From an uncultured Ignavibacteria bacterium (GTDB taxonomy: Bacteria > Bacteroidota > Ignavibacteria > Kapaibacteriales > UBA2268), in NCBI GenBank assembly GCA_903862655.1, contig CAIOZA010000139.1, forward strand, positions 79,311 to 117,967: a stretch of 38,657 nt of DNA, written 5' to 3'. Shown one piece after another: positions 1 through 38,657 of the stretch. The notes under the pieces were generated by a model, which did not search any database, was not told the origin of the DNA, and was given only the letters and a program-made list of their open reading frames with translations. Within the stretch, counting starts at the first letter, position 1; every line of letters begins with the position of its first letter. Made by a program: the position numbers and the translations under genes.

Positions 1-1053
1 TCCAATTCTGGATGAATTTTGATCATCAAAACGGAAGAAATTACCATAACTGGTTGAAACATTAAAATGGCTCTTTAAAGTCCATTCCAATCCTCCATTG
101 GATGACATATATATAAGCTTGTCCCTTCCTACTGCTATTATGTTATTGTCATCAAGATATTCAATATTTGTGAATCTCAATTGGCTGATATACCTGTCAT
201 TACCTGGCAATTTGATATTTGTGCTTGTTTTGGTATTAAACTCAACTTTGAAATAATATAAAGAATCCAAATTGTATGTTTCATTATAAATACTATAAAT
301 CTGATAAACATCATCATTGTGAGCACAGTATGGTGCTTTCTTTATTCCATTATGAACTAATTCAATAATGCTATTAGATGGATTGTATCGATAAAGATTC
401 ATTCCAATATTGAAATATGGAAATAGTTTCGACGAAAAGAAGCCAGAAGCTGCCGGACAGTTAACACAAATACCAAAAGCACTAAAATCTACAGTTTTTT
501 GATTATTAGTCAATAAATCAATAATCCCCAGCTTACCATTACCGGCAGAATAGTAAATATTGTCTCCACATATTGTAAAATCAACTATAGAGGTGTCAGT
601 TTCTAATTTGTATTCTTTAATTAATTTAAAATCCTGGTCATATTTGAGAATTAGATTGTTGCTCAGGCAGAATAAATTCGTAGTGTAGGGTAATATCTTT
701 TTGGGTTTAATAGCTTGATCCAGCTCAATAACGTTCCAGGTTAAACCATTGTCTAAAGAAGAAATGGCATAACTATCACCTATAACTCCAAAAAATTTGT
801 TGCCAATATTGCACATACCCGATATATTATAACTTTCATCAAGATTAATCTGGGACCAAGTTCCTCCAAGATCGCTGGATCTTAATATTATACCACCATC
901 GCCAAAGACTAAAATTGTTCCTGAGTTATAAGATATACCATTAAAATTTGCAGATACTCTATGGAATTCCAATTTCGGAAATTCATCGAACTGCGATAAA
1001 ATTCGGCCAGTACAAGCTAAAAGGAATAACAAATAGACAAAATACTTTTTCAT
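1..1053 (-). CDS. Secreted Asp-box (BNR/Ycf48-like) protein, 3' end missing
   Basis: An open frame of 351 codons starts at an ATG at 1053 and runs off the left edge without a stop, so the C-terminus is not visible. Translation begins MKKYFVYLLFLLACTGRILSQ, a signal peptide. Asp-box motifs follow: SSDLGGTW, SLDNGLTW and SSNGGLEW, the signature of beta-propeller blades in sortilin/BNR/Ycf48-like proteins. The protein is probably exported, and by analogy with the Asp-box gene at 11.0-12.4 kb it may end in a T9SS sorting domain beyond the window. That last point is inference. No enzymatic function can be assigned. The gene stands alone on the minus strand, followed upstream by a lipoprotein gene on the same strand. 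Confidence 0.8.
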   Translation of the reverse strand, partial: MKKYFVYLLFLLACTGRILSQFDEFPKLEFHRVSANFNGISYNSGTILVFGDGGIILRSSDLGGTWSQINLDESYNISGMCNIGNKFFGVIGDSYAISSLDNGLTWNVIELDQAIKPKKILPYTTNLFCLSNNLILKYDQDFKLIKEYKLETDTSIVDFTICGDNIYYSAGNGKLGIIDLLTNNQKTVDFSAFGICVNCPAASGFFSSKLFPYFNIGMNLYRYNPSNSIIELVHNGIKKAPYCAHNDDVYQIYSIYNETYNLDSLYYFKVEFNTKTSTNIKLPGNDRYISQLRFTNIEYLDDNNIIAVGRDKLIYMSSNGGLEWTLKSHFNVSTSYGNFFRFDDQNSSRIG

Positions 1054-1129
1054 GATGATTCTCATTTATATCTTCAAAAATATAATTTCCCTTTTCTCTA
1101 ATCCAACAAAAATACAAAGTCGTGATGCA

Positions 1130-1537
1130 TCAAGGATAAGTCAGAGTCCAGTGCAATGAATCAAGTGTTGCTCTTGTGAAATCTATCCTTTTTAAATACA
1201 TATTATTTACTCTGATTGTATCCCAAGGTACTATATCAACAACTGCTTTGTCAAACAAGTAAAGATGCATAGTCCTTATTCCTTCTTCAGTAAATTTCTT
1301 TTGCCACCAATTACAAAATGCTCTTGTAGAAAAAGAACGAATTAATACAGTCAGATCACATTGTAATGATTCAACTGGAATTTGCAAGCTATCACCAAAA
1401 TAAAATTGTAAGTTTTTGTTTGAATTATTAACAACATTAATTGTAGAATCACAGACGATATCCATAGGACAGCCCTGAAAAATAATCATCAAGAAGATTA
1501 GGATTGATATCAGAAACGAGTTTTTAAACAAACGCAT
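1130..1537 (-). CDS. Small putative lipoprotein, function unknown
   Basis: This is a 135-residue protein. It starts MRLFKNSF, followed by a hydrophobic stretch and IIFQGC, which fits a signal peptidase II lipobox with Cys23 as the lipidated residue. The mature part (about 112 residues) is hydrophilic with a few Trp/Tyr and no domain I recognise. An AAAGGCG stretch just upstream of the ATG could serve as ribosome binding site. It lies 76 bp upstream of the Asp-box gene on the same strand and could be co-transcribed with it. The gene being real rests on the signal/lipobox and codon-like composition. Function is unknown. Confidence 0.6.
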   Translation of the reverse strand: MRLFKNSFLISILIFLMIIFQGCPMDIVCDSTINVVNNSNKNLQFYFGDSLQIPVESLQCDLTVLIRSFSTRAFCNWWQKKFTEEGIRTMHLYLFDKAVVDIVPWDTIRVNNMYLKRIDFTRATLDSLHWTLTYP

Positions 1538-1709
1538 AATTCGCCTTTTTTAAAATGAATTATTCATATTTAACAATATAGCAAAAACAGACAAAAAGTT
1601 ACACAGGTTTTGAAAATAATTTCGATAATCACAACTAATTGATACAAAACCGATTATTAACTAAAAATTCAGTATTTTTGTAGTTTGTATTAATCCTAAG
1701 ATTGAAGAA

Positions 1710-2805
1710 ATGTTTGAACCGCAGAAAGACAGAATATCAGAGCTAGACAACCGTAGCCAGCAATTACGGAGGTTCCTTTGACCTGGATACTAAAGAAGAA
1801 AGACTAACCGAGCTACAGGAACAGTCCGAACAGGACGACCTATGGAAAGACCAAGCCGCCGCACAAAAAATCATGCAGGAAATATCCGACATCAAAGAAT
1901 GGGTCTCCATTTGGACTAATGCTAACAATCTTATCGAAGATGCCAATGCGCTAATCCAGCTTGCCGAAGAAGATAAGGATGAATCATTCGAAGCTGATAT
2001 TAGTAAGGACATCGATAAAGCCGAAAAAACAATGGTCGATCTCGAGCTGAGAAATCTCCTGTCCGGTAAAGATGACGGCAGAAATGCGATTTTGACGATT
2101 CATTCCGGTGCAGGCGGAACAGAAGCTCAGGACTGGGCAGAAATGCTGTTGAGAATGTACTCACGTTGGGGTGAACGCCATAATTTTCAGGTGTTCCTCA
2201 CCGAAGAACTCGAAGGTGACGGAGCCGGTATCAAGATGGGAACAATTGAAATTGTTGGCAAGAATGCTTATGGTTATCTAAAGAGTGAGAGCGGTGTTCA
2301 TAGATTAGTGCGTATTTCTCCGTTTGATTCAAATGCCCGCAGACATACTTCGTTCGCATCTGTTTTTGTCTTCCCGGAAGTCGATGACGATGTGGACATC
2401 GAGGTTAATCCCGCAGATGTCGAAATGGATACATTCAGAGCTGGCGGCAAAGGCGGACAGAACGTAAACAAGGTTGAAACTGCTGTCAGATTAAGGCATA
2501 TTCCATCAGGCATAGTTGTTTCCTGCCAACAGCAGAGATCACAATTCCAGAACCGCGAAAAAGCGATGAAGATGCTTAAATCAAGACTCTACCAGAAGAG
2601 ACGAGAAGAGGAAGACGCAGAAAAAGCTACGGTAGAGGGCACAAAGAAGAAAATCGAATGGGGCAGTCAAATCCGTTCATACGTCTTCCAGCCATACACA
2701 ATGGTTAACGATCACAGAACAGAAAAGAAGCGCACAGATATTCAAGCCATAATGGATGGCGATCTTGATGATTTCATCAAAGCATATTTGTTACTCGGGG
2801 AATAA
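1710..2805 (+). CDS. prfB: Peptide chain release factor 2, expressed by programmed +1 frameshift
   Basis: RF2 reads UGA and UAA stop codons and triggers peptidyl-tRNA hydrolysis. Frame 0 starts at the ATG at 1710 and codes 23 residues ([23 protein letters not shown]) up to an in-frame TGA at 1779-1781. Skipping T1779 continues in the +1 frame from GAC at 1780 to the stop at 2805, giving 364 residues, close to the 365 of E. coli RF2. The SPF anticodon-like tripeptide (in [12 protein letters not shown]) and the GGQ catalytic motif ([10 protein letters not shown]) are intact. A start at the ATG at 1873 would drop about 54 N-terminal residues and is not favoured. A TAnnTTTG-like element at 1673-1680 could be a Bacteroidota -7 box, but no convincing -33 partner was found. 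Confidence 0.96.
1767..1782 (+). promoter_or_regulatory. Programmed +1 frameshift signal of prfB
   Basis: The sequence CGGAGG TTC CTT TGA C contains an internal Shine-Dalgarno-like GGAGG, three bases, then the slippery CTT followed by the TGA stop and C. This is the arrangement known from E. coli prfB (SD-like run, 3-nt gap, CTT TGA C). Low RF2 slows termination at this UGA and favours the +1 slip, so RF2 controls its own synthesis. All elements are visible; the autoregulation is known for the family. Confidence 0.95.
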
Positions 2806-2846
2806 ACCCATAATATTCGAGAGTGTGTAAAAAGTTATTTTTAGAA

Positions 2847-2937
2847 GTCATTCCGAACGCAGTGAGGAATCCATGTATTTGTATTCTCATGTAAAACATC
2901 CTAGATTCTCACGGTCGCTTCGCTCCCTCAGAATGAC
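2847..2937. repeat. MITE-like palindromic repeat, copy A
   Basis: A 91-bp element bounded by GTCATTC and GAATGAC inverted ends. It contains GTGAGGAATCC near one end and GATTCTCACGGTCGCTTCG near the other. Read on the minus strand it matches copy C (31277-31390) along both ends. The flanks GTGTGTAAAAAGT (left) and AGTTTTCACAC (right) extend the inverted symmetry, so the mobile unit may span about 2822-2958. It lies between prfB and engB and may fold as RNA and act as a terminator. Confidence 0.8.
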
Positions 2938-2987
2938 ATGCTCGTAGTTTTCACACTGATTAATTTAGAATAATCAAAGGTATATAA

Positions 2988-3572
2988 ATGAAATCTTTAA
3001 AAGCAGAATTTAAATTAAGTGCCGTAGATCCCAAGCAGTTTCCGAACACACAGTTTCCGGAAATTGCATTTTCGGGACGTTCGAACGTGGGGAAATCATC
3101 GCTCCTCAACAATCTTGTAGGAAGCAAGAAAGTAGCAAAGACCAGTTCCACACCGGGTAAAACACAGCAAATCAATTTCTTCCTTGTTGACGATAAATGG
3201 ATGTTTGCCGATCTTCCGGGATTCGGTTATGCAAAAATTGCGAAAACTGAAAGAGAAAAATGGCTGAAGCTGAACATGAGCTATCTTTCGGATCGCGAGC
3301 AACTAAAGATAACATTTCTGCTGATTGACAGCCGTCACGATCCGATGGAAAGTGACATAACTATGATGGAATGGCTCGAAAACCACGAGAAGCCATTTGC
3401 AATTATCCTGACAAAATGCGATAAAATACCCAAGAAAATGGTGGAAGAACGTCACGAGCAGGTCAAAGCCTTGCTTGCAAACTGCAAGTTCAATGTTGAT
3501 ACAATTCCTCATTCTTCAGAAACAGGAAACGGAAGAGACAGTATAATAGGCATGATAAAGAGGATTTGCTGA
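2988..3572 (+). CDS. engB: Ribosome biogenesis GTPase EngB/YsxC/YihA
   Basis: A 194-residue TRAFAC-class GTPase of the EngB family, needed for 50S subunit assembly. All G motifs are visible: G1 GRSNVGKSS at about residues 30-38, G2 Thr in STPGKTQQINFF, G3 DLPGFGYAK, G4 TKCDK, and SSETGNG in the G5 position. Length is usual for the family (about 195-210). The start MKSLKAEFKLSAV is the only ATG that keeps the N-terminal strand. The gene is isolated between two copies of the same palindromic repeat. Confidence 0.95.
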   Translation: MKSLKAEFKLSAVDPKQFPNTQFPEIAFSGRSNVGKSSLLNNLVGSKKVAKTSSTPGKTQQINFFLVDDKWMFADLPGFGYAKIAKTEREKWLKLNMSYLSDREQLKITFLLIDSRHDPMESDITMMEWLENHEKPFAIILTKCDKIPKKMVEERHEQVKALLANCKFNVDTIPHSSETGNGRDSIIGMIKRIC

Positions 3573-3597
3573 GAGGGTGTGTGAAAACTCTGATTAC

Positions 3598-3666
3598 GTC
3601 ATTAGGAGCGTAGCGACCGTGAGAATCCAGGCTAATACAATCCATTCCTGCATGCGCAAGAATGAC
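3598..3666. repeat. MITE-like palindromic repeat, copy B (short)
   Basis: A 69-bp shortened relative of copies A and C. It begins GTCATTAGGAGCGTAGCGACC, continues GTGAGAATCCAGG and ends AAGAATGAC. It is oriented opposite to copy A, so engB sits between two inverted copies. The preceding GTGTGTGAAAAC resembles the outer flanks of the other copies. It follows the engB stop within 26 bp and could serve as its terminator. Confidence 0.75.
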
Positions 3667-3719
3667 TGTGTTACTAGGTTTACCTCGATATTCGGTTTTC
3701 GATATTTAAATAAATATAT

Positions 3720-4136
3720 CTACTGATTCTTAGCTGACATCAGGAAATCGTAAGCCGCATTGATTTCTTTGCTTTTTCTTTCGGCAACTTCTTTGATTTC
3801 AGCACCCAATCCTGCAACCTTATCGGGATGATATTCCATCATTAGCTTTTTGTAAGCAGACTTTATTTCATCAATTGTGGCATTGTGACTAATAGCCAAA
3901 ACATCGCAGGCACTCGCAAAAGTTAATCTTCCGAAACCGGTATCTTTTTGATTATTTTCATTGTTCGTACTTTGCTGGCTATTTCCTCTGGCGGCTTCGT
4001 CAATCTGACGCTTCAAATCCAAATCATCAGCATCAAATATTGAATCGGCAGCTATTGGATTTGGTGAATCTATATCTGACATTTGCACTTTGGCAAAATT
4101 CTTTAGTCTGTTAATTAACTGTCCCATAGCATCCAA
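3720..4136 (-). CDS. Small J-domain (DnaJ-like) protein
   Basis: A 138-residue protein with a J-domain occupying about residues 77-138. It includes helix II (IKSAYKKLMMEY), the HPD motif in YHPDK, and a final helix ending INAAYDFLMSA. J-domains stimulate the ATPase of a DnaK/Hsp70 partner. The N-terminal half (residues 1-75) is polar and low in complexity and lacks the TerB domain and membrane segment of DjlA, although a C-terminal J-domain is the DjlA arrangement. There is no Gly/Phe or zinc region, so it is not DnaJ itself. It is transcribed alone, convergent with engB. A second possible start is Met4. The specific client is unknown. Confidence 0.85.
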   Translation of the reverse strand: MDAMGQLINRLKNFAKVQMSDIDSPNPIAADSIFDADDLDLKRQIDEAARGNSQQSTNNENNQKDTGFGRLTFASACDVLAISHNATIDEIKSAYKKLMMEYHPDKVAGLGAEIKEVAERKSKEINAAYDFLMSAKNQ

Positions 4137-4357
4137 AATTATAATTAGTCTTAGAGTGAGTTGTGCTGATTCTATTGTATAAATAAAATCTCAGTATTTT
4201 AAATCATTTTCTCCACAGGGATATTAATCGGTAGAGAAAGAAAAGAAATCATTTGTTATACCAACAGCAATTATCAAAAATTATACCGTAAACTCAACTT
4301 CAGCTTTGTAATCCCCAAATAAATGATTATTTTAGTAATAAAAAATTGTGATGACTG

Positions 4358-4927
4358 ATGATTTTAATCGATAAAATACTCGTAAACGAAGAAATATTAG
4401 AAACGAATTTTCATTGTGACGTTAAACAATGCGAAGGAGCCTGTTGCACATTCAAAAGTGAATTCGGAGCACCAATAATCGAAGCTGAAATTCCACTGAT
4501 TGAAGAAATGCTTCCTGTTGCATTTGAGTATTTGACAAAGAAGTCGATAAATGTAATTAAGAGTAAGGGGTTCTATGAAGGAACACCTGACAATTACTCT
4601 ACGGTTTGTATAGATGCAAAAGATTGTGTTTTTGTATATTACGAAGGTCTGATAGCCAAGTGTGCCCTTGAAAGGGCATATTTCGACGGGAAGGGGAAGT
4701 TCAGGAAACCTTTATCCTGTCATTTGTTTCCGATAAGAGTTTCTGATTTTGGGGGAGAATATATATTTTATTCACAGTTCAGTGAATGCACTCCGGCACT
4801 TAAACTGGGAGACCGTAAAGGGACCAAGATATACCAATTCGTAAAGGATGGACTAATCAGAGCTTACGGAGAAGATTGGTATGAGATTTTAGATACTTAT
4901 GCTCAAACACATATTCAAGAAAAATAG
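4358..4927 (+). CDS. DUF3109 family cysteine-rich protein
   Basis: A 189-residue protein matching the DUF3109 pattern common in Bacteroidota: MILIDKILVNEEILE, then the Cys cluster HCDVKQCEGACC (CxxxxCxxxCC), a later CIDAKDC, CALERAYFDGK, KPLSCHLFPIR and FSECTPAL. The conserved cysteines suggest metal or Fe-S binding as in YkgJ-like zinc/iron-chelating proteins, but no reaction is established. It has no signal peptide, so it is cytoplasmic. The stop lies 19 bp before rpoN on the same strand, and DUF3109, rpoN and the PyrD-like gene look like one transcription unit. ATGs just upstream of the chosen start are out of frame. Confidence 0.85.
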   Translation: MILIDKILVNEEILETNFHCDVKQCEGACCTFKSEFGAPIIEAEIPLIEEMLPVAFEYLTKKSINVIKSKGFYEGTPDNYSTVCIDAKDCVFVYYEGLIAKCALERAYFDGKGKFRKPLSCHLFPIRVSDFGGEYIFYSQFSECTPALKLGDRKGTKIYQFVKDGLIRAYGEDWYEILDTYAQTHIQEK

Positions 4928-4946
4928 TTAATCATAAAAAAGATAA

Positions 4947-6650
4947 ATGAAATTATCCCTAGATATACGGACATCACTTAGCCAGACACTGACTCCTCAG
5001 CAGATTCAGTACCTTAAACTGTTGCAGTTACCTGTCATGCAGATGGAGCAGCACGTTATTGGAGAGCTGGAACAGAACCCAATGCTCGAAGAATCAAATT
5101 TCGAAACATCTGACTATGATGATGACGCAATCCAGACTGATGAAACACCAGAGTTCTCCGACATAGAGAAAGCGACCAGTACCTATGATGATGATTATCA
5201 TGATGATTATAGTACGCCGAGCAAGATGATCGATGATGAGGCTGAGCCTTTTGAATTCTACAAGATGATTGCTCAGGATGACAATGAATATGGCAACAAA
5301 GCACGTTCGGCTTATGATGATGACAATGGAGAATCATTCCAAATCAAGGATTTTATTACATTTTATGATGATTTGATTCAACAGCTTCGTTTACTGCCAC
5401 TGACAGATGAAGAATTTCTTATTGGTGAGCAGATAATAGGAAATGTGGATAATGACGGATATTTAAGACGTGAACTTCAGGATATAGTCGAGGAAACAAA
5501 TCAAGATATAGCAGAGCTAAATCTTGACAATGAACGCCGTGAGGAACGTCTAGCTAGAGAAAGCAGGGGGATTACTAACTTCAACCCGGCAAGACAATAT
5601 GCAATATCACCGGAAATTCTAGCATTAATTGAATCCAGGAAACAAGGAGCAAAAGAAACTGAAGCCGTTGAAGCACCTGAACCTATAGACAATAACAAGC
5701 TTCAGGAAGTTTTCTTGGAGCAGGCTGAGAGTGTTCTTAAACTAATTCAAACACTTGATCCGCCTGGAATAGCGTCTAGAACGGTGAAGGAATGCCTGCT
5801 TGCTCAGTGCAAAGCTCTACCGAATAAAAATGCTGCACAGAAATTGGCTCTTGAAATTCTGATGCATGCCTACGAGCCTTTCACAATGAAGCATTTTCAT
5901 ATAATAAAGAAGCAGCTTGAAGTAACTGACGATTACTTGCGCGAAGCAATGGATGTTATCCGCAGGCTTAATCCAAAGCCGGGCGGCGGAGAAATGGAAG
6001 CAATTTTTCAGACTGTTATACCGGATTTTATCATTGAACATGATGAAGAAACAGATGAACTTCTAATTTCAGTTAATGACAGCAGATTGCCTGTTCTAAA
6101 GCTATCTGACGCTTATGATAAGATAAAGAAAGAAGCCCATTTCAGAATGTTCAATAAGGATACACGTGATTGGATCCGTAACAAATATGAAGATGCAAAG
6201 TTCCTTATTCAGGCAATCAAGCAAAGAAAAAACACTATGCTCAAAGTGATGACTGCTATCGCAGGTCTTCAGCGCGATTATTTTTATTTAGGCTCTGCCG
6301 GACTTAGACCATTAATTTATAAAAATGTTGCTGAAGAGACAGGGCTAGACATATCAACCATTTGCCGTATTGTTAACAATAAATATGTTCAAACAGATTT
6401 TGGTACACTCGAACTGAAGTATTTTTTCTCAGAATCACTACCAAATGAAGATGGTGAAGAAATAGCCACCACGGTGATTAAGCAGGTAATTAAGGATATG
6501 CTTGATACCGAATCAAAAGAAAAGCCTTTTAGTGATGACAAAATAGCCATGGAACTCAAGAAAAAGGGTTATCTTGTTGCCCGCAGAACTGTAGCAAAGT
6601 ATCGTGAGCAAATGAGAATACCGGTTGCACGTCTCCGTAAAGAACTTTAA
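4947..6650 (+). CDS. rpoN: RNA polymerase sigma-54 factor
   Basis: A 567-residue sigma-54, which directs RNA polymerase to -24/-12 promoters that need AAA+ activators. Region I is visible at the N-terminus (LSQTLTPQQIQYLKLLQLP...LEQNPMLEE). An acidic region II rich in Asp/Glu/Tyr follows (about residues 50-110). The core-binding domain includes DPPGIASRTVKECL. The C-terminal DNA-binding part ends with the RpoN box ARRTVAKYRE at about 549-558. The protein is longer than the usual 450-500 residues, mainly from an insertion at about 180-250 between GYLRRELQDI and the LQTLDPPG segment. It sits in a probable operon with DUF3109 upstream and a PyrD-like gene 22 bp downstream. No sigma-54 promoter or activator gene was identified here. 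Confidence 0.96.
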   Translation: MKLSLDIRTSLSQTLTPQQIQYLKLLQLPVMQMEQHVIGELEQNPMLEESNFETSDYDDDAIQTDETPEFSDIEKATSTYDDDYHDDYSTPSKMIDDEAEPFEFYKMIAQDDNEYGNKARSAYDDDNGESFQIKDFITFYDDLIQQLRLLPLTDEEFLIGEQIIGNVDNDGYLRRELQDIVEETNQDIAELNLDNERREERLARESRGITNFNPARQYAISPEILALIESRKQGAKETEAVEAPEPIDNNKLQEVFLEQAESVLKLIQTLDPPGIASRTVKECLLAQCKALPNKNAAQKLALEILMHAYEPFTMKHFHIIKKQLEVTDDYLREAMDVIRRLNPKPGGGEMEAIFQTVIPDFIIEHDEETDELLISVNDSRLPVLKLSDAYDKIKKEAHFRMFNKDTRDWIRNKYEDAKFLIQAIKQRKNTMLKVMTAIAGLQRDYFYLGSAGLRPLIYKNVAEETGLDISTICRIVNNKYVQTDFGTLELKYFFSESLPNEDGEEIATTVIKQVIKDMLDTESKEKPFSDDKIAMELKKKGYLVARRTVAKYREQMRIPVARLRKEL

Positions 6651-6672
6651 TTAAAATAACTGGAATGATAAA

Positions 6673-7800
6673 TTGACACCAGTTGAAATTTTTGCAAGAA
6701 TAGAACATAAAGTACGACCTTACTTCTATAATCTTCCGCCGGAGCTTAGCATCCGGCTTTTTTCGTTTGGCAGAAAAGCATTTATCAGTATTCTTTCTAA
6801 GGATAAGCCGATGAAAAGTGTAATATTACCGCCAAAAAGCAGCAGAAGATTCTGGGATATTGAGTTCAATTGTAATATTTTCAACGCGGCTGGGATGTTC
6901 AAGAAAGGCGAAGGATACTATACTGTGGCTTCTCAAGGTGCAGGAGCTTATCTCGCTGGAACAACAACTGCAGAATACCGTAATGGCAATACAAAAAACA
7001 ACACTACTCATCCTGTTGCTACTTTTCTTAAATCCGGAATAGCGGTTAACTGGATGGGACTTCCCAATGAAGGGCATAAAATTGTTGCTTCAAGGCTATC
7101 CTGTATTGAAAGAAAGCAGGGATGCCCGATTGGAGCCAGCATTGGTGCTGATCCGGCACAAACAGGATTGGCTTCGCTAAGTGGTGTTTTAGATGGATTC
7201 AAATTGTACTCACAGGCAAATGTGGATTTTATTGAATTGAATGAGAGCTGTCCAAACGTTGTACACGAACATTCAGAAGAGTTAATTGATGGTATCGATA
7301 AATCGTTGGTTGAGAGGCTTGAGTACATATCAGTTAATTTTTTAAAGAAAAGAAAAGCATTTATTCCGGTAATTGTAAAATTTTCTACAGATACAAATCC
7401 TGAGCAAGTTCCTGCATTGATTCATCTACTGCTAACTTTGGGCTTTGATGGAGTAAACTTCGGAAATACTTCGACTAACTATAGTCATCACAGGAAGGGA
7501 TTATCAGAAAACGAGCAGAAAACTTTTGAATACTTCATTAAGACTTTTGGTGGTGGCGTCAGCGGCAGGACATTAAAGGCATCATCTTATGCATTAGCAG
7601 CACAGGCAGTATATTTTGCGAAATCAATGAATCCTCAGCATGAGTTCCATGTTATCCGAACAGGAGGAATAGAGACAGCTGAGGACATAGCAGAGTCTGA
7701 AAAATCAGGTATTTCCCTTAATCAATGGTTTACTGCATATTGGGAACAATTTTCACTTCACGGGCATGAGCTTTACTTAAATCTGCTTGATAAAAGCTAG
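6673..7800 (+). CDS. Dihydroorotate dehydrogenase-like flavoprotein (PyrD family), TTG start
   Basis: A 375-residue TIM-barrel protein that aligns by eye with DHODH. It has a class 2-like N-terminal extension (LPPELSIRLFSFGRKAF), then FNCNIFNAAGMFKKGEGY, GTTTAEYRNGN, VNWMGLPNEG, and the active-site loop ELNESCPNV with Cys193. It ends with FGGGVSGRTL and a phosphate-binding HVIRTGGIETAEDI. DHODH oxidises dihydroorotate to orotate in pyrimidine synthesis. A Cys in this loop is typical of class 1 enzymes, while class 2 has Ser, so the mix is unusual and substrate is not certain. The start is TTG at 6673; the nearest upstream ATG (6665) hits a stop after three codons, and the first internal ATG would remove 46 conserved-looking residues. 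Confidence 0.8.
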   Translation: MTPVEIFARIEHKVRPYFYNLPPELSIRLFSFGRKAFISILSKDKPMKSVILPPKSSRRFWDIEFNCNIFNAAGMFKKGEGYYTVASQGAGAYLAGTTTAEYRNGNTKNNTTHPVATFLKSGIAVNWMGLPNEGHKIVASRLSCIERKQGCPIGASIGADPAQTGLASLSGVLDGFKLYSQANVDFIELNESCPNVVHEHSEELIDGIDKSLVERLEYISVNFLKKRKAFIPVIVKFSTDTNPEQVPALIHLLLTLGFDGVNFGNTSTNYSHHRKGLSENEQKTFEYFIKTFGGGVSGRTLKASSYALAAQAVYFAKSMNPQHEFHVIRTGGIETAEDIAESEKSGISLNQWFTAYWEQFSLHGHELYLNLLDKS

Positions 7801-7928
7801 AACAATATACTCAATTAGTTAGTTAGTATTCAATAGTATTTTCAATAATATTTGCCTTACTCCTAAACTTTCCTTAATTTTAATATTGGCTAAAATATTA
7901 AAAGTGTAATAAAGATAGGGATATTGAG

Positions 7929-9224
7929 ATGTACGACATAGTTTTGAAAACTGATCCTGAATTACAGGGAATACTGATAAAAGAATTCCATAGACAGAGC
8001 AACAAGATAGAACTCATTGCGAGTGAGAACTTTACATCACCATCGGTAATGGAAACTCAGGGATCTGTGCTTACCAATAAATATGCAGAAGGATATCCCG
8101 GAGCAAGATATTATGGTGGTTGCGAATGGGTTGATGTAGCAGAAAATATCGCCAGGGACAGACTAAAGAAATTATTTGGTGCAGAATATGTTAACGTGCA
8201 GCCGCACAGTGGCAGTAATGCAAACATGGCTGTTTATTTCTCGTTTTTGAAATATGGTGATACTGTTATGGGTCTGAGTCTGGCTCATGGCGGACACCTG
8301 ACTCACGGGTCTCATGTGAATTTCTCCGGGAAGTTCTTCAATTTTATTCCTTATGAATTAGATCCTGAAACAGGCAGAATAGATTATGACAAAGTTGAGC
8401 AGCTGGCAATCCAACACAGACCAAAGATGATAACCGTTGGTGCATCAGCTTATCCAAGAGATATAGATTTCAAAGCTTTCAGAACTATTGCAAACAAGGT
8501 CGGAGCATTTCTTTTTGCAGATATTGCTCATCCGGCTGGATTAATTGCTAAGGGACATCTGACAAGTCCGATGGAATTTTGCGATGTTGTTGCAAGTACA
8601 ACACACAAAACACTACGCGGTCCACGCGGAGGTATTATAATGATAGGCAAGGATTACGATAATCCATTCGGGATAGTTGCTCCTAAGTCAGGCAGAATCA
8701 AACGAATGGGTGAAGTGATTGATTCATGGGTGATGCCGGGCATTCAGGGAGGTCCATTGATGCACGTTATAGCAGCCAAAGCAGTAGCTTTCGGGGAATG
8801 TCTGACTGATGGATTCAATGATTATATTTTACAGGTGATGAAGAACGCCAAAGCGATGGCAAAAGCATTGTCGGACAAGGATTACAATCTCGTTAGCGGT
8901 GGAACTGATAATCATCTGATGCTGGTAGATCTTCGCAACAAAGGAGTTACAGGCAAGCAGGCAGAAATTGCATTGGACAAAGCAGGTATCACATGCAACA
9001 AGAATGCTGTTCCCAACGACAATCAGCCACCACTAGTTACTTCCGGTATCCGTTTGGGTACGCCGGCTGTAACAACACGCGGAATGAAAGAACAGGACAT
9101 GGAGTTAATCGTATCCTTGATCGACAGAGTAATAACTAATCATTCAAATGATGATGAACTGAAGAAAATAAATGACGAAGTTGCTCAATTTACTAGTAAT
9201 TTCTCGTTATTTGCTCACTTGTAA
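7929..9224 (+). CDS. glyA: Serine hydroxymethyltransferase
   Basis: A 431-residue PLP enzyme that interconverts serine and glycine with tetrahydrofolate, supplying one-carbon units. The PLP-binding lysine is K227 in [50 protein letters not shown] and the [10 protein letters not shown] region are all conserved, and length is normal. It is separated from the PyrD-like gene by 128 bp, so it probably has its own promoter. A TTGGCT...TAATAA-like pair is present upstream but weak. It ends at a strong bidirectional hairpin shared with the convergent C25-like gene. Confidence 0.97.
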
Positions 9225-9244
9225 ACCACACTAATATTTAACAC

Positions 9245-9283
9245 AAGAGGCTGTCCCACTTATGAGACAGCCTCTTGATTTTT
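9245..9283. terminator. Bidirectional terminator between glyA and the C25-like gene
   Basis: Arms AAGAGGCTGTC (9245-9255) and GACAGCCTCTT (9266-9276) are perfect 11-bp complements around a 10-nt loop. They are followed by GATTTTT on the plus strand. It sits 20 bp after the glyA stop and also downstream of the convergent minus-strand gene. The core is one of three identical 29-bp copies in the window. Confidence 0.88.
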
Positions 9284-9397
9284 ATGTCATTCCTGTGAAT
9301 ACAGGAATCTTTTCTACATTACAACTTCACAAATTTACTTACTTTATCCCCAATCCTCACAAAATACATGCCCGGAGCCAAGCCCGAGACATCGATT
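9250..9397 (-). repeat. 148-bp duplicated 3' module (copy 1): end of T9SS sorting domain, stop and hairpins
   Basis: Aligns without gaps to 10971-11118. The non-coding part (terminator core plus the hairpin ATTCCTGTgaatACAGGAAT) is identical. About ten differences, all in or immediately around the last codons, occur in the remaining 75 bp that encode the GLAPGMYFVRIGD...SKF(V/I)K end of the sorting domain. It contains a second hairpin directly after the stop codon. Confidence 0.85.
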
Positions 9398-10695
9398 TGT
9401 ATTGTAGGGGCGGGTTCAAAACCCGCCCGAACTAATGACACGATTTGTCCAAAGACATTCATTATCCTTATCTCGCCTGTAAGGGCGGGTTCAGAACCCG
9501 CCCCTACGGATATTTCTATGAAATCTGAAGCAGGATTTGGGAAAATAATCACTTTAGACATATCCACAGGTTCAATTGCAGATGCTGTTCCAAAGAATGG
9601 ATTTTTAAGAGCAGGATCACCAAGTAGGCAATATCTTTGGTAGTCGGAGTTAATTTCTTGTTTGAAGCTTTTAAAGAATGCTTCCCCAATAGTCGGTTCT
9701 CTGTTAATAATGCAATTATTGAAGAAATTCCCAATTAAATTCACACTACTGTATGAAAACACTATACTGGATGGAGCTATGGTGGCAACTGCACCGCTCT
9801 GCCCTTTCATGAGAATTTCTTCAATTATTCCCTTTTTTGAAGGATTATCATAACTTTGAGTGCTTGCGATAGTAGATAATATAAACGGTTTGTTTGTTAA
9901 TTGTAATGAAGCAATCTCATCAGCATAAATTGAATTTTTATAGCACCATAGTTGTGAATTTGAACGAACAAAGTTAAAAACCATAGTTGAGCCGGAATTG
10001 AGAGCAGAGAAGTAATCATCCTTTGTTCCATAATTCTTTGAGCTGTCATTCAATGATATCTGTTTTACTCTATAGCCACAAAGGTATTTAGTTGCAATAC
10101 TATTTGACGCTGTTTCAAAATAATCCCCGTCATCCGGCTTATAATCGGAAAAAAATGTGCCGTCATATATATTATTTAAACTATTGAAGTTATCTTCAAA
10201 ATTCATAGTTTTTGTTAGGAATTCTTCGAGCTCTAATTGAGTTCTTGCTGGGATTCTTCCGATCATCATGTTTGGTGCGGAACTCTCATCTTTCATAACA
10301 TAGTATTGCTCAATTGAGATAGTATCCTCGCCCAAGATGTTCAAATCCGATTTTACTCTATAAGTTGGAATGTAATTCACCCCACCGGCAATCAATACAT
10401 ATCGGGGTTTTGGCGATTGCCAGTTATCGTAAGCATATTTAAGAAAATCTTTGATGTTTTCCTGATTAGTAAGTGAATCTTTAAATTCTGTATAAATGTC
10501 ATTTAGATCACAAGCTAATATCTTTAAGCCTTTTGCTTGTCTCCATTCAATAAAGCTTTTAAGTGATTGCTTGAATTCATTAGGATAAATAATAATGTAA
10601 TCTGCTCGGTTGTTGGGTGATTTTAACTGAGCGAACAGAGGTGTTGTGACAATTATTGCTGTTAATAAGACAAAAATCAAATTGCGGGTTTTCAT
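9319..10695 (-). CDS. Gingipain-like (peptidase C25 fold) secreted protein with T9SS sorting domain, catalytic residues apparently lost
   Basis: A secreted protein of about 458 residues. Starting at the ATG at 10695 (MKTRNLIFVLLTAIIVTTPLFA) gives a clean signal peptide and a GGAG six bases upstream; the ATG at 10707 would add four residues. The body follows the C25 pattern: ADYIIIYPNEF, RQAKGLKI, YVLIAGGVNYIPTY, MIGRIPARTQLELE and a closing LLGDPALKNPF. Where active C25 enzymes have GHG and a catalytic Cys, this protein reads FNFVRSNSQLW and LSTIASTQSYD, so His is replaced (Arg) and Cys is replaced (Ser). It may be a binding protein or a dead paralogue of PorU/gingipain-type enzymes. The C-terminal sorting domain (FPNPASDFIEIS ... 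FVRIGDKVSKFVKL) directs T9SS export and carries two palindromic inserts, VGAGSEPALT and VRAGFEPAPT. Confidence 0.85.
   Translation of the reverse strand: MKTRNLIFVLLTAIIVTTPLFAQLKSPNNRADYIIIYPNEFKQSLKSFIEWRQAKGLKILACDLNDIYTEFKDSLTNQENIKDFLKYAYDNWQSPKPRYVLIAGGVNYIPTYRVKSDLNILGEDTISIEQYYVMKDESSAPNMMIGRIPARTQLELEEFLTKTMNFEDNFNSLNNIYDGTFFSDYKPDDGDYFETASNSIATKYLCGYRVKQISLNDSSKNYGTKDDYFSALNSGSTMVFNFVRSNSQLWCYKNSIYADEIASLQLTNKPFILSTIASTQSYDNPSKKGIIEEILMKGQSGAVATIAPSSIVFSYSSVNLIGNFFNNCIINREPTIGEAFFKSFKQEINSDYQRYCLLGDPALKNPFFGTASAIEPVDMSKVIIFPNPASDFIEISVGAGSEPALTGEIRIMNVFGQIVSLVRAGFEPAPTIQIDVSGLAPGMYFVRIGDKVSKFVKL
9408..9428. repeat. Palindromic element inside a coding region (distal copy)
   Basis: GGGCGGGTT caa AACCCGCCC has perfect 9-bp arms. 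It is translated in frame as part of VRAGFEPAPT between VFGQIVSL and IQIDVSGL of the sorting domain of the C25-like gene. It is the same element as at 9479-9507, in the same reading frame. Confidence 0.85.
9479..9507. repeat. Palindromic element inside a coding region (proximal copy)
   Basis: GTA a GGGCGGGTT cag AACCCGCCC c TAC has 9-bp perfect inner arms plus GTA/TAC outer arms. It is translated in frame as VGAGSEPALT directly after the FIEIS strand of the sorting domain. It shares the pattern V-x-A-G-x-E-P-A-x-T with the distal copy. Confidence 0.87.
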
Positions 10696-10701
10696 AAAAT
10701 A

Positions 10702-10705
10702 CTCC
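10702..10705 (-). promoter_or_regulatory. Ribosome binding site that decides the start of the C25-like gene
   Basis: GGAG on the minus strand lies six bases before the ATG at 10695. The in-frame ATG at 10707 overlaps this site and has no comparable purine run at the right distance, so the downstream ATG is preferred. Confidence 0.6.
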
Positions 10706-10707
10706 AT

Positions 10708-10960
10708 ATCAGGTTAAACAAAACTGTTAAAGATAAAGGGTATTTATGGTCATTGATTCCTGTTGTTGGTTTAAATGAAATTCTTTTTGTGCTATTTAAT
10801 CAGAGTTTAAAATATGCTTTTATTTTATTACTTTTTAAAAAAATTTCGTTGTGTAGATGATAATTTCAAAAAAATCAAAAAGAGTCTGGAATAAATGCAC
10901 AATTAACTATACGGTGTTAAGAAAATTTGACATTATTTCTAAAAGATCGGATTTCCTTAA
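10708..10960. other. AT-rich spacer upstream of the C25-like gene
   Basis: A non-coding stretch between the start of the C25-like gene and the terminator of the next minus-strand gene. It is rich in A and T runs (for example around 10830-10890) and presumably holds the C25-like gene promoter. I see no repeat, hairpin or convincing promoter pair in it. Confidence 0.5.
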
Positions 10961-10995
10961 ATAAAAAAAAGCTGTCCCACTTATGAGACAGCCTC
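10961..10995 (-). terminator. Terminator of the Asp-box T9SS gene
   Basis: GCTGTC (10971-10976) pairs with GACAGC (10987-10992). On the minus strand the hairpin is followed by an eight-base U run, making an intrinsic terminator for the gene ending at 11040. The 29-bp core is identical to those at 9250 and 12688. Confidence 0.88.
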
Positions 10996-11118
10996 TTGAT
11001 TTTTATGTCATTCCTGTGAATACAGGAATCTTTTCTACATTACATCTTAATAAATTTACTCACTCTATCCCCAATCCGCACAAAATACATACCGGGAGCC
11101 AAACCGGAGACATCGATT
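10971..11118 (-). repeat. 148-bp duplicated 3' module (copy 2)
   Basis: The partner of 9250-9397, colinear with no gaps and about 93 percent identical by eye. It covers the last codons of the sorting domain, the stop codon at 11040-11042, the ATTCCTGTgaatACAGGAAT hairpin and the terminator core. Confidence 0.85.
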
Positions 11119-12356
11119 CTCTGTCCCCCGCTGGCGGGGGTGTCTGCGGAGCAGACGGGGGTGGACATGGTTTGTCCATACACATCATATATCTTCACTT
11201 CGCTTTGGTCGGACACAGCAAGCTGTGCCCCTACGGATATTTCTATATAATCTGTTGCTGGGTTGGGGGAAACTGTTAAATCACTCATTGGATTATTTTC
11301 TTCAACATTTACAACAGGAGCTGAAGATCGGTATATTTTACCTTCATATTTAAAAGAATTTGCACTTGCTAAAAATATATATCCCTTGCTGCTTATCAGC
11401 ATATTTCGAAGATCAATAGAATCAGGTATATTATAATTCATATTAATCCAAGTCAAGCCATTATCGATTGACTTTAAGAATCTGTATGTCCTGGGCTCAG
11501 TTGGATAAAACTTTACGACATAAATATTATCTTGAGCATCAGTCTTTATTAAAAAACTAGAAAAACATTCTCCTTCATAAATAAAACCCTGCCATGAGTT
11601 ACCATTGTCTGTTGAAAAGATTGTGCTATCGTAATAAGTTGAGGCAAAAATCCAGTCTTTTGAATTTATAGATATATCAAAAACATCTGGACCCCAGGGG
11701 TTATGAAGTGTATCCGATAATACTAATCTAAAAGTGTCTTTTTTTTCATCATATGTAGAAATACTAGATGTACAAGATATAATAAATAAATTATTATTAT
11801 TACAATCGATCGTACCACGGTTAAACTGACCAAACCAAATATCATTTGTTAATCCTAGTTTTGTCCAGTTTTCACCTTTATTAGTTGATTTAATTACACC
11901 ATAAATATCAGTAATTGCATATACATTACCTTCCTTTGAAAAAGTAAAACCATAAACTCCTCCTTCAAATCGATAATCTTTAGATAAACCATTGTTAATA
12001 TTTTTCCAAGTATTACCATAATCATCAGATCGTAAGATTGTTCCATAATTCGTGTCCAGGGGTGGATTGTTTAAACCTAAATATATAATGTCATCTTTAT
12101 CAATTTTCATATTTATATGATATTGATCGTTTAGATTTAAGCCTATGTATTGCCAAGTTTCACCATTATCTGTAGATTGATAAATTCCTGGAATAGCACC
12201 TGTACAGGTATAATACAGATTACCTTTAGAATCCTCCGCCATAGAGGTTATAAACTGGTCTTTCGAACTTATTTCTTTCCAAAAATCTTCTGCATAAATG
12301 TGTTGTTGCATTAAACATATTAAAATAAACAGTGTGAAGATGATGTGCTTTTTCAT
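11040..12356 (-). CDS. Secreted Asp-box (BNR) repeat protein with T9SS sorting domain
   Basis: A 438-residue protein with signal peptide MKKHIIFTLFILICLMQQHIYA. Five Asp-box motifs lie across about residues 40-320: STDNGETW, SDDYGNTW, STNKGENW, STDNGNSW and SIDNGLTW, indicating a beta-propeller of the sortilin/BNR type. A T9SS type A sorting domain (about 358-438: SPNPATDYIEIS, VYGQ, IDVSGLAPGMYFVRIGDRVSKFIKM) marks it for export across the outer membrane. Asp-boxes are structural and do not by themselves predict sialidase activity; no catalytic set is visible. The sorting domain contains extra residues encoded by palindromic elements (AQLAVSDQ and TPVCSADTPASGG). It resembles the partial gene at the left edge. 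Confidence 0.9.
   Translation of the reverse strand: MKKHIIFTLFILICLMQQHIYAEDFWKEISSKDQFITSMAEDSKGNLYYTCTGAIPGIYQSTDNGETWQYIGLNLNDQYHINMKIDKDDIIYLGLNNPPLDTNYGTILRSDDYGNTWKNINNGLSKDYRFEGGVYGFTFSKEGNVYAITDIYGVIKSTNKGENWTKLGLTNDIWFGQFNRGTIDCNNNNLFIISCTSSISTYDEKKDTFRLVLSDTLHNPWGPDVFDISINSKDWIFASTYYDSTIFSTDNGNSWQGFIYEGECFSSFLIKTDAQDNIYVVKFYPTEPRTYRFLKSIDNGLTWINMNYNIPDSIDLRNMLISSKGYIFLASANSFKYEGKIYRSSAPVVNVEENNPMSDLTVSPNPATDYIEISVGAQLAVSDQSEVKIYDVYGQTMSTPVCSADTPASGGQRIDVSGLAPGMYFVRIGDRVSKFIKM
11125..11156. repeat. Two adjacent palindromes inside the sorting-domain coding region
   Basis: CCCCCGC tg GCGGGGG (11125-11140) is followed by GTCTGC gga GCAGAC (11142-11156). Both are perfect inverted repeats, translated in frame as the VCSADTPASGG segment between VYGQTMSTP and QRIDVSGL. 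This is the same loop that holds VRAGFEPAPT in the C25-like protein. Confidence 0.85.
11211..11230. repeat. Palindromic element inside the sorting-domain coding region
   Basis: GGACACAG caag CTGTGCCC has 8-bp arms with one mismatch. It is translated as part of GAQLAVSD directly after the YIEIS strand, the same loop that holds VGAGSEPALT in the C25-like protein. The flanking CCCCTACGGATATTTCTAT is shared with that gene. Confidence 0.82.
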
Positions 12357-12407
12357 ATTTTTCTATTAGAAAAATTGTTAATAATTATTCTCTATAACAA
12401 AATAAAT

Positions 12408-12454
12408 GATAAAAAGTTACAAAAGTTGATAAAAAGTTACAAAAGTTGATAAAA
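12408..12454. repeat. 20-bp direct tandem repeat, 2.3 copies
   Basis: The unit GATAAAAAGTTACAAAAGTT occurs at 12408-12427 and again at 12428-12447, followed by a partial GATAAAA. It lies about 50 bp upstream of the Asp-box gene start, in the position of its promoter region. A similar ACAAAAAGTTACA appears near 1590. Confidence 0.9.
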
Positions 12455-12461
12455 TAATTTT

Positions 12462-12618
12462 TTTTCTCCCGTCAGGGAGAAAAGGTCGGTAGAAAAGAAA
12501 TTATCGCTCGATGTGTTCCGTCCCGTACGGGACGGCAGAGGATTTTGGGGATACGTCTTTCTACCGATCTGCTGTGCCTAAGGCACAGAAAGACAAAAAG
12601 ATCCCCACCTTCGCGGTG
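12462..12618. repeat. Composite multi-palindromic intergenic element
   Basis: Nested and tandem inverted repeats fill this stretch: TTTTCTCCC/GGGAGAAAA (12462-12483), TCGGTAGAAA (12486) with TTTCTACCGA (12558), a perfect 18-bp palindrome CCGTCCCGTACGGGACGG (12518-12535), GGGGAT (12547) with ATCCCC (12601), GTCTTTCT (12555) with AGAAAGAC (12587), CTGTGCCT/AGGCACAG (12572-12588) and CACC/GGTG (12606-12618). It looks like a clustered REP/MITE-type element. An open frame of 77 codons crosses it but has no coding signs. Confidence 0.75.
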
Positions 12619-12680
12619 ATGACAATTCGATCGTATTTCACTTCATCATTCGGTGTTCAGTATTCGATGTTGGATATTCA

Positions 12681-12716
12681 AAAAAAAGCTGTCCCACTTA
12701 TGAGACAGCCTCTTGA
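12681..12716 (-). terminator. Terminator of topA
   Basis: The same core hairpin as at 9250 and 10971 (GCTGTC 12688-12693, GACAGC 12704-12709). On the minus strand it is followed by a U run, 20 bp beyond the topA stop codon. Confidence 0.88.
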
Positions 12717-12735
12717 TTCATTATTTATACATGCA

Positions 12736-15168
12736 CTACTCTGATTTCTTCTTTGCAGGAGCTTTCTTCGTTGTACTTTTGGACTTAGTAGTTGCCTTTT
12801 TCTTTGCCGGGGCTTTTGTCGTTGCCTCTTTTGCTTTGTCAGCAGCAGCCTTCTTCTTGCCTTTTGAAGGATCGTTTTCAATTTGAATTTTTACAATCTC
12901 CATACATTCATCAAATGTTAAACTTGTAACAACTTTCCCTTTGGGAATTTTATAATTATCTTTGTGGTAATTAATGTATGGGCCCCATCTACCGTTGAGC
13001 AGCTTCATTTCCGGATCTTCATCGAATGCTTTAATAATTTTTTCTGCGTCAGCTTTGTTCTTATTTAGTATGATTTCAATAGCTCTATCAGGGATAATGG
13101 TATAGGGATCATCCTCTTTGGTCAAGCTATAAAATTTTGCATGATATGAAACATAGGGCCCGAATCTGCCTATGGAAACAGTCATCTTATATCCTTCAAA
13201 CTCACCCAGATCTCTTGGGAGTTTAAATAATTCGAGTGCTTCAGCAAGAGTGATGTTCTCAATGAACTGGCCTTTCTTCAAGCTTGCGAATCTGGGCTTA
13301 ACTTCATTAGCTCCGTCACCAATCTGTGCATAAGCTCCAAATCGGCCTAATTTGACAAATATCGGCATTCCTGTTACGGGATCATCGCCCAATGCTCTTG
13401 CGGTTTCCTTGGTAACTCTTGGTAAATCGATAGTACGTTCCACATTCTCATGGAATTTACCATAGAATGTTTCAAGTACTTCTTCCCAAACTTTCTTTCC
13501 CTTTGCTATTTCATCAAATTCCTTTTCGACATTGGCGGTAAAGGAATAGTCCACTACATCGGCGAAATTTTGAACTAAAAAGTCGATAACAATCATAGCT
13601 GTATTGGTCGGGAATAATTTATTCTTTTCTGTTCCGACAGTCTGCTTCAGGGTAGTAGTAGTAATCTTACCGGCAGTCAAGTTGAGCTGCGTGTAACTTC
13701 TCTCAGATCCGGGACGTGATTCTTTTATGACATAATCTCTTCTCTGTATAGTGGAGATAGTTGGAGCATAGGTAGAAGGTCTGCCGATTCCCAATTCTTC
13801 TAATTTCTTCACTAGGCTTGCTTCGGTGAATCTTGCAGGAGGATTAGAGAATTTCTGAGTTGCGTTGATGGTTATAAGTGAAAAAATCTGACCGATGCTT
13901 AATGCTGGCATTGTCGGATTCTCTTCGTCCGGCTCTTCCTCTTCATCAGTAGATTCTATGTAGACTTTCAAAAATCCATCAAATTTGATAACATCGGCTA
14001 TAGCAAGGAATTTGAATGGACTTGTCGAAATCGATATTGAGGCAATTGTTTTCTCAATTTCCGCAGTTTGCATCTGAGACGCAATTGCTCTTTTCCATAT
14101 CAGTGAGTAAAGTCTTTGTTCGTTTCTGCCCATCGCGCTGACTTCCATTTTTGCAAAGTCAGTAGGTCTTATAGCTTCATGAGCTTCTTGCGCATTTTCA
14201 GATTTTGTTTCATATTTTCTGGTTTTAAGATATTCATCACCATAAGCAGATTTGATCTGTTCGGATGCCTTTTGAAGAGCTTCCTCCGACAATGCAGTAG
14301 AGTCAGTTCTCATGTAAGATATATGACCAGCTTCATAGAGCTTTTGAGCAACAAGCATGGTTTGTCCTACCGAAAACCCAAGTTTACGGCTTGCTTCCTG
14401 CTGTAATGTTGAAGTAGTGAATGGAGCAGAAGGGTTCTTACGTTCTATCTTTTTCTCAATGTCAGTCAGTTTGAATTCAGCACCGATACAGCTAGTTAGG
14501 AATTTATGTGCATCTTCTTCCGATTCAAAATTCTTAGGCAGATCCGCTTTTAATATTTTTCCATTTCCAAGATCGAATTCTGCTGTAACCTTAAACGATG
14601 TTCTGGAGGAAAACTGCTCGAGATCTCTCTCGCGCTCAACGACGAGTCTGACAGCAGCAGACTGAACTCTGCCAGCCGATAAGCCAGTTTTAATCTTTTT
14701 CCAGAGAACAGGTGAAAGTTCAAAACCAACTATTCTATCCAGTATTCTTCTGGCTTGCTGCGCATTAACAAGATCGTAATCTATTGAACGTGGATGTTCG
14801 ATCGACTCTGTGATAGCTTTTTTAGTAATTTCACGAAAAACAATTCTTTTGGTTCGTGATTCATCCAGATCCAAAGCCTTCAATAAATGCCATGAAATTG
14901 CTTCACCTTCACGGTCGGCGTCAGTGGCTAACCACACTATTTCGGCACCCTTGGCATATTCTTTTAATCTTCTAACGGTATCTTTTTTATCGGGAGTTAC
15001 TTCATAATTTGGTTTAAAATGATTTTTTATGTCAATAGCTTTATCATCCTTAGGAAGGTCGCGAACATGACCCATACTAGATACAACTTTAAAGTCCTTA
15101 CCAAGATATTTTTCGATCGTTTTTGCTTTTGCAGGTGATTCCACAATTACGAGGTTTTTTTCACTCAT
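12736..15168 (-). CDS. topA: DNA topoisomerase I
   Basis: A type IA topoisomerase of 810 residues that relaxes negative supercoils. It opens MSEKNLVIVESPAKAKTIEKYLG, the toprim start, with the acidic DADREGE motif. The active-site tyrosine lies in HISYMRTDS, and GRPSTYAPTISTIQ is present. After the core come C-terminal repeat units (LGRFGAYAQIGD, IGRFGPYVSYHAKFYSL, GRWGPYINYHKDNYKIPKG) instead of C4 zinc fingers. A lysine/alanine/threonine-rich tail of about 35 residues (APAKKKATTKSKSTTKK) ends the protein, likely binding nucleic acid. An in-frame TTG at 15216 would add 16 residues unlike the family; the ATG at 15168 with AGGA upstream is chosen. Confidence 0.96.
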   Translation of the reverse strand: MSEKNLVIVESPAKAKTIEKYLGKDFKVVSSMGHVRDLPKDDKAIDIKNHFKPNYEVTPDKKDTVRRLKEYAKGAEIVWLATDADREGEAISWHLLKALDLDESRTKRIVFREITKKAITESIEHPRSIDYDLVNAQQARRILDRIVGFELSPVLWKKIKTGLSAGRVQSAAVRLVVERERDLEQFSSRTSFKVTAEFDLGNGKILKADLPKNFESEEDAHKFLTSCIGAEFKLTDIEKKIERKNPSAPFTTSTLQQEASRKLGFSVGQTMLVAQKLYEAGHISYMRTDSTALSEEALQKASEQIKSAYGDEYLKTRKYETKSENAQEAHEAIRPTDFAKMEVSAMGRNEQRLYSLIWKRAIASQMQTAEIEKTIASISISTSPFKFLAIADVIKFDGFLKVYIESTDEEEEPDEENPTMPALSIGQIFSLITINATQKFSNPPARFTEASLVKKLEELGIGRPSTYAPTISTIQRRDYVIKESRPGSERSYTQLNLTAGKITTTTLKQTVGTEKNKLFPTNTAMIVIDFLVQNFADVVDYSFTANVEKEFDEIAKGKKVWEEVLETFYGKFHENVERTIDLPRVTKETARALGDDPVTGMPIFVKLGRFGAYAQIGDGANEVKPRFASLKKGQFIENITLAEALELFKLPRDLGEFEGYKMTVSIGRFGPYVSYHAKFYSLTKEDDPYTIIPDRAIEIILNKNKADAEKIIKAFDEDPEMKLLNGRWGPYINYHKDNYKIPKGKVVTSLTFDECMEIVKIQIENDPSKGKKKAAADKAKEATTKAPAKKKATTKSKSTTKKAPAKKKSE

Positions 15169-15173
15169 TTTTT

Positions 15174-15177
15174 TCCT
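15174..15177 (-). promoter_or_regulatory. Ribosome binding site of topA
   Basis: AGGA on the minus strand, followed by an A run and then the ATG at 15168. This fixes the start at MSEKNL rather than the upstream TTG. Confidence 0.55.
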
Positions 15178-15341
15178 AAAAAACAGGAGGTAATAGAAAT
15201 AGGGTTTGCACCCCAAAAATTATAAAATTAAACACTAAACTTTTTTATGTTTCGTTCAAAAGCACAAAACGTTGTTCTAGAAAAAATATTTCTATTTTGA
15301 TGTACACTTTTTTAATCTTTTATATATTATAAGGAGTTTTT

Positions 15342-15890
15342 ATGTCTTTATTAGTTGGAAACAAAGCACCATCTTTCAAGGGAAAAGCTGTTGTCGGAGG
15401 GGATGCTACTGTTTTATCACCAGCAAATGCATACTTTGAACTTTCATCCGATGACTATCTTGGGAAATGGTTAGTCTTGTTTTTCTATCCTCTCGATTTT
15501 ACATTTGTCTGCCCTACAGAAATTGAAGAATTCGGTAAGAATTACGGCGAATTCCAAAAGTTGAATTGCGAAGTTATCGCATGTTCAACTGACAGCCATC
15601 ATTCACATCTGGCATGGAGATCATCACATCCAAGCTTAAGAAATTTGCCTTATCCGATGCTGGCAGACCCGAATCATGAAACATCAAAAGCATTTGAAAT
15701 CTTGATGGAATCAAAAGGATTTACTCTACGTGGACTTTATATTATCAATCCAGAAGGAGAATTGGTATATTCAGTCATACATCCCGAAGACGTAGGACGT
15801 AACTCAAAAGAAATACTCAGAGTTGTATCTGCACTTCAGACTGGCGTAAAAACACCATGCAACTGGGAACCGGGCGAAGCAACACTATAA
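15342..15890 (+). CDS. 2-Cys peroxiredoxin (AhpC/TSA family)
   Basis: A 182-residue thiol peroxidase that reduces hydrogen peroxide and organic hydroperoxides. The peroxidatic Cys57 sits in FYPLDFTFVCPTEI, the active-site Thr in the same motif, and the resolving Cys173 in KTPCNWEPGE near the C-terminus, which is the typical 2-Cys arrangement. RGLYIINPEGELVYSVIHPEDVGRN is also conserved. An AAGGAG five bases before the ATG is a strong ribosome binding site. A possible but weak promoter (TTGATG at 15297, TATATA at 15321) lies in the divergent gap with topA. It is monocistronic and ends at a bidirectional hairpin. Confidence 0.95.
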   Translation: MSLLVGNKAPSFKGKAVVGGDATVLSPANAYFELSSDDYLGKWLVLFFYPLDFTFVCPTEIEEFGKNYGEFQKLNCEVIACSTDSHHSHLAWRSSHPSLRNLPYPMLADPNHETSKAFEILMESKGFTLRGLYIINPEGELVYSVIHPEDVGRNSKEILRVVSALQTGVKTPCNWEPGEATL

Positions 15891-15913
15891 GCTAAGACTA
15901 ATTTATAAAGCAC

Positions 15914-15950
15914 AAAAGGCTGTCTCAGATCGGGACAGCCTTTTGGTTTA
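15914..15950. terminator. Bidirectional terminator after the peroxiredoxin gene
   Basis: AAAAGGCTGTC (15914-15924) pairs with GACAGCCTTTT (15934-15944), with extra GC/GU pairs at the loop. It lies between convergent genes and serves both. It is a variant of the GGCTGTC hairpin used three other times in the window. Confidence 0.87.
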
Positions 15951-16601
15951 TTAATCGAAGGATGATTGAGAGTGAGTAACTCCCCAGGATCCGTTGTTCC
16001 GCCTTCGGTTCCTGATGATTACATATATCACGAAAATGATTGCACCAAGAATAACCAGGGTAAAGAACAATTTTGCGAATGAGAATGTTGGCGGGTACAC
16101 ACCAACAGTACCATCGGGATTGGTTACATAATAAGGTCTGGAATAATAGAAAGCCGGATGGAATGGCATAGACCACATCATGCTTGTGCTACCCATCATA
16201 TACCCCATCATTAAGCTACTTGAATATCCACCATAATCATTAACTCTATAATTGCCGGGCACTCCAGCCATTGTATTACCGGCGACGGTTCTTCTAGGAG
16301 TACCGTACTTAGATGTGTAATCACCCGATGAAGCCATTCTAGTTCCACCGAAGCTTGATGATTTTGCTGCTCCTGAGCCAACAGCAGTTGACCTGTTGCC
16401 ACCAAAGCTGGATCTGGGAGCTGATGCTGGTGCTGAAGGCCTGGATGGTGCAGATGATCTTCCAAAACTACGAGACCCACCGAAGCTACCGCCACGAGAC
16501 CCGCCACCTCTGGCTTCGAGTAATTCAGTTCCAACCAGTAACCACAATAGAGCAATAGTAATAATGGCTAAAAATGGTTTATTTATAATAGACGTTTTCA
16601 T
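15951..16601 (-). CDS. Gly/Ser/Arg-rich membrane protein of unknown function
   Basis: A 216-residue protein. A signal peptide or membrane anchor (PFLAIITIALLWLLVGTELLEA) is followed by RGGGSRGGSFGGSRSFGRSS, a long Ser/Gly/Pro/Arg-rich low-complexity stretch to about residue 110, a Met/Tyr-rich stretch, and a transmembrane helix (LFFTLVILGAIIFVIYVII, about 180-200) with a basic tail RNRRRNN. The N-terminal part resembles the secreted, arginine/glycine-rich leaders of Tim44-like or TPM-like bacterial proteins, but neither domain is present. Its ATG overlaps the stop of the upstream gene (TAATG), so the two are probably translationally coupled. Function unknown. Confidence 0.75.
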   Translation of the reverse strand: MKTSIINKPFLAIITIALLWLLVGTELLEARGGGSRGGSFGGSRSFGRSSAPSRPSAPASAPRSSFGGNRSTAVGSGAAKSSSFGGTRMASSGDYTSKYGTPRRTVAGNTMAGVPGNYRVNDYGGYSSSLMMGYMMGSTSMMWSMPFHPAFYYSRPYYVTNPDGTVGVYPPTFSFAKLFFTLVILGAIIFVIYVIIRNRRRNNGSWGVTHSQSSFD

Positions 16602-17083
16602 TAAAAAATTCCCTCCGTTGAAAGTGTATCATCATCATTTCTGAACGTAAATTCAGCTTTAAATTCTGCTTCTTCTGGTAAATCTTTTTGTCCACCAAAG
16701 AAATTCTTCAAACTTGAACCACCAGAGGAGTGGGAAGATTTTATGTGGACATATAAATTTACAAGCCCCTGAAGCTCCTCGCTATTCATCGAAACAACAG
16801 TATTTTCGATGTCACCGTTGCTGTCGATTTCGAATAATCTTAAATTCATTGCTTCTTCTTCGGTGAAGGATGGTTCTACAATTTTAATATTAGATAGAGT
16901 ATCACCAAAAATACTTTTGTTGTATATTATCTTGTCGTGCCCTTCGTATTGAATTATCCCATCGAATGTTCCATCCTCATCCAAATGCAGTAACAATTCT
17001 TTGAGACCACTAATCTGTTCCCCATTGTAATAAATAGCAGTTCTCTCTAGTCTACCATTACTTTCTATACCAATTGTTGCCAT
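16601..17083 (-). CDS. Small cytoplasmic protein with internal duplication, unknown function
   Basis: A 160-residue protein without signal or membrane segment. Residues 1-35 (IGIESNGRLERTAIYYNGEQISGLKELLLHL) and about 82-115 (FEIDSNGDIENTVVSMNSEELQGLVNLYVHI) are clearly related, so the gene arose by internal duplication of a unit of about 80 residues. A polar Ser/Gly hinge (SSHSSGGSS) precedes the C-terminus. It shares a one-base stop/start overlap with the Gly/Ser/Arg-rich membrane protein gene and follows the hybrid kinase gene by 65 bp. No family recognised. Confidence 0.75.
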   Translation of the reverse strand: MATIGIESNGRLERTAIYYNGEQISGLKELLLHLDEDGTFDGIIQYEGHDKIIYNKSIFGDTLSNIKIVEPSFTEEEAMNLRLFEIDSNGDIENTVVSMNSEELQGLVNLYVHIKSSHSSGGSSLKNFFGGQKDLPEEAEFKAEFTFRNDDDTLSTEGIF

Positions 17084-17148
17084 AAAGCCTACTAAAAATT
17101 TGTTAAATAAGAACGTTTTAAAATTATATTAACACTTAATACAATGAT

Positions 17149-18312
17149 TTATTTTGTAAAAGGAAATGAAGGTAAAATAACAGTAAAAACAGTTCCATGA
17201 TCTAATTTACTAGTAACACTAATTGAACCATTGTTAGCATCAGCCAGCTCTTTACAGAGGACCAAACCAATTCCTGTGCCGACTTCACCATTGGTTCCGG
17301 TTTTAATGTGCTTTGCGTCGATTCTAAAGATACCTTTAAGCTCATCTGAAGAAATACCAATTCCGCTGTCTTCAACGGTTATAATGGCATTTTTGCCGCC
17401 AATGTGAGCATTGATTTCTATCTTTCCAAGAATGTTGGTGAATTTAATTGCATTTGAGATCAAATTACGGAAGATAGTATTTACCATCGAAGCATCAGCA
17501 TAGATTATTATATCCTCAGGAACATTATTAATAATTGAAATGTTCTTCAGTTTGGCATTATCAGCAAATAGCTGCACACAGAAATCCAGGAGTTGATATA
17601 AATTATGTTCCTCGGGATTGACAGGCAGCTTACCTAATTGAATCCTTGACCAAGTTAATAGATTTTCCAGCAGTATATTCAATTTTTCAGCTGAAGAATT
17701 CATATCGTAAAGCATCGAATGGAGATCTTCTGTTGATTGATTTCCAAATTCCTTTAATATGAACTCGCTCATTTTGTATAATCCCTGAAAAGGATTCCGC
17801 AGATCGTGAGCGATTATGGAGAAGAATTTATCTTTAGAGTTATTTAATTCAGCTAACTGTTCTCTGGCTTCGTTAAGTTCGGTATTTGCCTGAGTAAGTT
17901 TGTTGATATTTTCCATATTAGATTCGAGAGCTTTCTTTAAGTCGATATGGCTTTTAACTCTTACGAGGAGTTCGGTAGTGTTAAAAGGTTTAGTAATATA
18001 GTCAACCCCGCCTGACTTAAAAGCTTCTATAATATAATTAGAATCATTGAGAGCAGTAAGGAAGACAACAGGAATACTCTTGATGCTATCATCAGCTTTG
18101 ATTGTCTTACATATTTCTATTCCATTAATTCCCGGCATCAAGATATCAAGCAAGATGAGATCCGGTTTAATTTCACGGATTAATTCCAAGGCTTCGTGAC
18201 CGTTGGTTGCAATTTTGCATAAATATCCCTTTTTTTGCAGGGTTTTCTCCACCTGCATAACATTATCCGGCAAGTCATCGACAATGATAACTGTTCCCTG
18301 ATGCTCTTTCAA
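17149..18312 (-). CDS. Response-regulator/histidine-kinase hybrid without sensor or membrane segment
   Basis: A 387-residue soluble signalling protein. The N-terminal receiver domain (residues 6-122) has acidic DD at 12-13, phospho-acceptor D56 in LILLDILMPG and K108 in YITKPF. A coiled coil (about 123-158) leads to a HisKA domain with H169 in IIAHDLRNP. The HATPase domain has NLISNAIKF, DSGIGIS and GTGIGL boxes. The REC-HisKA-HATPase order means kinase output is probably gated by phosphorylation of its own receiver by another kinase. It lies in a minus-strand run with an S41 protease and a membrane protein (33-bp gap), which may be functional partners; that is inference from spacing. Confidence 0.93.
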   Translation of the reverse strand: MKEHQGTVIIVDDLPDNVMQVEKTLQKKGYLCKIATNGHEALELIREIKPDLILLDILMPGINGIEICKTIKADDSIKSIPVVFLTALNDSNYIIEAFKSGGVDYITKPFNTTELLVRVKSHIDLKKALESNMENINKLTQANTELNEAREQLAELNNSKDKFFSIIAHDLRNPFQGLYKMSEFILKEFGNQSTEDLHSMLYDMNSSAEKLNILLENLLTWSRIQLGKLPVNPEEHNLYQLLDFCVQLFADNAKLKNISIINNVPEDIIIYADASMVNTIFRNLISNAIKFTNILGKIEINAHIGGKNAIITVEDSGIGISSDELKGIFRIDAKHIKTGTNGEVGTGIGLVLCKELADANNGSISVTSKLDHGTVFTVILPSFPFTK

Positions 18313-18344
18313 AATGTGCTCCTCTTCAACTCAGTATAATTCTA

Positions 18345-19172
18345 TTATTTAGGTAATTGAGTATGATCAATTTCAGATCCTAAGATGCTATGCGGAATAA
18401 GGAATGTCACCAAAGTAACGACCATAGCAACAATAGCCCACCATTTCTGTTCTTTTTTGACAGATATTCTCCATGCGGCCACTACCCAACTGAGGAACAT
18501 AACTGCGGTTTTATTATCAGTCATATCACCAAATTTGAGAAAACCTTTGAATGGCCAGCCAGTCCAGTACGCATCGAAGGCATACTTTTGCATAATTGGG
18601 CCAAGAACAAGTCCGCCACAGAACAAGAGTACAACAGTGCAAATAGTTAGAATGTGAGTTTTATCTCCCTTTGTCATAGCTTCGATGCCGGTTCTAACTG
18701 CAAACCACATTCCAAAGAAAATAAAAAATATGTGTGGTAGAAGTATATAGTTAGGAACCTGACCTTTGAATCGGATAATAACTGATTCATCTGTAATTTT
18801 CTTAGCAGCAGAATTATTTGAAGTCAGGAACAGATTATAAACAATCTTACCTGCGGGAGCCTGATGAGGGATGTATGCTTTCAATACATCTCCTTCTCTG
18901 ACCATTGGTTGATTTGTGATGCTGTCGGTGCTTTTATAACGGACATAGGTCATATATCCTGTGACAGACTTATCAGGAATGGTCAGCTTCACAACTTCAT
19001 TACCCAAAGAGTCGGAAGTTCTAGGAAGTTCGAACTTGTAAGAACTTCCATTAATTTCGGTATGAATTCTTTTGGGATACGTTGGTCCTGTCCTCTTTTG
19101 GTAAGTATATGCTGACAGCATAACTACTAGTGCAAGCGTCCATAACAGAATGTTTTTAAATAGTTTATTCAC
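18345..19172 (-). CDS. Multi-pass membrane protein, unknown function
   Basis: A 275-residue protein. An N-terminal anchor (ILLWTLALVVMLSAYTY) is followed by a periplasmic beta-rich region (about 30-140), then four hydrophobic segments: YILLPHIFFIFFGMWFAV, ILTICTVVLLFCGGLVLG, AVMFLSWVVAAWRIS and WWAIVAMVVTLVTFLIP. It is not a transporter or enzyme family I recognise. It starts nine bases after the stop of the S41 protease gene and ends 33 bp before the hybrid kinase, so the three are almost certainly one operon. The layout (large outside domain plus membrane helices beside a soluble kinase) might suit a sensing or assembly role, but this is speculation. Confidence 0.78.
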   Translation of the reverse strand: MNKLFKNILLWTLALVVMLSAYTYQKRTGPTYPKRIHTEINGSSYKFELPRTSDSLGNEVVKLTIPDKSVTGYMTYVRYKSTDSITNQPMVREGDVLKAYIPHQAPAGKIVYNLFLTSNNSAAKKITDESVIIRFKGQVPNYILLPHIFFIFFGMWFAVRTGIEAMTKGDKTHILTICTVVLLFCGGLVLGPIMQKYAFDAYWTGWPFKGFLKFGDMTDNKTAVMFLSWVVAAWRISVKKEQKWWAIVAMVVTLVTFLIPHSILGSEIDHTQLPK

Positions 19173-19181
19173 ATTATACCT

Positions 19182-20789
19182 TTATTTATTTGAATTGAAC
19201 ATTTTTTCTGCTTCAGTAATAAGACTGATACACTTAATAACAGATTTATTATTGTAAATATCGACAGCATAAAAGCCTTCATTTCCCCAAATGATATATG
19301 CAATCATAGCTTTTGTGTAGATTACAAGGAACTCTTTATCGATTTGAAACATTTTCTCATTCCAGATATTTTTAGATCTGGAAATTGTTTCGATTCGCTT
19401 GAGAAAATCATCATCAAGCAAATAATTTTTATCAAAAATAAATAAATCATTGTTATATTTTTTTATTATATTTTCTCTTTCGAAAAATAAATATTGAAGC
19501 ACAGATTCGAGAATGATGTTTTTAGATATCAATACTTGCGTCAGGAGAGTTGTAGTATCATCCTTTGCATAAATATCTGGAAAAATTCCACCACCACCCA
19601 ACAAACTTCTGCCTTTTAGAGATTGAAACACAGGAAGTTTTAACTTACCGCCAAATTTATTAATTGAATTCTGTATATCATTGAATCCTGCATCACCTAT
19701 TTGGAGTTTATTGGTTTGATCAAGTTCAATATTTTCAGTTTGAACTTTTTGAATATTTCTGCCGGAAGGAGTAAAATAATCCCCGATGGTAAGACGAAAG
19801 GCTGTGCCATCCTTAAACTCCCATACTTTTTGTGCCATTCCTTTGCCATAAGACTGTGTACCGGCAATCACTCCCCTATCAAGATCCTGAATAGCACCTG
19901 CAAAGATTTCACCTGCAGACATTGTCTGATTGTCAATTAAAACCACCAATGGCATATCTTCTGCAATCTGACCGTCTTCAGATATATATTTCTGGTAATA
20001 ATCGTTATTCTTACCCTGAATATAGGTTATCGTGTTGCCACTTGTTATGAACTCGTCAACTACTTCGGCGGCTTGTTCAACATTACCACCCTGATGTTGT
20101 CGTATATCCAGAATGATGCTCTTTGCACCTTTTGATTTCAATTGCTTAATGCATTCCCTAAATTCTGTGTCAGCATTAGCAGCGAACCTGTTGGATTTCA
20201 GATATCCAATCGAAGTTCCAGGAAAAACAAAATAAACGACTATTGAATTAACTTGAAGTTCTTTTGGAGTTATATTGAATTCCATCAAACCGGGTACATG
20301 GTTTCGTTTGACGAAAATGACTACTGGCAAGGAATCACGTTTAACTGTCCTTGAATTAAAATCTGTGATGGACATTTTAACTGCATTTAATCCATCTATA
20401 AATAATATCTTATCAGCGGATAATAAGCCACTAATCGAAGCTGGTGAGTTCTTTTCGATAGTAATTATATTGAGAGTGTCGTTTACTTGAGCAACGGTTA
20501 GTCCTAAAGAATTAACTGTATTGCTATAATTACTTTTATAATTTGACAGCACTTTTTCATTGAAATAATCCGAATATGGATCTAAATCCCTTAGCATTGC
20601 AGAAAAGGCTTTTTCGCTTATTTTCTTGATATCGACACTGTCCTTATAGGACAAATTTGCAGTTTCCAATATAGTCCTGAACTTCTGAGTATTCCATAGA
20701 ATAAGACTATCGGCAGTCAATGAAGTTTTTTGGGCAAAAACATTCGCAAGAAGGAATAGGATCAGAAGGAAATAGAATAATATCTTCAT
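19182..20789 (-). CDS. S41 family C-terminal processing protease with PDZ domain
   Basis: A 535-residue exported serine protease of the CtpA/Tsp type. It has a signal peptide (MKILFYFLLILFLLANVFAQ), an N-terminal helical part with AMLRDLDPYSDYF, and a PDZ domain (about 90-160, LGLTVAQ...DKILFIDGLNAV). The catalytic core carries the nucleophile Ser in TMSAGEIFAGAIQDLDRG and the general-base Lys in QSYGKGMAQ about 25 residues later. GYLKSNRF and ILDIRQHQGG also match. A C-terminal extension of about 130 residues (after FPDIYAKDD) is family-variable. It acts in the periplasm, trimming C-termini of exported proteins. It is the first gene of a probable operon with a membrane protein and hybrid kinase. 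Confidence 0.94.
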   Translation of the reverse strand: MKILFYFLLILFLLANVFAQKTSLTADSLILWNTQKFRTILETANLSYKDSVDIKKISEKAFSAMLRDLDPYSDYFNEKVLSNYKSNYSNTVNSLGLTVAQVNDTLNIITIEKNSPASISGLLSADKILFIDGLNAVKMSITDFNSRTVKRDSLPVVIFVKRNHVPGLMEFNITPKELQVNSIVVYFVFPGTSIGYLKSNRFAANADTEFRECIKQLKSKGAKSIILDIRQHQGGNVEQAAEVVDEFITSGNTITYIQGKNNDYYQKYISEDGQIAEDMPLVVLIDNQTMSAGEIFAGAIQDLDRGVIAGTQSYGKGMAQKVWEFKDGTAFRLTIGDYFTPSGRNIQKVQTENIELDQTNKLQIGDAGFNDIQNSINKFGGKLKLPVFQSLKGRSLLGGGGIFPDIYAKDDTTTLLTQVLISKNIILESVLQYLFFERENIIKKYNNDLFIFDKNYLLDDDFLKRIETISRSKNIWNEKMFQIDKEFLVIYTKAMIAYIIWGNEGFYAVDIYNNKSVIKCISLITEAEKMFNSNK

Positions 20790-20897
20790 TAGAATTATTT
20801 AAACATTTGTTATAAAGATTTAATTGATATAAAAAAAGTTAGAATGTTGATATATAATTTATAAGTCTTGATTTACTTTTCAGCATTCTTAATGATA

Positions 20898-22994
20898 CTA
20901 CATCCCTTGATCTTTAAGCCATCGGATAGCTACCTGATTATTCATTTGAGCAGCTTTCTTCATTGTAGAAATGGCTTCGATTCGTTGTTTATTGTCGCTA
21001 TAAGCTAGCCCTAAGTTAAGGAGATATGTGTCATTATTTGGATCATTTTTCGCAGCGTTTGCGTACATCTCTACTGCTTTAGAGAATTGCCTTGTCATGG
21101 CATAAGCAGTTCCTAGATTATTATAAGCACGAGAATTGGATGGATCAATTTCAACTGCTTTCTGTAGCATTTCTAGTGCTTTTGCCATATTACCCTGTTT
21201 GCCGAATTCTTCTCCCAATTTATTATAAGCTTCCGAAGATTTAGGATTAGAACTGAGTGAATCTTGTAAAGTTTGGATTACTTTCTTTTTGTCACCTTTA
21301 CTTTTATATAGACTTGCGAGATTATCAGCAGCTAATTTAAAATTTTTGTCAATTTCTAAAGCTTTATTGAACGTTTTTTCCGCAAGCTCGAATTTATCAA
21401 GATCGGAATACACCACGGCTAGAACATTAAGCGCTTCAACATCATTAGGTGACCCCTGAACACATTTTTCCAAGTATGACAATGCTATTGCATTCTGTCC
21501 TAATTTATTATAAATAATCCCCATCATTTTAAGAGCAGGTGGATAGTACCCGTTGATTTTAAGAGCTTTGTCGAGACAAACAATTGATTTAGAATGTTCA
21601 TCTTTCATCTCATAAGTAGCGGCTAAATTTTGATATGCTTCGATATAATTTGAATCAATACTAATACATTTTGTAAAATTTTCTTTAGCTTTTCCAATAA
21701 CTTTATTTTCTTTATAGTAATTTCCCAAGTTATAGTAGGCAAGTGCATTGGTTGGTGATGTAGTGATTGCGTAACCATAAAAACTAAGGACATCACGATA
21801 GTTCCTGGCATGAGCAAATGAATAAACGGATAACATTCCAACAATGACAGCCAGCCCGATTAAGATTTTTTGATTATCAATAATTTTGATTTTTTCAAAT
21901 TTCAGAAATTCAAAAATAAGAATAATTAAACCTATTGCCGGTAAGTATCCCCGATGTTCAAAATAATCATAGCTAACATCCGCATAGTTGTGACGGTAGA
22001 ACATTCCTGGTATTGAGAACATTAGAAACCAAATAATTGAGAACAGAACCATTCCATTGAATTTATCCCGATTCTTAATCATATAGAGACTTGTCAGCAA
22101 GATAAGAATTATTCCTATTGAAGTTACTAGAATACTAAATTTGGGCATGGTTGATAAATTGACTGGAATGAAGAATTTAGCATACATTTCTGGTAGAGCC
22201 TGGATATTTTTAATGAAGGAACCAATACCGAATGAATCATCTCCTTGTTGATGAATAACAACATTAGACCTCATATACATAAACAAAATAATTATCGTCC
22301 CATAAGCAATGACCAGAGCGTAAATATTGGCTTTTATCTTTTTCTCTTTGCGTACAAAAAATAAGTAACTGGCAAAGATCAGCGGAAAAAGCACAGCTGT
22401 TTCTTTAGAGAATACAGCAAGTGCGAATGCAAGTATGTGGAGATAAAAATAGTAAGGTTTCTTAGTCTCAATCATTTGTATAAATGAAATAAACATTAGA
22501 ATACCCAGTAGAGCTATGATTAAATCACCTCTTGATGGTATCCATGCAACAGCATGTGTAAACATAGGATGAACAGCGTATATCAATGCCCCTGCCAGAG
22601 CTAATACCGGATTGTATTTCAATAGTTTTAGCAGGTGCATAAGAGTTAAACATGTCAGAATGTGAAGCAGAATATTAGTAAAATGGTAAGCATAGGCTTT
22701 ATTCCAGCTTACAGATGAATCCATCATAAATGAAATATTCTGAAATGGACGGTAAAATGCAAGCCCTTTCGTAGTATAGAAAGCGTCACGGTTGAAAGCT
22801 TCCTTTATATTGAACATAGGCTTTTGGGTATTAATTTGTTCAATAATGATTGATTTATCGTCAAGATATGAAAAATCAAATCTTACAGCCTGTCCATAAA
22901 CCAAACATATCAAAACAATTAGAATGATCTGAGGAATAGGTTTTTTTGTTATTATACTTAATATTTTGTCTGAATTAATCATAATATCATCCAT
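20898..22994 (-). CDS. TMTC-like GT-C membrane glycosyltransferase with C-terminal TPRs (paralogue 2)
   Basis: A 698-residue protein. The first half is a multi-pass membrane domain of the GT-C/PMT superfamily: a first-loop acidic motif in FSYLDDKSII, FYRPFQNISFMMD, YHFTNILLHILTCL, and AVHPMFTHAVAWIPSRGDL, which matches the HP.HTEAVAxxxGRAD motif of TMTC/DUF1736 proteins. About eight TPR units follow from residue ~415 to the end (ALAYYNLGNYYKENK, RAYNNLGTAYAMTRQ and so on). Eukaryotic TMTCs O-mannosylate beta-sandwich domains using a lipid-linked sugar; whether the bacterial proteins do so is unknown. The gene follows its paralogue by 10 bp and is surely co-transcribed. Confidence 0.88.
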   Translation of the reverse strand: MDDIMINSDKILSIITKKPIPQIILIVLICLVYGQAVRFDFSYLDDKSIIIEQINTQKPMFNIKEAFNRDAFYTTKGLAFYRPFQNISFMMDSSVSWNKAYAYHFTNILLHILTCLTLMHLLKLLKYNPVLALAGALIYAVHPMFTHAVAWIPSRGDLIIALLGILMFISFIQMIETKKPYYFYLHILAFALAVFSKETAVLFPLIFASYLFFVRKEKKIKANIYALVIAYGTIIILFMYMRSNVVIHQQGDDSFGIGSFIKNIQALPEMYAKFFIPVNLSTMPKFSILVTSIGIILILLTSLYMIKNRDKFNGMVLFSIIWFLMFSIPGMFYRHNYADVSYDYFEHRGYLPAIGLIILIFEFLKFEKIKIIDNQKILIGLAVIVGMLSVYSFAHARNYRDVLSFYGYAITTSPTNALAYYNLGNYYKENKVIGKAKENFTKCISIDSNYIEAYQNLAATYEMKDEHSKSIVCLDKALKINGYYPPALKMMGIIYNKLGQNAIALSYLEKCVQGSPNDVEALNVLAVVYSDLDKFELAEKTFNKALEIDKNFKLAADNLASLYKSKGDKKKVIQTLQDSLSSNPKSSEAYNKLGEEFGKQGNMAKALEMLQKAVEIDPSNSRAYNNLGTAYAMTRQFSKAVEMYANAAKNDPNNDTYLLNLGLAYSDNKQRIEAISTMKKAAQMNNQVAIRWLKDQGM

Positions 22995-23004
22995 TTATTT
23001 ATTT

Positions 23005-24948
23005 TTACCAACTAATATTTCTTTGCGTAAGCAAATTTTGAATTTCTATTGATCCGGACTTTGCTGCAAGTTTGAAGTATTCAATTTGTTTCACTTCATT
23101 ATTCAGTCTGCCATAAGCATATCCAATATTCTTAAGAGCCAAGGCATTCCTTGAATCTAATTCTATAGCTTTTCTAAAATTAGATATAGCCAGCTCATAA
23201 TCCCCTAACTGGTAATAGGTAACGCCCAAATTATTAAAAGCATAAGGATTGGATGGATTGAGACGAATTGACCTTAAAAGAGCAGTTTCTGCTTTAGCAT
23301 ATTCCTTTAGTGTGTTTAATGAATTTCCTAATAGATTATAATTTTCAGCATTTGATGGATCTATGATCGTTGCTTTAGCTAAAAACTTCGCGGCAAGGTG
23401 AAAATCACCAACTTTATAAAATAATCTACCTAAGTTCCTATAAACGTCTGGAAAATCAGGATCAATATCCAATAATCTATAATATGTTTTAATGGCTGTA
23501 AATGGATCATTCTTTGCTTCCAGGATTAATCCAAGATTATTTAAAGTCTCAACATTAAGAGTGTCTTCTTTGAGTACTAGTTGATAATATTTTTCTGCAT
23601 TTTGAAAATCACCTTTGTCATAATATGATACTCCCAGTGTATTTAAAGCGACAACATTTTTGCTATTACTGACTAGTGCTTGCCCCATAAAAGTAAGTTC
23701 ATCTTTATAGTTAGACTTGTAAGTAAACGATATTAAAGAATAAGAAATGATAAGAACAATAAGCAATGAATAGATGATTTGAGGCTTAATTGTGACAATA
23801 AGCCGATTTAAATATAGAGCAATCAAAAGAAAAATCCCAACAAGGGGTAAATATGATCTATGCTCGAGATAATCGAAAGAATTCATAAAACCAGAACCCC
23901 TGTAGATCATGGCAGGAAAAATCAAGATGAAATACCAGAATAGACCCCATATTAGAATTGTTCTGGTTTCTTTAGAGCTAATAATAATAAAGACTAAGCC
24001 AATCGCCAGTACAATGCCTATAATTATGGAATCTATTGAATGAATTGGCATAACCGATAAGTTAAATGGGATTACCATCTTTGACAGATACTCAAAAAAG
24101 ACAGGTAGATTACTCCAAAAAACAAGCAATAAACTCTTGTCACTTTCGGGCATAGACATTGATGCATTAAATCTAAGAATCAGATAGAGTACAATAATGA
24201 TAGTCCAGATGAATGAATAGCTCATATAATCTTTTACTTTTCTCTTTTTTGCAATCAGTATCATATAGAACAAGTAAATTGGCACAATTGATACGCCGCT
24301 TTCCTTGGAGAAGACGACAAAAAGAAACGACAATGAATGAAGAAGAAGATAATACCATTTTTGCGATTCTATATATTTTATTAGGAATATAACTGACGTT
24401 ACTCCAAATAAGCCTAGCAACAAATCTCCTCGCGACGGAATCCAGGCAACAGCATGGGTAAATAATGGCAGTACAGCAAACAGACATCCCAGACAAAGTG
24501 ATATATATCTGTTGTCCGAATATTTTTGTATTAGTTTGTATACACTGAATGTTGTGAGTAAGTGAAGTAGCAGATTAGTAAAATGGTATATCCAGGGAGA
24601 CTTACCACCGATCTGTGCGTCAATCATAAATGTAATCGTTTGCATTGGTCTATAGAATCCTACGATTTTATCCTTCATATAATCAAAGCTCAAAAAGGCA
24701 TCCTTTAGAAAGGCTTCTTTTATATTCGACAAACTTGAGATGATTTCCCAATGGTCAATTATTATTCTCTTATCGTCAAGACAAGTAAAGCCATATCCTA
24801 TTACTTCACCAAAGACCAGGGCTATAAGAACAGTAAAAATGAGATAGGGGTAATAACCTGATGCTAACAGAGAAAAGTCGAATTTTGATTTCGGCTCTTC
24901 TTTGATAACATCAATTATTTCAGGAATTTTTTGCTCTTCAATTGGCAT
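23005..24948 (-). CDS. TMTC-like GT-C membrane glycosyltransferase with C-terminal TPRs (paralogue 1)
   Basis: A 647-residue paralogue of the next gene. The membrane half carries the same motifs: GFTCLDDKRIIIDHW in the first periplasmic loop, FYRPMQTITFMIDAQ, YHFTNLLLHLLTTF and LPLFTHAVAWIPSRGDLLLGLFG. Roughly ten hydrophobic segments follow up to residue ~425, then about six TPRs (VALNTLGVSYYDKGD, ETLNNLGLILEAK, YAFNNLGVTYYQLGD). Both conserved aspartates of the DD motif are present, so catalysis is plausible. It lies just downstream of the SprB-repeat gene but is separated from it by a strong terminator, so it is a separate transcription unit. Substrate is unknown. Confidence 0.88.
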   Translation of the reverse strand: MPIEEQKIPEIIDVIKEEPKSKFDFSLLASGYYPYLIFTVLIALVFGEVIGYGFTCLDDKRIIIDHWEIISSLSNIKEAFLKDAFLSFDYMKDKIVGFYRPMQTITFMIDAQIGGKSPWIYHFTNLLLHLLTTFSVYKLIQKYSDNRYISLCLGCLFAVLPLFTHAVAWIPSRGDLLLGLFGVTSVIFLIKYIESQKWYYLLLHSLSFLFVVFSKESGVSIVPIYLFYMILIAKKRKVKDYMSYSFIWTIIIVLYLILRFNASMSMPESDKSLLLVFWSNLPVFFEYLSKMVIPFNLSVMPIHSIDSIIIGIVLAIGLVFIIISSKETRTILIWGLFWYFILIFPAMIYRGSGFMNSFDYLEHRSYLPLVGIFLLIALYLNRLIVTIKPQIIYSLLIVLIISYSLISFTYKSNYKDELTFMGQALVSNSKNVVALNTLGVSYYDKGDFQNAEKYYQLVLKEDTLNVETLNNLGLILEAKNDPFTAIKTYYRLLDIDPDFPDVYRNLGRLFYKVGDFHLAAKFLAKATIIDPSNAENYNLLGNSLNTLKEYAKAETALLRSIRLNPSNPYAFNNLGVTYYQLGDYELAISNFRKAIELDSRNALALKNIGYAYGRLNNEVKQIEYFKLAAKSGSIEIQNLLTQRNISW

Positions 24949-25009
24949 TTTTATAAGATATTGCTGAAATTAAAAACCGAAAATATCAATATTTACTGAC
25001 TTAAACAAT

Positions 25010-25038
25010 AAAAAAACGGGGAGCTGATTGCTCCCCGT
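25010..25038 (-). terminator. Terminator of the SprB-repeat gene
   Basis: ACGGGGAGC (25016-25024) and GCTCCCCGT (25030-25038) form a perfect 9-bp stem with a 5-nt loop. On the minus strand it is followed by a run of U residues, 25 bp beyond the stop codon at 25063. Confidence 0.93.
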
Positions 25039-25062
25039 TTAATTTATCAAATGAATCGGCAG

Positions 25063-28000
25063 TTATTTTATAACTGAGAATCCATAAACTACCATTTCGT
25101 TTCCGGCTGACACTGCTAGAACATAAGAACCAGATGCCATCATTTTGTTGAATGGTACTCTGATGTCATGATCTCCTGATGCCATAACCTGATTTGATGC
25201 AAAGTCAATTACTTTCTGACCACTTTCGTTGAAGATGGAGATTGTAACTGGCATTTCTTCTGCTGTTGTTAATTTGAATGTTATGTTATCAACTGCTGGG
25301 TTTGGATACAAACCTTCAACAATCAAGCTTCCGTCTGTTGATGTCTCATACAAGCCTGGAATTGCTTCCTTGGATGCTGACATTCTGTTTAGAGGATTGT
25401 TGCTTGTTCCTGCATTTGTATTGAATGTAGGATCTGTTGTTCCATAATATTCAAAGATTTTGAAGTGGTATCTCTGGTATGAAGCCATGCCTGTGGCAAT
25501 TGAATTCGCACCTGTTCCACGGTAAATAACCTGTGAACAGCCAATTGAAGTACTTACACCAGCGGCTGTTCTTTGTGCTGCTGTTGGGTTCAAAGGATTA
25601 TAGCTTGTGTTTGCTGTGTAAACAGTACCATCTGTTGGCGATACTGGATAGTTTGCAGCTGAAGGATCTTTGCGAATTACGCAAATTCTTCCGTCGCCAT
25701 TACCATTTGTCCACTGTAGAGGAATCTGGCCAGGTATAACGTTACCCCAAACAATACTTCTTGCCTGGGTTGAAGGATATACACGTAGTTTAGCATTGTT
25801 TGACACTGCTGATGTTACTGGTGAACAAGGTGTATAACCAGTTAGATGGTATAGATACCCGTTCATTGCAGCTGTAAGACTACTTACTGTTAACGATGTA
25901 GATGTTGCTCCGCCTACATCATTCCAGCTACCACCAGCATCAGTACTTATTTGCCACTGATATGTTGAAACGTCACCAATAGCAGCTGTGAAGGTTACTG
26001 AACCGCCATCTGCTGCTTTCTGATCAGTTGGCTGAACAGTAACAGTTGGTGCTTCATAAAGGGCAAGAACAGCAAATGTTGCCTGTGCTGTGCAGCCACC
26101 TGGGTTAGCTGTAACTGTTACAGTATAGGACACTCCACCGGCTAGACCTGTTCTGTTCTGTGTTGTTACTGCACCATCTGACCAAGCATAGGTATAAGTT
26201 GTTCCACCACTTGGAGTAGTAGTAATAGTACCGTTAGTTAAATTACATGTTTCATTCGTAAATGTACCTGTGATTGATGCTGGTGCTGATGAATTCACTG
26301 TGCATGATGCTGTTGCAGTACATCCGGCATTATCTGTTACGGTTACTGAATAAGCTCCTGGAGCTAGAGTATTACCAGCTGCAGGATCAGAAGTAGCAGA
26401 AGTATATCCACCAGGACCGCTCCATGAGTAAGTAACATAAGGAGCAGTACCGCCAGCTTTTGCCAATGTAATGTGACCATTGTCCAGAGCACAAGTTGTG
26501 GCTGTGGGGGTTGCTGTCAATGAAAGAGGAGCTACAGGCTGTGAGATCACAAATGAATGGATACAATTTAAGCAAAGTCCTGCGTTGTCTTTTACTGTTA
26601 CGATATATGTACCTGCAACTAAACCTGATCTGGTTGCCGCTGTAGATAAACCATCACTCCATACATAAGTATAAGCTCCACCTGTTCCACCACCTGGTGC
26701 GGAGACGGCTACTGCACCGGTAGCAGCACCATAGCATGCGACATTAGTTTGAGCATAAGCAGCTGTAATTGCTGATGCTGGTTCTGTAATCGTAAATAAA
26801 TGTGTTGTATTAAGGCAGATACCTGATACATCTTTAACTGTAACAGTATAACCACCAGCGATTAAACCTGTTCTTGTAGCAATTGCAGGACCTGCATCAC
26901 TCCATAAATAAGTGTATGGGCCACCGTTACCGCCACCCTGGGCTGTTACAGAGGCTGATCCGGTTGTTCCACCGAAGCAATTAACGTTTGTCTGTGCATA
27001 AGATGCTGTGATTGCAGCGGCTGGCTGTGTAACTGTAAATGTGTGTGTACAATTTCCACATAAAAGACCTGAATCATAAACAGTTACTGTATATATGCCT
27101 GCTGTTAAGCCTGCTCTGGTTGCTGTTGTTGGGCCGTCTGACCAAACATAACTATATGCAGCGCCTGTTCCACCACCTGGTGCGGATACTGCGGCTGCAC
27201 CATCTGAACTACCAAAGCAAGTTGCATTTGTTTGTGCATAAGATGCTGTGATTGCTGATGCTGGCTGTGTAATAACAAAAGTATGAACACAGTTTAGGCA
27301 AAGCCCTGTGCCATCTTTTACGGTTACAGTATAATTACCAGCTGTTAAACCACCTCTGGCTGCGGCTGTTGATAAACCGTCACTCCATACATAAGTATAA
27401 GTAGCACCTGTTCCGCCACCTGGAGCAGAAACTATTGCTGTACCATTGGCACCGCCAAAGCAGGATACGTTTGTTGGCGTAAATACTGCTGTAATTGCTG
27501 AAGCTGGTTCAGTGATTGTAAATACATGAGTAACTGTGCCACATAAACCGGCTACATCACGAATTGTTACTGTATAAGGACTTGCTGCAGCTGTTAAACC
27601 TGATCTTGTATTTGTTCCCAATCCAATATCACTCCATGTGTATGAGAAAGGAGCACCCATTCCACCGGAAACACCTGAAATTGTTATTGTTCCGTCGGCA
27701 CCACCAAAGCAAGATACATTAGTTTGTGCATAAGTTGCTGTAATTGCTGAAGCTGGCTGAGATACTGTATAAGAAGCTGTAACGGCACACGTGGCATTTT
27801 TGGTAACAGTCAGTAAATATGTGCCAGCTGCTAATGATGAAATGTTCTGTGTAGCGTATGGACCACCAGGACCAGTCCATGAGTAAGCATAAGCACCTGC
27901 TGCAGGACCGCCTGTTGGTGCTGTTGAAATTGCACCTGTAGAAAGACCGAAACAAACAACATTTGTGATTGTTGGGTTAATTGCAACTATTGCTGGCTCT

Positions 28001-29748
28001 GTTAATGTCCAAGGACCACCAACAACTGAACATGCAGTTGATGCAGGAGCTGCATCTCTTACAGTTACACTGTAAGGACCACCAGCAACGGTTAAACCTG
28101 TTGCTGTTGCAGTTGTCTGACCATTTGACCATAGATATGAATATGTTCCGTAGCCACCTGTTGGTGCTAATGCAATCTGACCATCAGATCCAGCAAAACA
28201 CGTAACATTTGTTACTGTTGGTGCTGGTATTGCAAGAGCTGCTGGTTGAGTAATAGCGATTGAGTAGGAGACTGAGCATGCAAGCGGTCCATCCCATACT
28301 GTTACAACATAGGGACTACCTCCTGAATTTAAACCTGTTCTGGTTGGACCAGTAGGTCCACCTGCCCATGCATAAGTATATGTTCCACCACCACCACCTG
28401 CTGGTGCAGAAATTGTAATTGTTCCGTCAGAAGCACCGTTACAAGTAACATTGGTTGAGGCTGTTGTTGCAGAAACTACTGTTGGTTCTGTAACTGTATA
28501 AGAAAAAGTAGCTGTATTAGGAGGAGCACATGCGTCTGTTACAGTTAACAAATAAACTCCGCCACTGAGACCTGTTTGATCTTCGGCTGCAACTACAACA
28601 CCGGTACCTGACCAGTTGTATGTGTATGCACCAATACCACCGGCAGCTGTAATATTAATAGCACCATTAGCTGCTCCATTACAAGGATTTACATTTGTAA
28701 TTGAAGCAGGGGCAGTAATTGCTGCTGGCAAATAAATTGTATAAGCTGATCTTGTCTGGCTTTCTTTTCTGCCTGCAACATTTGCTGTATTATAAGTAGA
28801 AACATAATATGTTGTAGTTGAAGTCAACAAACCTGTAGTCCATGACGGATCACCTGTTGGTGTAACATTTAAAGGAACGCCACCTGTTGGTGCAGAATAA
28901 AAGTTAAATGCACAAGTTACTCCACAGTTAAGCTGATCATTCGTAGGTGTAATTGTTGTGGCTGTATTTGAACAAATTGTAACATCACCGCCTGTATTAG
29001 GAGCGGATGGATAGGTATTGATAGCTGTAGCATCAATTACCCAACCACTATAAACATTACCTACTCTTGTTCTTATTTTCCATGTATAAATATCATTTTC
29101 AAAAATATTCATATCGATAGTTTCTGATGTAGCGGCACCGGATGTCTCTTCATAGGGATCATAACCTTCTACGAGATCTGTTGGATCGAAAGGTGAAGTT
29201 CCGGAAACCTGAATATCATAGCCACTTGCGCCTACTACACTATTCCAATTAACAGTGAAAAACTTATCACCAATATTGTTTGTTGCATTTAGTGTAGGTG
29301 CAGAAGGTGTCAAATAAACCTCGCGAGGGTTATTTGTTGAAGCTGATGTCAGGTATTGAGTTGTAGTACCAGAACCATTGAATTCATAGACTTTGAATTG
29401 CCAATGTGTATCGCCTGTAAGATTAGTTACAGCTACTGTTCTTCCTGTACCTCTATAAATAACTCTTTCTGCAGCAGTAATAGTTGTAGGTGTAGTACCA
29501 TAATTTCCTGTTGCAGTTGTATAATCTGTTCCATTTGACGGACTTGTCCATACATTAGCAGAATATGGTCTGGCGACGATGATACGTCTTGTTCCATCTC
29601 CACGTGTACAGTTGACAGTCACATTGGTAGGGCCAACACTACTGAATGTAATGTTGTAGGCTTGTGTACCCGGTGTAGCAGCATAAAGCTCTGCTGCGAA
29701 AGCCACGAGCAATGCTATAAGAACCGAGAAACGTAGTAGTTTTTTCAT
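25063..29748 (-). CDS. Large secreted SprB-repeat adhesin-like protein with T9SS sorting domain
   Basis: A 1561-residue exported protein. Order: signal peptide (KKLLRFSVLIALLVAFAAELYA); an Fn3-like module (about 24-135, RIIVARPYSANVWTSPSNG...VIYRGTG...FKVYEFNG); an Fn3 domain (about 145-250, SAPTLNATNNIGDKFFTVNW); a Cys-containing region to ~335; eleven SprB-type repeats of ~80 residues (345-1225), each with TNVxCFGGxDG, GG...YTYxWSDG, GLxAGxYxVTVxD and a C; an Ig-like domain (1231-1320); a second Fn3-like module (1326-1456); and a T9SS sorting domain (YPNPAVDNITF...GSYVLAVSAGNEMVVYGFSVIK). Repeats 5-9 are nearly identical, pointing to recent duplication. SprB itself is a gliding adhesin; no gliding genes are here. 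AAGGAG seven bases upstream fixes the start. Confidence 0.93.
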   Translation of the reverse strand: MKKLLRFSVLIALLVAFAAELYAATPGTQAYNITFSSVGPTNVTVNCTRGDGTRRIIVARPYSANVWTSPSNGTDYTTATGNYGTTPTTITAAERVIYRGTGRTVAVTNLTGDTHWQFKVYEFNGSGTTTQYLTSASTNNPREVYLTPSAPTLNATNNIGDKFFTVNWNSVVGASGYDIQVSGTSPFDPTDLVEGYDPYEETSGAATSETIDMNIFENDIYTWKIRTRVGNVYSGWVIDATAINTYPSAPNTGGDVTICSNTATTITPTNDQLNCGVTCAFNFYSAPTGGVPLNVTPTGDPSWTTGLLTSTTTYYVSTYNTANVAGRKESQTRSAYTIYLPAAITAPASITNVNPCNGAANGAINITAAGGIGAYTYNWSGTGVVVAAEDQTGLSGGVYLLTVTDACAPPNTATFSYTVTEPTVVSATTASTNVTCNGASDGTITISAPAGGGGGTYTYAWAGGPTGPTRTGLNSGGSPYVVTVWDGPLACSVSYSIAITQPAALAIPAPTVTNVTCFAGSDGQIALAPTGGYGTYSYLWSNGQTTATATGLTVAGGPYSVTVRDAAPASTACSVVGGPWTLTEPAIVAINPTITNVVCFGLSTGAISTAPTGGPAAGAYAYSWTGPGGPYATQNISSLAAGTYLLTVTKNATCAVTASYTVSQPASAITATYAQTNVSCFGGADGTITISGVSGGMGAPFSYTWSDIGLGTNTRSGLTAAASPYTVTIRDVAGLCGTVTHVFTITEPASAITAVFTPTNVSCFGGANGTAIVSAPGGGTGATYTYVWSDGLSTAAARGGLTAGNYTVTVKDGTGLCLNCVHTFVITQPASAITASYAQTNATCFGSSDGAAAVSAPGGGTGAAYSYVWSDGPTTATRAGLTAGIYTVTVYDSGLLCGNCTHTFTVTQPAAAITASYAQTNVNCFGGTTGSASVTAQGGGNGGPYTYLWSDAGPAIATRTGLIAGGYTVTVKDVSGICLNTTHLFTITEPASAITAAYAQTNVACYGAATGAVAVSAPGGGTGGAYTYVWSDGLSTAATRSGLVAGTYIVTVKDNAGLCLNCIHSFVISQPVAPLSLTATPTATTCALDNGHITLAKAGGTAPYVTYSWSGPGGYTSATSDPAAGNTLAPGAYSVTVTDNAGCTATASCTVNSSAPASITGTFTNETCNLTNGTITTTPSGGTTYTYAWSDGAVTTQNRTGLAGGVSYTVTVTANPGGCTAQATFAVLALYEAPTVTVQPTDQKAADGGSVTFTAAIGDVSTYQWQISTDAGGSWNDVGGATSTSLTVSSLTAAMNGYLYHLTGYTPCSPVTSAVSNNAKLRVYPSTQARSIVWGNVIPGQIPLQWTNGNGDGRICVIRKDPSAANYPVSPTDGTVYTANTSYNPLNPTAAQRTAAGVSTSIGCSQVIYRGTGANSIATGMASYQRYHFKIFEYYGTTDPTFNTNAGTSNNPLNRMSASKEAIPGLYETSTDGSLIVEGLYPNPAVDNITFKLTTAEEMPVTISIFNESGQKVIDFASNQVMASGDHDIRVPFNKMMASGSYVLAVSAGNEMVVYGFSVIK

Positions 29749-30059
29749 TTAAAAACTCCTTAGTTGTAAAAAACTGTTATTTGTTAATTCGTTATTTATT
29801 AGTTAAAATGTTCATAAAACAGCTAAATCATCAGGATGAATTTATATATCCTGATGTTTTATTTAAAATTTAGTAATAGGTAAACGCTGAAATCAGCTCC
29901 TGTTCACATTTATCAAAATATTCTTATAAGTTTATTATTATCGTCAATAATCTCAAAAACTTGATTAATCCTTAAGTATTTCTACTTATTTTTTCTTCTT
30001 CCTATCCAAAAAGGTAATTTAAGGATTTTGATTCAAATATGCAATTCCAAAACATAAGT
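29749..30059. other. Intergenic region upstream of the SprB-repeat gene, with an inverted repeat
   Basis: It contains the AAGGAG ribosome binding site (29756-29761) and a perfect inverted repeat CATCAGGAT (29829-29837) / ATCCTGATG (29848-29856) with a 10-nt AT-rich spacer. No U run follows it on either strand, so it may be an operator or leader hairpin rather than a terminator. The remainder, up to the stop of the Fn3 gene, is AT-rich with nothing further recognised. Confidence 0.6.
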
Positions 30060-31124
30060 TTATTTATTCTTAACACTTACTTTAATAATATTGGAGTACT
30101 GGGACTCTTTTCCATTTGGACCAATTGCTTGAAGCCTATAGAAAAAATTATCGGATTTTGGAAGATCTTCAATAAGAATGGATTCTATCTTACCTACATC
30201 TACTGATTTGTATTCTTCAACATATTTCGTAAATTTCTCGTCAAGGGCAACTTCAATATTATATCTTGTTGCGCCATCACTACCCTTCCATTTTGCCAGG
30301 AAGCTGGTTTCTGTAATGTCGGCAGCTTCGAGTGCAACGGGTGGTTCAGCAAGGGTTGTAGTTCCTCCCTGCGGCTTTGGCAAGGCAGTATTGTAATTAA
30401 CAAACAGACCTGACCCATTTGCTTCGCAGATAACAACATAATACTTAGTTGCAGGCTTCAATCCTTTTACCGTTACTGTCTTTGCAACAGCACTATCGTT
30501 GAGAACAACATAAGTTGATTTACTTGTCAAAGAACTTTTACCAAACATGTTTGAAGCAGCATATATCGTGCCATCTTTGGGCGGGTCACAATCCCTTGCT
30601 TCAGAGATTAATATAACTCTTGATTTTCCATCGCCCCACTTAAAATGGATTGTGAATTCGTCAGATTTAATTCCGCTGAAGGCCGTTACTTTTGCTTGAG
30701 TCTTAGGTTCAGAAGCTAATAAACCAATATCAATGGATGTAACCAGGGTTGTTGACTTGTCCTTTTTATTGAACTTGTAAAAATCCGCTTTGTAAGCTGT
30801 TCCGGATTTTAAACCCTTTATCACAACGTCCTGGGAAACTGCCCCGCTGTATACGACGTAGTTGCCTTCACCGGTGAGTGCAGGCTTATCGTTTGTACCA
30901 ATAGCTGGATTAGGTTTATACTTAACTTTAGCATCTGGCATAACTTGTTTTGCAGAGATTTCTCTAACCACGATCAGACTGAGTACACTTTTGGGGTTAT
31001 CAACTTTTAAGCTGATAGTTGATTCAGTAACAGATTTGATAGATAAAACCTGAGAAAAAACAGTTGATGACAAAATCACTGTGGCAAGAATCAGAAATAG
31101 GAAATGCATTGTTTTGTGCTGCAT
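30060..31124 (-). CDS. Secreted Fn3-like module protein, unknown function
   Basis: A 354-residue exported protein with signal peptide MHFLFLILATVILSSTVFSQ. Three beta-sandwich units follow. Two are copies of the same module found at both ends of the SprB-repeat protein (SLIVVREISAKQV...NYVVYSGAVSQDVVIKGLKSGTAYKADFYKF and FKWGDGKSRVILISEARDCDPPKDGTIYA...VTVKGLKPATKYYVVICEANGSG). The third is an Fn3 domain (PPVALEAADITETSFLAKWKGSDGATRYNIEVA). There is no T9SS sorting domain. It lies just upstream of the SprB-repeat gene in the same direction, suggesting a shared origin and perhaps a binding partner. AAAGG precedes the first ATG; Met6 is an alternative start. Confidence 0.85.
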   Translation of the reverse strand: MQHKTMHFLFLILATVILSSTVFSQVLSIKSVTESTISLKVDNPKSVLSLIVVREISAKQVMPDAKVKYKPNPAIGTNDKPALTGEGNYVVYSGAVSQDVVIKGLKSGTAYKADFYKFNKKDKSTTLVTSIDIGLLASEPKTQAKVTAFSGIKSDEFTIHFKWGDGKSRVILISEARDCDPPKDGTIYAASNMFGKSSLTSKSTYVVLNDSAVAKTVTVKGLKPATKYYVVICEANGSGLFVNYNTALPKPQGGTTTLAEPPVALEAADITETSFLAKWKGSDGATRYNIEVALDEKFTKYVEEYKSVDVGKIESILIEDLPKSDNFFYRLQAIGPNGKESQYSNIIKVSVKNK

Positions 31125-31276
31125 CTGTAGATACCTTTAGTTAATATTACAGAATACAAACTTATTGAATTTTAAGGTCAAAAACAAGTGGAATGTGAGG
31201 TTTGGTAGTAACTTGTTTATAAGTGATTGAACATTGTCGTTACATCGAATAAATCTGTGTGAAGAATATCGAATTG
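31125..31276. other. Non-coding spacer upstream of the Fn3 gene
   Basis: An AT-rich stretch between the Fn3-like gene and the repeat element; with the element and the following terminator it makes a gap of nearly 390 bp. CTGTGTGAAGAATATC at about 31255 resembles the outer flank of the repeat. No gene or clear promoter seen. Confidence 0.5.
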
Positions 31277-31390
31277 GTCATTCTGAGGGAGCGGAGCGAC
31301 CGTGAGTTCCGAAGGACTGCGAAGCGCATCCAGGCTATTTTTTTTTAGGAATATACAAATACATGGATTCCTCACTTCGTTCGGAATGAC
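31277..31390. repeat. MITE-like palindromic repeat, copy C
   Basis: A 114-bp element from GTCATTCTGAGGGAGCG to TTCGGAATGAC, with 7-bp GTCATTC/GAATGAC inverted ends. Its ends match the reverse complement of copy A nearly base for base; it has a longer middle (GAAGGACTGCGAAGCGCATCC). Flanks CTGTGTGAAG and CTTTTCACAG extend the inverted symmetry. It separates the decapeptide-repeat gene from the Fn3 gene. Confidence 0.82.
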
Positions 31391-31452
31391 ATCCAAAACT
31401 GACTTTTCACAGAGTATCATTAGCAAGAATAACACACGATATTCTAAAATAT

Positions 31453-31483
31453 AAAAAAAAAGCCGGTCGTAATGACCGGCTTT
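31453..31483 (-). terminator. Terminator of the decapeptide-repeat gene
   Basis: AAAGCCGGTC (31459-31468) pairs with GACCGGCTTT (31474-31483). On the minus strand a run of U follows. It lies 29 bp past the stop at 31512. Confidence 0.93.
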
Positions 31484-31511
31484 ATATTTAACTGAGTTCT
31501 TCTAATTAAAA

Positions 31512-34500
31512 TTAGAATGATCTCCAACCACCACTTATATATAAGAATGGATGTACTGCACCAGCTGCGATAGAATATCCTGCTGCTGTGTGAGCAATAC
31601 CTGCTGCATTGTATAAGTAAAGGATTTGTCCGTTAACACCTGCTGGCATATTTGTAATATCAACAGTTATTGTTAATACGTTATATGAACCCCAATTACC
31701 AGCCAAAGTTAAATTAGCGACTCCGGAAGCATCTCCTGTATTGAGAACCATTTTACCAGATGCAAGATAAAGTGCAGTGGCATTGTCTGAGAACTCTGGG
31801 TTACGTAATTCTAAAGATGCACCTGCGCCTGAGTTAGTCTGTGAAATGAAGACTGCAGGTTGAGCAGTATTTCTAGCATTAACAGTAGAGAATTCTGCAA
31901 CCTGACCAGCTGATGAAGCGGATGATGCATAAATTGCACGACCGATTGTTGATGGATCCAACATTGTAACCTGGATACCATTAACATTATTTGGACCATT
32001 CTGCTGAATCTTAAGAGCAGCAACTTCTTTTGAATTGTTAATAACAATACCGTCCTGAACATTTAATGCGTAATCTGCATCTGTGTTTGTCCAAGCACCT
32101 GGGAAGCTGAAACCAACTTGTTTGTTGAATGTATGTGAACCTGTCCATGCATAAGCTGCAGTAAGATCAAGATCTGCAGGAAGAATAGTTCCGTTAAGAA
32201 TCTTGTCTGTTGTTACAGCATCAGCAGCTAATAAACCATTTGTGATGGCTAAAAGAGCTACATCGGCTGTTGCAATTGTACCATCAAGAATTTTTGCTGA
32301 TGTTACTGCACCGTCGGCAAGATCAGCTGCAACGATTGTTGCATCAAGGATTGTTGTTGATGTTACTGAACCAGCTGCAAGATCTGCATTAATAATAGTT
32401 CCATCAAGAATTTTTCCTGTTGTAACTGCGTCATCGGCTAATAAACCGTTTGTGATTGCTAATAAAGCGACATCAGCTGTAGCAATAGTAGCATCAAGAA
32501 TTGTTGCTGATGAAACTGAACCAACTGCAAGATCTGCATTGATGATTGTACCATCAAGAATCTTTACTGAAGTAACAGCGTCGTTTACAATTGTTCTTGT
32601 AGAAACTGAAAGGTTATCTAATTTAGGTTCAGTAACATTAAGATCTACAATCTTTGATGTTAGAACTGAGTTAGCAGCCAGTTTAGTATCAGTTACTGAA
32701 CCGTCAACGATTTTCAAAGTTGTAACAGCACCGTCAGCTAATAAAGCATTTGTGATTGCTAAGTTAGCAACGTCAGCAGTAGCAATTGTACCGTCAAGAA
32801 TTTTGTCTGTTGTAACAGCGTCAGCAGCTAATTTAGAGTTATCGACTGCAAGATTAGCAATCTTAGCAGTTGTAACTGCAAGATTTTGAATTTTTGCAGT
32901 TGAAATTGCATTATCAGCAACAAATAACTGGTTAGAGCCGTTTATGTCAATAGTTGTTACATCAGTGTTAACATCAACAGTTGCAGGAGCAGAACCATTA
33001 AATGTAAATGGAGCAATACCTGAACCATCAGTTAAATCGTTATCTAAACGCTCGACATAAATGAAATCACCATTTAATTTAATTGTATAGTCATCAACAT
33101 TTACATCAAGAGCACCTGTTCCAACGTTTTTAACTAAACCAAGACCGGCAACATCATCATTAATCTTAGCGGCAGTTACTGCTAAAGCATTAATTTTTTC
33201 TGTTGTTACATTAAGGTTAAGAATTTTGTTTGTTGTAACAGCATCATCAGCAAGATCAGCTGTGAGGATTGTACCATCAAAAATCTTGTCAGTTGTAACT
33301 GCATTGGCAGCGATCTTTGCGTTTGTAACGTTAAGATCAGCAATTTTTGTAGTTGTTACGTTAAGATCAAGAATTTTTGCAGTTGTAACATTTGCATCTG
33401 CAATTTTAACTGTTGTAACAGCAGCATCAGCAATTTTACCAGTGGATACGGCAAGATTAGCAATATCAATTGTCTGAACATCACCGTCAAGAATCTTTGC
33501 AGATGTAACAGCACCGTCAGCAATGTCAGCTGCGATAATAGTACCGTCAGCAATTTTATCAGTAGTAACTGCATTTGCAGCTAATTTAGCGTTTGTAACG
33601 TTGAGATCAGCAATCTTAGCTGTTGTTACGTTAAGATCAGCAATCTTAGTAGTTGTTACGTTAAGATCAAGAATCTTGATAGTTGTAACAGCATCGTCAG
33701 CTAATTTACCGTTTGTAACGTTAAGATCAGCGATTTTAGCAGTTGTAACTGCAAGAGGTGCAATATCAATTGTCTGAACATCAAGATCAAGAATCTTTGC
33801 AGATGTAACAGCACCGTCAGCTATTTTAGGATTTGTAACAGCTTCATCATTGATTTTTGTAGTTGTAACATTTAAGTCAAGAATGTCAACTGTTTTAACT
33901 TCGCCATCTTTAATTTTTAAAGAAGTGATAGCATCATTTGCAATCTTTTCTGTTGTTACATTGAGATCAAGAATTTTAACAGTTGTAACTGCTGCATCAG
34001 CGATCTTTCCTGTTGTTACGTTCAAATCAGCGATTTTTGGAGTTGTAACTGCTGCATCATTGATTTTTGCAGTTGTAACGTTTAAGTCAGCAATTTTTGT
34101 TGTTATTACGTTTGCATCAAGAATTTTAATTGATGTAACAGCATTATCAGCAAGCTTGCCAGTTGTTACGTTAAGATCAGCGATCTTTGGAGTTGTAACG
34201 GCTGCATCAGCGATTTTAACTGTAGTAACAGCGGCATCAGCGATCTTAATAGTTGTGACTGCTGAATTTGCAATATTAAGAGTATTGACTAGGCTAGCTA
34301 CCCAAGTACCAGTACCCGGTGCACCATTGAACCAAAGAACAGATCCGCTTCCATCTGGGAGGTAAGCTGCGTCATCACGAATTTTCAAAGGAGTTACAGT
34401 AATACCAGCATTGTAACCATTGCCAACAAGTGGGCCAACAGTTTTGAACTGAGCTGGTGTCCAACCTAAACCATTGTACATATATAAATCACCAATAACT

Positions 34501-35723
34501 GAACCTGGTGCAGTTAATGGTTGATTGCGCCATGCACCAACTGTCAATGCTTTGAAAGAACCAGTCACGTCACCACCTGCATAAGCGGCTCTCCAGTCGT
34601 TTGTGATCTGACTGTAAGTATAAACCTGACCATCTAATGTAGGCTGGTTGAACAAGTTGATGTTCCATAATTTATTAACTGTGTTATTATTATAAGCACC
34701 GTTAACATCACCGAACATAGTTGTTGCAACCCATTGGTTGGTTACGGAATTGTACATGTAAACCTGACCAGAAGTTGGGGCAGTAACATTTAGAGGAATA
34801 TTACGGAATCCGCCAACCTGTGGATTTCTGTATGTACCATAAAGATCGCCACCAGCTGGTGTACCAATATGAACGAAGTAATCATGAACTTCTTGACCAA
34901 GATCTTCGTTAAGAATTGTTCCGTTCAAAATTTTGTCAGTTGTAACAGCGTCGGGACCGATTTTACCGTTTGTAACGGCAAGATCATTGATCTTTGCTGT
35001 TGTAACGTTCAAATCAGCAAGTTTAAGAGTAGTAACAGCACCATTGAAGATACGATCTGTTTTAACTGCTCCTGGAGCAATCAAAGGATCAGGATATGTA
35101 CCTGTAAGGTCACCACTTGCAGGACCGCAAGGAGAGACACAAATATTTGGTGATAATTTATCTTGTGTAATGCTGCCAGGAGGAATATTACGAACAACTG
35201 CTGTAGGATTTAATGTCGGGTTTGGATATGTACCGGCAAGATCACCAGCGGCTGGTCCCCAAGGATTAGCAGAAACGTTAGGAGCTAATTTTGCTTGAGT
35301 AACTGCACCATCAACGATGTTGAGAGCAACAGTAGCTGTATCGGATGTAACAGCCTGAATAGCATTCATAGCTGAAGGAACCGATGAAAGAGGTGTTCTA
35401 GCGAAAGGCTGACCACTACCAACTTTAACTTCCAACCAAAGTTGTTTGTTGAAAGGAACATTGATAGGTGTTCTGCTACCTAGATAAACATTAACGAATC
35501 CACCAACTGAAGAAACATCCTGTGTTTCTGTCCAAAGTGGTGAACCACCATTTTCCTGTGCATAGATCTGGAAGGTTGCTACATAGGAACCATCCTTCAA
35601 CGGACTGTTTGTGTTATCGCGCATACTTGCTTGGTAATTGAATACCTTGGGAATCTGTGCGAAAGCATTATCGGCGCAAAAGACCATTAACGCGATTAAA
35701 CTTAGAAGCAAAAACTTCTTCAT
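31512..35723 (-). CDS. Giant secreted decapeptide-repeat protein (tail-fibre-like)
   Basis: A 1403-residue exported protein with signal peptide MKKFLLLSLIALMVFCADNAFA, a GAGGAG ribosome binding site, and an N-terminal domain common in Bacteroidota surface proteins (PKVFNYQASMRDNTNSPLKDG...SVPSAMNA, to ~120). Several GPASGDLTGTYPDPLI-type motifs, known from phage tail-fibre-like proteins, follow. The bulk is decapeptide repeats of the form D-x-x-V-T-T-x-K-I-x: about six near residues 216-275, about 37 in residues ~478-855 and about 25 in ~931-1185. A C-terminal domain of about 215 residues (WTGSHTFNKQVGF to ISGGWRSF) contains no canonical T9SS sorting domain. The periodicity predicts a beta-solenoid or fibre. 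No enzymatic motif; adhesion or surface-layer role is inferred. Confidence 0.9.
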   Translation of the reverse strand: MKKFLLLSLIALMVFCADNAFAQIPKVFNYQASMRDNTNSPLKDGSYVATFQIYAQENGGSPLWTETQDVSSVGGFVNVYLGSRTPINVPFNKQLWLEVKVGSGQPFARTPLSSVPSAMNAIQAVTSDTATVALNIVDGAVTQAKLAPNVSANPWGPAAGDLAGTYPNPTLNPTAVVRNIPPGSITQDKLSPNICVSPCGPASGDLTGTYPDPLIAPGAVKTDRIFNGAVTTLKLADLNVTTAKINDLAVTNGKIGPDAVTTDKILNGTILNEDLGQEVHDYFVHIGTPAGGDLYGTYRNPQVGGFRNIPLNVTAPTSGQVYMYNSVTNQWVATTMFGDVNGAYNNNTVNKLWNINLFNQPTLDGQVYTYSQITNDWRAAYAGGDVTGSFKALTVGAWRNQPLTAPGSVIGDLYMYNGLGWTPAQFKTVGPLVGNGYNAGITVTPLKIRDDAAYLPDGSGSVLWFNGAPGTGTWVASLVNTLNIANSAVTTIKIADAAVTTVKIADAAVTTPKIADLNVTTGKLADNAVTSIKILDANVITTKIADLNVTTAKINDAAVTTPKIADLNVTTGKIADAAVTTVKILDLNVTTEKIANDAITSLKIKDGEVKTVDILDLNVTTTKINDEAVTNPKIADGAVTSAKILDLDVQTIDIAPLAVTTAKIADLNVTNGKLADDAVTTIKILDLNVTTTKIADLNVTTAKIADLNVTNAKLAANAVTTDKIADGTIIAADIADGAVTSAKILDGDVQTIDIANLAVSTGKIADAAVTTVKIADANVTTAKILDLNVTTTKIADLNVTNAKIAANAVTTDKIFDGTILTADLADDAVTTNKILNLNVTTEKINALAVTAAKINDDVAGLGLVKNVGTGALDVNVDDYTIKLNGDFIYVERLDNDLTDGSGIAPFTFNGSAPATVDVNTDVTTIDINGSNQLFVADNAISTAKIQNLAVTTAKIANLAVDNSKLAADAVTTDKILDGTIATADVANLAITNALLADGAVTTLKIVDGSVTDTKLAANSVLTSKIVDLNVTEPKLDNLSVSTRTIVNDAVTSVKILDGTIINADLAVGSVSSATILDATIATADVALLAITNGLLADDAVTTGKILDGTIINADLAAGSVTSTTILDATIVAADLADGAVTSAKILDGTIATADVALLAITNGLLAADAVTTDKILNGTILPADLDLTAAYAWTGSHTFNKQVGFSFPGAWTNTDADYALNVQDGIVINNSKEVAALKIQQNGPNNVNGIQVTMLDPSTIGRAIYASSASSAGQVAEFSTVNARNTAQPAVFISQTNSGAGASLELRNPEFSDNATALYLASGKMVLNTGDASGVANLTLAGNWGSYNVLTITVDITNMPAGVNGQILYLYNAAGIAHTAAGYSIAAGAVHPFLYISGGWRSF
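32168..32930 (-). repeat. 30-bp coding tandem repeats, distal block (about 25 units)
   Basis: Degenerate 30-bp units encode decapeptides such as DGTIINADLA, DGAVTSAKIL and LLAITNGLLA. Longer composite units recur (for example DGTIATADVALLAITNGLLA twice), showing higher-order duplications of several decapeptides at once. Confidence 0.85.
33160..34290 (-). repeat. 30-bp coding tandem repeats, main block (about 37 units)
   Basis: Back-to-back 30-bp units encode DLNVTTAKIA, DAAVTTVKIA, DGAVTSAKIL and near variants with almost no interruption. Many neighbours are identical over most of the 30 bp (for example around 33600-33680), so recent unit amplification or slippage is likely. Confidence 0.9.
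34900..35075 (-). repeat. 30-bp coding tandem repeats, proximal block (about 6 units)
   Basis: Six decapeptide units (NGAVTTLKLA, DLNVTTAKIN, DLAVTNGKIG and so on) lie between the GDLTGTYPDP motif and the next GGDLYGTYRNP motif, separate from the two larger blocks. Confidence 0.8.
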
Positions 35724-35799
35724 TATGAATTACTCCTCGACGGTTGTAAAAAATTTAACATTAATTTTTAAATTGTATTTATATAAAATTTTCTTGACA

Positions 35800-36390
35800 T
35801 TATTTAATTACAACCATTTGGTTGCGTAATGTGTATGGCTGAAAACCAGCAAAACCAGCATTTTGTGCTGGGGAAACAGATAATTCATAAATATAGGTTC
35901 CAGATGACATTCCTTCGTCATTTGTATCCTGTATATTCCATGGAATATCTTTCTGACCGGCGTCCTGAGTTCCGTTAACCAGAACTTTAATTAAATTGCC
36001 AGACACGCTATAGATTTTTAATGAGACATTTGATGTCCCTGATAGATTATAGCGGAAAGTAGTTGCCGAAGTAACAGGATTGGGATAGTTCACCAATTCG
36101 TTAAGGGCAGAAGGCTCTGTAGGGGTTTCTACGTCTGTAATTACAGTTGATGGTATCCAAAATCCCTGCCAAACGTCCATAGATTTACCATTGTAAGTTC
36201 CTGTGACTTTTTCAACGGCTAATTGTCCTATAACACCGGACATATGCATATTTGCAGAATTTTGAGCATCAATCATACCTCCTGAACCAATCACCCATCT
36301 GTCCAGCTTTACAGTCTGTGCAGATAGTTCTCCCGCTCCAAAGTATAGCATTACACCAACAAGCAGAGAGTAGATTAAGCATTTCTTCAT
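35800..36390 (-). CDS. Short secreted protein with T9SS sorting domain
   Basis: A 196-residue protein starting MKKCLIYSLLVGVMLYFGAGELSAQ, a signal peptide. The start at 36390 is chosen because AGGAGT lies eight bases upstream; the longer open frame begins at a TTG. A short domain (WVIGSGGMIDAQNSANMHMSGVIGQLAV...MDVWQGFWIP) is of a kind seen repeatedly in FCB-group exported proteins but has no known function. The C-terminal part (ALNELVNYPNPVTSATTFRYNLS...GTYIYELSVSP...LRNQMVVIK) is a FlgD-like/T9SS type A sorting domain. It lies 76 bp upstream of the decapeptide-repeat gene on the same strand. Confidence 0.88.
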   Translation of the reverse strand: MKKCLIYSLLVGVMLYFGAGELSAQTVKLDRWVIGSGGMIDAQNSANMHMSGVIGQLAVEKVTGTYNGKSMDVWQGFWIPSTVITDVETPTEPSALNELVNYPNPVTSATTFRYNLSGTSNVSLKIYSVSGNLIKVLVNGTQDAGQKDIPWNIQDTNDEGMSSGTYIYELSVSPAQNAGFAGFQPYTLRNQMVVIK

Positions 36391-36397
36391 AATTGTA

Positions 36398-36403
36398 ACT
36401 CCT
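36398..36403 (-). promoter_or_regulatory. Ribosome binding site that decides the start of the short T9SS gene
   Basis: AGGAGT on the minus strand lies between the upstream in-frame TTG (36411) and the ATG at 36390, at correct distance only for the latter. Confidence 0.65.
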
Positions 36404-36411
36404 AAAAACAA

Positions 36412-36877
36412 ATGTAAACAGTTAATTTATTGTAATCAAAATTATATTTCACAGTATAACATAAAACCACTGTGCAAAAATAATGCCATTTTAGCATTAT
36501 GCCTATATTATTAATTATTTGTTTTAAAAATATTTCAACCCAATAGCGAAAATACAACTTTTAAAACTAATTATCAAAAAACTTTTTGAACAAAATCAAA
36601 AGTTTCCTCCTCTTTATAAAAACAGTTTTCAATAAAGAGTACATTTATACTATAAAAATATGATACTTTTGATAAAAATACAAACAATACACCCTAAAAT
36701 ATTACACAAAATAATATTCCAAACTTGATTATATTTAACCGCAAAAAAAAAGAAAGTCCGATTCCCCCATTTGAATCTATTATAAAAATAAGAGAGATTA
36801 AACTTAATTCCAAAATTTTTTTTAAATTGCCACTAAACATAGCTAACTAAATCAGAATTAATATTTTTATCAAGAAA
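36412..36877. other. AT-rich divergent intergenic region
   Basis: 466 bp between the divergent short T9SS gene and rsmB; it must hold promoters for both. Two inverted repeats lie nearer the T9SS gene: CACAGT/ACTGTG (36450-36474, 13-nt spacer) and ATAATGC/GCATTAT (36480-36500, 7-nt spacer), either of which could be an operator. The rest is A/T runs (for example 36740-36760) without an open frame or a convincing promoter. Confidence 0.55.
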
Positions 36878-38290
36878 ATGGAAATCCCTTCACTCGTCGG
36901 ACATTGTGCTGAAGTATTGCGCATAATTTTAAAATCACATCAGCCACCAGACTTAATTTTGTCGCAATACCTTAGATCAAAGAAGTATATCGGCAGTTTT
37001 GACCGAAGGTTTATATCTGAGCTCGTATTTTTTTATCTTAGAATCAAGAGTTTACCGGATTATATATTGAATATTATTGTAAATTCAGGCACTTACAGTG
37101 AGCAGAATACTGAATTTCTTATTAAAGATTCATTACTTATTCTGTTAGTTCTTATTCAACAGAATCTTTTGATCTGCAAAGCTAATTCAGTAATAAGTCA
37201 ACCTAATGAAGAACAATTTTTGAAATTATTTATAACTTCTAATTTAATTGAAAAGGAATTCACCAGGGTTAATTTTGAAGATTTCAAGAAAATTGTTTTA
37301 AATTCTTTCCAGCAATTGAATCTTGAAATTGAATCAAAATATTCAAAGTTAGATTCTGATTTAATTGAGAAAATTGGGATTAGATATGGTCAACAAAGTT
37401 GGATAGTTGATAAAATAATTGAAAAGTATACTTCCAGTTATTCTGATTTAACCATTTTCTTTGATTCATTTCTTGAACCTTCACCTTTAACAATCAGAGT
37501 TGCAAATCAAGCAGATTTACCGGTCATACAAGAGCATTTTTTAAGCATTGCAATTGAAGCAACTAATTGCAACTTATCACCAGTGGCTCTACATTTGAGC
37601 AAGAGATTGGATCTCAATACAGTTCCACCATACAAAGCCGGACGCTTCGAAGTTCAGGACGAGGGTAGCCAGCTAATATCGTTTGCATTGGATCCTCAAC
37701 ATGGTGAATCAATTCTCGATGCATGTGCCGGTGCCGGAGGTAAGTCTATGCATATAGCTTCATTACAACATGATAGCGGTAGGATTGTATCGTGTGATGT
37801 TGAGCTGAGTAAGCTTAAGGAGCTGAATAATCGCTCAGCCAGATGCGGATATAAGTCAATAGAAACCGTACTTGATCATAATCTTGAGAAATTGAACGAA
37901 ACATTCTCTAAAGTTCTTATAGATTCTCCATGTACAGGTATGGGAACAATCCGAAGGAATCCAATACCAAAATGGAGATTGACCGAAGAGTATTTACTAA
38001 AACACGTTGCAAAGCAGGAAAAAATACTTGAGCATTACTCTCAATTTGTTGAGCCCGGTGGAGAGCTAATCTATTCTACATGCTCAATAATGCCCGATGA
38101 AAATGAATTGGTTATAGAGAATTTTCTTTCTGCGCATAAAGAATTCAGACCTTTAGCACTGATGCCATCTTTTAAGAATAATGGGATAGAAATCCCTGAT
38201 TTAGGAGAATCTGACTATCATTTACAGTTATTGCCTTCTAAGCATGGCTGTGATGGCTTTTTTATGGCAAAGCTTCAAAGGAATGACTAA
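36878..38290 (+). CDS. rsmB: 16S rRNA (cytosine-C5) methyltransferase RsmB-like (NOL1/NOP2/Sun family)
   Basis: A 470-residue SAM-dependent RNA methyltransferase. The N-terminal third is a NusB-like helical RNA-binding region (YLRSKKYIGSFDRRFISELVFFYLRIKSLPDYIL). The catalytic half has AGRFEVQDEGSQLISFALDPQHGESILDACAGAGGKSMHIA for SAM binding, IDSPCTGMGTIRRNP with one catalytic Cys at about residue 352, and YSTCSIMPDENE with the other at about 403. Two cysteines are the m5C mechanism signature. Length and NusB part fit RsmB, which modifies C967 of E. coli 16S rRNA; exact target here is inferred. Its stop overlaps the next start (TAATG). Confidence 0.9.
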   Translation: MEIPSLVGHCAEVLRIILKSHQPPDLILSQYLRSKKYIGSFDRRFISELVFFYLRIKSLPDYILNIIVNSGTYSEQNTEFLIKDSLLILLVLIQQNLLICKANSVISQPNEEQFLKLFITSNLIEKEFTRVNFEDFKKIVLNSFQQLNLEIESKYSKLDSDLIEKIGIRYGQQSWIVDKIIEKYTSSYSDLTIFFDSFLEPSPLTIRVANQADLPVIQEHFLSIAIEATNCNLSPVALHLSKRLDLNTVPPYKAGRFEVQDEGSQLISFALDPQHGESILDACAGAGGKSMHIASLQHDSGRIVSCDVELSKLKELNNRSARCGYKSIETVLDHNLEKLNETFSKVLIDSPCTGMGTIRRNPIPKWRLTEEYLLKHVAKQEKILEHYSQFVEPGGELIYSTCSIMPDENELVIENFLSAHKEFRPLALMPSFKNNGIEIPDLGESDYHLQLLPSKHGCDGFFMAKLQRND

Positions 38291-38657
38291 TGTTTCTGAA
38301 TGGTATAAAAAACTTGGTTTTTGATTTTGGTGGAGTGCTTTATGAGATTAATACTGATCTCTCATTGAATGAATTCTTAGATGGTTCATCTAACAAAAGC
38401 ATGGACAGGACTGCTTTTATTAATGATGAGACCTTCATTCTCTTTGAAAAGGGATTAATTTCCGCTGAAGTATTCAGAGACAGAATAAGAATGAGAGTAA
38501 ATGCCAATCTAACGGACATTGAAATAGACAGAATCTGGAATTTAACCTTAATAAAACCTTATATTCAATCAAATGAACTTATTACCGGTTTGAAAGAAAA
38601 ATACAATCTTGCTCTGCTTAGCAATACGAATGAGATACACCATAACTACTTTAAAAA
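38290..38657 (+). CDS. HAD-superfamily hydrolase (YihX-like), 3' end missing
   Basis: An open frame of 122 complete codons running off the right edge. It starts MFLNGIKNLVFDFGGVLYEI, HAD motif I in the DxGGV form typical of the YihX-like subgroup of phosphatases (alpha-glucose-1-phosphate and related substrates). A helical cap region follows, then motif II in ALLSNTNEIHHNYF. Motifs III and IV lie beyond the window. The ATG overlaps the rsmB stop codon by one base, so the two are translationally coupled. The substrate cannot be told from this fragment. Confidence 0.85.
   Translation, partial: MFLNGIKNLVFDFGGVLYEINTDLSLNEFLDGSSNKSMDRTAFINDETFILFEKGLISAEVFRDRIRMRVNANLTDIEIDRIWNLTLIKPYIQSNELITGLKEKYNLALLSNTNEIHHNYFK

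Follow-up and report, generated by a model that had tools for sequence, protein, structure and literature searches.

Two neighbouring genes of an uncultured Ignavibacteria bacterium end in T9SS type A sorting domains (CTDs) that contain translated palindromes, which raises the question of what these palindromes are and how they came to lie in a secretion signal. The initial annotation of the window, the whole 38,657-nt stretch of DNA that was analysed, had proposed repeated landing of small palindromic elements in the same two loops of both domains, similar in principle to the palindromic elements of Rickettsia. We found all of the elements at the positions it gave (Table 1), and the peptides it read from the C25 gene, VGAGSEPALT and VRAGFEPAPT, are encoded as described. 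It had also called the two C25 elements copies of the same 30-nt palindrome. The palindrome is indeed shared, but the copies measure 25-29 nt plus flank and there is no fixed 30-mer.

The C25 gene matches Peptidase_C25 with 181.1 bits, PF18962 with 43.8 (cut-off 27) and TIGR04183 with 35 (cut-off 23). The corresponding scores of the BNR/Asp-box gene are 43.5 bits for PF18962 (27) and 37.6 for TIGR04183 (23), with 34.3 bits for Sortilin-Vps10. Both C termini therefore exceed the curated cut-offs, indicative of a T9SS type A sorting domain. The site-2 element of the C25 gene is oriented opposite to the gene, and the two class b copies of this CTD are mutually inverted. In the BNR gene the site-1 element is built from a GTAG foot and GGGCACAGC..GCTGTGTCC, and site 2 is made up of CCCCCGCTGGCGGGGG (11125-11140) and GTCTGCGGAGCAGAC (11142-11156). 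The 69-bp 3' flanks of the two genes are 100% identical.

Table 1. Genes, palindromic elements and 3' flanks in the window
Feature	Position	Strand	Reading or basis
C25-family peptidase gene with T9SS type A sorting domain	9319..10707	-	Pfam and TIGR profiles
C25 CTD site 1: class b, GTAG foot + hairpin GTAAGGGCGGGTTCAGAACCCGCCCCTAC	9479..9507	-	VGAGSEPALT
C25 CTD site 2: class b, GTAG+GGGCGGGTTCAAAACCCGCCC	9404..9428	+	AGFEPAPT, with flank VRAGFEPAPT
BNR/Asp-box gene with T9SS type A sorting domain	11040..12356	-	profile matches
BNR CTD site 1: class c (ACAGC core), GGACACAGCAAGCTGTGCCCCTAC	11211..11234	-	VGAQLAVSDQ
BNR CTD site 2: double palindrome	11125..11156	-	TPVCSADTPASGGQ
3' flank of C25 gene, 69 bp past stop codon	9250..9318	-	alignment
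3' flank of BNR gene, matching 69 bp	10971..11039	-	alignment

Across the genome, hairpins were present in 35 of the 49 CTDs of one T9SS type A subfamily, where they were concentrated at two loops. Their total of 59 compares with a mean of 4.9 after synonymous-codon permutation of the same CTDs, and by this measure the 101 remaining CTDs of the genome had no hairpins above chance. The density of strong hairpins (score of at least 10) reached 23.2 per 10 kb in the subfamily CTDs and 0 in the remaining CTDs (22 kb); other ORF sequence had 0.71 per 10 kb, an overestimate because 2 of its 25 hairpins are CTDs and some of them lie in spurious frames.

The genome search that the initial annotation called for showed that the element is not confined to this locus. 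In the 4.07 Mb genome the pattern GGGCGGGTTN{0,8}AACCCGCCC was found 18 times, non-coding copies included, and its reversed control not once. A looser element pattern gave 8 places, with 3 in its reversed control. Chance is ruled out by the reversed-pattern controls (0 against 18, 16, 8 and 10 places) together with the codon permutation. An assembly artefact or contamination is unlikely, since copies come from many contigs and from other genera as well. Over five element patterns, 37 of 59 distinct places fell within CTD matches and the remainder mostly had no long open frame. Classes a and b lay inside CTD matches at 15 of 16 and 12 of 18 places, and class c outside them at 6 of 8.

We distinguished seven palindrome families at site 1 and seven at site 2 in this genome, and other genera of the bacterial family carry additional ones in the same two loops; the earlier claim that palindromes of different sequence share these loops is thus borne out here and beyond. 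With hand-checked patterns, families with a GTAG foot account for 34 of the 48 filled loops at site 1 (a, b, c, h) and 20 of 48 at site 2 (b, FEL, IHE), although individual copies may no longer have it. The remaining 7 of the 14 site families (e, f, g; ASR, STS, SLR, VCS) have no GTAG foot.

A double-foot pattern, GTAGGGGN{12,16}CCCCTAC, was found in 22 of 54 genomes of the bacterial family, with 6 places in the own genome; its reversed control gave 4 places in 3 genomes. Among 14 double-foot loci in relatives, 11 had no open frame over 100 aa, one was a CTD, one a RAYT, and one lay near the start of an open frame. An identical 28-mer, GTAGGGGCAATTCATGAATTGCCCCTAC, occurs at CTD site 2 of this genome and G304, at CTD site 1 of G296 and G304, and in G323 both in a RAYT match and in DNA without a long open frame. 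The CTDs of relatives were mostly the best-scoring among the matches listed and are a biased sample (44 rows, recounted on 42 after removal of two duplicates). The regular expressions yielded no relatives' CTDs from L267 and L270, and the readings do not include the own L250, L252 and some others.

We also found the elements in RAYT-like genes. In this genome a class b copy lies about 20 bp from the full-length match of one such gene, and both own RAYT-like ORFs (L031 and L033) have class b in frame downstream of HuH, in copies of varying perfection. A hairpin between HuH and W is present in 18 of 21 readable RAYT-like ORFs of the bacterial family, the own two included; the hairpin counted in L031 is A/T-rich, and its class b copy is imperfect. 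The RAYT-like gene of G160 contains class a, where 27 of 28 bases agree with the majority of CTD copies. Those of G304 and G344 contain GTAGGGGTTCAAAATTTTGAACCCCTAC, with 27 of 28 bases as in CTDs of this genome, and that of G336 contains GTAGAGACACGGC.., which resembles an element in CTDs of G298. Elements are thereby shared between RAYT-like genes, CTDs and non-coding DNA. The best model for the own RAYT-like ORFs is NF047646, at 63.4 and 54.1 bits, below its curated cut-off of 80, and TnpArep 4er8 matches RAYT-like sequence with E 0.0066. One of these two ORFs (C22) has a stop within its match.

REPs of RAYT (TnpA-REP) subclass 2.4 are abundant in Cyanobacteria and Bacteroidetes, and the passages of Quentin et al. 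2018 (PMC6006769) on this subclass describe a GTAG foot, often doubled as GT[AG]G..C[TC]AC, a stem base of G-C pairs, and copies that adjoin RAYT genes or are read in frame within these genes, between HuH and Y. Our GTAG-footed elements are alike in these respects, with an adjoining copy and in-frame copies in RAYT-like genes. They differ from the REPs of those passages in that two families here, classes a and b, are not predominantly extragenic and lie mainly in a secretion signal, at two loops in about 50 genes, instead of in intergenic DNA or the transposase, and in that non-GTAG palindromes occupy the same loops.

We propose, with a probability of about 0.75, that the GTAG-footed inserts are REPs of RAYT subclass 2.4 in the loops of T9SS CTDs, and that the CTDs were then copied and their palindromes replaced. 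The identity, position, frame and recurrence of the elements were read directly from the DNA; the movement of the elements would be the work of RAYTs. GTAG-footed REPs, often with a double foot (GTAG..CTAC), would have entered two turn loops in frame and would be translated there. The filled loops are 4-10 residues longer than the empty ones. The foot alone would allow two of the three reading frames, because only one meets TAG. The loops would be functionally neutral. A CTD lineage with both loops filled would then have been copied as DNA cassettes, in some cases together with the 3' flank, so that many unrelated genes acquired it at their 3' end, and the palindrome in each loop would have been repeatedly replaced by others, of GTAG type or not. 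C24_103933 and C47_2978, which have a common site 2 and 84% identity over the domain, contain class a and class c, respectively, within the same bounds at site 1. This order of events is the one we infer. RAYTs would not explain families e, f, g, ASR, STS, SLR and VCS, because these have no GTAG foot.

Loop lengths were read in 45 of 49 CTDs (4 could not be split). Site 1 measured 21-24 nt in 6 and 39-45 nt in 39; those 6 CTDs had a site 2 of 30 nt, while the remaining 39 had one of 42-60 nt, in agreement with the initial annotation that insert-free domains are shorter at both loops. By length, 39 CTDs were long at both sites, 6 short at both and 0 mixed. By family label, after five hand corrections, 48 were filled at both loops, 10 at neither and 0 at one (n=58, from 60 own CTDs of which 2 were not splittable at the loops); before correction the counts were 43, 11 and 4. 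Hairpins alone (score 7 or more) gave 34 both, 13 neither and 11 one, the one-loop CTDs appearing because some palindromes have decayed. All-or-none loop length fits inheritance better than independent landings. Repeated landing thus stands in so far as palindromic repeats occupy two loops, but probably not as a separate landing of every copy, given the all-or-none loops and the common 3' flanks.

The same observations speak for pure paralogy, in which duplication of a single ancestral CTD that already had two palindromes was followed by their change through mutation, template switching or gene conversion, with no mobility. The near limitation of class a to CTDs also agrees with it, as do p-AU values of 0.29 and 0.07, which do not reject a single origin of class b or class c. 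However, identical or almost identical cores are present in non-coding DNA and in RAYT-like genes, both in this genus and in others, which point mutation does not give. In addition, 322 pair-cells of class a stems comprised 293 consensus, 17 broken, 11 G-T and 1 one-sided, with no compensatory changes among them, and palindrome cores therefore do not seem to drift from one to another. We consider duplication without mobility rather unlikely.

On a CTD tree of 135 columns, too few to count insertions, with four long-branch rows excluded, site-1 labels changed 23 times (shuffled mean 29.0; as low in 1 of 200) and site-2 labels 30 times (shuffled mean 37.4; as low in 0 of 200). Palindrome labels are somewhat clustered on this tree, and recurrent landing in this genome is unproven by it. 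Groups of CTD genes have common DNA past the stop codon. Some of these stretches are dispersed non-coding repeats, and the ATTCCTGTA..ACAGGAAT palindrome is also found after C78_5232; others match at differing distances from the stop. Such stretches, some of them dispersed repeats, suggest cassette copying. Since the loops are all-or-none and 3' flanks are common, CTDs probably also spread as copied cassettes with turnover in the loops.

Empty and filled orthologues were sought among M1 peptidases in 54 genomes, of which 46 matched; 30 loci were fetched and 29 read, of which one was truncated by the end of its contig and another masked, with the own-genome ORF not among them. A palindrome-type CTD was found on the M1 peptidase of G298 and G296 only. 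In G299, a sister species, the M1 peptidase is 72% identical and the CTD quite different, which points to CTD exchange and not to an insertion alone. Three C36 paralogues have empty loops and bodies 70-73% identical to that of the filled C95_43673, whose CTD core is nearer to some other filled CTDs than to the C36 paralogues, again pointing to CTD exchange. Neither movement nor empty/filled polymorphism was seen between close strains.

A further reading, which we regard as quite improbable, treats the CTD loops and the RAYT loop after HuH as a standing target at which subclass 2.4 RAYTs swap REP cores, diversifying an exposed part of the signal in frame, with the host keeping the arrangement for the variation it brings to what the T9SS and the cell surface see. 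If true, it would be a small-scale analogue of a diversity-generating system.

It is very unlikely that selection acted on the hairpins through some role of the 3'-terminal mRNA or DNA, such as stability, pausing or recombination. Such selection would agree with the recurrence of two positions across several genera and with the near-perfect palindromes of many copies, but 14 of the 49 subfamily CTDs have no hairpin, the other 101 have none beyond chance, and 7 of the 29 M1 peptidase readings have any hairpin in the C-terminal domain, 5 of these not being palindrome-type CTDs. The absence of compensatory changes in class a is a further point against it, and conserved RNA structure was rejected on the same ground. 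Selection of the peptides, for example as a glycosylation or recognition motif with the palindrome incidental, is hardly credible: site 1 does have a constant total length (exactly 39 nt in 37 of 45 CTDs), but the peptides of different families are alike in little else, most palindromes are lost on synonymous permutation, and the same DNA is present in non-coding regions.

We took 27 loci from distant named genomes, 2 of them unreadable, and saw no palindromes in 24 of the 25 readable CTDs; the 25th had one A/T-rich hairpin. The closest fragment from a named genome, in Ignavibacteria GWF2_33_9 (L203), is short and lies outside any readable ORF. The element peptides in non-palindromic DNA, which would have told against the initial annotation, were found in none of the 25. 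The host domain (PF18962 / TIGR04183) has short turns at both sites in the distant members compared.

Because the GTAG-footed elements match RAYT subclass 2.4 REPs, the nearest known system is that of intragenic REPs. The relevant passages of Di Nocera et al. 2013 (PMC3733652) report GTAG and CGTC REPs translated in frame in real proteins, where they may occupy linkers or loops, and an intragenic REP at about the same site in recB of two Xanthomonas. The genes in those passages are unrelated, many of them for DNA synthesis or repair, whereas here one domain is occupied at two loops by many element families, in several genera. The Rickettsia analogy holds for a palindromic repeat translated in frame within genes, but not for Rickettsia palindromic elements (RPEs) in the strict sense. 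RPE-4 and RPE-6 are CGTC REPs (PMC3733652), and the window loop elements are of GTAG type or other. As far as the RPE descriptions go, their sequence differs from that of our elements, the commonest site-1 families here being GTAG and not CGTC; they lie in unrelated genes and not in one host domain, and RPE-1 is longer. A GTCATTCC..GGAATC element in a G298 CTD shows no more than similarity to the RPE type.

REPs take their name from their extragenic location. Here, two REP families have most of their copies translated within a single domain, at two fixed loops, across dozens of secreted proteins, and further families behave likewise in other genera. Intragenic REPs are already known; no published account of a secretion signal colonised at two loops was found. 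The system links the self-decoration of RAYTs to a second host protein and shows selfish-looking DNA turning into ordinary protein sequence. It also suggests movement of CTDs between genes along with their 3' flank. For annotation it advises caution, as VGAGSEPAPT-like peptides derive from repeats.

The system also amounts to a natural test of how far a secretion signal tolerates insertions. Foldseek matches to the domain were weak (best E 3.5e-3; RemA CTD 8gl6_D, E 0.031). The modelling that the initial annotation recommended, done with AlphaFold2, predicts the inserts to lie on loops, at 26-33 and 54-58, which are the least certain regions beside the N-terminal tail.

Palindromic DNA had been proposed, in the initial annotation, at the same two places of the C-terminal T9SS type A sorting domains (CTDs) of two neighbouring genes, and we found it in each: site 1 follows the FIEIS/YIEIS strand, and site 2 follows FGQIVS/YGQTMS. 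As also claimed there, the C25-like gene holds two copies of one palindrome and the BNR gene different ones. The C25-like palindrome, class b, occupies both sites in opposite orientations and is translated VGAGSEPALT and VRAGFEPAPT. In the BNR CTD, site 1 has an unlike palindrome with a GTAG foot, and site 2 a double one. The two genes have unlike bodies, yet 69 bp 3' of the stop codon are identical and the CTD ends nearly so; despite this common flank the palindromes differ in both loops. The flanks share a further palindrome, which we take to resemble CGTC-type REPs. Elsewhere in the window, a 1561-aa protein has many repeats that are presumably SprB-like, and no strong palindrome is listed at its apparent sorting domain.

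Features of the window, and palindrome families at the two loops (counts cover 58 CTDs with separable loops; labels by pattern with five hand corrections)
Feature	Position	Strand	Description	CTDs
C25-family peptidase gene	9319-10707	minus	C-terminal T9SS type A sorting domain above Pfam and NCBIfam cut-offs	
BNR/Asp-box protein gene	11040-12356	minus	C-terminal T9SS type A sorting domain above Pfam and NCBIfam cut-offs	
Palindrome in shared 3' flanks	9286-9309; 11007-11030		GTCATTCCTGTGAATACAGGAATC	
Terminator-like hairpin	9244-9277		AGAGGCTGTCCC..GGGACAGCCTCT, after the GTCATTCCTGTGAATACAGGAATC palindrome; complete 3' of the C25-like gene	
1561-aa protein	25063-29748		many TNVSCFGGADGTI-type repeats; apparent C-terminal sorting domain	
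1403-aa protein	31512-35723		mostly degenerate repeats of AVTTAKIADLNVTT type	
Site 1, class a			GTAGGGGCGAACGGCCGTTCGCCCTTAC	23 of 58
Site 1, class e			CCCCCTCTTGAGAGGGGG	9 of 58
Site 1, class c			GTAGGGRCACRGC..GCYGTGTCC	6 of 58
Site 1, classes b, f, g, h				4, 3, 2, 1 of 58
Site 2, ASR				11 of 58
Site 2, b				8 of 58
Site 2, STS				8 of 58
Site 2, IHE			GTAGGGGCAATTCATGAATTGCCCCTAC and variants	8 of 58
Site 2, SLR				5 of 58
Site 2, FEL			GTAGGGGTTCAAAATCTTGAACCCCTAC	4 of 58
Site 2, VCS				4 of 58

A PF18962 search of the 4.07 Mb genome gave 304 candidates and 150 scored matches; the surroundings of all 150 were fetched and the domains translated. One subfamily of 49 CTDs, ending VRIGD(R/K)VxKF(V/I)K and similar, carries the hairpins: 35 of its members have at least one (score 8 or more), 59 in total, versus a mean of 4.9 and a maximum of 8 in 20 rounds of synonymous-codon permutation. 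In the remaining 101 CTDs the same scan found 11 hairpins, fewer than the permuted mean of 13.2. The density of strong hairpins (score 10 or more) is 23.2 per 10 kb in the subfamily and 0 in other CTDs; other ORF sequence has 0.71, which is an overestimate, and intergenic DNA, terminators included, has 10.0. With a cut-off of E 1e-8, a later CTD profile search gave 93 matches, exceeding the PF18962 list for this subfamily, and part of the added CTDs were fetched.

Hairpin centres fall in two zones, domain residues 15-24 and 40-49. When the domain was modelled, as had been suggested, AlphaFold2 (26 sequences, mean pLDDT 81, pTM 0.70) predicted a seven-strand CTD with the inserts centred on loops 26-33 and 54-58, the regions of lowest confidence outside the N-terminal tail. 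Relatives by sequence in the PDB include Por/T9SS sorting domains, and the RemA CTD is among the weak matches in a fold search of the model.

Pairing between the sites is partly free, class a occurring alongside six site-2 families and class e mainly with STS. Loop filling is all-or-none by length (both loops are long in 39 of 45 CTDs, both are short in 6, and none is mixed) and by corrected label (48 both, 10 neither, 0 one; n=58); it is not so by label before hand correction (43 both, 11 neither, 4 one) or by hairpin alone (34, 13 and 11). In two CTDs with 84% identical domains, C24_103933 and C47_2978, site 2 is common and site 1 holds class a in one versus class c in the other, with equal bounds. 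Compensatory changes are absent from the 322 pair-cells of class a stems (293 consensus, 17 broken, 11 G-T, 1 one-sided), giving no sign of selection holding these stems. The loop inserts may be neutral.

The expected recurrence of the C25-like palindrome was confirmed: class b lies at 18 places in the genome, 12 inside CTD matches. Of the other six, one adjoins a RAYT-like (REP-associated tyrosine transposase) gene; the remaining five each lie some 20 bp from a class c-like palindrome. CTDs hold 15 of the 16 class a places, the last being just upstream of another gene, and 2 of 8 for the strict class c pattern. The looser GTAGGGN{8,30}CCCTAC is in CTDs at 5 of 8 places and in apparent CTD remnants at 2 more; CCCTCYCC..GGRGAGGG is in CTD matches at 4 of 10, in an apparent CTD cut by a contig end at 1 and elsewhere at 5. 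Pooled, the five patterns have 37 of 59 distinct places in CTD matches (one place double-counted, removed), and reversed-pattern controls gave 0 places except 3 for the looser GTAGGGN{8,30}CCCTAC. At C19:89757/89796, C93:6355/6396 and C95:53332/53372, outside intact CTD genes, class c is paired in tandem with class b at a spacing of about 20 bp, an arrangement resembling a two-part composite REP.

The CTD profile matches 53 of 54 family genomes. Among 42 distinct CTDs read from relatives, a biased sample of the listed best matches and neighbours, 32 have hairpins, 48 in all and mainly in the two loops (permuted expectation 7.6 CTDs, 8.4 hairpins). They include families not among CTDs of the window's genome: ATCAACCATAGGGTTAACCCTATGGTTGAT (genome G320), ATCAACCCTACGGTTAACCGTAGGGTTGAT (G335) and GTAGAGACACAGCATGCTGTGTCTCTAC (G298). 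A sequence closely related to the first two is found 3' of the stop codon of CTD gene C95_43673 in the window's genome. The exact 28-mer GTAGGGGCAATTCATGAATTGCCCCTAC is at CTD site 2 in the window's genome and G304, at CTD site 1 in G296 and G304, and in G323 in one RAYT match and in DNA without a long open frame. Double-foot (GTAG..CTAC) REPs are present in 22 of 54 family genomes; of 14 such loci read outside the window's genome, 11 have no open frame over 100 aa, and the others are a CTD, a RAYT and a place close to the start of an open frame. In a 296-genome phylum sample class b matches 9 genomes, including the window's own, the other eight with one place each, and it is absent from the four same-family genomes of that sample. 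CTDs of 25 distant named genomes have a single, A/T-rich hairpin in total.

The phenomenon is real and extensive, and of a kind already known, intragenic REPs. Di Nocera et al. 2013 (PMC3733652) describe intragenic GTAG and CGTC REPs, RPE-4 and RPE-6 as intragenic CGTC repeats, and a pair of REPs whose positions in recB nearly coincide. Quentin et al. 2018 (PMC6006769) describe double-foot REPs, REPs in frame within their own RAYT genes, and subclass 2.4 RAYTs as abundant in Cyanobacteria and Bacteroidetes. Literature searches with thin coverage of subscription journals found no publication on REPs within T9SS sorting domains; three papers that mention both are, by title and opening of the abstract, on other subjects. 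The new form is many palindrome families in two loops of one secretion signal, in several genera.

Some of these loop families also occur in RAYT-like genes. The window's genome has 14 Y1_Tnp matches, two of them, L031 (contig C6) and L033 (C22), near GTAG-footed REP-type palindromes. Their top curated model is REP-associated tyrosine transposase, with scores below its cut-off, and both have class b in frame immediately after the HuH motif, read MPNHLHLILIIENSI-RAGLESAPT-.. and MPNHIHCIIILEA-VSAGSEPAPT-.. respectively. The L031 protein matches 27 of 54 family genomes. An ORF containing both HuH and W could be read at 21 of 30 RAYT-like loci, and in 18 of the 21 a hairpin lies between the two. 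CTD families read in such genes are class a (G160, VGANGRSPL), FEL (G304 and G344, VGVQNFEPL), GTAGAGACACGGC.. (G336, VETRHAVSLQ) and GGGGCAGGTTC.. (G341); for class a and for FEL, 27 of 28 bases agree with the CTD copies. Class b is also in a RAYT-like reading frame in a genome of another family of the phylum (L205). These shared families are consistent with movement of the elements by RAYTs. In the RAYT-like ORF L329 (G307) the post-HuH loop is swollen by repeated units (SPQQIPINKYH..), with 142 residues from HuH to W versus 53-54 in the two RAYT-like ORFs of the window's genome. The L033 gene (G000:C22:44468-45068) has REPs in and around it and lies tail to tail with an adjoining sorting-domain gene.

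Between other CTD gene pairs the shared 3' flank measures about 30 to 140 bp (220 bp in one close-paralogue pair), some of these stretches being dispersed repeats themselves, and M1 peptidase orthologues have unlike CTDs even between sister species. Therefore CTDs seem to move between genes, probably copied as 3' cassettes. Orthologous M1 peptidases of two species in one genus, L283 (G298) and L284 (G299), are 72% identical with quite different CTDs, which points to CTD exchange between genes.
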